Below, in pieces: positions 1-64,000 of a DNA stretch of 64,000 bases. Numbering within the stretch: position 1 is the stretch's first letter; each line of letters opens with the position of its first letter. The stretch covers positions 1,612,001 to 1,676,000 of the forward strand of contig NC_092409.1 of assembly GCF_009017415.1 (NCBI RefSeq), written 5' to 3'. Origin of the DNA: Aspergillus flavus. Its lineage: Eukaryota; Ascomycota; Eurotiomycetes; Eurotiales; Aspergillaceae. Under the pieces are notes generated by a model, which saw only the letters and a program-made list of their open reading frames with translations, searched no databases and was not told the DNA's origin. Both the position numbers and the translations under genes were made by a program.

Positions 1-194
1 GCTTATCTCGGACCAGTGCAACAATAAGAACATGGCTTGTGTGGTTATAAGAGTATGCCATATCTGGGCGCATGGCCCAAGTTCTTTCCAAACGCTAGAT
101 GGAAGGCAACTTAGAAGCACATCTGATATCATTCACGAAGTAGAATTGTATTCCTCTAGTTCAGACAAACAGGACGCATATTCTATTCTACGAT

Positions 195-1050
195 ATGGGG
201 CGAACACTGACATATCCCAAGCGGTCTTCCAACACTGTCAACCGCTACAAACACCGAGGTAAGGTTTGGATGACTGAAGATCACAGCTAGGGGCCACTCT
301 AAGACTCTTCTAGCCACTTATGACTTGCAAGCAATCCATACCATCATCAATTCGAGCCAGGTACTCCATGTGTCTTTTTCACCGGGGCCCTCCGATCCTT
401 TCCCCGCAATTCTGCCTATGATCGGACAGATGGGTTCGTTCGACTACCCGTCGGCAAGCATTGACGAACCCTTGGACTGCTATCTTCATGGATACGTCAG
501 CTCACGGATTATGAATTTGGCTCGGGACTCTGACGGTGATGGATTGCCCATTTGTATCGCTTCCAGCAGGGTGGATGGGTTGATCCTTTCCTTAACTCCA
601 AATTCACACAGTTATAACTACCGGTCCGCCATATTGCACGGATACGCCAAATTGGTGACTGACGAAGCCGAAAAGCTCTATGCGATGGAATTAATTACCA
701 ACTCAGTACTCTGCGACCGCTGGGAGCATTCTCGGGTGCCACCAGACCGTGCAGAAATGTCATCAACTGTCATTCTCAAGGTCAAAGTCGTCGATGGTAG
801 TGGCAAGATCCGAGACGGTGGTGTCTCGGATGAAAAGAAGGATACAACGAACGATGAGGTCACCAGCCGTGTCTGGACTGGTGTTGTGCCCGTTTGGGAG
901 ACATTTGGAGATCCCGTTCCAAGCCCTGCGAACAAAGTAAAAGAAGTTCCTGACTACATCACTCGGTTTGTCGCAGATAAGAATGATCAAAATCGGCGAT
1001 ATGCACGGGAGGCAGTTCATATTGCACTTCCTGCTGAGGAACAGCATTAG
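195..1050 (+). CDS. PNPOx-like flavin-nucleotide-binding protein
   Basis: Two exons, 195-258 and 314-1050, joined by a 55-nt intron (GTAAGG donor, TCTAG acceptor), give 266 residues. The start at 195 restores the N-terminal motif YPKRSSNTVNRYKHR before the join, which the family has; the downstream frame alone would begin at a TTG. The protein belongs to the pyridoxamine-5'-phosphate-oxidase-related FMN-binding family, whose members are small split-barrel flavin or haem binders. The motif SQVLHVSF followed by LPMIGQMGSFDYPS and the LDCYLHGYVSSRIMN stretch are the family's conserved barrel core. The C-terminal region (VWTGVVPVWETFGDPVPS) is also typical of the fungal branch. The substrate is unknown. 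Confidence is high for the family and gene structure, low for the role. Confidence 0.85.
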
Positions 1051-1796
1051 TTTTGTTGGTTTTATGGCTTTCCTCTCTTGCTTTTATAATCATAGTTATG
1101 CTATAATGAGGTTTCATGGTAGCTAGAAGCTCCGAATCTACTAAAGTACAAACACTTCCTGTTCAAGTGGCATCTGGAAGCTTATCCCGACCAGGCAGGG
1201 CGAGTAGTTTCCAATAAGAATAAGAAGAGGTTTGAAAAAGGTAATATTGATTTAATTCGTTATACGGAGTAGCCCGAAACATAATTGCAGCTGAGGACGA
1301 GTTACAGTAACTTTCATATCCTGTTTAGAGTGTTTATGCTAAGACAAACACAAGTCGAACTATAGTTGCACTACCGCTCTGCAGGATATACAAAGTATTT
1401 CAGACCGCTTTAAAATCCTTAACAAATATCAAGGTCACTTCAAGAATGGAGAACTATTTAATATGCACCTACATACGAATTCCATGAGAACCTATTGGAA
1501 AGGAGGTATAGCCTGCATAAATACAATTTCAAGAAGTCTGGGCTCAAAACGAGCTTACTGTTCAAATGCCACGCACTACCGACAGGGCCAACGTCATAAT
1601 TTAAACATCAACATTGCAATACTGGACTTTCTTTGCCCATCAAACCTGAGTGTCCGTGTACATGTTTCTACCCTTTTTTTAAATAAGAAAAAAATACACC
1701 CCTGAATATATACTAATAACTATATCGACCTACCGTTTCTATTATCTTTCCCATCCATCTTTTGCGGGGTACAACAGTCATTATCAAGACCCCGCT
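1051..1796. other. Intergenic, no gene seen
   Basis: AT-rich spacer between the PNPOx-like gene and the sirtuin. It includes one TACGGAGT element at about 1263. An open frame at 1463-1705 has no recognisable motif and I do not support it as a gene. Confidence 0.6.
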
Positions 1797-2826
1797 ATGG
1801 CTCCGTCAGCCATTCCCGCAGCTGATCTTAGGACATTCTCGGAGTACCTAAAAGGACGTAAACGTATACTCGCACTTCTAGGAGCTGGCATCTCAGCCTC
1901 ATCGGGGCTTCCTACCTTTCGAGGAGCGGGGGGTTTATGGCGAACCTACGATGCGACTGATCTGGCGACGCCCGAAGCATTCGAAGCCAACCCAGACCTT
2001 GTGTGGCAGTTTTATAACTATCGGAGACATATGGCGCTGAAAGCACAGCCGAATCGCGCGCATTATGCGTTAGCAGAGCTCGCTAAAAGAAATAAAAATT
2101 TCATTACCTTGTCGCAAAACGTCGACGGTAAGCCAGACCTTCGCTACACTGCCTATCCTAACTTCGCATTGTCACTAATGAAATAATCTGTCTACAGGTC
2201 TCTCACAACGAGCAGGGCATCCATTATCCCAACTTCACCTTCTCCACGGTTCCCTCTTCACCGTTAAATGCACATCTTTCTACTGCAGTTACTCCCGTGA
2301 GAACGATTTCACTGATCCAATAGTTCCTGCTCTCGCGATACCGAAGAACGTTCCAGAGCCCAAGCCATCGACGGACGATAAGACGGGCGAGGAAGCTTCT
2401 ACGTCTATATACAATGCATTAGGGATACCGGAAGGTGAAGAAATTGATATTTCTGATGACCGAGTTCCGCTAGCTCCGCTGAGCTCTGATGTCCTTCCAC
2501 ATTGCCCAGAGTGCAAAGATGGACTCTTGCGACCAGGGGTGGTATGGTTCGGAGAGAGTTTGCCGTCACAAACCCTCGACATGGTGGATAGCTGGATGAG
2601 GTCTGGTCCGATCGATTTAATACTAGTGATTGGTACAAGCTCCAGGGTGTACCCTGCTGCAGGCTATGTCGATAAGGCTAGGGCGAGAGGCGCTAGGGTT
2701 GCGGTGGTCAATATGGATCGGAATGATGTAGGATCTTCGGGGTTAAAACCAGGTGATTGGTTCTTCCAAGGCGATGCAGGTACCATCGTTCCAGAAATCT
2801 TAAAGGAAATCATTGGGGAGATCTGA
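1797..2826 (+). CDS. Class III (SIRT5-type) NAD-dependent protein deacylase
   Basis: Exons 1797-2127 and 2198-2826, with a 70-nt intron that splits the Gly codon of QNVDG, give 319 residues. The sirtuin core is complete: the NAD-binding loop [15 protein letters not shown] (29-43), QNVDGL (from 107), the catalytic HG (His about 127), two Cys pairs (KCTSFYC and CPEC) for the structural zinc, then [10 protein letters not shown] and [11 protein letters not shown]. The segment FYNYRR contains Tyr73 and Arg76, the Y-x-x-R pair that marks SIRT5-class enzymes preferring negatively charged acyl groups (succinyl, malonyl, glutaryl). An insert between the zinc Cys pairs (about residues 150-220) is longer than in mammals. 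The substrates and the cell compartment cannot be read here; no clear mitochondrial presequence is seen. Confidence 0.92.
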
Positions 2827-3554
2827 TTGGTATTATGGGGATTGTCGGTGTGATCGTCCGCTAAACTAATAGACTCAAATGCTCTAGTGATAACGTAAAT
2901 ATATAAAGCTCGGAGCCACAGTTGTCTACTATAGCACCCTCCCAGGTTGGTTAAACTATAGTAGAAAAAGAGGAATAACCGAATAATAAGTGGTCCTTAA
3001 GATGTAATTACAGCCCTTGAACCTTTCTCGAGAAACTTCATAGGAGATTTACTTGCGTTGTCATCGAATCACACTCGATAAAGAATCAGGCAATGAGGGT
3101 ATACTCAGTTATGGTGGCTGGTTGCCGGGGCAAAGTTCTACCCAAATAAAACTAGCGAGTTTAGCGCTATCGATAAATGTGGCATGTCGGCACTAAACAA
3201 CATTTGCAGCCTCAACATCAACTTCTCTGGCAACCCCACCCCCACTCAGTGAGCCTTGGAAATAATCATAGCTCCTTTGTTATGGCATGGGCGATTTCCT
3301 AAGATCTAATCGCGGTATGTGAATGAAGTCATTCTAATATAAAACCCCACAGTGTGGGGAAACTCCACGATGGCCTGAAGAGTTATGCTAACTATTGTGC
3401 CATCCCTACGATCAGATCTGGAAATGAATGAGGAAACCCAACATCAGTGGAACAGTATACCTTATTGTCTCATCTCATATATTTCGTCATAATACTTTCA
3501 GACTATCTCAGCAGACTACCTACCTAGAGGAAACCCCTCCATCAATTATTCAAG
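2827..3554. other. Intergenic, promoter of Snf2 gene
   Basis: About 730 bases with no open frame of note. It holds the sirtuin 3' region and the upstream region of the Snf2 ATPase. Confidence 0.6.
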
Positions 3555-6500
3555 ATGGCGAAAGAAAGTGAAAACCCGTTGAATCCGATCACCCCAGGGA
3601 AGCCGAAAGATCAACCCCACCGTCACATTTCCAATCAGCCAGAATTTGGGAAACCCTCACCGTTAGGCGGGGGGCGTCCTCAAAACCATCAATCCAATCA
3701 CCCTTTCAACATCCCTAAACAGAACAGGCCTCGACCAGAGCACCATAGACCCCAACAGCAGCAGCGACAAGGTGCACCCTTTCATGGTTACCGGCCTCCT
3801 ACGACACCAGGTGTTGCAGTCTCAACTCCCAGGCGCGCTGAGCCCTTCGACCCTTTTAAGCCCGTTCGTCCGTCGGCCTACAACAATTCCCGGTTTTCTC
3901 GCCCTGTCGATAATGATGTTGTCTCAATCAAACGCCCGGAAAATTTCACCTTTAACACACCACGGGCCCCCAAAACCTTCTTCGCTTCGAAAGCATCCGC
4001 GGTTAAGGTGTCAAACGCATCGAAGAACCTGCGGAACTTTGTCGATTTGACTGGCGAGGGCGGCTTCACGCCCAGCTCCCGATCACGCAATGTTGGTTTC
4101 GGATCGATGGACGTGAACGGTTATGTTGACACAGCTAAGGCAAACGAGAACATCAAAGCTCTTCTAGAGGGAGCCTTTGAAGACGAAGATGAAAAGCAAG
4201 ATTCCAGAGCAAAGAACAAGAAGAAGAAAAAGGATAAGAAGAATAAGGGTAAAAGCAAGAAGGCCGAGAAGCAAAATACCGAGAATAAAGAAAGCTCCGA
4301 AATAGATGATCTAGCCGCTCAATTGCAAGGGGTTACTGTTAATGAGTCCAGCGCGGACGGCAATGATGCGAGCCATGCGGAGACCGAGACTGAGGCCGAT
4401 CGATCGAGCGAGGATACTACCGATCGGGAAGTAGGACAAACAAGCGCTCCCAATGAACACGGTATCACCGGAGAACTTGAATCAGAAAACGAAGATGGTG
4501 AAGAAGTAGAAGACGAGGAGGAGGAGGAGGAGGAAGAAGAAGAAGAAGAAGAAGAAGAAGAAGAAGAAGAAGACGAAGATGATGGCACGGTGGAGGGCTT
4601 GAAAGTTAAGTTACTGCCCCATCAACGAGAGGGAGTGAACTGGATGCGGGACAAGGAAATTGGCAATAGCAAGACCAAGGGTGTACTTCCAAAGGGTGGA
4701 ATCCTCGCAGACGACATGGGTCTTGGGAAGACCGTTCAAGCTATAACCCTGATGCTCACAAACCGGAAACCTGAAGACGGGCGTCGGCGCATCATTGATT
4801 CTGAGGAAGACGATGGTAGTGGCATTGACTCCGAGGGCGATGGAGGCAAAGATGATTCGAAGCTACCTCCCGGATTGAGCAAGTCTACTTTGGTTGTTGC
4901 TCCATTAGCATTAATCAAACAGTGGGAGTCCGAAATCGCTGACAAGGTTGAGGCTTCCCATAGACTTCGCGTATGTGTTTACCATGGGAATACTAGAACA
5001 AAGGCGACAGACAATCTTGAAGATTACGATGTTGTGATTACGACATATGGCACTCTGACATCTGAACACGGTGCCATCGACAAGAAAAACAAGAAATCGG
5101 GCATCTTCTCCGTCTACTGGTACCGAATCATCTTGGATGAAGCCCACACTATTAAGAACCGGAATGCAAAGGCAACCCAATCTGCTTGCGCTTTAGATGC
5201 CGAGTATCGATGGTGCTTGAGCGGAACTCCAATGCAAAATAATCTTGATGAGTTGCAAAGTTTGATCAAGTTCCTCCGGATCAAACCCTATAACGATCTA
5301 GCAGCCTGGAAAGAACAAATCACTAAGCCTCTAGCCAATGGGCGCGGGGCTCTTGCGATCGAGCGTTTGCAAGTCGTTCTGAAGGCTTTCATGAAGCGGC
5401 GCACTAAGGATGTCTTGAAGCTCAATAGCAACCTCAAACCTAACGAAGCAGCTTCCGACGGAGAGCAGAAAAAACCATCTGGCTTCCAAATCGTCAAGCG
5501 AGAGGTGATCAAGGTTTCGGCAGAGTTCACACCGGGTGAGCTGAACTTCTACAAGCGCCTCGAGCAGCGAACCGACAATAGCCTTGAAAAGATGATGGGC
5601 GGCTCCAAACTCGACTACGCTGGTGCATTGGTACTGTTGTTGCGTCTCCGACAGTCCTGTAACCATCCAGACTTGGTGAAAAGTGACCTTGCTAAAGATA
5701 AAGATATTCTCCTGCAGAATGGTACCTCAGGTAGTCAACCTGCAGCCGGGAAACAGGATGATCTGGACAGTATGGCGGATCTCTTTGGGGCTCTCAGTGT
5801 TGTCTCGAAGAAATGCGACATCTGCCAAGCTGAATTAAGCCAGAAAGAGACGAAAGCTGGTGCTAGCAGATGTGGTGAGTGTGAAACAGATCTGAACGTT
5901 AGTTTCACCGGTAATCACAGCGGCAAGAAAAAGCATTATCCAGAGCAAGACGTTGTGGACCTTACGGAATCACCCTCCAACCGGCGATCAGATGCTCAAC
6001 TTGCACGGTCCCGAAGAAATAGAAAGGTAGTTATCGATAGCGACGATGAAGAAGACGATGGCGAGTGGCTCGTCCCCGAAGACCAGCGTACGGTACCAGA
6101 TCTTGGAAAGGCTGGAGGGTCGGATGATGAAGATGCGGAAGGAGGTGGCGATTGGCTCGGCTCAGAAGACTCTGAGACTGACTCGGACGATGAAGGCGGT
6201 CCTGAGTCGCCAACACGCAACCGTATGGGTTCCAGAAAACAGGTTAATGAATCGGATGAAGACGACATCTATCTTAATCCTGGCGATGAAGACAATCAGG
6301 TGCTTCCTTCAACAAAAATCCGACACCTGATGAAAATTCTCAGGCGAGAGTCTTCAGACTACAAATTCATTGTATTCTCGGTCTTTACGTCAATGCTGGA
6401 CAAGATTGAACCGTTCCTTCAGCGCGCGGGCATTGGGTTTGCACGTTATGATGGTGGCATGCGAAACGACCTCCGAGAGGCCAGCCTGAACAAATTGAGG

Positions 6501-7099
6501 AACAATAGTGGGACAAGAGTCTTACTTTGCAGTTTGCGAGCTGGTGCGCTGGGACTGAACCTTACCGCGGCCAGTCGGGTGGTTATCTTGGAGCCGTTCT
6601 GGAATCCTGTATGTTCTTCACCTAATGCTAATAGCCTTATGCCTGCTGTTGTGACTGACTCTGATTTATTTAGTTCGTTGAGGAGCAAGCTATTGATCGT
6701 GTCCATCGTCTAAACCAAACTGTCGATGTCAAAATCTATAAACTTATCATAAAGGATACTGTTGAAGAGAGAATCATTGACCTTCAGGAGCGCAAGCGCG
6801 AGCTTGCTAATGTCACCATTGAGGGCAAGACTGCTGCGGCCAAGCTTACCATGAACGACATGATGGCCCTCTTCGGTCGGGATGCGGAATCACGCTTCAC
6901 AGGGGAACGTGGCAACATCGACCTTACACAATCCACACGGTTGTTGAGCGCTGCCGATGAAAACAACTATTCTAATTCCCAGTCTTCTGACAAACCGAAG
7001 ACACAGGCATCACACTCCAGCTCACGCGATCGAAACCGGCAGCCGGAGAAACGGGGAGGGCGCAGAGGTGAAGATTCGGTCTTTGGAAGACGGTGGTAA
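3555..7099 (+). CDS. Snf2-family ATPase/helicase (Rad5/Rad16-like subgroup)
   Basis: Exons 3555-6608 and 6674-7099, with a 65-nt intron after EPFWNP, give 1159 residues. The N-terminal third is disordered and Pro/Asn/Gln-rich, followed by a Lys-rich segment and an uninterrupted Glu tract (about 321-345). The ATPase core follows: GGILADDMGLGKTVQ (about 381-396, Walker A), DEAHTIKN (about 528, Walker B), LSGTPMQNN (motif III). An acidic insert with two Cys pairs (KKCDIC, RCGEC, about 753-776) sits between the lobes where Rad5/Rad16/ULS1 relatives carry a RING; here it is degenerate. The second lobe ends with GLNLTAASRVVILEPFWNP and VHRLNQ. The family remodels DNA-protein complexes or removes modified proteins. 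The exact ortholog (ULS1/Rrp-like, or TTF2-like) is not resolved. Confidence 0.9.
4510..4580 (+). repeat. GAA/GAG triplet tract (poly-Glu)
   Basis: A run of GAG and GAA codons inside the Snf2 gene, encoding about two dozen consecutive acidic residues. It makes a spurious poly-Ser frame on the opposite strand. Confidence 0.9.
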
Positions 7100-7678
7100 A
7101 TGGACAGGTAGCGTTTTTATGGCTTCAGGCGCGGGACAAGGTGCGTCAGACAGACAAGGCAATTTCACGGTGGGGAGCAATTGGATAGGGTAGTTGGGTC
7201 TGACCAATTTTAAGTCTTGCTATAAGATATCGGGATTTTATTAGGGCTTGTCTTGGCGTCCAAGGGATTTAGACGTGCTTTCTGGAAATATACCTACTTT
7301 GATGGACATTTTTATTATCCGTACAGCCAGTCTCCGAAGAACTTTTGAGCGATTGTTGTCCCGAGTTTTGGCCTTAACACTTTCGAACCAAGTCGGCGAA
7401 TTGAAAACCGATGCAATATTAGCAGGCTGAACAATAACTGAAACCAAGTATGGACATTGGCATTGATACACGACCTGAAGAATAAGAAGAAGGAAAAGCA
7501 AGTGTTCAAAATTCTCCGGATGGTCTCGTTAGTTTTTGGAATGAAGTATCATACCCACTTACACCAGCAGACTGATGTGAATTGGAGGTACACGCTGGGT
7601 CTACAAAGACCATGTCAGCCCCAGTCGTTCGACAGGCACTCCGAACCACACATTGCTCTGTGGAATGGTCCAAGCATC
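7100..7678. other. Intergenic
   Basis: Snf2 3' region and the upstream part of the amine-oxidase pseudogene. No separate gene seen. Confidence 0.55.
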
Positions 7679-8915
7679 ATGCGCATCATCGCTCAAGCGT
7701 TTGCATCAATCGCCGCCATGTGCCTGGTTGGTACAGTAGCACGTGTTACTCAGTCCGATTCAGAACACGACCCCTTCTCATTCGACCAACTTGGTATCCT
7801 CGGGCGTGATGTGGCCATCATAGGATGTGGATCAGCAGGCACATATGCCGCTATCCGCCTGCAACGATTGGGCAAGAGTTTCGTTGTCACTGAGAAACAG
7901 GATAAACTTAGAGGTCATTCAAATACTTACTCTTACACTGCTACCGGAATTCCAGTGCCATACAGTGTGATGAGCTTTCTCAACAAAGACGTGGTGACGG
8001 ACTATTTCTCCCACCTCAGGATCTCCCTGGTAAACAAGACCACCGTTACGAACCAGTCCGAGAATGTCGATTTCGCGACCGGAGAACCCATCGCCATAAA
8101 ACCAATCACTATCCCGAGCGATGACCCGGAAGTGAGAATTGCAATAGAGAACTATAAGGCGCAGTTAGCTAGACATGTTAAAAATGTTCTCTCTTGACGT
8201 CATCTATGGAATACAACATTTCTTAACTTTCCATCGCATGACAACAGCGTATTATACAGAGCCGCAGAGAAAAAATTGGGTCGTGACGTGCTTTACAAGA
8301 GCAGGGTCATCCGCGCTATGCGCAGACTCAGCGAGATGGACAATTCCAGTTATATCTTGGCTCAAACCCCGTCGGAACAGAAGCCGATCCACGCAAAGGA
8401 ATTCCTCAATAGCTTTTCCACAGACGATCGAGAATCTTATGCCACTTAGCCTTGATAGACAAGAAAGGGAAACCCTCATATGGTTTACTGGCACATATTA
8501 GTATTCAAGTGTCATAAAAAATGTATATCATAATGCGCAATCTATTGGGAATCGTGCATACGTCACGCTATATAACCTTCCCATCCTTCCAGGTGTGTAT
8601 AGCTTAGTCAAGACTAGTGTGCCGGTCCTGAATTGGCAGTTCCACCTTCATGCGCAACGAAGAAGTGAAGAAGGACATCGTGGACAGTGTCTTACTAATT
8701 CGGCACCCCAATGTCACCGTGACAGAGCCAGAAATTGTTGCATTGAGATCACCTTCTCCATACGAGCTTTCAGGGCAAAGGATGGATTCTATAGAAAGCT
8801 GGATGCGCTTCAGGGACATCGCGGGACTGATTATACCGGGGCGGCTTTGACCGCACACGAGAGTCATCTCATTTGGGGTTTTTCTGAGAAGCTGTTGTTG
8901 AAGCATTTTGTTTAA
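7679..8915 (+). pseudogene. Decayed FAD-dependent amine oxidase (beta-cyclopiazonate dehydrogenase-like family)
   Basis: The first block starts at the ATG at 7679 and encodes a signal-like leader, then a Rossmann FAD motif (AIIGCGSAGTYAAIRL) and an N-terminal oxidase region with GHSNTY. It ends at a TGA at 8195-8197. Recognisable family blocks then continue in shifting frames: about 8255-8450 (AAEKKLGRDVLY), 8570-8655 (YNLPILPGVYSLV), 8650-8770 (EEVKKDIVDSV, TVTEPEIVA) and 8774-8915 (DGFYRKLDALQGHR, TGAALTAHESHLIW, then a stop). At least three frame changes and internal stops separate the blocks, with no splice signals that would reconcile them. Fungal relatives act in secondary metabolism or amine oxidation. 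The call of a dead gene is firm; the original substrate is unknown. Confidence 0.8.
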
Positions 8916-11642
8916 ATGGGAAATGTATGATGTGGTCTATTGTCATGATTGATCTGTCGATCTGAACACTCAAACCGCGCTGGTGTATCGGAGTGTTTGC
9001 TCATGGAGCGGTCTAGTACTTACATGTGACTTAGAACAATTGCCGGGCCACGTACTCTCCGTCCTCGCTTTGGTTCTTAGCGTTGGAAAGGATCTCATCG
9101 TTGTACACTCAGAAGTGACTACTTCGCATATACCACAGCCAAATCATGTAGGAGATATATCACATACCTAGTATTTCCAACTCAAAACTAAACCTAGAGC
9201 CAAAGTCACCAATCTTTACTGGTCAATGATCGACCATGATGCAGAGTCCAAGTTTAAGGCTAGAGGGTTTGAACTAAATTAACTTGCAGAGTAAATTCAG
9301 GTTTGATAGGTCTCATTTTCTTTTCTGGGGAGAGTTTGGTTTGTTTGGTTTGGTTGTGGGATTTATTTAGTCCGGCATTCAGGGTTCCTTTTCCGAAGGC
9401 AAAGGGGAGAAAAAAAGCAAAAAGACGACAAACGAGAAGATTGGGGCTGAAATCAAGGACACGCCTCGCAAACTAGCGATAGGAGAGTAGATTGTAATGT
9501 CGGTTAGTCAGATGTCTGAGGTGTGCAATCCAGCTTGGGCGGCCAGACCAGATCTGAAATGTTCAATCGGCGTCGAAACCCCCTTACAGGGTTACTGCAG
9601 GCGAGATGCATGCATGGAACCGAATTCTAGAAAGCCAGGAAGATCCGACTAGAATAGGAAGAACTACCTATTAGAATCAGACAAGAATGCAAATCTTACG
9701 TTGTACAAGTCACCGCTTCTTTTATTTTTTTTTATTTTTTTTATTTTTTATTTTTATTTTTATTTTTTTTTACTTCTTCTACATATCTTTCCCCAGCGGC
9801 TGAGAATCAGGAGGCTTATGAGACGTCAGAAATGTAACACGAATCCCATGTCCATGAGCTTCCACTCTGACTACTCCGTATGCATATCAATGCATAAAGC
9901 TAGTGGATTTAAATATAGAGTCCCCCCCAAAGCGCCCCCTCTCCGTAAGTTACTAAGCCCGAAAGGAAGGATTTTAAATTGCGATTCACCAGATGACACT
10001 GAAATGATCAGCATCAAACCCTCTCGCGCTTTTCTCAAACCCGTCGTCAATCGGGACTGGAGACATCTGGAGAGCCAAGACGCTTCGCGTCGGAGAAGCA
10101 GCCTTATTTGTCTGGTCCCCTGCGTCTGTGGGCGTCACGAAGGTGGTTAGTCTTGTCTGCCAAATTAGATAAAATAGGATCTGCACCGTTGGCGAGACGA
10201 AACTGGATGAGGAGCGAATGGCGGATCCACCACCATCGATGGGCTAAAGAGCTAAGGTGCTTTGGTGGTGGGGATTGTCGGGCCCCGCTCCAATCCCAGA
10301 GCGGATCCTTGGAGCTATGCGTTCCTTCTATTATTATTTTCATTAATTAATCATAATATTATTACCTTGTGACAATCTTCTGGTGGTGTTAGGTTTCTTT
10401 TCCCTTAATTTCTGTGTAGGGGTCATCGATGGCCTGGGGACGCGGGATTGGGGAAGGAAGGATTAGGGCACGGTATTATGTCTATCCATGGTTTGTTAAG
10501 GTTTCTTTCTATCTATATGTGACCATCTTCAAAATTAAAATAAATATAAATATAAATTAATATACATCGCGGATTTTCATCTATTCGTCATCTCTCTCTC
10601 TCGGTAACTGTTGGCCGAGTACGTATCGTAGTCACTTGTGTCTATTGACCAGTACGAGTATAAAGAAAGAAATGAAGAAGGGTAGCGAGCCAGGATCTCG
10701 TGGAACTCAGTAAATCAGTATTAATGATCTGCAAGATATGTTTTAGTGACCAACAGGGATATCTCACCTCCATTACGGCCGGCATTACCCCAGCCTGGTC
10801 CAATGGAAAAATCGCCGTGGGGAGTTGAGAGTACTTTGTCCTACGACGGTAGGCTTTCGGGGAACAGATTCCTGTGAACGGAGACAAAGAGCAATCATGT
10901 TCGACTATACTCCTTCTGGTGGACTCGGGAGAGAAGCGCTCAATTCCCAATGGACACGCAAGACTGCCCTTATGCAGTCCATCAAAAACGTGGCGGCCAC
11001 GAGACAAAGCCACGCCTGGGATATAGTATTGGGTAGATGTTTGTTTCCCCAAGAGTCCTTGGGACTGGTTGTCAACGTGCTCGGCCATGTCGGATTTTGA
11101 GAGAGGATGTTAAGTAACAAGTTGACAGGTCAGTCCTGGCTGGTCGGGAAATGTTGTAGGTGTGTTGGGATGGTGGGCAAGGAATCTTTCTCTTGGGGAG
11201 AACAGATAACACTCTGCATATTGGCCGATGATCAGGACGCCTAGGAATATATTCATCTTGTTCTAGAAGGCACGGAGAATTAACGAAGCGACGAGAGAAA
11301 TTAATTATATACTTTGTGATCAAGTATAACAAATATTGCTGGAGAGATGGTTACTCAATGGTCAGGTGAGCCATTCCAAATCACCGCAAGAGCAACGGTG
11401 CTTCAGATGCTCTACTCTGTACTTGCTCTTAACGAGGTGGTACCGAGATCGATCCTGGCTTGCATCTCTGTACAACCAGATACCAAGACATACTTCGTTT
11501 GTCTAGCGAAGCGAAGGGAGTATGTACAGCAGTAACTCTCTGCCATGGACAGGATCAGTTAGTACTACTACTAAACAGTACGTATAGAGCTAGCTACCTA
11601 TCTGAAAGGCGATCCTATTGGAGTTCCCCCTCCATGTATTAG
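8916..11642. other. Long intergenic gap with low-complexity tracts
   Basis: About 2.7 kb with no supportable gene. It contains a T-rich tract at 9718-9772 and an inverted TACGGAGTA element near 9872. Open frames at 9701-10150 and 10642-11088 lack motifs and codon character. Confidence 0.5.
9718..9772 (+). repeat. T-rich low-complexity tract
   Basis: Runs of T broken by single A residues (TTTTATTTTT pattern). Confidence 0.9.
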
Positions 11643-11762
11643 TTAGTTCGTCATCTTGTCCTCCTTCACCATCTCCACCAGCACATCCATTTTCTCCTTC
11701 GACGGCGTGTTTCCCTCGTGGGCCCATGCGGCACTTCTCCTGGACGTCTGGCTGGCCATCAT
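11643..11762 (-). CDS. Possible short coding exon or micro-ORF (39 aa)
   Basis: On the minus strand an ATG-ATG start at 11762 opens 39 codons ending in TAA at 11643. The reading is protein-like (SRRSAAWAHEGNTPSKEKM, then an acidic/basic helix ending VEMVKEDKMTN). It stands out from the low-complexity surroundings, and the frame stays open several codons upstream. It could be a small gene, the last exon of a gene, or chance. I do not recognise a family. Confidence 0.3.
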   Translation of the reverse strand: MMASQTSRRSAAWAHEGNTPSKEKMDVLVEMVKEDKMTN

Positions 11763-13134
11763 GGCGCCACTAAGCCAGTAGTTCGACCTTTAGCATCGCG
11801 ATTCCTTTCCCAATTCACCTTAACCATCCTGTTTTATCTTCGCTCCGACTGAGGTTCTGATAGTCCTCCAAAAAGAAAAAAAATAAAAATAAAAATAAAA
11901 AATAAACCCCCACTCTGGAGTGCAAGCATTACGACTCTTTTTTCAGACCGCCTTCTCCTGGGAAATTTTTGCCACACTTTCATTGGACTTTTTTGAGCAG
12001 GCTAAGCCATAGCTTAATCCTGGCCCTCGGCCCCATTTGATTTTCGGATCGTATTCCTTTCCGTCCCTTTGAACTATTAGTCTTCTTGCATTGCGCTGCG
12101 TCAGAAACGAAATAGAAATAAAGAACCAAAAAGAAAAGAAAAAGAAAAGAAAAAGAAAAGAAAAAGAAAAGAAAAAGAAAAAAAAAAAAAAAAAAAAAAA
12201 CCAATAAAATGAAGGAAGGAAAAAGAAAAGAAGAGGAGCCTAGTCATGTTAATTCCCCGTATCTAGTAGTTCTTTTAACTTTTTGTTTTTCTATCTTTTC
12301 CAGAAACATATTACAAAAAAGTAGATTTATAATATTATCGGATAATTTTAATCCTCATCAATCAAGGGTCAAAAGTAAAAGTATTAGAATTCTCAAAGGA
12401 ATAATAATTATACTCCTCACAAGAATAAGAAGAAAAAAATATTACTCTAGGGAAAAAGAACAGAACACGACCTAAAACCATGCGGCCCGTTCGCTTTTTC
12501 TCTGACTGAAGGCTTTAAGGTTACTAACTATCAAACTACTCCGTTTTAGGGGCTGCCGCTCTCTCTCTCACGTCGTCTTGCTTCAATCCACCAAAGTCGC
12601 CTCTCCTCTGTCTTCTCTCCGCCTCACTCACGTCCTGCTTCACTTGCGAGCTTTGGAAGCAGTGTCTGTTCAAACAATCTCTTGGAATTCCGAAGCCATT
12701 GCATCTTACTGAGGGTACGTTTCACCTGCAAAATATTGTTTCCTGGCAAATCTGGAAATCGAGCCCCTCCGCCCACGTTTCCCCGTATCATTCGGGCGCA
12801 GCAGCCTCTGCATAACTTGGCGATGCTTCGTTTGCGGACTAATACTTATGTCTCGGGAACCATAGGTCTGATTTAACTAGGCTCTGTCTGTTTTCTACTT
12901 AATACAGCCCCTTCACCACCTCGCCTCGTCATTTCGGCCGGTCCGTCTTTCCATTGCGTTCCCTCAGCCTCGCCTCCCTCTCGTCTCATCATTCCGATTC
13001 CGCAGACAGTCGAATACATAAAGCCGAATTTGTGCTACGCCGACGCATACAATAACTACTAGGCTCGAGTGGGATGTGGTCTGAAGTTACTCCGACGAAC
13101 TCTTTCTAGCCTCTGTTGTCACACAACTTTCTCA
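11763..13134. other. Intergenic with A-rich tracts; kinase 5' region
   Basis: Contains A-rich tracts at 11867-11907 and 12108-12200. From about 12540 it is pyrimidine-rich (CTCTCTCTC, TCGCCTCTCC), which fits the promoter and 5' leader of the kinase gene starting at 13135. Confidence 0.5.
12108..12200 (+). repeat. AAAAG/AAAAAG simple repeat ending in poly-A
   Basis: Tandem AAAAGAAAAAG units followed by about 20 A residues. It reads as poly-Phe/Leu on the opposite strand. Confidence 0.9.
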
Positions 13135-15123
13135 ATGGGGAATTCGCAGGGAAAGCCGGTGTGCTCCACCGATGAAAGTACGTTTATGTTACCCAGTCGT
13201 CCATTGAAACCGACAACAATGGTTTTTGATTTAGATTCGTGACGCTGACCGCAGGGGGGGCAACAGTCAACCTGAACCAATTCCGGTTACTTCGCGTGGT
13301 CGGGAAAGGTGCTTTTGGAAAGGTCCGTATCGTTGAGAAAAAGGATACCGGGTTGACTTTTGCGCTCAAATACATCCGAAAAGAAGAAGGTACGAACCTA
13401 AGGTTGATCCTATCCATCTTGCCTCAACTGATGTATTTCTTCTGCAGTGGTTCGGTCGGAAAGTGTACGGAATATCATCCGTGAACGGAGAATGCTCGAG
13501 CACTTGAATCACCCATTCCTGTGCAACCTGAGATACAGCTTCCAAGATATAGAATATATGTGCGTCTTGCAGCGGTTTTTTCACGCAATCATTCCCCTCC
13601 TCCACCCTTTGCCATGTTGCTGATATCTGAGAAGTTATATCGTGGTGGATCTGATGAATGGCGGTGATCTGCGATTCCATATCTCAAGAAAATGCTTTAC
13701 TGAGGAAGCGGTGCGCTTTTGGATGGCCGAACTCGGGTGTGCTCTGAAATATATTCACTCGCAAGGCATTATTCATCGAGATGTGAAGCCGGACAATGTG
13801 CTACTGGACTCTGAGGGACACGTCCACTTGGCTGATTTCGTATGTTATCCCCCTGGTTGACTTGGATCGTTGCATTTCGGCACCATGGAAAACTAACATA
13901 CTGTCTTTACTACAGAATGTGGCCTCGGACTTCCGCCCTGGAAAGCCTCTCACCAGTAAATCAGGGACCCTAGCATATCTTGCGCCCGAGGTATACGAGG
14001 GCGGCGGATACTATTGCGAAGTTGACTGGTGGTCACTGGGAGTAACATTCTACGAGTGTATCTACAACAAGGTTTGTCGAAGCGTGTTCTTTAGCCGGGA
14101 TCAAAGCTAACAAAACTCCAAGCGACCATTCGAAGGTCGTAGCCAGGACGTATTGAGCGAAAACATCAAAAAAGCTCAGCCGAAGTACTATGTCACTAAC
14201 CCGGCAGTCTCGGTTCCATGCTTGCGAGCGATGGGTGCACTCTTGGAGAAGGACCGAAGCAAACGGATCGGTGCCTCCAGTTGGGAGAGTTTTATATCTC
14301 ACATTTTCTTCGCTGAAATTGATTTTGTAGCGCTTGAGCACAAGGAAATCCCGCCAGTGTTCAGACCCTCTAGCGATAAAACCAACTTTGACGCCACATA
14401 TGATCTGGAGGAATTGCTTCTTGAGGAGGCACCGCTCGAGGCCAGAGCTCGCCGACAGAAGCCACGAGCAGAATTAAGAGAAGACGCTACAGCGAAGGAA
14501 ATCAGGGAAGATGAGCTTCACCGTCTGATTGAAACCATGTTCGAGCCATTTGATTACACGACTGTGACTTTCCAAGGGTATGTTGTCTAGCGCATGGTGC
14601 GCATGAAATGCGGATTCCGCTAACTAGTCATAGAAATGCCGCGGAAGCTATTGCAGCAACGAAGTGAGTGAAAAGAAGACTGTGGGCGCGAACGAACCGT
14701 CCCATTTACTGACGATTCTCCAGGAATCCTGAAGACTGCCTTCCCCCAGCTGGCTCAACGCACTCGCGACAATACTCGCAGACCGATTCTTCGAGAAACT
14801 CGCCTCCCTTGCGCAACAATGATGGGTCAGTGAGTCGATTGACTCAGCCCGAAACTCCGTCCCCCCTTGGCGAGACTGTAGACCATCAAGACTCTATCCC
14901 GAACCAGGCTCCTACCTCTCCGACCTCCCACCCACAGCCGCCGCCTTCACCAGCTCCACAATTCCATCGTCCATTCCATCCTCAGCCGAACCCTGCAGCC
15001 AATCATCTTCCCCCAGCCAACTCCAATCCTGCGCCGGGTCGTCCGAAGGGTGCAACACGGAAAACAAGCAAAGGTGGTGGTGTGCAGATGGTGCTCGAGG
15101 AAGCAGGCTTAGTTTTAATTTAG
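13135..15123 (+). CDS. YANK/STK32-like AGC Ser/Thr kinase, C-terminus cut by a NUMT
   Basis: Eight exons: 13135-13177, 13255-13389, 13448-13559, 13635-13839, 13916-14071, 14123-14577, 14634-14663, 14724-15123; 511 residues, all phases agree. The N-terminus MGNSQGKP is a classic N-myristoylation signal. Kinase motifs: GKGAFGKV (Gly loop), ALKYIRK (Lys), HRDVKPDN (catalytic loop), LADFN (DFN in place of DFG, as in the YANK/STK32 family), LAPEV and VDWWSLGV. A Pro-rich tail follows. The last coding exon runs into inserted mitochondrial-type DNA after EEAG (about 15108): four foreign residues and a TAG at 15121. The original tail codons lie intact beyond the insert at 15659-15850. The catalytic domain is whole; the last 64 or so residues are lost unless the insert is spliced out. 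Confidence 0.88.
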
Positions 15124-15169
15124 AATTATTAAAATTTTAAACAGGAACCGGCTTAATTATATCTTTATT

Positions 15170-15202
15170 AAAAAAAAAAAATAATTTTTTTTTTTTTATT
15201 TT
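15170..15202 (+). repeat. Poly-A/poly-T tract inside the NUMT
   Basis: A run of A followed directly by a run of T, a possible hairpin of AT spacer DNA. Confidence 0.8.
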
Positions 15203-15266
15203 TATTTACTTTATAAGTTAATAAATAAAAAAAGTAAAATGTGTATATTACAAATTAACTAAACTA

Positions 15267-15350
15267 TATGGGTAACAAGACTTGAACTTGTAAAGTATAA
15301 AACTATTCCGTCCTAAGCGGAACCTGGTTACCAAATTTCAGCATACCCAT
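15267..15350 (-). tRNA. Mitochondrial-type tRNA-Leu (anticodon UAG), in NUMT
   Basis: Minus strand, 84 nt. The acceptor arms ATGGGTA/TACCCAT pair fully with discriminator A. D arm CTG/CAG. Anticodon stem TTCCG/CGGAA with loop CTTAGGA gives anticodon TAG. A long variable arm is typical of Leu tRNA, and the T arm is ACAAG/CTTGT with loop TTCAAGT. AT-rich and unlike nuclear tRNAs. As a nuclear copy it is probably not a working gene. Confidence 0.85.
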
Positions 15351-15354
15351 TTAT

Positions 15355-15427
15355 TGCTCGAGATAAGACTTGAACTTATAACCTAATCATCTTCAGTGAT
15401 CCGCTCTACCAATTGAGCTTCTCAAGC
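15355..15427 (-). tRNA. Mitochondrial-type tRNA-Phe (anticodon GAA), in NUMT
   Basis: Minus strand, 73 nt. Acceptor GCTTGAG/CTCGAGC with one G-T pair and discriminator A; D arm GCTC/GAGC; anticodon stem GATCA/TGATT with loop CTGAAGA giving anticodon GAA; T arm ATAAG/CTTAT with loop TTCAAGT. The cloverleaf is intact, which suggests a recent transfer. Confidence 0.87.
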
Positions 15428-15658
15428 TATTTTATCATACAGTTTGTTAGCAACAAATAATAATAAAATAATACCAAATAGCTGATCAATCAGTCAAGAA
15501 AGTATTTATGCAACAGTACATAGTATTGTTATAAACCAACTTATTCAGCTAAGAAGAAGAATACAAAAATACTAGCAGAGTGTTCTGTCATGAAACCACT
15601 AACGCACGAAATCATTGCTTGCATCTAAAATTAACTTGCTGACCCATTATGCAAAAGG

Positions 15659-15850
15659 AGTTGGAGTGAATTGGCTGATCAAAGCTCGACCCTCCCAGCC
15701 GAAGGTTATGATGCAGGTTCTATCAAAGGAAAATCCTCGAACAGCGGCATGCTAGCCTTCCTGAGCCGGAAGAAGGGCCGTGACAGGAGTCCAAAGCCAC
15801 AGGAACCAGGCGTTCTGGGCAAAGAAGGAGCTAGACAAATCATTAGCTGA
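15659..15850 (+). pseudogene. Severed C-terminal coding end of the kinase
   Basis: Downstream of the NUMT an open frame of 63 codons plus stop resumes in the style of the kinase tail: it begins SWSELADQSS, contains SGMLAFLSRKKGRDRSP and ends GKEGARQIIS before TGA at 15848-15850. There is no start codon that fits. It is best read as the former 3' end of the kinase gene at 13135, separated by the insertion. Confidence 0.82.
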
Positions 15851-17656
15851 GGAGGACATGACTCAATTCAAGCGGTAGGGGCGATATAACGCGCCCTGCC
15901 TTCCTTCGGCCTCTACTCCTGAGCTAGCCGGAAAAGCATCGACCTCTCAAAATGGAATTCTCCTCTTACAGCATTCAACAGATCGCTGACATGTTGCACC
16001 ACTGGCTGGCCCAACTAAGATTGGTCGCATCATGGCGTCTAATGCAATATATCTCGCGAAGCCTCGCCTAGAATTCTGGCCGTCGCATTTGAGATTCCGA
16101 GGTCAGATGAAAAATTAACAATACTGAAAATTTTGGCGATACACAAAAAAACTCTCAGCGGCAAGACTCATGACCCACTATTCTGCTGGTCCTCTTTTCT
16201 GGTCCGTCGTATTTTAAAATTACCTGGCAATGCATCAACATCGCCACGAAAGGGTGACTGTGAATTGGTGACCATGCAGTTGGTGTCTTCATGCTTTCCC
16301 ATTCTCGGAGCCCAAGACCGTCATGAGTCCTGGGCCGCGGAAGAAAACATTACTCCCTTAATTACCCTCAATTTCTTTGTTCTCGTGGGTTTAGCAAAGA
16401 GCAGACCTATTCTCTATCTTCGTTCTCCCCTTTTTGTGTTGGACTAGGTGCGGAGTTGTACAGGCGGAAGTGCACCTATGACCAATTTATTATCATAATC
16501 ATTACTAAGTTGACCAGCGAGACTTTGCTCCTATTCTGCATGTCGAACCCCATTGTGGATGTACATCTTGTTTCCTGTCTTGTGTGCTTTTGATTGCTTA
16601 GATGGCGTTTACATACCCCTCTTGATGGTCATGGATTGGCAGTGGTTATGCTGTGCATAGTGGTTCAAAGATATGAAAGGGGTTGCATAGATATTCTTTT
16701 TTCTCCCTTTTTTTTTTTCCCTCTCTGACTTATTTCAGTTTCCACCAGGATCTCAATTGGGTAGGATGGTTACAGTTCATTTGTAATTAATGATTTGTCC
16801 ATATGTTACTACTATATTTCCGTTGAATGTGAATACTTGAAAATAGACATTGATACACATATGAGAACAGGGTCCATATAGGACTACTACTAAGAGCTCG
16901 TGATCAACTACCTTTCCTTGGTAACTGGCTCATTCTTCAATGTCACTCTTCTCCACTCATCAAATGAACCAAGAAACCAGGCAACCACAATTCTCTTCTC
17001 CCTACTCCAGGAGACATGATCTCGCAGTTGTTAATCTGAAATTCACCGCTTTTGTTGCTCCGCAACTTTTTCTTCTCCACCAACGCCAAGGGGTTGGCCT
17101 CTCAGGCCGTCGGATCCATAAATAAACCATCCCTCGCGATCGGTAAATCTTCCGAACAATAATATAGATAGTAATGTTGCAGCTTCCAGACTGAAACAAT
17201 TATGCTGAAATGATCCAAGCCTTACTTCCCGGGCTTTGCATATTATAATAAGCGGTTCAAAGGCCTCCGTTTTTCGCTTCGATGGTAAGTAGCGACGCGC
17301 TGCCGAGTCGCCAAGTTTGTTTACTGTGATAAGAAAGGCATATTAGAAACTTGGACCTTAGCGCGGGCAACTAACTAACGTCTGGGCTATAGAGTCGCGC
17401 TTCCCACATCGCATATGTATAATTGGCGATTCTTGCCCCGAGTCCCTGTCCTCTGCGATTTCTTAACGATGATTTTAATTCCTCTCATTCCTTGATTTAA
17501 CCATTCGACACATCCCCACCTTCCATTCCTCTTGCGACGCGAATTTTCATGACGTTCTGACTTTTGTCTTACGGTGAACGAGTGGGGCTCCCGGCATTCG
17601 CATTGTCGAATTTGCAGATCGAGCGATTGTCGCATTCCGGTTAAAGTTAGAATTGC
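15851..17656. other. Intergenic, promoter of exgD
   Basis: About 1.8 kb: kinase 3' region and the ExgD upstream region. It has a pyrimidine tract near 16700-16725. The frame at 16133-16447 has no protein-like character. Confidence 0.55.
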
Positions 17657-20278
17657 ATGCCGAGTCACTCGCGCAGTCGGGACCGCTATCGCGGCGAGCG
17701 GGATCCGAGCAGACGCTATCGCGAGGTTTATGATGATGATGACGATGATGATTTCGATTACCATCCCCGTGAACGAAGGCGATATAGACGTGACGACTAC
17801 CAACATGATATACGAAGCCATGAATCTCCAAACTATAATGATGATTTGAATGAATACGATGCTGCCGCGGAGGATCCTGCGGTACCTCTTAGATCGCATG
17901 ATGTGGAGGGGAGGCGGAGAGAGAGGTCCAGGGCAGGAGAATCGCCAATTGCGTCGCCGAGCAGGAGAGACAGGAATCGCGGTGGGGAGGAATACAGAAG
18001 GCACGGAACCTATGGTGACGGTGGTAGTCCTACACGAGCCATGAGGGACCGCAGGCATCGCAGTCGGGACGGTCAAAGGGCACGACCTCGCGACATGGAT
18101 AGAGAGGCGCGGAGGCAGAGGCGAAGGGAAAGGGCACGCGGCGCTGCAGCAATGAAACATAAAAGCAGTGATTCTACGAACAGTGGATCCCATCTGTTGA
18201 GTGCTGATGCGTTGGCCAAACTCCGCTCCCATTATGATGAGGAGGACCAACGGGAAAGATCACAGGAGCAAGAACAACCCCGGTTGGAGAGCAAGCGTCA
18301 GCGCAAGCGTCCAATTGTTGGCGATGAACCGCAGGCTCTTGCTCCATTCCCTGATGAGACGCCCCGAGGGCAGTCGAAAGGCAGAATCGTGTCCGGTGCT
18401 TATCTGGAAGAGGGTCATCCGGAGATGGAGGTTCGACATCGCGGAGGTGGTGGACCAGCAATGGAGGCTAGATGGAGAAAGGAGGGTAATTGGGATGGAA
18501 CTATGGAGGGCTCCGATGCACAACCGCCGTTCTGGAAGCGGAAGAAATGGTGGATTGTCATAGGGGTGCTGGTCGTCGTTCTCGCTATTGTTATCCCAGT
18601 TGCTGTCGTTATGTCTAAGAAACATGGTCATGATGATGATAAATCAGGCTCAAGCTCTTCCGTCGATAACAGCGACTCGCCTTACATCTCAAGTTTGGAT
18701 GGGCTAAGTCACGATAGCATTCCAGTATGTCTGCTTACGTGCAAATTTGTAGCTCGTTGCTAACTAGTATGTTTAGGAATCTGCTCAGGGGTCAATACTG
18801 GATCCCTGGACGTGGTACGACACGAGAGACTTTAACCTGACCTTTACCAACGAGACGGTCGGTGGCCTTCCCATCATGGGGCTAAACTCAACATGGGATG
18901 ACTCAACAAGGCCCAACGACAATGTGCCCCCATTGAACGAATCCTTCCCGTACGGCTCGCAACCGATTCGCGGTGTGAATCTTGGGGGGTGGCTGTCAAT
19001 CGAGCCCTTTATTGTCCCTTCATTATTCGAGAATTACTCAAGCAAGGACAGAATTATCGACGAGTATACATTGTGCAAAAAGCTCGGATCGTCCGCTGCC
19101 TCAACGATCGAAAAGCATTATGCAGACTTTATCTCAGAACAAGATTTTATAGACATGAGGGATGCAGGACTGGATCATGTTCGCATCCAGTTCTCCTACT
19201 GGGCGGTGACGACGTACGACGATGATCCGTATGTCGCAAAAATCTCATGGAGGTACCTCTTGCGAGCCATTGAATACTGCCGAAAGTACGGGCTTCGCGT
19301 AAACTTGGATCCCCATGGCATCCCGGGTAGCCAAAATGGCTGGAACCACAGCGGCCGCGAGGGAGTCATCGGCTGGTTGAATGGTACAGACGGCCAACTT
19401 AACAGACAGCGCTCTCTCGACTTCCACAACCAAATCTCGCAGTTCTTTGCACAACCCCGCTACAAGAATGTTGTTACAATCTACGGCCTCGTCAATGAAC
19501 CACTCATGCTCTCATTGCCGGTTGAGGACGTATTAAATTGGACGACAGATGCCACGAAACTAGTGCAGAAGAACGGTATTTCAGCCTATGTCACCGTCCA
19601 CGACGGCTTCTTGAACTTGAGTAAATGGAAGCAAATGCTGAAGGACCGGCCGGACCGGATGTTTCTTGACACTCACCAGTACACCATCTTCAACACGGGA
19701 CAAATTGTCCTTAATCACACGGACCGAGTGAAGCTCATCTGTAATGACTGGTACAACATGATCAAAGAGATCAACACCACAAGTGCAGGGTATGTTCAAC
19801 TAAGTTCTCTTAACACCTAAAGCACGACCATGTGTAGTCAGCTACTAACTGCGTTAAAAATAGCTGGGGCCCAACCATCTGTGGCGAATGGTCCCAAGCT
19901 GATACCGACTGTGCCCAATACCTCAACAACGTCGGCCGCGGCACCCGCTGGGAAGGCACCTTTGCTATAGGCGACTCAACAGTTTATTGTCCCACCGCTG
20001 ACACAGGTCCAACCTGTAGCTGTGCCTCCGCCAATGCCCCTCCCGCCGATTACTCAGACGGTTACAAGAAATTCCTTCAAACATATGCCGAAGCGCAAAT
20101 GTCTGCATTTGGAACAGCCCAGGGCTGGTTTTATTGGACGTGGCATACCGAGTCCGCTGCCCAGTGGAGCTATAAAACAGCTTGGAAGAATGGCTATATG
20201 CCAAAGAAAGCTTACGCTCCCGATTTCAAGTGCGGTGATGATATTCCGAGTTTCGGGGATTTACCGGAATATTATTAA
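17657..20278 (+). CDS. exgD: Membrane-anchored exo-1,3-beta-glucanase, GH5 family (ExgD-like)
   Basis: Exons 17657-18724, 18777-19789 and 19864-20278 give 831 residues, the usual ExgD length. Residues 1-295 are a highly charged, Arg/Asp-rich cytoplasmic region. A single membrane segment (WWIVIGVLVVVLAIVIPVAV, about 298-319) makes a type II membrane protein, followed by an Asp/Ser linker and the extracellular GH5 domain. Catalytic landmarks: RGVNLGGWLSIEPF, the HVRIQFSYWAV strand, YGLVNEP (acid/base Glu), DTHQYTIF and CGEWS (nucleophile Glu). Several N-glycosylation sequons lie in the domain. The family trims 1,3-beta-glucan at the cell surface and acts in wall remodelling. The assignment is firm. 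A large antisense frame over exon 1 is a shadow of the Arg/Asp codons. Confidence 0.94.
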
Positions 20279-20664
20279 TTTGGTTTCCTTGTTTCATTAT
20301 ATGTTTCTAGATTTCCCCTTTCTATTTTCTATTTTTGGTTTCGGTTCAAGTTGCATACATTTGCGTGGTGGGCTACGGTTGTATTTTAGTTTGCTCATCG
20401 GACATCTGCAGGGTCGCTCTTGGTCTTCCTGCTGTATATACATGTTGATATCCTATTCATACTGCAATAAAGGATTAAAGGGGTTGTTTATAGGGTCTTC
20501 AAGTTATATAAATAGTTCTTGTGTGCTCATGAACAGGATATAGTGTGTTCAGACAGAGTATATTATACAGTAGCATTCATCGTAACGGCATGACAATAAC
20601 CCCAGGAGTCAATCAATGCCCCTGGGATAACCAAATAGCAGCATCAAGCTCCTCATTCGGCCAA
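20279..20664. other. Convergent intergenic region
   Basis: 3' regions of exgD (+) and the response regulator (-). It contains, on the minus strand at 20613-20660, a coding-like stretch in a different frame from the response-regulator end (see findings). Confidence 0.5.
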
Positions 20665-21331
20665 TCATCCTTCAAACCAGCCACCTTCATCCCACATCCC
20701 AGGTCTGTAGATATAGTTGCTGCGACGTTCATTTTCGTAGACCCCATCCAACAGATCACCGATCCGATGCAAACCAACCGGCTTCATAATCCACCCATCG
20801 AATCCAGTATCGATGTATACTTGTCGATCTTTCTCCTTCGAGGATGAAGACACAACTAATATCGGGACACGCTTCTTAAGTGCTCCGCCCCTGGCAGAGG
20901 ATTGTTCACTTTCCCGAATCATCTTTGTTGCGGTCAAGCCGTCAACTACTGGCATCTGTTTACTCACATTAGCCCCATTGATCACTGTTATATAGGAGTG
21001 AAGAGTTGCTCACTTGTAGGTCCATCAATACCGCATCAAAACAATTTGCCTTTTCTCGAAACACGGATGCACACTCTTTCCCATCCCTCGTTAGATAGAC
21101 CGTATGTCCGGACATTTCTAGTCTCTTGCGCAGAATGGTGCTATTTGTGGGATCGTCCTCGGCCACTAGGATGTGTAGATTGGTTTTGGTTCGTCTGTCG
21201 GTTGGATAGCTTATGGAGCGGGAGGCTCTGAAAGTATCGGGTCTGGTGGACATTTTGTGTGGCTGGTCTTCGTATGCACTCTGGCTGGATGATGATGATG
21301 ATGTTGTAGCGGATGATGTCTGTTGGACCAT
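20665..21331 (-). CDS. Stand-alone response-regulator receiver protein
   Basis: Minus strand exons 21014-21331 and 20665-20955, with a 58-nt intron between MDLQ and MPVVDG, give 202 residues. After a Ser-rich leader the receiver domain has every key residue: ILVAEDD (acidic pair), DAVLMDLQMP (phospho-acceptor Asp), the ILVVSSSS switch and GFDGWIMKPVG (Lys). No histidine kinase or effector domain is adjacent, so it may be a lone phosphorelay component or the remnant of a hybrid kinase. The end (GMWDEGGWFEG, stop) appears early, since a coding-like run continues in another frame. Its signalling partner is unknown. Confidence 0.8.
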
Positions 21332-23311
21332 TACTGGATTGAGATGGAAGTGTGTTGAGACTAGAAATCAGAGGCCAGCTCTTCATGCAAATCCCGGATA
21401 GTCGCTAAAACAAACGTGAGGTTATTCGAACAGCACGGGCAGAATCTGGCGTGGCGATGTATATACCCTTTATACTCAAATTGAGTTTATAACGGAGATT
21501 GCAGGAGTTTCCAATACCCGTTGAATCTGAGGCGAAGGCTGTAGCAGCGCTGAATGGTATGCCGTGTTTCGACGGGATATATCTGAAACGGGGGTTTCCA
21601 TGGAACCGGATCGCCTGGTCTAGAATCCGCTTTTTATTCCCTTGGTTCCTTTATTAGCCTACTTGGGTCCGTGTCAGCGTTTTTCTGGTTCCCGAAATTT
21701 AGGCTCAACGTAAGGTGGGCTTTTCGAGAAGGATTGTTGGGCCCATTCGAGTTTGGGATATTCTGGGTTGGAAGTATGTAACGGGGGACACGAGCTGTCT
21801 TGTAGGGTTGGTCCTTGTTTTTTTTGGGGGGGTATTTCTTTGCTTCTTTCTGCTGGATCTAGTTTGAATCGTACAGAAGAAATGCGAGTCATACACACGG
21901 ACACCGATCTAGATCTCTTGTTCAACTCGATCGTGAGATTCGGGTATGCTTCCCGTTCGAGCTCAGACTCCCACGATCGAAGGCCTCTCTGACTCGGGAG
22001 ATGTGCACGAGCTCGCTTTCATGGACACATGGTAAATATGCCTCGTATCGGTTTCTCTGACTCAGGGTGGCCTATCCCAGTTGCATGATTTGGTCGTGAC
22101 AGCGGCAGGGCATATTAATGACCCAAAGACTTAAATTTGCGGCCACTTGACACAATCAGCGTTCATATCCAGACGGGAAAGCTCCACATTATATGGATCT
22201 CGACAGATTACGCTTTTTTTCTTTTTCTTTTTCTCTTTTTATTTTCCCTTCCTTTTTATTTCCCCTTCTTTTTTTATTATTAATTTTTATTCTTCCCGGC
22301 CGCTTCTTGGGCTTGTCTCAGGTAGTTTCTGTTGCTGATTCTACGTCGAGAGTTGCTCGTGCTTAGGTGAGATCTTGATCTATATTCGATCTTGAAGGAT
22401 CCCTGGCTCTGCAGTCTGGTTCCTGGTGAATGGCATGTTGCTTTGGTATGCTTGACACAGGGCGTCTAGTCTTGAATTGGACTGTTCTCGGGCAAGCCAG
22501 TATGTACGCCGTTGTACGCAATAGATGCTGATCGCCGTTTCTCCGAATATTCTATACGGAGTAAACGAGATGTGGTGGCAATTAAGCGAATACCACAACG
22601 TATAAGCATGCGTTGTATATTGCTTCGGCTGGGAGAGGTTGCATTGAAGTGGATGTTGTGGGTACGTGTATAATCTCGACGTGCGGGAAACCCTTCGCGT
22701 GAGTAAATTGGGGTGGCGATTTGGGAAATTGAAGAAAAGCGACTCGGAAAGGCCGATTAGATGTAATGTAAGCCATGCGACGTGAGCAAGTGCCTCGGGC
22801 TAATGCATGTCATTCTTTTTGGGAAATCACCTTTCGATCTGCGGCATTCTTAGATCGGTAGTAGGTGTCCAGGGTAGAGCGGATCTGGTTTGGGCTGCTG
22901 CTCGTTGGGAAGGATCGCGTGGTGTGGGCCTTGCTGTCGTATTTTTTTATGGTGTTAGGGTTGAGATGTCTTGGCTCGTCAGGTCGGATTAGGACTTGGG
23001 GTTGAAGATCGGTTGGCGAAGCGAGGTTCTTCTTGGAGGTAGATAATTTTATGACTAACTTGTTCTATTATCGGACCACTGCTTTTTATGGGTGCTTTTT
23101 CAATTCGACTGGTGGTATCAATGATTGAATCTCAACATCTAAGAATAGTAAAGGAAATAGAGCCCGAAACATTCAACGCACAAAGAAGTCCACGATACTA
23201 TGCATCAAGCACACCTAAATCCAGACATGAATCATAAGTCATCGCTATAAACCGACGAACATATTGCAAGCAAATCCAATCATACAAAGAAGAAAGTGAA
23301 CCGACAGTCAT
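21332..23311. other. Long intergenic gap
   Basis: About 2 kb with no supportable gene. It contains a T-rich tract at 22208-22290 and a TACGGAGTAAA element near 22555. Confidence 0.5.
22208..22290 (+). repeat. T/C-rich low-complexity tract
   Basis: Repeated TTTTTC and TTTATT runs. Confidence 0.8.
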
Positions 23312-23895
23312 CTATGAATGACGAGAGGAGAACACTGACCCCCACGCCCGACCGTTTCCCCCATTCCTAGCTTTTTCGGTTTCCGTAATTAGAGAATTCT
23401 TCTCTATATCGTTGTGCATTGGGTTGACCTTCAGCTTTTGGCTTCTTTCTTCGACACGACTGGCAGAAAACTCCGAACCCATGCCTCGCGGGGTCTGTGA
23501 TCTCGGAAATCTGGCTGACAAGGGTGTCTTGATGGCCTGGGTGGCTCGTCGAGCAGATCGTGTAATGACTTCGCGCATTGCCCATTGGCGTTTTTTGGCA
23601 ATGAGGAATAAACTTGTTGTGAAGACTGTATAGTGACTAGAGTCAGTAGACATACCCAAGTAGCATGGAGCTGGGATTAGAGTGATGGGAAATTGGGAAA
23701 CAGACTCCCGATGAGAACCACTACTCCTGCTACGACGCATAGCACGATCATCCCCGCTGACATTGACCTGGAGGTTGGTTTTGTACCATATCCATTTCCA
23801 TCTTCTCCTTCGACATCGGTTATTAGTCCCTGCGCTCTTGACTGCGCTGTGAGAGTAGCGATGATAACGCAGGAGTAGGCAGTTCCCCAGGACAT
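23312..23895 (-). CDS. Small single-pass membrane protein with signal peptide, function unknown
   Basis: Minus strand exons 23706-23895 and 23312-23625, with an 80-nt intron (GTCTGT donor, CTATACAG acceptor), give 167 residues. The start at 23895 gives a signal peptide (MSWGTAYSCVIIATLTAQSRA). A short ectodomain rich in Gly/Asp follows, then a membrane segment (GMIVLCVVAGVVVLIG continuing across the junction into IFTTSLFLIA), then a basic cytoplasmic tail starting AKKRQWAMREVITRSARR. This layout (signal, stub, one helix, AKKRQW, basic tail) recurs in uncharacterised fungal proteins. The donor is weak, but the joined helix and phase support it. Confidence 0.6.
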
Positions 23896-23979
23896 GTCGG
23901 TGATACCCAGTGAAATGGGAAGAATTGATAGGATCTTCAAGGTCTGGCGCTGTATCTATGAGTGCGGGGTTGCTTTTCC

Positions 23980-24384
23980 TTATTTTGAAAGTATATACAA
24001 GAGATAGATAAAAACAGTAGGTGGAAAACACACCGGTGAAGTCATTAGCAGTCTATATAGCAAGCTCAAGCACAACATCGTGGGCGCTACATGAATACGA
24101 AGTAAAAGGCTGTATGACAGGTACAACCTTGTGATAGGGTACCAGCAACAGTCCCAAGAATTGAAGGATGAGGAGGCGTGTTCTACCTCATCAAGTGGTC
24201 TATACAGTTGTGCTGAAGAACCTAAATTTGGATTCACGGAGCGAATCATGTTCGCAACAGACGACTGGGGATGTGATGTTATGTTGATCCTGGTGATAAC
24301 CGCCCTTAGCATCGAGGCCGCAACCAATGAGAGATACGCCCGAGGCGCCAGGAGGAGGAAACCGCAGATTTGCCGGAGTTTCAT
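23980..24384 (-). CDS. Hypothetical secreted protein (uncertain model)
   Basis: Minus-strand frame of 134 codons from the ATG at 24384. The first 25 residues (MKLRQICGFLLLAPRAYLSLVAA) look like a signal peptide. The middle is polar, with SSFNSWDCC; the later part is hydrophobic without clear helix pattern and may be intron or 3' sequence. It lies just upstream of the small membrane protein on the same strand. No family recognised. Confidence 0.3.
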   Translation of the reverse strand: MKLRQICGFLLLAPRAYLSLVAASMLRAVITRINITSHPQSSVANMIRSVNPNLGSSAQLYRPLDEVEHASSSFNSWDCCWYPITRLYLSYSLLLRIHVAPTMLCLSLLYRLLMTSPVCFPPTVFIYLLYILSK

Positions 24385-25214
24385 TTTAAGCGAAGTGTGA
24401 TTTCAAACTCTCTGCTAGGCTGACTTCAATTGCTCCCAGCAAATCAGTTCAGGGAGCAGTCGAACGCTTTGTTGCTTGGGTTTTGCCATAGAAACCGTTT
24501 TGGCGTTTGTATAGCGGATGATCGCTATAGTCAAAATGGAAGGGAACAGCCACACACGTCTGTGCGTAATTCGAAGCGGGAAAATTGACTCCTCTTTTAG
24601 ATTGTCTCTATATGTGGGAAGCATCTGTCATGCACCTGGATTATTTGAATAGTAGCAGTTCTAAACCCAGAGGGTGTATATGTAGGCTACTATGTATCTG
24701 AGCCCAAACATGGATAGAAAGTTGGATTTCAAGAGCAAGCTAAGGAATTGAAGTAAACTCATTATATTTTTGGTATGATAAATAACCTCCTAGTACCTGC
24801 AGTTAATCGTCTTCGAACGTATTCTCGAGGAGTATAGAGATACGACAGGAATTACTAGTAGTGGTAGAGAGATACACGGATGCATCTAAAATAGGGTTTT
24901 TGTCACTCCCGAAAGCCATGATCCTCAGGCTGCTATATGCTCCTTCCTAAAGAGCCACCCCTGCCTATTCTAGTATTTCCTCGTCACGGGAACTGTCTTC
25001 TGGGACTTCCATGACGAGATTACTCCTCTCCGCTCTCTTTTTCCTATAACCACAGGGTGTTTCACCGACCAGTTTGATCCACATTACCAGCAATCGCACT
25101 CTAGAAAAGCGGTTGAGACTTACGATACTTCCGAGTCCCTGATTATCAGCATCATTTTCTAAGGATACGACTGTGTCTGCCCAGTCTAGGACATGCTGTA
25201 CCGCCTAAATCAAC
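24385..25214. other. Intergenic, divergent promoter region
   Basis: Spacer between minus-strand genes and the plus-strand coiled-coil gene. No coding frame supported. Confidence 0.5.
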
Positions 25215-28200
25215 ATGGGGAACGAAAGCCCTGACCCATTAGTGGGTGACCCTTTGACTCTTTCCGATAGAGAAAGAGACAGTGAACCCAATGAGATTGG
25301 AGATGATGAAGAGATGCTTCTGCTACAAATGGCGGGATCCAATACTGAACCTGTCTCGCCTAATCTCAACGCAGTCCTGGGGAAGGGTTCAAAATTAAAC
25401 CAAACAGCCAACCCCAACCAACCCGCGGCGTCACTTGTACAACGCCCACGGAGCTCCGGCATTGACCTGACAGCTTTCTCTTTTGCCAGACCTGCACAGC
25501 ATGGAAAGGCATTTACCCTTCATCCACCAGTCAAGCAAGCTTCAGCTGTTCCTGCGCCTCACAACAATAGCATCATGCAAACGGAGCAGAATGGAACCAG
25601 AAAGCCCGATCGTACAACTCATAATCACCAATCAAAGTAAGAAAATGTCCCAATGACTTGCGTCAATTCTACTAAAAGAAATATCTAGACACATTGCTTC
25701 TCGATCGAATGATACGGAAACCAGCTCCAGTCGCCAGATTACGAGGACCTCTTCTTCATCTTCGGAAGCCCAAGATTTAGAGACTGCGCATAGCAAAACA
25801 AAACCTGCCATGAGATTAGACCATGCACTCACCTCCAAGGTTCATCACTCGGAAAACAATCAAGCGCAATGTGAAGGAACTACCACTTTCCCGTCCGTTG
25901 CCAATGGACAACTTCTATCACCGGAAAATGAGCCACAAGGTACGTCAGCCACTTATACTTGCCTGGATGCGCTGAGATGGTTTCAGCTATAAGATCAAAT
26001 GCTCTAGTTAAAGACAAGGTAGGAGGATTCATTTAGTATACAAAAGTCTGACACTGAACAAAATAAGCTCAACGGCAGATTTCTACAGTCACCCAGACAG
26101 GGCACAGCAAAGTTGACAAAGACGTGTGTTGCTGAGCGCCTAGCACACGAGGATGGGAGAAGCGTTTAACTTTCCCCTACAAATAACAGGTCAAGAGTAT
26201 TGAAGCGTCGCCGATCAGGTGGAAAAAGAATCACCTCAAGACAACCCGCCTTTGGCAACGGCAATGCAGACCTGTCTGAGGAGGACCTATTCCAGCTCTT
26301 GTTTGTCAAGATCAAGGCCCGAGAAGAGAATGACGTCGTCGCTTCCAATGAGAAAGAACAGTTAGAGGCCAATATTTCCGAGCTCACGCAAGAGAATAAT
26401 GCTTTGAGAAGCCAGCTCGACGTCTTCAGTAATGAGTTACAGCAAAGGACATCGGAGTCCAAGGCGTACAAAACTCAGGTAGAGGCTTGGAAGGCGAAAA
26501 TAGCGAAGTTTAAATACATCCTTAACGAGCTGGCTTCTGGTTACAAAGCACTTCGCGTGGAAACAACTCAGCTCAAACTGACAAAAACATCACTAGATAG
26601 AGATAAAGCGGAAATAAAAGGCACAATTGCTGATACCAGGGAACAGTTGTTCCATGCTTCCAGTACAGTTGAGAAGAGTCAAAGTTGTCTTGTGGAATCA
26701 CAAACTTTGATCAACTCCATGAAGCAGGCTTTGAAAAATGCAGAGGAAAAGACACGCTCTGTTCAGGAGCGTTTATCCGACGAAAAGAAAAGATCGTCCT
26801 TGCTAGAGACGTATATACAAGACAACTCACGTCTTCAGGCGAAAAGGATAGGCCTTATCAGGGCTGACCAACGCGAAATGCTAAGAAAGCTTGATTCAGG
26901 ATTTGAGACTGTGGCAAAGCATGTTGACGTATCTCAAACATCTGCGCAAACAATCATAAAGCAGACACTAGAAGAGTTTCATTTGTCATTTAGGCGCATG
27001 GGTGAGAATCATGCCCAAGGAAAGATGGACTTTGAGCAGTGTAAAGCGACTTTTCAGGAGTGTTCGTCTCAGTAAGTTACTGATAGCTCGATGTACCTTC
27101 TGAGGAAGGATATGGCTAATTATATTCAGGATTAAATCTCTTACGGAAGACTTAGCAGCAGTCATCGAAAGAAGCTTTAAAGTGAATGAAGATAGGGCAC
27201 AGCTTCTAACAGAGCAGCTTCGGTCTGTTGAGGAAAATGTGGGAGGTGAGTCTGCTCTACTCAAACGGCTTTCCGCAAGTGAAGTCACATGTACCACTCT
27301 ACAAGAAAGTCTTGAAGCTTGTGCACCAAGCATTGATAAGCTCGGTTCCTTCTTGGAGGGCGCTCGGGAGAAAGAGAATAGCCTCGCTCGGCAAATGGGA
27401 CAGCTCGAAATCCGACTATCTGAGTTGCAAACCCCAGAAACAACCGAACCTACAGCCGCTGAATTTAAAGAAAGAGTTGAACATGAACTAAGGATACAGC
27501 AACTATCAGATGAGCTGAGAACAGCCGAAGAACGCCTCAGGAGCAGAGCGATTGAAAATGAAGAGATGAGGCTGTCATTGCTCGAAGCCGTTACAAAAGG
27601 TCAGGAAGCAGAAGGCCGCGCAAACAAATTCGAATCAGAGGCAATCGCACTCCAAGACGAAATTAAGGTCATAGAGTCCAAAATCCGCGAAGAGCTTAAT
27701 AGGGCCAGCGTTATCTCTCGAGATCAATATAGAGTCAAGTATGAACAACAAATTCATGAACTGTTAAGAGAGAAGAGCGAACTCTGCAAAAGTATTGAAA
27801 AAGTCCGAGATGAATTAATGGAGGCACAAAAAGCACTAGTACGCTACGACGTTATCTAGTACCTGAATATTGGCTGACAATACAAAGGTTGAGAGTGAAA
27901 CAGCATATACGAAGAAGCAGAGTGAAGCAGAATGTTTAGTAGGCGCATGACTACCCCAGCATGAAGTTTTTACTGACCTCCGAAGGGGTTAGCGAAAGAT
28001 GAACAGATAAAAGCCCTTGAAAGCAAGTGTATTGAGAAAGAGAACTCACTTGCGGAGCAAGCTGCAGAGGTCAGCCGACTTCGAGAAATGGAATCATCGA
28101 TCGCAACGCAGCAGTCATGCATGCAAAGACAGCTCCATGAAGCTAACGAAAAAGCTGCAAGCCTTGAAAAGGAGCTCATCGTGGTCAAGGAAGAGAGCAG

Positions 28201-29645
28201 TGCCTCATATAAGCTGTCACAAGAAAAATTTGACATACTTCAGAAAAACCTCCTAGTGAAGGAAGAAGAGTGCACAAGAATCCAAAAGGAGCTATCAGTG
28301 GAAACATCAGCCAGGTTGAGCCTCGAGACTGGAAAGTCGAAGGCGAAATCCGAGATACACACTCTGCTTCGGCGAGTCCAAGATTCAGAACACTGGGTAA
28401 AGAAGATTAAAGAATCACTTGATCAGGTGGACGCTTTATCACCCAAGGAACCCTTCTCTGAGACTTGGAACAGGCTGATAGCGCTCCTACAGCCATTAGG
28501 AGTGAAGAACAGCCTAGAAGCTACTCCATTGAATGAGCCTACGGATGAAGGTGCCCTTATTTGCCGGAATGCTGATGCTGCTAATACATCTATCGCCTCA
28601 ACGCCTCAACAAAGCTGTAGAGCTTTGGAAAACGACGTTGTCCAAACCACAGAACTTATCTATCGAACACAGAGTTTCCAGAAGAGTGCCTATTCCTCTC
28701 CAGCCAATGAGAGTCTGAAAGCTAGGGTGGCTGATGTGAAACTTCCATGCATCCCGGACTCACAGCAGTCTAACAGCATTGTACCATTTTCAAGCATTCG
28801 ACAGCTATCTCCAACATGTTCAGTATCCGACCAAGTTCCTATCGAATTTGCAGCCATGCTAGTTTCGACACCAGAGGAAAATATCGTTACTGAAAAACCT
28901 GATATACTGACTAATTCAAATAGGAGCTGTCAAGTGGCAGCCAACTCCGCTGAGAAACAGGATGCTGCAAGAACAGAGGATACGAAAGAACGGTCGAGTG
29001 AAAGCACTCCATTAGGAAAAATGGATCAGCATTCTGGTGCTAGCCAGCCAGCTAGCCAGCCAGCTAGCCAGCTTCCTCACATCCCGGAAGATATGGAAAC
29101 TTCCGCGGTAACGCCAAAAGCAGTCACATTTGAAACGGACATTCCATCGACAAGCAGGGAAAAGCGCAAGGCTTCAGACTCTGAAAACTGCCACGAGCAG
29201 AAAGATACATCGCAAATGCCGCTACCTGGTCGAATGAACCGAAGAACCTATAGTAGGAATCGGCAGACGCCTCAAGTGCGCAGCCAAGAGCAGTTCGCGC
29301 ATCAGAATTACTTGCCTCCTTTAAGTAGTAAAGCCTTGGACCACGATAGCGCTGAAAGGCCAGACTCTGCCAACAAAAGAGCTAGGGGCCCGACCTCACC
29401 CCAGCCGAGACGCCTGACAAGAGCTGATTCTAGATGCTTTGAGCGTAAGACAAGTCCTACGAGACTCGCGTCTGGTAGCAGTCGACATTCTTCTATGAAT
29501 GGAAACCGCTCCAATAATCAAAGGTGGCCAGCTCGTGGAGGAAGAAGAACAAGAGGTAAATACCTGTCCGAGTCAACAAGGTTAGTGAGATACGCTAACT
29601 TCAGCAGGTGATCGCTACAGCGCTCGGTTCAACAGACAAATATGA
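25215..29645 (+). CDS. Large coiled-coil protein of unknown function (1325 aa)
   Basis: Nine exons fit by phase: 25215-25636, 25689-25939, 26008-26018, 26068-26123, 26190-27071, 27130-27838, 27888-27933, 27993-29555, 29608-29645. The N-terminal 245 residues are polar and disordered. From about residue 275 to 920 it is heptad-rich coiled coil (Glu/Leu/Lys/Gln; NEKEQLEANISELTQENNAL type). The C-terminal 400 residues are Ser/Pro-rich and basic, with SQPASQPASQ repeats, and end in an Arg-rich segment, GGRRTRG then DRYSARF. The tiny third exon (11 nt) and the GTTTAG donor of exon 7 are the weak points. Such proteins organise spindle, chromosome or cytoskeletal structures, but no specific family can be named. 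Confidence 0.72.
29037..29073 (+). repeat. 12-bp tandem repeat coding SQPA units
   Basis: GCCAGCCAGCTA repeated in tandem; adds four residues per unit within the coiled-coil gene. Copy number likely varies between strains. Confidence 0.85.
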
Positions 29646-30108
29646 GAAGTTTGTAAATCTCAGGCATCTTCCTTGATTATGTATAAATATAGGTTGCACA
29701 TGGTATCGTTACTGAGTTGTCTAAGGTAATGTGCGAGGAGTGAAAGATCTCGGTAGACAGGTGGTTGCAAAGATGGTCGGATCCTAGGAATGGTATATTG
29801 AACACATTTATTGACCCAGACTGTACTGCTTTAAACGCCAGAATGCAAAACCCAAATTGATATACAGCACGGCAACATCCCGGAGTATGACAAAATTCCA
29901 AGTATTATCCGCACTGATGTTGTCTAATGTACATGGTTTATCGTTCGATAACAGACTGAGTGACATCCGACAACTCGGTAGGCCGTACCCAGTGAAGGTT
30001 GTCTCGTAAACTTTGCTGCCCGACACCGCCTGAAGGTCGAAGCAGTCATCATTTCTATCTCAGCTGCGTATGCGCGGAAGATCGTGTGAAGGCGTTGAAA
30101 GGACATGA
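29646..30108. other. Convergent intergenic region
   Basis: 3' regions of the coiled-coil gene (+) and the bL33m gene (-). No gene seen. Confidence 0.6.
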
Positions 30109-30398
30109 TTATTTCGCTCTTCCGCCCTTTGTCGCTTCTAGGAATAGCACCTTCTTCTTCACAACGGGATCATACTTGAGCATGCTCAAGGGGCGATGGG
30201 TACGAGGTCTGATCATCGTCCGGTAAAAGCCAGTCATGGCCATGGAGATGAGACGAACGGCGACAGTACGAGACTTGGCTGTTGGTATCGATGTCAGCTC
30301 CGCACAAGACTAGGAACAAACCATCGGCGCGCGCTGCTAGCGCATTAAGTCCATGGTGTAATGAGAAGGGCATATGTGTTCTTACCTTTCTTGGCCAT
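30109..30398 (-). CDS. MRPL39: Mitochondrial large-subunit ribosomal protein bL33m
   Basis: Minus strand exons 30386-30398 (13 nt) and 30109-30278, with a 107-nt intron, give 60 residues. The protein begins MAKK, continues with a Lys/Arg/Ser-rich strand ([18 protein letters not shown]) and has the bL33 signature [25 protein letters not shown]. The length matches bL33m (yeast MRPL39 family). It is a structural component of the mitoribosome large subunit near the tRNA exit site. The first exon codes only four residues plus one base, so automatic annotation easily misses this gene. Confidence 0.9.
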
Positions 30399-32485
30399 TT
30401 TGGCGGCTCTAACTGAAGGAAAATGGAACGTTGGGGTGTTTGGCACCTGATTTCAAGAATTCGAGATCATCGGAGATGCGGCGGAGAACTTTGGATTCGC
30501 GATAGCTGCACGTGACCTATATGTCTGAAAGTGGTATGGTTGAAAATGTGGGTCATTGTTTGGCTTTCATTGTTCTGGAGCATCGTAATTGCGACCTCTC
30601 CTCCAAGAACTACAAATCGTCCTGGAGATTATTTTCTTTTCCTCTAGAGAAATACTACTAGTATAGTCTGCGTCCCTGTCGCTAATTGACAATGGGATTC
30701 AATCAAGGACTTCTCAGTTCAGGTTCGTCTCGGGATTTCCACAGAGCGTCTGCACTCACTGTGTATCTGTTCGAAGTTATTGAACCACTACACCCTCGCG
30801 ACATTAAACGATCTTTTATTCTCAATTCATCCTTTTATTTTTTCGAATTTATGGGTATATAATACTCGTGACGAAACATATATTCATACGAAAATATTAT
30901 TACAATGATGATACCAAAATCAAGACTACTATTACGGCTGACTAGTACATACAATACCTGCTAGATCACCATCTCCAAGAATAGCCTGCTTAGACTAACT
31001 CTATCTCGAACAGAATTTGGCTTTATGAAAATTTCTCCTGCCGCCTGACCTGCAGATCGCTAGTGGCTGCGTTGGGATGCTAGATATGTAAAACCTACTG
31101 GATCGATCGTCGACGCAGGGCTGCCCTACTAAGGACATAGTACATCTACATATGTTCTCAAGCTTCATCTATCCAATATGACCGACTAATCTCCTATATC
31201 TCTGCTTCTACTTCCTCGTTTCTTTCTTTCTTCGCAACTGACTTCCAACCCTTAGCACGTGTACTCAGCCCGCGCGTTCATGCCCTCGAATATCGAGCAG
31301 GAGGACAATGTCACAGCCATGAGTCAGAACCCCCCATACTGGCGGATTTTGTATGGATACATACACATACACCTGGTGACCACAACATGGTGTATACTCA
31401 AAACGGCAACGAACCGTCCCATGATCAATCCCGGACGACAAAACAAGTTGTGGACCGTGCTAGCGGATACCCTCCAGCTGCTTTAGTGCCGGCTTAATCC
31501 GCGGCGGGAACTATTCTCATGCATGTTAAGTGTCCGTGTGGTTCCCTAATGGAGGGTGTTTATACACCTTTTCTCCCCTATCCGGGGGTTTTTTGGGCGG
31601 CGAATACATTTTAGTAGCCAGTGTCATGTGGTCGCATCTGAACGGGAGGGTTGGACCGAGACGATCTACGGGCTGGTGTTCTTGGTTTTGGGAACTTTGT
31701 CGACCTCCGATTTGGTCGGGGGTTTTTCTATTATTGTTGAGGTGTGGAGGGTTTTTTGTTGTCGTTGTTTTCATGGCTTCTTGTTGCTGGAGATGGGAGA
31801 TCATGATAATCGCTTTTGTGGGTGGTTAGGTTTGCGGGATTGTCAGGCGACTTTTGTGTATGTCGAAGTTCTGGGGGTGCACCGCCACAGTTTTCATTGA
31901 GGGGATACGCTTTTTTCTTGGGTTATTTTTACTGAAATATTAATGAATTGGTGAAAAGATGTCGATCCGGACTATGCATGGCAGTTGATGCTGGCCAGGC
32001 ACCAGTCGTTTAGTATAGTTCTGCGGATAGAGGTTGAAGAACTAGATAGGTTCCGACGAGTGTATCGTGAATGACAGTGATCTAACTACTGCTATCCATC
32101 GTCGCGGCTAGCGGTAATCAAACTAGATTCCTTGTTATTCATGAGCCGATCCAGCCCAAGTCCATGATATAAGGGATATGATCATCGAAGCTAGAAGAAT
32201 CTCGCTGACAGCACCACTCCACTTGGTCAATACATATCAAACTTTTCAGCCATTATGCCCTGCATAGCTCCCTGCAATACAAATTAACACCCATCACCCA
32301 ATGCCCGGTATTAGTAATTAGACGAGATGCGTCGTGTATCTTCAGAAGCAAGAAAGTAGAACGGTCATCAGGTGTCCAACACCATCCAACACACTCATGT
32401 ACAATTCCTCCTAAAGACATACTTCAGTACCAGGATTATCATAGCAGAAAACCCACACATACCATCAGGTTAACGTGGTTAGTTG
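30399..32485. other. Long intergenic gap
   Basis: About 2.1 kb. Frames at 31259-31486 and 31530-31900 have no recognisable motif; the second is G/T-skewed. I see no supportable gene, but a non-coding transcript cannot be excluded. Confidence 0.45.
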
Positions 32486-33239
32486 TTACTCCGGATTAGC
32501 GAGCAAAGCAGCAATACGAGCGCTACGACGTCGCTTGAAGACAAAACCGTCAGGAGACTCTGGAGAGGTCTTCCGCTCACGTTTAAACAAAACAGGCTTC
32601 TCACCATCTGCCGTCTCATCTGTCGCATGGTTCGACCACTCTTCGTGTGCCTCTGTAGTAGGATTGTCGGTCATCTCAATCTCTCCCGTCGGCTGAATAC
32701 TGTTCCTTGTTTGTTAGAAAACAGGCCCGTTGCCCGAGGACACAGCATAAGACTAACCACTCCCCGTCATCAGATCCACTATGCGAAGTCGCCTTCTCGG
32801 TCGCTATCTCGGGCTCCCCCAGGTCATTCAGACGCTCTCTATCGTAGACCCTCCCGGTAGTCATCGAGATGGGGCGATCCAACCCAACACTTCCTTGCCA
32901 TTTGGATACCTGCTCTTTCTTCTCGATGGTTCCGATCCCCTGGAGCATGGATGCCTTGAGAGATGGCTCCTCTTCACTGCTGTACTGTGCGTTTTCGCCG
33001 TGGGTACGGTGTTCTTCCTCGGGTGCTGCAGTGGGGAGATGAGCTTTGAGTAGGTATGAAGTTGTAGACATGGGAGAGGACTGGTCGACTGCCTCTGCGC
33101 CGAAGGGTCTGTGGATGGCCGGGGTGAAGGGTGAGTAGGAGGTTCGGAAGCGTTTCTCAAGATCTCTTTCGATGTCGGTGTAGTTCACTAGGACGTTAAG
33201 CTCGCTGTGGAGCTTGTCGGGCTCGAATCTGTCGGCCAT
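32486..33239 (-). CDS. Hypothetical fungal protein (231 aa)
   Basis: Minus strand exons 32758-33239 and 32486-32699, with a 58-nt intron after DDGEW, give 231 residues. The N-terminus (MADRFEPDKLHSELNVLVNY, TDIERDLEKRFRTSYSPFTP) is ordered and likely the conserved part. The rest is acidic and disordered, and the C-terminus has a basic patch KRRRSARIAALLANPE that resembles a nuclear localisation signal. I do not recognise the family. Splice signals (GTTAGT, AACAG) and phase support the join. Confidence 0.65.
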
Positions 33240-35340
33240 TGTTTGGGGTTGATGAGGGGTATCTAGGGATGGAGATGAGGTGTTCTTTGTATACTTGTGT
33301 TCTTTGTATGTTTGGGGGTGATGTTGAGAGACGGGGTCAACGGGGAGTTGAAGCTTTCTCTTAGCGAAGACTGCTCAACGCATCACTGTAGACAGAAGAG
33401 ACAGAAGAAGGACGCTATAATGTGACTTCAACAGAGTACTAGCCGTGATAGGAGATAGGTGAGGAGTTCCAATAGTTGATCGAATGAAAGGCAAGCCTGG
33501 TATAGAAGGCGTTGGAGATAGTGGAGAAATGAGCTCGAGGGAGCTCCACCAGGAACAGAACCCAGCACACGAGACTCTACGTCAAGGAACAAATCAGGTT
33601 AATCAGAATGAGGGGGAGGCCTGGAACGTCCTGACATGGTAGGGCGGTAATCTTCTCCACGGCCTTACCACGGTTGACGGGGGTTCGGTGAATGCGAGAC
33701 GTTCCACTGTTTGGTTCCTTAAACAGAAACCTAATTAGTCGGAAGATATCAAAATTATCTACTGGGAGATTTGACTCTGATATAGACGAACCTCGGTGTT
33801 CCTGGTCCTGGTTTTTGTAGGTCAACTTTGCGGGAACTCTCTCATCTTGTAAAGGGTAGCAGTAGGTTTAACAAAGAAACGCTTTTATACACTATACTCT
33901 ACTTTTCTCTTGTAACACTACTAAGGATTATCATGGCAAGTGCACGTTCTGGAGGATGGAATAATCATGGTCTAGCCCATATAGATATTCGACTCACCAT
34001 ATGGCTATCCCTTGAATGAATTCATATGCGTATAGTATCGATTTTTTTGTTCGATCAAAAATCAATCCTATCTGTATGTCTTCTATACGAATTTCTTTGA
34101 ACGCTTAAGATCCAACAACTTCAAGCTGCACAATGTAAAGACAAATATCGCCTCTAAATCAAGGTTGCAGTTAGATTGGTTTCCAGCCTATTCATATTCA
34201 ATCTGTTAAGCTTTCTTGGTAATTATGGTCTCTCGTCTATAATTTTAATCTTAGTGTTATATTCATAGTTCTATTTTCTTCTTAAACTAGTGGGTCAAAT
34301 TAACCTACTTCCGATATTCCATAGAGTAATCTTCCAGGAGTATACACTCTGTGTCCTGCACCGCCATAACCCACTTGATCTACGGAGAGTATTAACTTAC
34401 CAGGACCAGGATTGACTCATATAACCATAACGTGCAGGATGCATTAGGTCGAAAATACACTACTAGTACAAGGGAACAGCATTAAGAGATGCTATTAAAG
34501 GTGGGGTTGTAACTTGTCTCGTATGTGTAAATGTATTGGGACTCGTAATTACAGGTGACTCACGAGTCAGTAACATTCCTATGCGATCACGTTGTCCAGA
34601 AGATGTATTTTAGCTCTTCCTTTCTACAATGGATCTACTTTATGGTTTACATACAAAGTAAGGTCATTCTATGAAAGAATTTTTTTTTTTCTTTTTTTGT
34701 GTATGTTTTCTCCACAATCTTCATAATTACATCGAGTCATAGATTCATAGTAAACATAGGAAAAAGGATCCTCCAATGAATGGCATGCACTGTTGAGGGT
34801 GTGCGGAGGAGGACAACTAGTAAACTCCATCCAACATCATAGGCTGAAGCCTCCAGTACGCAGAAAGTAAAAGCTCATGACTCACTCCCTGCATGCATAT
34901 CCTCTTCCAATCACAGCAACCGAATAATCCAACAAACTATACTTGCAACTTGTTGTAAACACCACCTTTTTTTTATTCACTTTCTTGGATTTTCCCCGTT
35001 TGTTTTGGGTTTTTGCAAAGGTGTCCTTTCGGACTACGTAGAGGCAATGTCTTCAAAGTAAGATGGCTGAATCACATAGGAAACCATTCTCTGCGAGGGA
35101 AGAAAACCCACGGAAGACGCCAATCGGCGCGAACATCCGTACCAATTAAGACTGGAGTCGGATGGGCACATTGTGCGTGTTATGGATTCGCGCATGAGCT
35201 GGGCCCTGCCCGGCTGAGTCGAGAGTGTGTGTGTGTGCAAAGACGACAGAGTTCGAATAGCACTGCCTGCAGCACGGCTATATGATGGTCCGTATAGAGG
35301 TAGACTGAAAAGATAAACCAGAAGCTGGACGGTGAACCGC
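33240..35340. other. Long AT-rich intergenic gap
   Basis: About 2.1 kb with no supportable gene. The block 33850-34750 is notably AT-rich, with a T-run at 34681-34698. It may hold relic repeat sequence, but no terminal repeats or transposase were seen. Confidence 0.45.
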
Positions 35341-36168
35341 TCAACGGTGGTATTCAGTGGGTCTGTAGATCCGCGAGGACTCCCTGAAACGTCTGCGCTC
35401 CGCCGCATCAGACTCGTACAGCGATCCCCGGCTGGGAGAGCTCCGGCTAGGGGAGCTACGAGGAGAGGAGTAGACGATGACCCGACGACGCATCGCGTCA
35501 CGGGGCTCGCGCTCAATGATTTCAGTGTATGAGACAGGCTGCTGTTGTGGGCTTGTCGATCGGCGGGGAGGAACGGGGTAGGTTCGGTCGTAGGTGATGA
35601 TAGGTGACGGTGACCGAGGGGGCTGGACAGCACCCTGTTCTTTGCGGTTCAGGCGCATACCATCTTCAATGGCGAGGAGCAGTGCGCGGACAGCCCGGCA
35701 GTCGCGGGGTATCTTGACGAGAGTAGGCTGGTTGCGCTCACGGTCGAGGGTCGAGTATGACTTTCCGTTCTTGCTGTAAAGGTAGTCGGCGACGTCGACG
35801 GCGTATTGGTGTCCACGCTCACAAAGAGAGCGGTCATCTTTGCGCGCTCTGAGGGGATCTGCGCATCGAGTGCAGTGGCTCGCATGACGCTCAAAGGCGA
35901 CCATCACGTATTCCTCGTCAGCCTCGAGATCGCGGACGGGCAAGACGGGATCGACGACTTCGACTGGGGCAGGCATCGTGGAAGAACGTCGCAATGACCG
36001 TCTTCTACCTGGAGTTTGTTGGTGGACAATCGTATCTCGTATGGGGAAGAGACGAGGCAATGTGAGGAAACGAGAAGATCTTCGGGGAGACAGCGTGACG
36101 GAGTTTGACGGTATAGTTACGGAACTGATTGGGAGTGGTAGCAGAGGAAGATTGAGGTGGTTTGGCAA
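35341..36168 (-). CDS. Hypothetical protein with a Cys cluster and Arg/Ser-rich tail
   Basis: A single minus-strand frame of 275 codons. The likely true start is the internal ATG at 35976 (MPAPVEVVDPVLPVRD), giving 211 residues; the 64 residues before it look like translated leader. The core includes a possible zinc site, HASHCTRCADPLRARK plus LCERGHQYA, then ADYLYSKNGKSYSTLDRE, and ends in an RS-rich disordered tail (SSPRSSPSRSSPSRGS). It appears conserved in structure and codon use, but the family is not known to me. The zinc site could bind metal, nucleic acid or protein. Confidence 0.65.
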   Translation of the reverse strand: MPNHLNLPLLPLPISSVTIPSNSVTLSPRRSSRFLTLPRLFPIRDTIVHQQTPGRRRSLRRSSTMPAPVEVVDPVLPVRDLEADEEYVMVAFERHASHCTRCADPLRARKDDRSLCERGHQYAVDVADYLYSKNGKSYSTLDRERNQPTLVKIPRDCRAVRALLLAIEDGMRLNRKEQGAVQPPRSPSPIITYDRTYPVPPRRSTSPQQQPVSYTEIIEREPRDAMRRRVIVYSSPRSSPSRSSPSRGSLYESDAAERRRFRESSRIYRPTEYHR

Positions 36169-37625
36169 CAGAAGGGTTTATAATGTGTCCAGGTATAGGC
36201 AGCAGGAATTATACTGGAGAACTGTGTAGATGTAAAAGTGGATAAGAGGATCATTAACGGTGGGGAGTGAGCAAGATTATATACTAAGGACTTGAAGGAG
36301 ACATCCACGCTCAAAAGCATACAACCTAAAGCAATACCTCTAGTAGCCAGGATGGGTCTGCGCTATGACCGCACTGATCACAAGAAGACTAGGGTGGGAG
36401 ATCAAAATAAAATAAATAAAAATACAAAATAATAGTAATCATGTTCTAACATGAAATTCAATACAATACGAAATTAAATCAAAGTGTGGATGGTAGCCTG
36501 GCAGATGATGTGAAAGAAAGTTGTTTTGAATTTCTTCAGTGATACAGTAACTTAGGGTCCAAAGGGCGGGTGACTCGACGCTAACCTTGAACGATGCACG
36601 AGAGTGGTTCCTAAGGCTCAAACAAAGCATTCTCACTGGCGGGGGACCTGTGGCTGGTGCGCGCAGGCAGTGCTTTCCCTCCATGACCATACCGGTTGAT
36701 CGCGAGAATTGCAGAGGCTCTAGGCCATCTGATTGGACTGTCCGTATGAACAAGTCGGTCAACTCTTCTTTCACCCGCATTCTGCCTGGCTCCACACCAT
36801 CACAACTACTAGTACACTTGGGGCTAGGTACCTGTCTAGATCCCCTCCAAACCACCCGTCGCTTACCCGATTGAGGTGTCGGGGGACACTTCGAGTCATC
36901 GTTGCTTGTCTTTCGGAGAAACAATGACGATAGCAGACGGACTGACTCCTTTTTGACAAGGATTACTGTGGCTTGAGTGGCTTGACCTTCTCGTGTTCCC
37001 TCTCTGCCTGCGCCGCACTCACGACGTCAATTTCCCCCCAACTGCCACCACCATCACAGCGTCCGTATTACTCTTCTGTAATACCGAAAGAATTCGCTGC
37101 GTTACCACCCCTGGAGATGCAGCCCTGAGCCATTGCATATTTCCTGCATCTGCATGCCATTAACTTTATCATAATCGTTGGTTGATAACGCTCTTCTACT
37201 CCGTGGGGTAAGCAACAGCAACCGCCGAACTGTCCCTCTACGCTCATTTGCTTCGCAGCCGCTGACCACAATCGCGGATCTTTTCTGAGACAGTAAATCG
37301 TTTGGAACCATTCTGTTGGTAACCTACAATATCCTGGAACTCCATGATACCTCACCTCGTCTATTTTGGTTCGTCTCACTTTTGTTCTAAGAATAAGTCG
37401 GGATTTTACGTGCTAAGTTGCTAACACGAACGATGGATGCGATCACCGGGACCATATTGATAAGGGGTCGCTAGACCTGTTCGGGTTTCAGGGGTCTCAG
37501 CCTCAGTCTTCCAAACAGATACCTTGGAATACGGCTCAGCCACAGCCACAGATGCCACTGGCTATCGTTGCTTCGTTTCGTCTCCCACTATTACGGTTAA
37601 GCGCCATATTCGGCCGCACGCAATG
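36169..37625. other. Intergenic gap
   Basis: About 1.45 kb. Frames at 36439-36924 and 37068-37379 (minus) lack motifs. No gene supported. Confidence 0.45.
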
Positions 37626-38167
37626 TCAGATGCTCACTCTGCATGGATAATCTTCCGAAAATGAATGCACTTGTCTACTTCTACTGATCAACAAAGGGCC
37701 AAAGCTACAGAATTGAATTTCAATTTGACGCGCGCAACGATGTCTGGGCTGTTGAGTCTGTTTCACCCTATCAACCTGGCGTCGCACTTTCCCAGCGGCA
37801 GTTTTCTGGTCCACGATCCCCAGTACTTATCGCGGTGACCAAAATAGAATATATCGCGACTTACAACAAAACTGTTGAATTCTGCCTTGGCTAGCGTCTC
37901 GAGAGCCATGGGAGCCTTATGACCAGCGGCACGAGCGCGTAACCCGTGCTTCCCCTTGGGGGGAGGGGTCGAATTCGGAGGATGAGCACTGCTGCCTGTC
38001 GCATTGTGACCACTCTGTCCTGCATTGGCATTGACCTGTCTGGCCGACCAGGGGTAAAGGACGATCAGACCAATAGCATCTTCCTCTAGGAACGTTGATG
38101 TTAGGACAACTAGGCTGCAGGGCCTAGCTCGCTGAAGTCTCCAACACCCTATTTCACCCTTTGCCAC
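37626..38167 (-). CDS. Possible two-exon protein, function unknown (partial model)
   Basis: A minus-strand coding-like region ends one exon at FNSFV before a good donor (GTAAGTCGCG). After a short intron it resumes at about 37803 (KTAAGKVRRQVDRVKQTQQ) and stops at 37626. The exon upstream contains GQSGHNATGSSAHPPNS, TPPPKGKHGLRARAAGHKAP and a short helix. The 5' end is not resolved and may include another small exon. The composition suggests a basic, disordered nuclear protein, or a decaying gene. Low confidence. Confidence 0.3.
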
Positions 38168-38327
38168 TCCTTGGATGAGCCGCTGCAGCCGGCATCAGCT
38201 CCAAGCCGGCGGCAGCTCCAAGCTGGCTGGGGGAAATGGATCGCTGACTATCTACACGGGACAGAACACCAGTCAACACCTTTCATCACGATATAATTTG
38301 AACTACTTCACTTCTTCAACAACTGAA

Positions 38328-38411
38328 GCCGGGCTAGCTCAATCGGTAGAGCGTGAGACTCTTAGTCATCACGGTATCTCAAGGTTGCGGGTTCGACCCC
38401 CGCGTTCGGCT
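38328..38411 (+). tRNA. tRNA-Lys (anticodon CUU) with 11-nt intron
   Basis: Exons 38328-38364 and 38376-38411; the mature form is 73 nt. Acceptor GCCGGGC/GTTCGGC (two G-T pairs) and discriminator T; D arm GCTC/GAGC; anticodon stem TGAGA/TCTCA; loop CTCTTAA after removal of the intron GTCATCACGGT, which sits one base 3' of the anticodon as is canonical; T arm GCGGG/CCCGC with TTCGACC. B-box sequence GGTTCGACCCC is present, and a T-run at 38416-38420 fits Pol III termination. Confidence 0.95.
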
Positions 38412-39180
38412 TAACTTTTTGCTCTTGCGAAGAGCGCGGTTGAAAATTTTTTGGTGGTTCACTATCGGACGGATGACCCTCGCCACGCGGGCTCCACTTC
38501 GGATAGGATCCACATGCGGCTACAAAAACCTAGGCTACTGCATCAGTATACTTTGTAGGCCACCTTGATCGGATAAGCCTGTAATGTAGGCAAAATATGC
38601 TTTTGTAGTACATTTGCCTAGTTGTGGTAGCGGCTCATCAGGTATTGCCTCGTCAGTAACTTGTAATGTGGGCGTGTTATGGCGTGAACTCATACATGGC
38701 AAGAACTTGTATCCGAAATATATTTTATAATCATCAATGTATTATTTCACATTGTGTCTTGAACAGCAGATAAACCAAGCTCCAACATGCTTAAGATATG
38801 CAGCAAAATGATTACACTGAGATTAACGACATTTTCACAATTCACTTGGAACTTCGTCAGAGACTAATCGCATAATGAGTAACAAAACAAGCCAACTTAG
38901 CAAATGTTTAATGCGGTACCATTGTCTGTCCTATTATCACTACGCACAATAATAAAGTAGACCCAATAAACTAACTACCTGATGTAAACTAAAGCCAGTA
39001 CAAACCGCCCATCCAAGCGACCATGACCATCAAGGCAGGTTCTAGCCAAAGCCAGGTAGAAGCAACCGTCGCCAACCAGACAGCATTATCCGGGTCATCG
39101 GTGATATTTCGATGAATCCAGTCCAGTGTTTTCAGAAGAAGTATCAGTATAAGTCGGAGTGCTGACTCGAGGGCAGTCTA
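38412..39180. other. Intergenic
   Basis: AT-rich; Pol III terminator at the left end. Nothing else seen. Confidence 0.55.
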
Positions 39181-39555
39181 TCATTTTATCAGTACTAGGG
39201 ACACCCTTGTTTGCAAATTTGGGGGTAACCGGACCATTTGAGCTTTGACAAAGAAGTATGACGGAGCAGGCTTTAGTTGCGCGTAGCGGTTCTTATTTTG
39301 ATTGTTTATGTTAGTGTTCCGGTGGTCCGTTTGCATAGTTGGGGTGAGACTTTTGGATGTACATTTAGGGGCACATATGTTGTGCATGTCACAGGGACAG
39401 CTCTCTGGGCAGTCGTTGTGTCCGGTGCAGATGTTATGACATCTGTTGAGGACTCTGAACTCCTTGGGAGTAGCAGAGCTGGTATCCCGGGTGACAGCTA
39501 CTGCGTTGGCCATGCCGAGAAGGGCAGAAAGGGTGAGGATGCTGAACAGATTCAT
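39181..39555 (-). CDS. Small secreted cysteine-rich protein
   Basis: Minus strand, 124 codons from the ATG at 39555. A clean signal peptide (MNLFSILTLSALLGMANA) and short pro-region lead to a compact Cys cluster: CHNIC, HNDC, PESCPC, MHNIC, APKC, seven Cys in about 27 residues. The tail after CTSK is polar (NINNQNKNRY) and may be unstructured or partly intron. The layout resembles small secreted fungal effector or antimicrobial-like proteins, but no named family is recognised. The odd Cys count suggests one free Cys, a dimer, or an inexact 3' model. Confidence 0.55.
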   Translation of the reverse strand: MNLFSILTLSALLGMANAVAVTRDTSSATPKEFRVLNRCHNICTGHNDCPESCPCDMHNICAPKCTSKSLTPTMQTDHRNTNINNQNKNRYAQLKPAPSYFFVKAQMVRLPPNLQTRVSLVLIK

Positions 39556-40831
39556 TGTGCCGAGACCAATGTCCTTGATTAGTTATGCGGTGATAGTGCT
39601 TCAAGTGTTTGGTAATATGAGGATATCGGGAGGGATTTTCAGCTTAGAGAAAGGAGGAGATAGTCAGCTATTTATATTGATTAGCTCTCTAGGGCAAGTT
39701 AATAAACATTCTACTTACATAGATATACTTTTTAGTCATGTCTATGTACTTTTGCCAAATAGTTAATTTGAGAGTTAATCACCCCAAAGGACGTGCACAT
39801 CAAACTCTCTTTTGTTTGTGAATTGGTGTGTTCTAATGCACGGATCTACAAATGGTACCTGACTACCCCAGATATTGATGAATCCTGTGGTTACCCCAAA
39901 GGGAGTAATTGTGGATATGCACTCAACAAACTTTGATCCCTAGAACCGAGCTCTAGCCAAAGCCTACTCTACTCATTGAAGAAATACTTAATGATCGCTC
40001 ACAAAGAGAATCCGACAAACTATCAAAGCCCCGGAACCTTAAACCAGGAATCCCTGTCTTGTGAAACTGGCTGAGTAGCGGAATGATTCCCACTGGTTGC
40101 ATCTTAGCAGGGAATGTTCAATAGAATCAATTAGTCTATGCAATGAATCGATATAGTCTGGTTATGTACTAGCGAGAAATATTCCCAAATTCATACTCGG
40201 AAGGTGAAGTTAAGCCAAATGCATGATGGAATGATTTCGATACAAAATTGGTCTGGTGGAATTAACTGCCAGTCAACTATACCATGTAGTTATACTACAA
40301 AAATAACGTGGTGAATGGTAAGAATGTACAATTACCTAAAATAAAACAATAACTATGTAGAGAACTATTATTCATAGAATATTTGAGCATTGGGTCGACC
40401 TCTTTACGCTGATGAATTTGTGCTATTATCGGGATTCGGGAGTATGTAGTAGTATGTAACCCCCTATGAACTCATGCGATAGATCATATCTGACCAGTGC
40501 AACCAATTGTCCAACCGCAATTGATTATCGGCTGTCTCGTATTCCCCGAGAATTGTCCGTTTCTATCTCGTCTAATCAACCAACAGATAAACCGCAGCTT
40601 GCCGAGTCGTTCATCACCACTGGGCCCTTTGCCGACACTGTGGGGACTCTGGGGAACTTATCGGTTCCCGACGCTTCTCCCCGCCTTGCTCTCTTACTAC
40701 CGATCTACGATCCTGCATGTCATTCATAAATAAGAAGTGTCCGAATTCAACCCCGCACATGCTCTCGCAATGTGACTTCTGTCTTTATTTTGCTCTTTTC
40801 ACTCGCCCCCAGTTAACCCATTCCCATAATC
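39556..40831. other. Intergenic
   Basis: About 1.3 kb of AT-rich spacer upstream of both the Cys-rich gene (-) and the amidohydrolase (+). No gene seen. Confidence 0.55.
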
Positions 40832-42168
40832 ATGCAAGCAAGAGGTGAGAGCCCAAGTAGATCCGTTCGTTCCGGATTATATTGTGACTGGGTTCGATGC
40901 TAATATCTTTATCAGGTGATGGCCTAAAGGCCCTTATCGAGAAATACCGACCAGACTTGAAGCCGTTTGAAGAGGTCTATCGTCAGTTGCACAGCTCCCC
41001 CGAGCTAGCCTTCCAAGAAGAGAACACATCAGCTATCGCCGCAGATCATCTCAAAAAGTTGGGCTTTGAGGTTCACACGCACATCGGTGGATATGGAGTT
41101 GCCGGTATTCTCCGTAACGGCGATGGGCCAACCGTTCTCCTGCGAGCCGACATGGATGCGCTACCTTTAGAGGAAAAGACTGGTTTGCCGTACGCTAGCG
41201 ACAAAATCGTTAAAGACAAAGACGGAGTGAAAAGACCGGCAATGCATGCCTGTGGTCACGATACGCACGTCACAAGTCTCATGGCGAGTGCTGAGCTTTT
41301 AAATTCCGCCCGGGATCACTGGTCTGGTACCTTGATCTGTATTTTCCAACCAGCGGAGGAGCTACTGTCCGGCGCCAAAGCGATGATCGAAGACGGGCTG
41401 TACGAGAAGATCCCCAAGCCAGACGTTGTCCTGTCGCAGCACGTTATGAAAATGAAAACGGGCACAGTCAGTATCCGTTCGGGTCGGCTGCTCACGGCTG
41501 CTGATTCCTTCGATGTGCGCATCTATGGGCGCGGTGGACACGGCTCGGCTCCTCAGACTTGCATCGATCCCATTGTTATCGGCGCAACAATTGTGACGCG
41601 CCTGCAAAGTATCGTCAGCCGCGAAGTGATGCCGGGCGAACTGGCTGTTGTCAGTGTTGGGAGCATCCAAGCTGGTCATGTAGCGAACATTATCCCCGAT
41701 CAGCTGGATCTCAAGCTTAATGTTCGGACATACGACCCCAAGGTCCGCGAGCGTGTTATATCTTCCGTGAAGAGAATCATCGAGGCAGAGTGTCTAGCAG
41801 GAGGTGTCGCCGAGAAACCTCTTGTTAAGCAGATACTTTCTGCTCCCGCGACTATCAACGATGAGGCTACAGTCAAGGCTCTCCAAAAAACATTTGGATC
41901 ATATTTCGGAGAAAACTTGGTTGAATCGGAGCCAGCGACTGCAAGTGAAGATTTCTCCCTTCTTGCGACGGCGGTAGGAGCACCGTATGTGATGTGGACG
42001 TATGGTGGAGTCGACCCTGAGACATGGGATGATGCCGTGAAGCAGGGTACCACTGATCAGCTACCCAGTAATCACTCCCCGTTCTTCGCTCCAGTGATCC
42101 AACCGACTCTTGGTACTGCAATTGATGGAATCGCCCTTGGAGCACTGACTTTCCTGAAGCGGAACTAA
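40832..42168 (+). CDS. M20D-family amidohydrolase (hippurate/IAA-amino-acid hydrolase type)
   Basis: Exons 40832-40844 (13 nt) and 40916-42168, with a 71-nt intron, give 421 residues. The first exon encodes only MQAR plus one base, joining to GDGLKALIEKY; this is a better start than the ATG inside the intron. Family motifs: HSSPELAFQEE, RADMDALPLEEKTGL, MHACGHDTHV (Cys and His metal ligands), QPAEE (metal/catalytic Glu), GRGGHGSAPQ (dimerisation-domain His) and the C-terminal SEDFSLLA. Such enzymes cleave N-acyl or N-aroyl amino acids with a dinuclear metal centre. The substrate cannot be read from sequence. Confidence 0.92.
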
Positions 42169-43800
42169 GAGTATGACAACCTCACACGAAAGCAAATCAA
42201 TGCGGATTGCACTATGATTGCGACCGTTACGTTTAAATTTGAGCGCCTTTTTCCATTATCCTGTACATAATTGTTGCAATAGCCTTTCTAGGCTGTTAAA
42301 CCGCCAATTACTGGCTTGTAAAAGAAGCCATTAGTTCCCGTCACTCGTCTAAAAACCCTGCTCTTGAAGCAAGATAGGCGAATCTTGAACCCAAGAAATC
42401 TGTTACTATATAGAACTAACTTGGTAACAATGAATCCTAAAGCACATTATTTCAAAGCTTCTCCGAGACATAACTCACAACAATCCTTGTGGTTGATCTT
42501 CCTGCAAGGAGCTTCTCCAACACTCTATCAGCATCATTAATCTCATTGCACCGACCTGAAGGAATAATAATAACTCTTCCCGACTCGATCTACTGTTGTT
42601 GAAGAATCTATCAATAAAGGCTCATGTAGCCGCAAAGACTCCAGTGTGCCATTTAAAATAGAGATCATACCCCTGATCGATGGGTTGTCGGAAGTTTCGA
42701 TGGTTTGAGTAAAAAGCCGAAAGGATGACCACTACGTCTGATTTCGAGTATAAACGGCAGTTAATGATTTTGGTTCAAATTTTTGATCTTATTACTATTG
42801 CAATTAGAGTCTTGCAAGGATCAGTGAGGGATGAATAAGGTACCAAGCATGTATTTAGGGTTTATAAATGGGCCCAAAGCAATCGTCACTTTGGCAGTGA
42901 CGGTTCCCCACCAACAAAAACTTCCGGTTGATCCCTTATGAAAGATGACGAGACGAAACACATCTCATTTGCTAGTAACTATGGCAAACAACCAATGATT
43001 GGCATCTCAAGGCCCGAGTACCTAGGGTACGGGATCCGGATAGCAAATTTAAGCACAGTATCCCGCGGCCCGTTCTCCTGGTCTCATGTGGCCTCGTTCC
43101 CCACTGTACGGCTGTTGCACAGAAAATCCATGTGCGACTCAAGCTACCATCTAATACCCACTCGATAAGCTTCAAGCACATATGAGTTGCGAAGCTCACA
43201 AGGGACAAGATATGATTGTGGTGCTCGATGATAAGCTTCCAGGAGACGCTTGACACGTTTTCAGCTAGAATAGGGAGTCTCGCCGCTTGCAAAGCGACTG
43301 TTCCAGACTCCCTCCAGAGCACGTTAGTCGCAATTTGCCAAGACAGGTTAAGAAATTGGGAGCGCCATAACGATTGCCTCTTGCAGTCTCCACTTCAACT
43401 CGCGATACAACAACGCATCTGCTGAAAAGGGGATAGCGCGTCCCATGACATCATGTCTTGCGATTGATCAATGAGATGCTTCTCCCCCTGCTGTCCATCC
43501 AGTCCCAAGTTGCAATTCTCAATTGCTCATTGCCAGTGCCCAATCAATTGTCTTTGGGCCTTGCTGCTCGACTGCTACTATGGGTCCAGTTCGTACCTAG
43601 CCGAACCCATTATTCTCGGATTGCATTGTTGCCCGTTCAATCCCCCTTACCTGCCACATACTAGTACCCAGTGGCAGTGTTGGGCGCTATTTATTATTAC
43701 GCTATCGCTGGTTTTATTCTATAACCAACAGGTTTTTCTCGTGGGCTATGCTTTGTTCCTGTCGCTATACATTCCCTAGAAAAACTACCACCAGTGCAGG
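42169..43800. other. Intergenic gap with a possible dehydrogenase relic
   Basis: About 1.6 kb. On the minus strand at about 42460-42570 there is an isolated coding-like run (see separate entry). The rest shows no supportable gene. Confidence 0.45.
42462..42570 (-). pseudogene. Possible relic of a zinc-type alcohol dehydrogenase C-terminus
   Basis: The minus-strand reading contains EINDADRVLEKLLAGRST then TRIVV, which matches the usual end of GroES-like dehydrogenases (helix, then a short strand). Upstream sequence in all frames is broken by stops, and no Rossmann fold remains. Confidence 0.3.
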
Positions 43801-46786
43801 ATGCCCCTGAACACGGTCGCACTCAGTGTGGCCCTCACCCCTGCTGTGATCTCGACATTCTTCTCTCATGTGAGTCGCCATCCACACTGGACTTCATTTG
43901 AGCTATTCTCCTTCTTCGCTGGGACCAAACTAGCTAACACTGATTTTGTTTCCTTCAGTATTTGCATCGTAAATCGCTCCATAATAAACCAAGCGTTCAT
44001 ATCGAATACGATGAAGGTGTTCGGATATTCCGTGAATTCCTCGCCTACTCGGCCAAGCACTCCGTCGAGGATCTTCAATCCTTCACAAGCCAAAGAGTCC
44101 CCAGTCCTCACTGGGTGAGGACTGAAACGGTTACCATACCCACTCAATATCTGTCATCTGCCGCAACCGCCCTGATCGATCAATTGGGCCCCAAGGGGTT
44201 ATCGCAGGTTGGAGGGAAAGAGTGGTGGCAATGGCGCGGACCAGTAGATGATTTGCAAGGCGAATGGGTCGAAATGAGAAATGATTACAATGAGAGAACG
44301 CGGGCTAGAAAGATTCATGGGATTCATCCGAGCCAGAAACGTATTATGTTCTACATACACGGCGGAGCCTATTACTTTGGAAGTTTAGAGACGCATCGGT
44401 ACCAGATGCAACGTCATGCTAGGAAGCTCAAGGGACGAGTGTTTGCACGGTAAGATTTAGGTGTTCTGGTTGTATTGTTGTGATTATGCTAATCCCAGCT
44501 TAGTGAGTTTAATGATTCCTCCTTGGAGATTCGTTTATTGGAAGAGCGCTAAGTACGTTTGTTGTAGCGGCATATCGTCTAGCTCCACAGTTCCCATTTC
44601 CTTGCAGTCTGCAGGACTGCTTGGCTGCTTATCTTTTCCTTCTGAAGGAACACAAACCTGAAGAGATCATATTTGCTGGAGACTCTGCCGGTGGAGGAAT
44701 GGCGCTCTCGTAAGTAAAGTGCACCCGGAAAAAAACTCCCATAGCTAACATTGAAAAAGTCTGCTATGTATTCTTCGTGATCAGGGCCTGCCTTTGCCCG
44801 CAGGAGCGATCCTGATTTCACCTTGGGTTGATCTCACTCATTCTTTTCCTAGTATAGTGAAGGATAACCCCGGCGACTATATACCTCCCTACGGATTCAG
44901 ACACAGGCCTTCTGCCGCCTGGCCGCCGCCAAACTCAGATGAAATAGAAGCCATTAAGAAAGGCCTAGGGAAACAGCCTGCTACCGAAAGTAGTGCACAA
45001 GAGGCGATCCCGCCCAAAGGCAGTCAGGCTCAGGAGACAGCTGTCAAGGGTTATTCGGTTCACGAGAACCCATCGTCCAAAGAATCTCCGAACGCAGCGA
45101 ACGATTCCGATAATCCCAAGGTTCTCATTGATGGTAAGACCGTTGAGATCAAGGACCAAATTCATATGTATACGACCAACCAACTGCTATTCCACCCACT
45201 CGTTTCTCCTGTTCTACAACCGTCCCTGGGAGGCCTACCTCCCTTGCAGATTCTAAGCGGTGGAGGAGAAATGCTACGAGACGAGCAATTCTACGTTGCT
45301 CATAAAGCAGCGAATCCGACTGCTTACCCGCCCAGTGACGCTTTCCTGGACGAGTACGACCCCGAACGTGAGGCGCTGCACAAATACCCCGGGACCCACG
45401 TTCAGCTTCAAGTTTGGGATGATCTATGTCATGTTGCGACCACTTTGAGTTTCACTCGCCCAGCGAAATACATGTTTCGATCAATCGCACAGTTTGGAGC
45501 ATGGGCTCTGGCATGTGCCCAAGAAACAGAGATCGAAATTGTGGACGACACTGAAATCTCACCAATATCATCTGATAGCTCGGATGACCCAGACACACCC
45601 GCAGATGCACACCAAGCAGAAAATTCGAAACAGTCTGTGGCATCTGTCGGGAAGGCTGGCGATCGGTTACCTCCCTTCAAAGAGCGCATGATTCGTCAAA
45701 GGGTCGACAAAAGAGGCCATATATATCACTTGGAACCCCAAGCTTCGTGTCCTGTCCTTCAAATCCCAAGTTCACAAGTCGGAACCATCAATCCGGAACT
45801 GGTTAAGAAATGGCTTGCGGCAAAAAAGGAATGGGATGTGAAGTACGCCAAGGACAAGCTTCATGTCCAGCGCCAACGCGTCAAAGAGTTGGCTCAGTGC
45901 TTTCAGCAAGATTTCGTGGGCGAGGTGCCCCCTCCCAGTTCACTGGCGGCGAGAAGGTCTGCACCTGGTGTCATGCCATCTCGTGGTGGCCGGAAGAGCT
46001 ACCCTATGACAATGTGGAGCAATTGGGCCAGCAGGCATGACGAGAGGAGCCTTCAAAGGGAGCACAAGAAGGAGAAAGAGGGTCAGTCCAGGAGAACCAG
46101 CGTGGAGGCTGGACGTGCCGGAGCTTGCATGAAAGCAACAGAGGTTGATAAAGGTGCCTCTCCGGATAAAGAACAGGTTAGTCATGCCTACTAGAGGTCA
46201 TTACTATTGATGCTAAGAAATGATTCAGGATGCATCAGACGAGACAAAGAGTTCAGAAACCAGGACCGAGGAAGATGCCTCTCGCAGGCTTGACGATAGG
46301 AGTTCCAACCCTATGATACTCCTGCCCCCATATGACGAGAAGAGGTTCACGGAGGAAAACGCGAGCACGCAAGCACTTTTTCACGCACGAGGAACTATAG
46401 CCTCGACTTCAGACCTATCTATGGCCCGGAAGCAGCGACCGGTGTCCCAAGCCGGGTCAGGCACAGTTCGAAGCGGCATCACATCCGATGTTGCAGACGA
46501 TACCAGTACTCTCGGAGACAGATCGCTCGCCGTTACCAACACCGGCGTTGATGCCGCTAGTACTCGGGCAGTACGAAACTCTGTCGGAGTCGTGGGTCTG
46601 ATCAACGATGGCGACTCGGCCTATCGTTCTATTGATTTCTACTCTATGCCTCGCGACTCGGGTGATCTCGAGACCACTTCTCTTGGTGGGCGGACGACGG
46701 AAGGAGATATCTCTCGCACCGTTTCTCGCCCGGGAATGGCCGACCGAGAGTTTTATAAAACTGCACAAGAGCACCCTGTAGCATGA
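43801..46786 (+). CDS. HSL-type alpha/beta-hydrolase (esterase/lipase) with long disordered tail
   Basis: Exons 43801-43869, 43959-44449, 44568-44709, 44760-46176 and 46229-46786. The N-terminal hydrophobic stretch may anchor it. Hydrolase motifs: HGGAYYFGS (oxyanion hole), [17 protein letters not shown] (nucleophile Ser), SPWVDLTHS, and late Asp and His near VWDDLCHVA. After about residue 570 the protein becomes disordered and charged and ends in a Ser/Thr-rich tail. The join between the second and third exons is the problem: no canonical donor-acceptor pair keeps frame unless an 8-nt mini-exon at 44499-44506 is used (total then 894 codons), or one base has been gained or lost near 44568-44575. 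The family is firm; integrity is uncertain. Confidence 0.78.
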
Positions 46787-47212
46787 TATACATAAAGAAA
46801 GCTGCAAAGCGAAGATTTGCATATACAGAATCTGGCCATATATGATTTGTGTATACCTGTTTTTGTTATTCTGTTATTTGGTTAATTTGAACCTTCAAGA
46901 TACACTTATTACCAAAGTGAAATACACGATGATACCTCATACACGATCGCCTACTGCGTCTGTTTTCATATGTTTGGGTGGTTGGTCCTTGAATTATACT
47001 CTTTCTGTTTGATACGTCAGTCCCTCAATACCCTGGCTCTGAGCCCCCTTATCCCTGTGTTATATATGACAGTTTATTTTCTGAGATAGCTACAATATAG
47101 TCCTCAAGCATGTTGAACACTCCCTTCCATCAAGGCCTGAGCCGGGTATATAAATTCTTAATATAATACAAAGAGAAGCTTGGGCCATACCAAAGATTTT
47201 TCATTATCCCAA
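46787..47212. other. Convergent intergenic region
   Basis: 3' regions of the esterase (+) and IND1 (-). Nothing else seen. Confidence 0.6.
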
Positions 47213-48466
47213 TCACCATTCAATCCCAACCTTCCCTGCGACCTTCTCCGCAACATCTAAAAAGGCCTTCCTTCTAACGCTTCGATCCTGACTCTCCTCC
47301 GCAACAACCGTTGGCATGCCCCGATCGGCATCCTCGCAGACCCTGGCATCAAGCGGAATATCCCCCAGAAACTCAACCCCCAGCCTCTTACACTCAGCCA
47401 CAACACCCCAATCCTCCGCTTGATGAGAATGCTCCGACCCATCAATCTTATCACCATGTGAAAAGATCTTCGTCTGATGCCCACACTGCGGGCACGCGAA
47501 AAACGCCATATTCCTCACCATGCCTAGAACGGGGATATCCATCTTCTGGAACATCCCGAATCCCCTTACTGCATCTCGTAGAGCAATATCCTGCGGCGTG
47601 GACACGATCACCGCGCCGTCAACGATGATCTCCTGGCCAATCGTTAATTGGACGTCGCCTGTACCGGGGGGAAGGTCGAGGAAGAGAACGTCGAGGGGAC
47701 CCCAGGAGACCGAGTGGAGAAGTTGATGCATTGCTTTCGTGACCATGAGACCGCGCCAGGAGATGGGAGTTGTGTCCATGGGGATTGTGGAGGGGTCTTC
47801 GGGGGAGGGCGTCGGTTGCGGGAGGAGGTAGCCCATTGACATTGATTTTAGGCCGTAGTTTGTTAATGGGAGGAGGCAGTTCTCTGTGTTTCGGGTGGAT
47901 TGTTAGTATGGCTTTTGTTGGTTTGGGGGTGGGTGAGGTTGGGAATGTGATGCGCACTTTCGTCTAGTCGGGGTTCGCCTGAGAGGTTGAGGAGTGTGGG
48001 TATGGATGGGCCGAAGATGTCAGTGTCGAGGATTCCTGTTCTGATTCCGCGCCGTGCGAATGATAGTGCTAGGTTTACTGTTATGTTGTTATTGAGTTAG
48101 TATACTGAGTCCGTGTATACTGATATATCAAGAGGTAGTAGGTCATGGGATGACGTATATTTAAAGGAGTAGAGGGCCAATTAGTATGTCTGTAACGTAC
48201 CAGCAATTGTAGATTTCCCTACTCCACCCTTAGCAGATGAAACTGCGATAATCTTCTTCACATCGCGAATCTTGCGCTTCTCCGGTAACCCGCGGCGACG
48301 AGGAAATGAGGGCGGCGTGCCGGAGCGAGGAAGACCCTAGGGAGCAGGACATTAGTATCCAATCCGAATAGATCTGGAATATATAAGTATGTACTAGTGG
48401 GTTATCATGCTGCAAAGCACGAAAGGTTGAGAAAAACCTCTTCCGCAACATAGTTGAATGCATCAT
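47213..48466 (-). CDS. IND1: Mitochondrial P-loop ATPase for complex I Fe-S assembly (Ind1/NUBPL)
   Basis: Minus strand exons 48395-48466, 48201-48336, 47958-48077 and 47213-47883; 332 residues with all phases consistent. The N-terminus (MLRKRFFSTFRAL) is a mitochondrial presequence. Mrp/NBP35-family motifs: SSAKGGVGKST (deviant Walker A, about 60-67), TDIFGPSIP, LPPGTGDVQLT, STPQDIAL and NMAFFACPQCG, whose CPQC pair (about 240) binds the bridging Fe-S cluster in the dimer. Ind1/NUBPL delivers 4Fe-4S clusters to respiratory complex I. The family and role are well supported. The gene is divergent from BFR2 with a 256-bp shared upstream region. Confidence 0.94.
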
Positions 48467-48722
48467 TTTAGAACCTTCAAGGTCGATCGCAAAATGAAGT
48501 TCAACTTGCTTTCTGCCAATAAACCCACACCGATGTCATTCATATTGCCGGGAATAAACCCCCACCGCCGGAGTAATATACCCTACAAGCAAGCTCCGCA
48601 AGCTATTCGGGGACGTTAATCCGTCACCGCCTGCTAACTTTTCTACGGCAGAAAAATAAAAGTTGTTTAAAAAAAATTATCCGCAAACAATATTGATACC
48701 GGGACACGCAGATATATTCAAA
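48467..48722. promoter_or_regulatory. Shared divergent promoter of IND1 and BFR2
   Basis: A 256-bp interval separates the start codons of the two divergent housekeeping genes. It is AT-rich near BFR2, with an A-run at 48668-48677. Co-regulation is only an inference from the short distance. Confidence 0.5.
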
Positions 48723-50520
48723 ATGGGTCCCAAGTCTTTGGCGGAGCAAATTGCTGAATTGGAGGATCCGACTCCGAAAGGTGGGGAATTTTTGGCATTG
48801 TGTTCTGTGGCGTTGCGACGTTAACCGTTTTCTCTTTTTTGCGACAGATTTCGATCCGGAGGATTTGGAGCGCGGTGGCTCTGATAGTGAGGATGAGGGT
48901 GGTCGCGCTGCCGATTCAAGTGCCGGGAGGGAACATTATCAGGCTGTTGGGTGAGTTTGGATGTATTTTGTTTCTGTGCTGTCGGTGCTAATTGAATATA
49001 GCAAGGCGAAGCTTCGCAAGCAGGACCCGGTTGATCTAGGGAAACAATATGCCGGTGCACGAGTTAGCAGAGATGCGCTCGATGCTGATAGCGATGACGA
49101 TCCGTTCAAGGCCCGGTCTGGCGATGAGGAGGAGGGTAGCGAAGATGAGGATGAGGACGAGGACATGTCGGACGAGGGCGATGAGGAGCAACCGCAAAAA
49201 TCGAAGGCAGCTCAGAAGAAGGGCCATGGCGCAAGGATTGTTGATGACATGAGATCGGATGACTCGGAGGAGATTGGAAGCGACGAGGATTCGGAAGATT
49301 TTGACGAGGATGATATGGATGAGATGCCCTCTGACGGTGACGAAGACGAAGACGAAGACGAGGATGAAGATGAAGAGGATGATGACGAGGAGGACGATGA
49401 TGATGATGATGAGGAGGAGGAGGAGGAGGAGGAATCTTCTGCTCGTCGTGTGAAGTTCGCAAAAACCGCAAAATCAGATGATCGGGAAGAGCTGCGCAGA
49501 CTGATGGCTTCTGATCAGAAGACCATCACGGCCACCATATCCCAAGCTGCTAAAGCCGATGCGGTCAAAGGAAAGGCAGTTAAGCAGCAGCGTGCAACTT
49601 TCGATGCGCTCCTGAACACCCGTATCAAGCTGCAGAAGGGTCTCACCGCGATCAACCAGCTGTCCGTCGCAGCCAAAGAAGAGGAGGATCTCGATGGGGA
49701 AGCTATCAAGTCCGCCGAATCCGCCGCCTTAGCTCTCTGGTCTACTCTCGAAGACCTGCGCCTTGCCCTCGCAGACGCGCAGACTCAAGACGAATCGAAG
49801 AAGAGGAAGCGACCTTCCGCAGTTTCCCCAAGTACATCTACCGCTTCGTTGTGGAAGCGCATGGCGGATCTTGAGTCCGACTCGGTTGCCCACCGCCGAG
49901 CCATCCTTGATAAATGGTCGCTCAAGGTGCGCGGGTCTAACGCTACAATTCCTAACAGCCGTGGAAAACTCTTGGGCTCAGCCGCTAGCGGGCAACAGAG
50001 CATTACTGCTGTTCTAGATGCGCAGATTGCATCTGAAACTGATCGCGCTGCCAAGCGCGCGCGTACAGCGAATGGTAACTCTACTGATGAGGACCAAGAG
50101 CCTATCTACGACGATACCATCTTCTATCAGTCACTTCTCCGGGACCTCGTTGAGCAGCGCATGTCGTCGTCCGATGCTATCACCAACGGCGTCGATACAT
50201 TGCATATTCAGCTGCCTTCTCGTGGTCTTTCTATTCACCCTGTGACCGGAATGCGCAAGGACAAAGTTAAGAGGGATGTGGATACACGTGCGTCGAAGGG
50301 ACGGAAGATGCGCTTTGATGTCCATGAGAAGCTGCAGAACTTTATGGCACCAGAAGATCGAGGCACATGGACTACCCATGCCCGAGAGGAGTTCTTTGCT
50401 TCTCTCCTCGGAAAAACGGCAAGTGGGATGCTACGAGAGGGTGATGATGAGGATGCTAGTGCTGCTGAAGAAAGTGACTCGGATCGTGAGGAGGGCGGAT
50501 TGAAACTTTTCCGGAGTTAG
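48723..50520 (+). CDS. BFR2: BFR2/AATF-family SSU processome protein
   Basis: Exons 48723-48780, 48848-48950 and 49002-50520 give 559 residues. The protein starts MGPKSLAEQIAELEDPTPK; DFDPEDLERG follows the first join. A long acidic region (49100-49435) has Asp/Glu runs. The AATF region (ELRRLMASDQKTI, ATFDALLNTRIKLQKGL) and the C-terminal TRAUB region (DTRASKGRKMRFDVHEKLQN, FMAPED, FFASLLG) follow. BFR2 is a nucleolar component of early 18S rRNA processing. All joins are canonical and in phase. Confidence 0.94.
49325..49435 (+). repeat. GAN triplet tract (acidic run)
   Basis: GAC/GAT/GAA/GAG codon repeats within BFR2. The antisense reading gives spurious Ser- or His-rich frames. Confidence 0.85.
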
Positions 50521-51742
50521 AAATGCGTGAATCTTGTAAAGAGATGTTGAATCAGTATATACTTAGGCTATCCAAAAAGGGTTTTTAGACATATTGTTGT
50601 CTTTTGTTTTTCAATTGAGTGCTCAGTCCTCGCCATTTAAGCAGAAAGGCAGCATGAACAAAGTGGTTTCATCCATGACCACTTTTCCTGGAGTGTTTAA
50701 CATTATAATCACCCATTGCCCTTTTCAAAGCGATGGCATCATTGCGATCACTGTGGTACTTTACCATTTCATTCGATTGGACCTAGATTCAAACATTGTG
50801 TATAATCTTCAACGAGCACTCTCCCCTTTACAGGATGCTATCTACCCGGGCACCAAGAGAAACACCAGTAGTACCAACCGGCCAGGCCCTACTGCAGTTA
50901 ATCTAGTACATCGCCCTAGTAATGGACACAATCACATACACATCCGCGGTCCAAATTACACCAAAAGCACATGAAAACATCGTTATTAAACGGCCGCGAA
51001 CAATAAAGTATCGATGCAGATCACTAAGGCTCACCCCGGTCATTCTTCCCGTCCCTGGCGGCCCATGCACCAAATCCTCCGTCGCATTGGCTTTAGTGTC
51101 CACCCTCTTAACCCCCAGGTGTTCAAGCTAGATTGCCATACCCGGCGGGATCCAGTCGGACATCCGAATGGTCACAATCAATCAATTGAAATGTGGGGGT
51201 GTATGCTTTGGGGAACGCCAATCAAGCCGTCTTTTTAAGGCACAGTCACTACTAGTAGGTACTAATAATATAGGCCGTAAATTAAGGTACGGTACGGAGT
51301 CCCTAGGGGCGTTCTCAGATCCTCCGTTGGTAGTGGTGGGAATGGTAACGTCCTGTCTCGGGATAATTAATATGTAGAATATTAAGACTACATTAGGGTA
51401 TCGGTGAATCTGTAAGTGCCTACGGGTAATAACGGATTTGACCTTTTAGCCGTGGTCAAGTTGTTGAGCATTTATCCTAGGTTGGTGTCTGTTGAGTATT
51501 GTCTATTGTATGCAGTTTTTGATAGGTGTTATAGCTGTATCGCACCCATCTGATATTGTTTTACGATGTATCTTTGGTTCGCCGTTTACAGGAAAATAGA
51601 ATGTAGCTCCCTCAGGCCATACACATATAAAAAATCTCTACGTTCAGGTATATACATTAAGAGAAACAGAAGACTAAAGATAAAAAAAGATATCCTTTTG
51701 CCATGTCATAAATTACAGTCATGGAGACACCATATATCATCC
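50521..51742. other. Intergenic, left border of the proposed RiPP cluster
   Basis: About 1.2 kb with a TACGGAGT element near 51293. A minus-strand frame at 50903-51103 contains a hydrophobic stretch but no family motif. No gene supported. Confidence 0.45.
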
Positions 51743-53034
51743 TCAAGATTCAGCGCCCCTCTCGACAAGGTTGATCGTGTCTAACTCATTGATCGTGTCC
51801 GGAATCCTCTTATGGTTTCGGGCGGATCGACCGCTCTGTCTCGAGGAGCTGTAGGGTTCGTAGGACTTGGAGCCAAAGGTCATAGGCCTGCCTCGGATAA
51901 TGATCCACAGTGGACGCAACGTCGGAAGACAGGCAAGGATGACAGCGAGCGAGATTTCGATATTCGTCCAGAAAAAGACCGGAGAGGTATAGTCTACCAC
52001 CGTACATTAGCAACCACTTCGGAGGCGGAGTTGGCCACTTACATGTTTCGTCGTTGTAGTGCTCCATAAAGGTAGTTCCAACATGGAAGTACATGGCCAT
52101 GCGAGTAATGCTGATTGCGATGACACTTAACCTCCAGTGGTTAGCTTGGATGAGGATCGTCAAATGGAATAGACTCGTAGGAGAGGGAATCATACGCTGC
52201 ACCCATAATGAACATGCCTGCAACGGCCAATCTCTGCTTCATGGGCAAGCGGAGCTTGAAGACTAGAGGCAAAGGCAGCACCAGGATGATAACATCGATG
52301 ATCACGTCGGTGATGCATGATGCATACCACATAGAAACGCTATCGATACACTTGTTGCCATAGAATGGCTCGACTAGGGGTGTCACGGGATAGCAAGTGA
52401 AGAGGTTGCTGAAGAAGAAGGATATCGTCCAGGCACCCGTGATGCCTAACAAGACCGCCGAGACATGCTTAAATATACGAGACACCGAGAAGATCCCCCG
52501 AAGCAGCACGAGGAGCGACAGTTTTGTGAGGCCCAAACCAATGACGGCCATCAATTGACTGGCAAACTTGCACTATCCGACACAATATTGGATCAGCTGG
52601 CCATTCAAACCTTGTGACAACTATCCCCTATCCGAACATACCTTTTCATAGGTGAGAAACCGAGGGTCGTTTAGAAGTGGTTGTCCATCGGGTCCTGTTG
52701 TCTGATGCTGTCCCAGCTGGCCATCGATCGCACCTGCATGAAGCGTGAGCCACTATCATCATCTCGCCCACCGGGGGATAGGCGAGATAAAGTACCTATA
52801 AGTTGTGTGATTGAACATGCGACTGAAAAAGCCTAGAATCCGTTAGATTGTAACATGATACACATATGTATATCCACGTACCAGTGCCCCAAAAATCAGG
52901 TAGTCATCCCATTGCACACCTCCACGCGAAATCCACTTGGCCCAGACCCGAAGATTTACGAAGATACACGGGAGAATTAGGAACGTAATTCCCAGCGCGA
53001 TCATTTGCGTTTTCGAATAAGAATCAATCGCCAT
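51743..53034 (-). CDS. Fungal rhodopsin-domain integral membrane protein
   Basis: Six minus-strand exons: 52882-53034, 52796-52832, 52642-52733, 52196-52572, 52043-52131 and 51743-51993; 332 residues, all phases agree. It has about seven membrane helices. The first is IALGITFLILPCIFVNLRVW, followed by WDDYLIFGAL, which is diagnostic of the fungal rhodopsin-like (PTH11-related) domain; then CKFASQLMAVIGLGLTKLSL, MWYASCITDVIIDVIILVLP (the S-x-x-D-x-x-I core) and FWTNIEISLAVILACLPTLR. There is no CFEM domain. These proteins are often found in secondary-metabolite clusters, but their function is rarely known. The C-terminus is Ser/Arg-rich and cytoplasmic. Confidence 0.87.
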
Positions 53035-53767
53035 GATGGTGGTAGTAGTAGTGAGTCGCTGAGATGGACATTCATTGAGGCCCGCAGTTGCGCATGGAGG
53101 AGTATAAATGCAAGATAATCCACCATCTCCTCGTGAGATAAGACTGCAGCTAACGTCAACACCTGCAGCACTCACTACTGAACCCCCCCTCCACACGTTC
53201 AAGAGGAGTCGAGCAAACCAAAGGAGTCGACCAGTTGTACTATACGGTACGGTACGGACTTTGACAGCAACAATACAGCAACGCAGGGACTCAATGTCCA
53301 AGCGACCAAGTAGTGCGCTAGGGCATGACCCCTGCCGCCATAAATTAGTTGCAGGCCAAAGGTAACAGTGCTTATATTACTCCGGTAAGCCAACCCCTCT
53401 GGGAAAGATCGCCAATCACAATTCGGAGTACACCGTGGTTCCTGATCGCAGAGACCCATGGTAATGTACATTACACTATCTGAGTTGTTGGTGTCAATGC
53501 TGCCACCCGTGGGCTGATTTGATCGTCTGCGAAGCTCTGTCTGACGGTTCCTGTCGTACTTTATAGTGGAGAACAGGATAGCGTAGGGGCAATTTTACCT
53601 AGGTAGCACTGAAAGCGAGTTGAACGAGTCGTCATGCAACATAAGGGAGTTCTAAGCTTCAAGTTTAGGGGTAGTGGCTTTCAAAAGGTGGCTGTATAAA
53701 ATACTCGACAAGCCTGACCTGCTCATACCGCCTGTCACTCCCCTTGTACTCTGTCCCTGCCGACCTC
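53035..53767. other. Divergent promoter region
   Basis: Spacer between the rhodopsin-domain gene (-) and the FAD oxidase (+). It contains a direct repeat of GGTAC at 53246-53257 (CGGTACGGTACGGACT). No gene seen. Confidence 0.5.
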
Positions 53768-55351
53768 ATGGCGACTTTAATTGTGTCCCTGCTTCTGACT
53801 CTTCTCGCCCGTGAGGTCCTTGGACTATCCCCGGTGCGTGTCTCCCATGAGCTGGGGCCTCACTTATCTCCATCAGCTTTGATTACTGGTGCAAACACAA
53901 CTGCGTATCCGCGTTGGAGCGAGTTTGATGCTCCTCAGCCCGGAGTTGTGGTGACCGTGGCTACGGAGCAGGATGTAGCCAGAACAGTACGTTGTCCTCC
54001 CTCTTTGCCTTTTCCTCCCTTCTTTTATCCCCCTGCCGCGATACGATGGTTGTTCATATCTCACGCCAAGCACTCAACAGGTGCACTACTGCACGTCCAA
54101 TGGCATTCCATTTCTGGCTCAAAATGGAGGACATGGCTGGGCAAATACATTCCACCTGGGAACGGACGGACTTCTGATCAATATTAAACAACTAAACACG
54201 ATCGATTTTAGTGATAACAAGACGGAAGTCACGGTCGGGGGAGGAGTTGAGATCTCGGAGATGATTGCGGCTGCCTCCAAGAATGGTGCCCTCGTCCAGA
54301 CTGGTAACTGTAACTGTGTTGGAGCTCTGGGTGCTACTTTAGGGGGTGGATATGGAAACCTCATGGGTCTGATGGGCTTAGGAGTCGATAACGTCCTGTC
54401 GCTCAACGTGGTTATGGCCGATGGTCGCTTGCACACCATCACTCCCAAGGATCGGGATCTCTGGTGGGCGATGCTCGGTGCTGGCCCTAACTTTGGAATT
54501 GTCACGTCTGCAAAATTGAAAGCGCACCCAGTCGCACCTTCGGGCCAAACCGCCTGGTTTGGACAACTAATCTACACCGCAGACAAGGTCGAAGCTGTAG
54601 TGGAGGCCATCGACAACATCACTCTAGAGCCGAAAATGAATCTTTTCCTATACTACATGAATAGTGGCTCTCCGGACTACACACCTATGCTCGTTGTCAC
54701 GCCATTTTACTACGGAACTGAGGCGGAAGGAAGAGCTGCATTCGCAACCTTCCTGGACCTTAGTCCGACGGAGGACACTACGACCGAACTTCAATACCCG
54801 CACTGGAATGATGGGGCGGCGGGATTCTGCACCAAGGGTGGGTATAAACCGGCATATACTGTTGGTCTTGCTCGGATGAACCCCAGCACCTGGAAAGAGG
54901 TTTGGGATGAGTATGTCTCGTATATTGCGCAGAATGGCACCGGCAGCAGCCTGATTCTCATGGAAGCATATTCTCTGGAGAAAGCTCGCTCCGTACCGGA
55001 GTCATCTACTGCCTTTGCATTGAGAAACAAGGTCAACTTCAATGCGGTTGTTATCCCATGGTACTATGATACCAGCCTTCGTTCGGGCGCCGAAGCGTTC
55101 GGCTCCAAGATTCGTGACCTCTGGCGCTCTACTGATGAGCTTGACTCCCCCGCCACGTACGTTCTTATTTCTTTCTTTCATGTTCTTCCTTTCTCCCAAT
55201 CTTCCGGCTAATTGATTTATACAGGTACATCAACTTCGCTCATGGGGATGAGGATTTGACCTCGATCTATGGTGCGAATGTGGACCGGCTCAAGGCTATC
55301 AAGGCGCGAGTGGATCCAGGAGATGTTTTCAATCAATGGTTTAATCTGTGA
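53768..55351 (+). CDS. Secreted BBE-type FAD-linked oxidase
   Basis: Exons 53768-53986, 54081-55156 and 55225-55351 give 473 residues. The start at 53768 gives a signal peptide (MATLIVSLLLTLLAREVLG). FAD_binding_4 motifs: YPRWSEFDAPQPG, AQNGGHGWAN (His for 8-alpha FAD linkage) and GNCNCVGALGATLGGGYG (Cys for 6-S linkage), so bicovalent FAD is likely. The BBE C-terminal motif YINFAHGDEDLTSIYG with RVDPGDVFNQWFNL closes the protein. Relatives oxidise alcohols, amines or C-C bonds in secondary metabolism and often cyclise peptides or alkaloids. It sits in the proposed RiPP cluster; its substrate is unknown. Confidence 0.92.
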
Positions 55352-55567
55352 AAGCCGGGTGCTATATCATACTTGTATACTACTACCTAAGGTGATGTAG
55401 AGTAGACCTTACTGTCGCTTAGAGGAAAAGAATATGAATAGATCGCATGTATAATTTGTCCTCACTGAATCTGTTTCTACATATCTCCTTTCGCTCCCCG
55501 AGGCAAAAACTACTCTGGTAGTATTTGGATCATTCTAGGCCACTGCTATAGTGTAAATCATCCTCCA

Positions 55568-56380
55568 TTACCACGGTACAATACCCTGAGGGCCATGAAC
55601 CCTTCCCGGCTGGTCATCCTTCTCTCCTTTCACGACCGAGGCGATAATCTGCGCCCCAACCTCCGGCTCTGTCGCGCCCATTCTGCGCAACGCGTCCGCA
55701 TCTCCAATGACATCAGTTGCACAGAATCCCGGATCCGCACCCAGGACTTTAACGCTCTTCAACTTCATATGGTACTGCACTAGTAACATATTGAGTGCAG
55801 CTTTGGCTACGCGATGTTCCGTGGCATGTGTGCCACCGTGCGGGGAGTTCGGATCGAGATTATATGTCATTGACCCATTGGAAGAGCTCACAAAGACCAA
55901 CCGGGGGTTAGTAGACTTCAGGAGTAGAGGAAGCAGCGCTTCTGTCAGACTTGCCGCACCCGTGACGTTGGTCTCAAGAGTAAGCCGCAGGGCATCACGG
56001 ACAGCCTCTTGGTTGAGGAGATAGATGCCTGCATTATTGACGAGCACGTCCAGATGGCCGAAGTCCGATTCAATACGTGCTTTTGCGTCATCAACGGACT
56101 GATCGTCCGTTACGTCTAGCTGGATCGTTGACACGGTGCCGTGGATGCCAGGCAGGGTGCGGAGAGAGTCGGCTGCTGCATCGCCCTTCGAGCAGTCTCG
56201 ACTACCGATGATAATGTGGTAGTTGCCTGACAGAAGTAGATTTTTGGCTGTCTCGTAGCCGAGACCCCGGTTTGCGCCTGGAATTTGTTGATGATAAGTT
56301 TTGTTCATGTAAACTATGCCAATCTTAGAGAAAAGCGGTAGAGACGTACCAGAGATGAGGACAATTGATTGTGGTGCCAT
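55568..56380 (-). CDS. Short-chain dehydrogenase/reductase with Tyr-to-His change
   Basis: Minus strand exons 56350-56380 and 55568-56277, with a 72-nt intron, give 246 residues. The intron stays open in frame, so an unspliced reading looks like a 270-residue protein with a damaged cofactor loop; splicing restores SGANRGLGYETA. Other motifs: LDVTDDQS, VLVNNAGIYLL, and the Ser region FVSSSNGS. The usual YxxxK is here HRVAK: the catalytic Tyr position holds His, while Lys is kept. The enzyme may be inactive, retuned, or a non-canonical SDR. It is divergent from the GMC gene. Confidence 0.88.
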   Translation of the reverse strand: MAPQSIVLISGTSLPLFSKIGIVYMNKTYHQQIPGANRGLGYETAKNLLLSGNYHIIIGSRDCSKGDAAADSLRTLPGIHGTVSTIQLDVTDDQSVDDAKARIESDFGHLDVLVNNAGIYLLNQEAVRDALRLTLETNVTGAASLTEALLPLLLKSTNPRLVFVSSSNGSMTYNLDPNSPHGGTHATEHRVAKAALNMLLVQYHMKLKSVKVLGADPGFCATDVIGDADALRRMGATEPEVGAQIIASVVKGEKDDQPGRVHGPQGIVPW

Positions 56381-56729
56381 CGATATGGCTAGAGCTTTTT
56401 CGCCTCGAGTAAACAGGGGTAAATGTCGGCCTTGAAGTCGGATGAGCCCTCCTGCCCAAGATATACCTGCGATCGGATGCTGTAGGGTAGGGTAATTTCC
56501 CTGCCATATTTATCCGTGTCTGAGCTATAAAGACATTCCGCCGATCGAAAGCATCGGGGCTTATCATTGAGTCTGTTCCCGTCAGACTAACAGGGATGGT
56601 AAGATTTCATATAGTAAGCAATAACCATTCCTGTAGTAGTGGCTTGGAAGTTTAGGCCTCCAATCTACCCCTCTTATTTCCTCGACAATCTGGCTTCTAC
56701 TATTCTACGCAACTACAACCACATCAGCT
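56381..56729. promoter_or_regulatory. Divergent promoter between SDR and GMC genes
   Basis: 349-bp interval between divergent start codons. Consistent with coordinated expression of the two oxidoreductases, which is an inference. Confidence 0.45.
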
Positions 56730-58403
56730 ATGGGATCAATAGCATTAGAGGCGGATTACATTATTGTGGGCGGCGGACTGGCTGGGTGCGCGGTCGCCTC
56801 ACGCCTGAAGCAACGCAGCCCATCCCTCGACATTCTCATTCTCGAGGCAGGCAGTGACCCTTCCAGCAACCCCAACACACAATCCTTCACGGGTGCCTTC
56901 TCGCTCCTTGGCTCTGATCTCGATTGGACCTATAGCACCGAGCCCCAGAAGAATACGGGCAATCGAGTGCACACTATCCATAGCGGGAAGGCCCTGGGAG
57001 GAGGAAGTGTAGTGAATTTCGGTGGCTGGAGTCGCGGGGATGCGACCGACTACGATGACTGGGCCAGAATAGTCGGAGACCAGCGATGGAGCTACGACGG
57101 CTTACTTCCGTACTTTCGCAGGTCGGAGTCGTTCTTCGACTCTAATGCAGACCCCAAGCAACACGGATTTGAGGGACCTATTCATGTCACTTCGGTCTCT
57201 GCCAGTGACCCCAACAGACGGTATCCTCTTCGGGAGCCAATCAAGGATGCTTGGAACGAGATTGGGGTTCAATATAACCCTGATGGCTGCTCTGGAAATT
57301 TATCTGGTATCAGTGAATTCTTAGAGACCTGGCGCGACGGAAAGCGTCAAGCAGCACACCAAGTGTACAGCTTGGAAGGTGTGCAGCTGCTTACGGAAGC
57401 TATTGTTCACCGAGTCGAATTTACGGACGGCGCCCAGAATGGACAGAAGACTGTTTCCGCGGTACTTCTGTCGGATGGCCGGCGCTTCAATGCACGTAAG
57501 GAGGTCATTCTGGCAGCCGGTACTCTCCGGACACCCCAGGTCCTCATGCTATCAGGAATTGGACCAACCGATATACTATCCCATCACGCGATCCCAATTA
57601 TCATCGATGCGCCAGAAGTCGGTAAAAACCTGAATGATCACTTTGCGCTCTACCAGTTATACAAGTTACGCAATCCAGAGCGCGGGCTCGCCCTGGGTAG
57701 TCCCGTCCTCTCAGATCCCGCCTTTATGAAGGGCTTTCCTGGAGACTGGGTTGTTAACCAGGACGTACCGGCGGATATTTTGGGGGCAGCAGTGCGTAAT
57801 GATAACGTGCGATTCGGCTCCCCTACAGACGAATCTTTCTTGAGACCTGGGCGACCGCTCGTGGAAACTCTAGTTGCCTATGCTCCGGCTGGTGTACCCG
57901 GAGTTCCCATGGATGGCAGTTTTATCATGACCTCGGTCATGTTGCTCGCTTCAACATCCCGTGGAACCGTCAGCATTCGGTCGCCATTGCCCACGGACCC
58001 TCCCCTGGTCGACTCTAACTACTTTGACACAGAAGCCGATCGTGTTACATTGATCCACGGCAGTCGGCGCACGATGCAGGCTCTGCTGGATACGTCCGCT
58101 TTAGCGGATTATATCGAGACTGAAGTGCCTCCCCCGGGAATGCCAGCTTTATCATCTCGATCATCGGACGACGAATTCGAGGCCCGGATCCGGGCGACTG
58201 GTCTGGCTCACCATCATCCAGCAGGTACAACCGCCATGGGCAAGGTAGTCGGTCCAGACCTTCGTGTCTTTGGCGTTCATAATCTTCGCATCGTAGATGC
58301 GAGTATACTGCCGCTGAGTATCGGTGGCCACCCGCAGGCGACCCTTTATGCAGTTGCCGAGCAGGCTGCAGACATTATTCTCGGGGCCGACGCCCAGGCA
58401 TGA
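56730..58403 (+). CDS. GMC-family FAD oxidoreductase
   Basis: A single exon of 557 codons. Landmarks: YIIVGGGLAGCAVASRL (dinucleotide-binding loop), ILEAG, GKALGGGSVVNFGGW (GMC signature 1), AAGTLRTPQVLMLSGIGP (GMC signature 2), and the active site LAHHHPAGTTAMG with GGHPQATLYAVAE, giving a His-His pair. There is no signal peptide, so it is probably cytosolic. GMC enzymes oxidise alcohols, including aryl and sugar alcohols, and several act in secondary-metabolite pathways. The cluster position suggests a tailoring role. Confidence 0.93.
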   Translation: MGSIALEADYIIVGGGLAGCAVASRLKQRSPSLDILILEAGSDPSSNPNTQSFTGAFSLLGSDLDWTYSTEPQKNTGNRVHTIHSGKALGGGSVVNFGGWSRGDATDYDDWARIVGDQRWSYDGLLPYFRRSESFFDSNADPKQHGFEGPIHVTSVSASDPNRRYPLREPIKDAWNEIGVQYNPDGCSGNLSGISEFLETWRDGKRQAAHQVYSLEGVQLLTEAIVHRVEFTDGAQNGQKTVSAVLLSDGRRFNARKEVILAAGTLRTPQVLMLSGIGPTDILSHHAIPIIIDAPEVGKNLNDHFALYQLYKLRNPERGLALGSPVLSDPAFMKGFPGDWVVNQDVPADILGAAVRNDNVRFGSPTDESFLRPGRPLVETLVAYAPAGVPGVPMDGSFIMTSVMLLASTSRGTVSIRSPLPTDPPLVDSNYFDTEADRVTLIHGSRRTMQALLDTSALADYIETEVPPPGMPALSSRSSDDEFEARIRATGLAHHHPAGTTAMGKVVGPDLRVFGVHNLRIVDASILPLSIGGHPQATLYAVAEQAADIILGADAQA

Positions 58404-59518
58404 TCACCTTTCATGCAGTTATCAACATGCCATGTTGATGGCTTACATTCTTTCATGTACAATCCATGGTCATTGCATATTTTCTGGATTCATGGCTTCA
58501 AAGAGTCCTTAGTCGAGCGCTCTCACTTCCAACAAAAGACATCATGTATAGACAGTCTTATAGGTAGACCCATGTCTATATATCCAGAACGCAGTCTTAT
58601 CACTTGACCATGGCGGCCTCACACGTACCATCCAATTGAGTGTGAAACAATGATCATTATTGCAACTGTATGTCAGATAAGGAATAGTCTCCTAGTTCAC
58701 CATGCACGTACGAGTGTCTGTACGTGAGGTAATTGCACTAAGTTGGCAATATTAGCGGCAGGGGCGGGATCATGATTCATTTCAGATGATTCTCCTTCGC
58801 CTAGCAGTACCGGGCATGCTATAGCAGGGTACCTTTATTAAGCCCCCAATCAGCTATCTGTCTGACTCGATAAGGAGGTGTGCAATACTCGAGTCGTGTA
58901 TACCCTGTAGCACACACACGGAGTTAACGCACAGATTGTGTACGTATGCTAATATATACCTACCTTGTCATTGGCGCAACGAAAAGCCTACTTGCGAACT
59001 ATAGGATCCTGGATGTAGACTACCAGGTAGCTCAGAGACAATCCAACATCGTGCTACATACATGTACCGCCCCGTATTACGAACGGCTGCTGCGTATCAT
59101 TTCCTCAATGGTAAAGGAGAGATTTTTAAACTAGGGTTTGAGCCTAATTAACTCGACTCCTTCCCGATGGTCGATCCCGCTTCCCCGTCGGCGATCGACA
59201 CCCGGAGCATCATTGCGCGCACCAGACGGGCAATTACCATGAGACGTACACTAGTCGTATAGATGGTGTTCATAAAGTCAATGAAGAATAGACGCAAGAG
59301 GCCCAAGTGCTCGAAGTATTCGGCGATAATAGAGCGTTGAAACTTTAGTATTTCTTCACATATACCGCTCCTTAACTTGCAAGGATCTACATGAAATCAT
59401 GACCACCACAATGCATCGGACTAAGCAAAACTCCCCTTCTATTCCAGTTCTTCGTCTTGCCCGAAGAGGCCAGGCTCGTTAACTCTTATCCGGTTGACGA
59501 GAGTTCCAACACCACCAG
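58404..59518. other. Intergenic
   Basis: About 1.1 kb. A minus-strand open frame of about 80 codons at 59152-59390 (contains EYFEHLGLLRLFFIDFMNT) lacks a start and sits downstream of the precursor gene. It may be 3' sequence or a relic; I do not call it. Confidence 0.45.
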
Positions 59519-59773
59519 CTATTGCAAGCTACGTTTCTCTGACCAACTGTTGCGAACGAAGTCGTCTGCGTCCTCGCTGCGTTTTTCCGACCAACTGTTG
59601 CGGACGAGATCATCGGCGTCTGTGACGGCTTGATTTGATAAAGAAGCAGTCAGCTCACGGATGCTTTATGGATAATATAAGGGACAAGGAATGTCAGTAC
59701 CACTCCCAGTAGGGAAAGCTGTTGCTGCGCCCAGAGCGAGCATAAGGAGGGAGATGTATGTGGTGGTTCGCAT
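59519..59773 (-). CDS. Kex2-processed RiPP precursor with two 16-residue repeats
   Basis: Minus strand exons 59701-59773 and 59519-59628, with a 72-nt intron (GTACTG donor, GCTGAC branch, ATCAAG acceptor), give 60 residues. Residues 1-19 are a signal peptide (MRTTTYISLLMLALGAATA). The mature part holds two near-identical 16-residue units: DADDLVRNSWSEKR and DADDFVRNSWSEKR, each ending in a Kex2 site (Lys-Arg). This layout (signal, acidic spacer, short repeated core, KR) is that of fungal Kex2-processed repeat proteins, including dikaritin precursors of the ustiloxin type. The likely core lies in LVRNSW/FVRNSW, with Trp (and Phe) as candidates for side-chain linkage. It neighbours two UstYa genes. 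The intron and repeats are read directly; the RiPP role is inference from family and context. Confidence 0.8.
59534..59620 (+). repeat. Two 39-nt direct repeats, 48-bp period, in the RiPP precursor
   Basis: Units at 59534-59572 and 59582-59620 share GACCAACTGTTGCG and flanks, with several silent differences. They encode the repeated core and Kex2 unit. Confidence 0.9.
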
Positions 59774-60550
59774 TTTCTTTGCGGTCGCTTGCTATTGTGT
59801 CTGTTGGTTGATTAGGATGGGGATTGCTGTGTGCTTATACTTGAGTATCGGGAGTTATATATGCACTGCAGTGAGATGACCGGAAGCCCGAGCCCAATAA
59901 TGAGAGTAATACAGCGAGCGCGTACACCGAAGCAGAACCACATATTCGAGTGATAAATTGTAGATTGATAGTGTCGCCGTGGTGTATTGCGATTAATACT
60001 AATTGGCTACTGAAGAGACCACGGATTCTACGAGTGCTTACCCGTATTGTCCTGCTCTCCATGCACACGGACACGTATGGAACATGAATACGAGTCTCCG
60101 GTAGGTATCAAACATTTTGATTGCTCTGCAATCCTTTGCAATAACACGACCTCAACTTATAAAGATCACCGGTATACGTCCCAGGTTAGGATAAAAGCTT
60201 AGCGTCGATATTTCCTCCAATTATATGAGCCTGTTAGCCCAGAATTGGGTTTATGGTCTTGTGCATGGTCTAAGCACTGTCCCTTGGTTGTTTAGGCAAA
60301 ATCCTTCGCAATGTAACCCCTCGTATCTCTGTGAGGGCTTCTTGTGCTTACTGTCGATCCTTCAAGGAATGTAACGGGTTACGACAGGTATTGTTTCGAG
60401 TGATACAGTTCTACAGGTATGTATCGCACTTCACTATACTCGAACTGTTGCATGTACGTGTTCTGCATATTCCTCAACAATTCAACAAACTCATTGAATT
60501 TCAGATCATGACACCCTCCAGAAGGGTATCATATCAACTACCTGCACCCG
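59774..60550. other. Divergent promoter region between precursor and UstYa gene
   Basis: About 780 bp separating the precursor (-) from the first UstYa gene (+). Apart from the TATA-like box, no gene or clear motif. Confidence 0.5.
59857..59864 (-). promoter_or_regulatory. TATA-like box upstream of the precursor gene
   Basis: ATATATAA on the minus strand, about 84-91 bp before the precursor start codon. Position and sequence suit a core promoter; not tested. Confidence 0.4.
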
Positions 60551-61388
60551 ATGGGATTAAATGATTCCAGCCCAATCCCAAATAGAACTTCATCTCGCAC
60601 CAGAACCGGGGCACTGTTCATCCAAGTGATAGTGACATTCACAATAGCGCTCACACTGGGTCTAATCATCGGCCAGAGATTATCAGTCAACAAGTGGGAT
60701 GGACTTCTACGTGAGTAACACATTTCCCTCTAGCCGATGATGAATGCGTATACTGAGATCATGCATTTTGTTAGTACCTGAAGGTAATATCAAAACAGTC
60801 TGGGAGCATAACCTCACCTTTTCCCAACGTCCAACGCCCGAGTCTGAAGCCGCTTGGAATTCCATAATCCCAGGTAACTCCAAGCTCACGCTGCCAGGCT
60901 ATCAAAAACCTTATTAACAATTAATACGCGGGTCCAGTCGGACGAGGTTTCATTCATCATCCTGAAATCGCACCCTTTATTTCTAACATCGCTGTCTTTC
61001 ATCAGTTGCATTGCTTGGTTAGTTTACTTCTTGCATCTCCCCTATGTTATGCACAATTCTGATAATTGATATCCTGATTCTATAGCACGCAATTCTAGTC
61101 GCCTACTATGCCGCCGTTGAGGAATCTGACGTAGCCAAGGGCGCTCAGCGTCCGGACAATTACCTCCAACAGACGGGAGCGAGAATGGCCCCGTCGCATA
61201 TCCGACATTGCTTCGACTATCTTCGACAGGCGTTGATGTGTGCGGCGGATACTAATATGGAGGTGTTGGATCCTGAAACGCATACGACGAGTGGATGGGG
61301 GCAGGGCAAGCGGTGTCGAGACTATGATGAGGTCGTGATGTGGGCGGAGAAGTGGGCAAATTCGACAGATACGGGGATTGTTACTTAG
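60551..61388 (+). CDS. UstYa-family (DUF3328) RiPP oxidase, copy A
   Basis: Exons 60551-60710, 60775-60873, 60938-61017 and 61086-61388 give 213 residues, all in phase. A short polar N-terminus precedes a membrane helix (ALFIQVIVTFTIALTLGLII, about 22-41). The lumenal domain has WNSIIPGR-type family spacing (ESEAAWNSIIP, then VGRGF) and both diagnostic motifs: FHQLHCLH (His108, Cys112) and SHIRHCFDYLRQALMC (His151, His154, Cys155). UstYa proteins install oxidative side-chain cross-links in fungal RiPPs, using metal bound by the HxxHC motifs. The start at 60551 was chosen because the frame upstream is closed. Confidence 0.9.
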
Positions 61389-61523
61389 GTTTACTCATTT
61401 ACATAGGAGTGATGGGTTATGGCATGTATCTATAAGCCTATATTTCAAAGAAGAAGCTGGATTTAAAAGTGATAGATCCGAAAGCACACTATTCAATTTA
61501 CAAGTCCAACAACCCAATCAGAT

Positions 61524-62453
61524 CTACTGCGCCAACATTCCATAATCCCTCATATCCACCATCCTCGATCTGGCCCACTGATCCAGCGCCTCCCAATTCA
61601 CGCACTCATGATCGCTATACACCCGCGAATACGGTAACCCGTCTACCCAGCGGAAAGTCGCGAGGGTGGTGTCGCCCCGACACATGGCTGCTTCACGCCA
61701 GTACTCAAGACAGTGATCGATGTGAGCCTCCTCGCGAATACGGTCATCTTCTGTCATATTGGGGTAGTACCTGTCAAGGTGGAAATGGCGACGGATGCGT
61801 TTCTAAAAGGCAGGGTATTAGCTGCAATTTCCAATGGGGTTATGGATAGATGGATGGATGGCGCACGATGCAGTGGAGTTCGTGGTACACGGCTAATTCG
61901 GCGATGTAGCCGGTCTCATTTTTGAAGGCGATGCTCGGGTCTGGGAGATGGGAGAGTTCTTCTGGGGTGATTTTGATCGTCATGGCTAGGTTTTAAGGTT
62001 AGTGGTTTTCGATTGGATGGGGGGAGGAGGGCTTACGTTCTAGCAGATGTTTCCAGGCTGCGTCGAATTCGGGTCGAGGGTCGCCGGTGAAGACATTGTT
62101 TTCGATGTCTCGTTTGAGACGTCTTTGTTCGTAGGAGATAACATGTTTTGCGGGGGCTGTGAGATGGGTCAGTTCTGTTTGAGATACAATTGCGCTGGAT
62201 TTCCGTGTTCGAGGGGAAATAACATACAATAAGACAACTTTGGTCGTACGCACACCTTGCTCAATAGAGTAGCCCGCCACCAGAGGCCGAAGAGGACAAT
62301 GTTTGACAGTAATAATAGGGAATAGACAGTATAATGCCAGTAGATGGATCGTCCCTTCTGTGTATGAGGGACCCGCAGCTGTTCATGAGAAGTTCGGGAC
62401 TCTTCTATGTCTGATGAGGCTACAGGAGAGTAATCGTGCTTGGTGGTGTCCAT
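61524..62453 (-). CDS. UstYa-family (DUF3328) RiPP oxidase, copy B
   Basis: Minus strand exons 62228-62453, 62037-62156, 61867-61985 and 61524-61802 give 247 residues. The exon 1 donor at 62227 (GTATGT) was chosen over an earlier GTGTGC because it alone keeps phase and restores SYSPAKHVISYEQRRL. A membrane helix (IYWHYTVYSLLLLSNIVLFG) follows a polar N-terminus. The family signature FTGDPRPEFDAAWKHLLE leads to VYHELHCI (His150, His153, Cys154), KRIRRHFHLDRYYPNM, and AHIDHCLEYWREAAMCRGDT (His182, His185, Cys186). This is the YHELHCLxxIR subclass, more canonical than copy A. The two copies probably act together, as UstYa and UstYb do. Confidence 0.92.
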
Positions 62454-62802
62454 GATGGCTTCGTGCTCTGGAAGTCGTAGTTCCGAGGGGATGGTGGTTG
62501 TTATTGTCCACCTCTCTCTCTGGCACACTGGTTGAATTTTACACACTGGGACAGTATTGACAATACCACCAAGGATCAACGGTAGGTAGATACGAGCGGA
62601 GCACCCGACGGGGCTTCTGCAAAGCTAAAGCATCGTCACACTTCGGCTCTTGCAGAGTGCGGTAGTCAATCAGCCAGAATAGCCGGTTTTACCAATACGG
62701 AAATTGATAACTCAGTGTAGTCGTTGCTTTTGGGGCTTATCCAAGCTTCTCCTCCCACATTCCTCTTCAGAACCATGAATCTTCGTTCAGAAATAACTCG
62801 CG
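62454..62802. promoter_or_regulatory. Divergent promoter between UstYa copy B and methyltransferase
   Basis: 349-bp gap between divergent start codons. Suggests shared control of the pair; inference only. Confidence 0.45.
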
Positions 62803-63894
62803 ATGAAGTTGACAGCTTCATTTGCACACTCAAGATGCTACCCTTTCCGCCGCTTAGCAGTTCCATACCGTACTCGCAGACAATTCAGCACCGCAACGAT
62901 CCATCTCAACAAGGATGATTCCGCCAATGTATGGACATTGACCCAAGAGGATGTATCACACTACTGGAAAGGCTACCTCGCCACACGTCCCAAATACACA
63001 GACACATTCTACAACCTTATCTACGACTACCATGCCTCACACTCACAATCAAGCCTACCCCCATTCTCCGTCGCCCACGATGTCGGTGCTGGACCGGGCC
63101 AAGTCTCCGCGAAGCTCGCCCAGAGATTCTCCCACGTCGTCGTGAGCGACAATAACGAGAACCATGTCAATTATGCTAAGCACTTCCTTTCAACAACCAG
63201 TGTGCCACCATCCCGATTCTCCTTCGCCGTCGCAAAAGGCGAAGATCTGGGGTGCAAGTACCCACCCGCCTCCGCTGACCTAGTCGTCAGTGCACTCATG
63301 TTCCCGCTCATGGATACTATGTCTGCGCTGCGAAGCTTCCATACTCTCTTAAAGCCTGGCGGGACTCTGGCTGTGTGGTTTTATGGACGTGCACACTTCG
63401 CCGAGCTAGAGTATGCGGGATTGTGTCAACCACTCTTAGACAGGATAATCAATCATCATTTCTCAGGTGTGATTACCGGAGGAAGCCCGGAGCACACGGC
63501 GGGGTGGAAGCATGTGGCGGATGGCATAGCCAGTTGGTTGGATTATATCCCCTTCGCGGAAGAGAACTGGGGGTTTGTTGAGCGACATAAGTGGAATACC
63601 AAATGGACTAGTTTGGGGTTCTTTGGTAATGAGGCATGCGATTTTTCCGTGGAGCCGAGGAGTAGTGTCACGGACACGGAGACGGTTATTGAGAGGGACG
63701 ATAGGAGTCTCTGGAGGAAGGACTGGGATGTGGGCCAACTTCGTGAGTTCGTTAGGTATATTTACCCTTTCCAGGGGATGGAGGAGGAATATGTGAAGCC
63801 GCTGTGGGCGCAGTTGGAGAGAGAAATGGGCGGGTTGCACGCTAGGCGGGCATTCTCGTGGCCAGTGGTTTTGATTTTGGCGACGAGGAAGTGA
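62803..63894 (+). CDS. SAM-dependent methyltransferase
   Basis: Single exon of 363 codons. The class I fold is clear: HDVGAGPGQVSAKLAQRF (motif I, about 92-109), VVVSDNNENHV (post-I acidic turn), ADLVVSALMFPLMD and LLKPGGTLAVWFYG (motif III). Family resemblance is to the fungal Crg1/trans-aconitate-type group. The first 35 residues are Arg/Ser-rich and could be a presequence or an over-long start; a start further in is possible. In ustiloxin-type clusters a methyltransferase N- or O-methylates the peptide; the position beside two UstYa genes suggests a similar role here. Confidence 0.88.
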   Translation: MKLTASFAHSRCYPFRRLAVPYRTRRQFSTATIHLNKDDSANVWTLTQEDVSHYWKGYLATRPKYTDTFYNLIYDYHASHSQSSLPPFSVAHDVGAGPGQVSAKLAQRFSHVVVSDNNENHVNYAKHFLSTTSVPPSRFSFAVAKGEDLGCKYPPASADLVVSALMFPLMDTMSALRSFHTLLKPGGTLAVWFYGRAHFAELEYAGLCQPLLDRIINHHFSGVITGGSPEHTAGWKHVADGIASWLDYIPFAEENWGFVERHKWNTKWTSLGFFGNEACDFSVEPRSSVTDTETVIERDDRSLWRKDWDVGQLREFVRYIYPFQGMEEEYVKPLWAQLEREMGGLHARRAFSWPVVLILATRK

Positions 63895-64000
63895 TAGGAG
63901 ATTTGGTGAATACTGGTTGGAGTATGGGTAGATGATGGTTACTTCAACACTAGTTTTGATAGCTTGAATACACACACTCAGTAACTGAATGCATATCAGA

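Follow-up and report, generated by a model that had tools for sequence, protein, structure and literature searches.

A small UstYa-type RiPP gene cluster with a two-repeat Kex2 precursor is likely encoded in Aspergillus flavus

Do the genes at positions 51743-63894 of the window (the whole 64-kb stretch of A. flavus DNA analysed here) form a RiPP pathway, and if so, of which kind? The original prediction had described eight clustered genes in this region as a dikaritin-type cluster. All eight were recovered (Table 1), seven of them by Pfam analysis of spliced models and the precursor by its gene model, with splice sites picked by hand. The enzyme models were all open and contained Pfam domains, the UstYa/DUF3328 domain giving E-values of 1.4e-21 and 4.9e-59 for the two UstYa proteins. 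The housekeeping genes expected on the left side were likewise found by Pfam, namely NUBPL/ParA (IND1-like) and AATF/TRAUB (BFR2-like). As set out below, we consider it likely that the locus is a small UstYa-type RiPP (ust-RiPS) cluster, in which Trp-containing, Tyr-free cores would be oxidatively cross-linked and then methylated or oxidised. Published definitions and surveys are cited here from excerpts of the respective papers.

Table 1. Gene models and precursor features of the candidate cluster, in window coordinates.
Feature	Position	Strand	Description
Fung_rhodopsin-domain membrane protein	51743..53034	-	330 aa, 6 exons; Pfam 6.3e-52
BBE-type FAD oxidase	53768..55351	+	473 aa, 3 exons; FAD_binding_4 7.8e-25, BBE 1e-8
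SDR	55568..56380	-	246 aa, 2 exons; adh_short 8.1e-29
GMC oxidoreductase	56730..58403	+	557 aa, single exon; GMC N 4.7e-32, C 9.8e-32
Precursor gene	59519..59773	-	60 or 57 aa, two exons, two Kex2 repeats
Precursor exon 1	59701..59773	-	encodes signal peptide
Precursor exon 2	59519..59628 or 59519..59619	-	
Repeat 1	59579..59620	-	DADDLVRNSWSEKR; proposed core LVRNSW 59591-59608, putative limits
Repeat 2	59531..59572	-	DADDFVRNSWSEKR; proposed core FVRNSW 59543-59560, putative limits
UstYa1 (DUF3328)	60551..61388	+	213 aa, 4 exons
UstYa2 (DUF3328)	61524..62453	-	247 aa, 4 exons
Class I SAM methyltransferase	62803..63894	+	363 aa, single exon; Pfam 1.1e-12

The strand alternates strictly across the eight genes to give four divergent pairs, a pattern noticed post hoc that has a probability of 2/256 under random strands. 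The divergent upstream region common to the SDR and GMC genes measures 349 bp; the precursor and UstYa1 genes likewise have one in common, and so have the UstYa2 and methyltransferase genes, a layout in which the genes may be co-regulated. No regulatory motif common to the four divergent upstream regions was detected, as no 7-mer was shared and the number of shared 6-mers was 4 vs. 4.2 expected. This lack of a common promoter motif agrees with a narrower reading, in which the RiPP unit comprises only the precursor, UstYa1, UstYa2 and methyltransferase genes (59.5-63.9 kb), and the GMC, SDR, BBE and rhodopsin-domain genes just happen to adjoin it or serve another pathway. The same is suggested by the widest gap between the cluster gene models (1.1 kb, GMC to precursor), by the large family to which the BBE gene belongs (53 exon matches genome-wide, including its own three), and by rhodopsin-domain matches at L019 and L026, UstYa loci where no Kex2-repeat precursor was found. 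On the other side, the strict alternation extends over all eight genes, and housekeeping genes start only left of the rhodopsin-domain gene. The four-gene unit, which is compatible with a UstYa-type RiPP cluster, thus retains a real chance but appears unlikely. Among the outer genes, that of the BBE-type FAD oxidase is a probable cluster member, and that of the rhodopsin-domain protein is the least certain one.

The precursor begins with a predicted signal peptide, assigned by eye and hydropathy, that has the hydrophobic stretch LLMLALGAATAF and an AxA-type end and is directly followed by an intron of 72 or 81 nt. The donor (GTACTG) and acceptor (AAG) are suboptimal, and the acceptor is ambiguous. 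The protein gave no Pfam match. It contains exactly two copies, 16 codons apart, of the repeat unit DADD(L/F)VRNSWSEKR, both of which end in KR and which agree in 13 of 14 residues; the predicted Kex2-repeat precursor is therefore present, but with fewer repeats than that wording suggests. Its cores are probably LVRNSW and FVRNSW. Comparison of the two copies revealed differences at 8 of 45 bases, seven of them synonymous (P ~0.0005 for the amino-acid identity under random substitution). Since one antisense frame of the repeats is about equally conserved (13/14 residues), this substitution test leaves the strand unfixed, and it is the signal peptide, KR sites and exon layout that point to the minus strand. 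A whole-genome protein search for paralogues returned only the two exons of the precursor itself (E<=10; one candidate past the prefilter), and a full-text literature search gave no match to the core peptide strings.

Six other precursors of the genome have 7-16 repeats each, so the present locus, with two, could be contracted or decaying, having lost most of its repeats and yielding its product in traces or not at all. However, the changes between the two copies are mainly synonymous, the enzyme models are open with intact Pfam domains and UstYa motifs, and no degenerate third repeat was detectable in the 250 nt downstream, where the best match was equalled by 347 of 500 shuffles. Such a relic is hence improbable.

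On one side, the precursor gene is directly followed by the two UstYa genes, at distances of 0.8 and 1.8 kb. UstYa1 has one N-terminal hydrophobic helix and the motifs HQLHC(108) and HIRHC(151), and UstYa2 has one hydrophobic helix and the motifs HELHC(150) and HIDHC(182). Both proteins thereby keep the HxxHC...HxxHC arrangement, which is reported to bind two copper ions, and in their motif pair and single helix they fit the family description excerpted from PMC12435403. A search for solved structures related to UstYa2 found none (best E 1.7).

Comparison with 14 other UstYa loci of the same genome, scanned over ~2-8 kb per side (mostly 4-5 kb), revealed Kex2-repeat precursors at six of them and none within the scanned range at the other eight. 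In five of the six precursors, as in that at 59519-59773, a signal-peptide exon is followed immediately by an apparent short intron, and the spacer RSEDA occurs both here and in the precursor at C7:809 kb. A whole-genome search with both UstYas pooled (13 and 19 candidates scored) matched 6/6 precursor-bearing loci vs. 2/8 others (Fisher P 0.0097, in a test chosen after the data were seen), and the best in-genome relatives of both UstYa1 and UstYa2 are located at precursor-bearing loci. A laxer local search matched six of the eight precursor-less loci too, which indicates that the likeness to the precursor-bearing loci is one of degree.

Those eight precursor-less loci, together with the DUF3328 enzymes known to work outside RiPPs (PMC12435403, excerpts), would suit a reading in which the repeats of the ORF arose by chance and the two UstYas act on a small molecule of non-ribosomal origin, which they hydroxylate, halogenate or isomerise, as is the case for cyclochlorotine. 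Such repeats rarely arise by chance, though: in a six-frame scan for KR repeats, with a threshold of 60% identity fixed before the results were known, the precursor was the single match in the window, and 100 first-order Markov windows of equal length gave three matches. The agreement of signal peptide, intron layout and spacer with other precursors of the genome and the top matches of both UstYas at precursor-bearing loci also argue against a fortuitous ORF, as does the lack of NRPS/PKS domains among the eight genes by Pfam; none were noticed by eye among the ORFs listed over the following 30 kb either. We therefore hold this reading to be quite improbable. That the precursor gives a linear, secreted, pheromone-like signal peptide unrelated to its neighbours is very unlikely, for although alpha-pheromone precursors with one or two repeats exist (PMC6339444, excerpts), nearly all pheromone-annotated KEPs in the excerpted survey PMC7329392 are without DUF3328 among the 15 nearest genes, whereas here two UstYa genes directly adjoin the precursor on one side.

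With a UstYa-type RiPP cluster as the preferred reading, its class can be stated more closely. Under the five-gene dikaritin definition that the excerpts of PMC12048977 quote from Ding 2015, the locus has a precursor with leader and repeated motifs, a methyltransferase and multiple DUF3328 proteins; the strict assignment was rejected on the tyrosinase. No tyrosinase was found within 1 Mb on the cluster contig (15/15 candidate matches scored), the sole match on contig 2 being at 553 kb, ~1.1 Mb from the cluster at ~1.67 Mb, and the same search picked up the ustiloxin locus and a site near L013, which serve as positive controls. Regarding the ust-RiPS features, an ER signal peptide, a repeated core between Kex2 sites and DUF3328 genes within 10 kb are all present. 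Thus, of the dikaritin-type assignment, the broader part is supported by the in-genome comparisons, in which a UstYa-type RiPP cluster fits best, and the strict part fails for want of a tyrosinase. The transporter or peptidase gene of the definition was not found among the eight genes by Pfam (an MFS genome search scored 9/820 candidates); an M20 peptidase gene at 40888-42168 lies outside the IND1-like and BFR2-like genes. As for the suggested continuation past 64 kb, the ORFs inspected in the next 30 kb (Pfam on selected long ORFs; those of L011 read by eye) included ordinary genes, one small ORF of unknown nature and a regulator of the Fungal_trans_2 type, and gave no support beyond that possible regulator. 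Extension of the cluster to a P450 gene at C2:1700683, ~25 kb further right, was rejected, as PAP1 and other ordinary genes intervene; 92 of 262 P450 candidates were scored, so a P450 nearer the cluster is not strictly excluded.

The two copies fall short of a 'highly repeated' core in the ustiloxin style and of the minimum of three repeats set for KEPs in both Umemura 2020 (PMC7329392) and PMC6339444, as excerpted. Precursors of this kind would have been skipped by both surveys, and if our reading is true, their counts of Kex2-repeat precursors are lower bounds, because two-repeat precursors were excluded by design. A much-studied group of moulds, used in food and of concern for mycotoxins, would then harbour one more hidden RiPP pathway.

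Based on these results, a pathway can be proposed, whose product is probably a small modified, perhaps cyclic, peptide. The signal peptide would take the 57-60 aa precursor into the ER, and Kex2 cleavage behind the two KR sites would release two near-identical peptides, each made up of an acidic spacer, a core that ends in Trp, and SE. In the same compartment, UstYa1 and UstYa2 could cross-link the core through hydrogen abstraction from side chains. The likeliest partner would be the Trp indole, because the core has no Tyr and a tyrosinase is absent nearby. The methyltransferase, GMC and SDR enzymes, and perhaps the BBE enzyme, may then methylate and oxidise the product. The excerpts of PMC7329392 give Tyr in 65.6% of DUF3328-linked KEP repeats, and the Tyr-free core was counted against our reading; Trp in KEP repeats is not enriched near DUF3328 in that survey (20.5% vs. 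24.5%). We tentatively propose, as a possibility short of an even chance, that the UstYa pair links the indole to an aliphatic carbon in (L/F)VRNSW to form a Trp-centred, Tyr-free macrocycle without tyrosinase, and that the two-repeat, ~60-aa, intron-split precursor typifies minimal RiPP precursors invisible at a three-repeat threshold. If real, a Tyr-free core would be useful for testing the cross-linking range of DUF3328 copper enzymes.

Two characterised systems offer the closest comparison. The ustiloxin B cluster, which we take to be L022 (C5, ~4.10-4.12 Mb) from its 16 YAIG repeats, resembles the present locus in its signal peptide with an apparent intron behind it, its Kex2 repeats with acidic spacer and its two UstYa matches, and its UstYas are among the best relatives of UstYa1 (42-45% identity over 49-64 aa). 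A methyltransferase takes part in both pathways (that of ustiloxin per the excerpts of PMC12048977). The ustiloxin cluster differs in having 16 repeats, a Tyr core and a tyrosinase match nearby at C5:4114712, and its methyltransferase is presumably at best a distant relative of the one at the present locus, for which a genome search gave no other match at E<=0.001 (two candidates scored). The asperipin-2a cluster, presumably L017 (C7, ~851 kb) as judged from its FYYTGY repeats, is likewise a small cluster of UstYa and repeat precursor, with no tyrosinase match on the whole L017 contig. It has four genes and no peptidase according to the excerpts of PMC8703953. Unlike the present locus, it has 11 FYYTGY repeats, no intron behind the signal peptide and one UstYa rather than two (PMC7329392, excerpts).

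More generally, the DUF3328-linked KEPs of Umemura 2020 (PMC7329392, excerpts) share the secreted precursor and KR-bounded repeats beside DUF3328, and Trp types occur among them, whereas the rule there is at least three repeats and here there are two. Plant burpitides, made by BURP cyclases, are alike in outline, being ribosomal peptides whose side chains are joined by a copper-dependent enzyme, but the protein family and host are different and the likeness is an analogy only. Burpitides with Trp cross-links are known. The planar four-histidine arrangement is compared to DUF3328 in the excerpts of PMC12435403.

The gene models were spliced, compared with Pfam and checked for stop codons, and searches extended to the genome (37.7 Mb, 8 contigs), in which the window occupies bases 1612001-1676000 of contig 2. 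The genome belongs to the A. flavus/oryzae group, as RNase T1 is matched at 100% over 104 aa and repeat precursors with YAIG and FYYTGY cores are encoded. A segment of TAKA-amylase is matched at a single locus (C2:5443 kb; 92-100% exon by exon); several copies occur in A. oryzae RIB40 and one in A. flavus, which makes A. flavus slightly more probable. The gene models and Pfam matches confirmed all eight genes named in the original prediction, as well as the IND1-like and BFR2-like genes proposed as its left border. The existence of the cluster as a gene set is secure, its splice sites being predicted, and its function is a well-supported prediction; we consider the locus a candidate for a real, compact UstYa-type RiPP cluster. 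The eight genes alternate strictly in strand (probability 2/256 if strands were random, for a pattern spotted post hoc) and therefore form four divergent pairs, whose common upstream regions span 733, 349, 777 and 349 bp. A comparison of these four regions revealed no 7-mer present in all of them.

Features of the cluster (window positions), of its right flank (L009, a stretch beyond the window) and of Kex2-repeat precursors elsewhere in the genome (C, contig)
Feature	Position	Strand	Remarks
Rhodopsin-domain protein	51743-53034	-	Spliced model, Pfam
BBE-type FAD oxidase	53768-55351	+	Spliced model, Pfam
Short-chain dehydrogenase	55568-56380	-	Spliced model, Pfam
GMC oxidoreductase	56730-58403	+	Spliced model, Pfam
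Precursor	59519-59773	-	Spliced model
UstYa1	60551-61388	+	Spliced model, Pfam
UstYa2	61524-62453	-	Spliced model, Pfam
Methyltransferase	62803-63894	+	Spliced model, Pfam
ORF without Pfam match	L009 about 1580-2180	-	Right flank
Regulator, Fungal_trans_2 match (6.8e-5)	L009 about 3000-5300	-	Pfam; about 3 kb right of methyltransferase
LYGAWG precursor	C5:~118 kb		9 copies
EAIPFY precursor	C3:~42 kb		7 copies
EAIPYYP precursor	C7:~809 kb		10 copies
FYYTGY precursor	C7:~851 kb		11 copies
YAIG precursor	C5:~4.1 Mb		16 copies
KYDVYD precursor	C6:~3.51 Mb		8 copies

Continuation of the cluster past 64 kb had been raised as one of two possibilities. In the 30 kb to the right of the window, where selected long ORFs were compared with Pfam, the Fungal_trans_2 protein is the only plausible extra member among the genes seen and possibly a pathway regulator. 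Besides the ORF without Pfam match, genes there encode a Gfo/Idh oxidoreductase, a GtaA-type glutaminase, a DUF2433/RRM protein, the bZIP protein PAP1 and a Tudor-domain protein. A P450 gene follows at C2:1700683, some 25 kb to the right of the methyltransferase gene. Since the only tyrosinase match of contig 2 is at C2:553 kb, a tyrosinase, at least, is not located just past the window edge; elsewhere in the genome, tyrosinase matches do accompany the ustiloxin locus and lie close to that of the LYGAWG precursor.

Exon 1 of the precursor encodes MRTTTYISLLMLALGAATAFPTG and is followed by an intron of 72 or 81 nt, after which the product reads S(AVT)DADDLVRNSWSEKR-SE-DADDFVRNSWSEKR-SLQ, giving a protein of 60 or 57 aa with two repeats. 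In a six-frame scan for repeats preceding KR or RR, the precursor was the sole match in the window, and the same scan on 100 first-order Markov windows yielded 3 matches. Over 45 bases, eight substitutions separate the two copies (seven synonymous, one Leu/Phe), and an identity this high arose in ~0.05% of random substitution trials, to be read with the caution that one antisense frame is nearly as conserved (13/14 residues). An 82-codon open frame lies directly downstream on the same strand (59148-59396, -).

Two surveys of Kex2-processed repeat proteins (KEPs) set a minimum of three repeats (PMC7329392; PMC6339444), so that a two-repeat precursor falls outside both by design. In the former, 65.6% of the repeats of DUF3328-linked KEPs contain Tyr and 20.5% contain Trp; it also cites earlier work on 20 Aspergillus strains, in which over 40 types turned up no more than 10 kb from a DUF3328 gene (PMC7329392). 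FVRNSW, LVRNSW, NSWSEKR and VRNSWS had no occurrence in the full texts searched, and no report of the locus was noticed among the papers listed for UstYa, DUF3328 and related subjects, the 20-strain Aspergillus survey (Nagano 2016) and supplementary tables lying outside the search. The candidate cluster stands out by the unusual smallness of its precursor, and its proposed core is free of Tyr.

Across the genome, 34 UstYa exon matches were grouped into 15 places, the cluster and 14 others; each of these 14 was examined together with flanks of about 2-8 kb. Kex2-repeat precursors were present at six of the 14, and carry 7 to 16 repeat copies, whereas the window's precursor has 2. As in the latter, a signal-peptide exon is followed immediately by an apparent short intron in five of the six, the FYYTGY gene being without one at this point. 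The spacer RSEDA is common to the window's precursor and the EAIPYYP precursor. We take the YAIG core to be that of ustiloxin and the FYYTGY core that of asperipin-2a. In whole-genome searches (13 and 19 candidates scored), UstYa1 and UstYa2 jointly matched 6/6 precursor-bearing places versus 2/8 others (Fisher P 0.0097, the test being picked after the data were seen). Local tblastn on 18 fetched loci at laxer E-values also matched six of the eight precursor-less places (L018, L019, L020, L021, L023 and L026), which weakens this link. No relative of the methyltransferase was detected elsewhere in the genome at E≤0.001 (2 candidates scored), and the nearest solved structures are distant (best E 6.2e-6).

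Each UstYa protein contains a single hydrophobic helix and two HxxHC motifs, namely HQLHC/HIRHC in UstYa1 and HELHC/HIDHC in UstYa2. The DUF3328 enzyme CctR is reported to bind copper at 2:1 per monomer, to require oxygen and electrons, to depend on an essential HxxHC...HxxHC motif and to have its domain in the organelle lumen by predicted topology; AprY, termed a DUF3328 cyclase, is likewise reported to be copper-dependent (PMC12435403). With a CctR-like lumenal topology, the UstYa enzymes would meet the signal-peptide precursor in its compartment. As the core is devoid of Tyr and a tyrosinase match is absent nearby, Trp would be the natural bonding partner. Alternatively, the UstYa proteins may hydroxylate or dehydrogenate the core rather than cross-link it.

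Further loci that combine a repeat precursor with UstYa matches were observed. At C5 about 106-126 kb (L012/L013), another RiPP locus holds several UstYa matches together with the LYGAWG precursor, whose cores contain both Trp and Tyr. A tyrosinase match lies at C5:128300, and the locus might correspond to that for asperigimycin in A. flavus. The EAIPFY (L014, C3 about 42 kb) and EAIPYYP (L016, C7 about 809 kb) precursors are related, each with a UstYa match beside it, and probably belong to sister RiPP pathways. On contig 6 (L024, about 3.51 Mb), a UstYa match adjoins the KYDVYD precursor.
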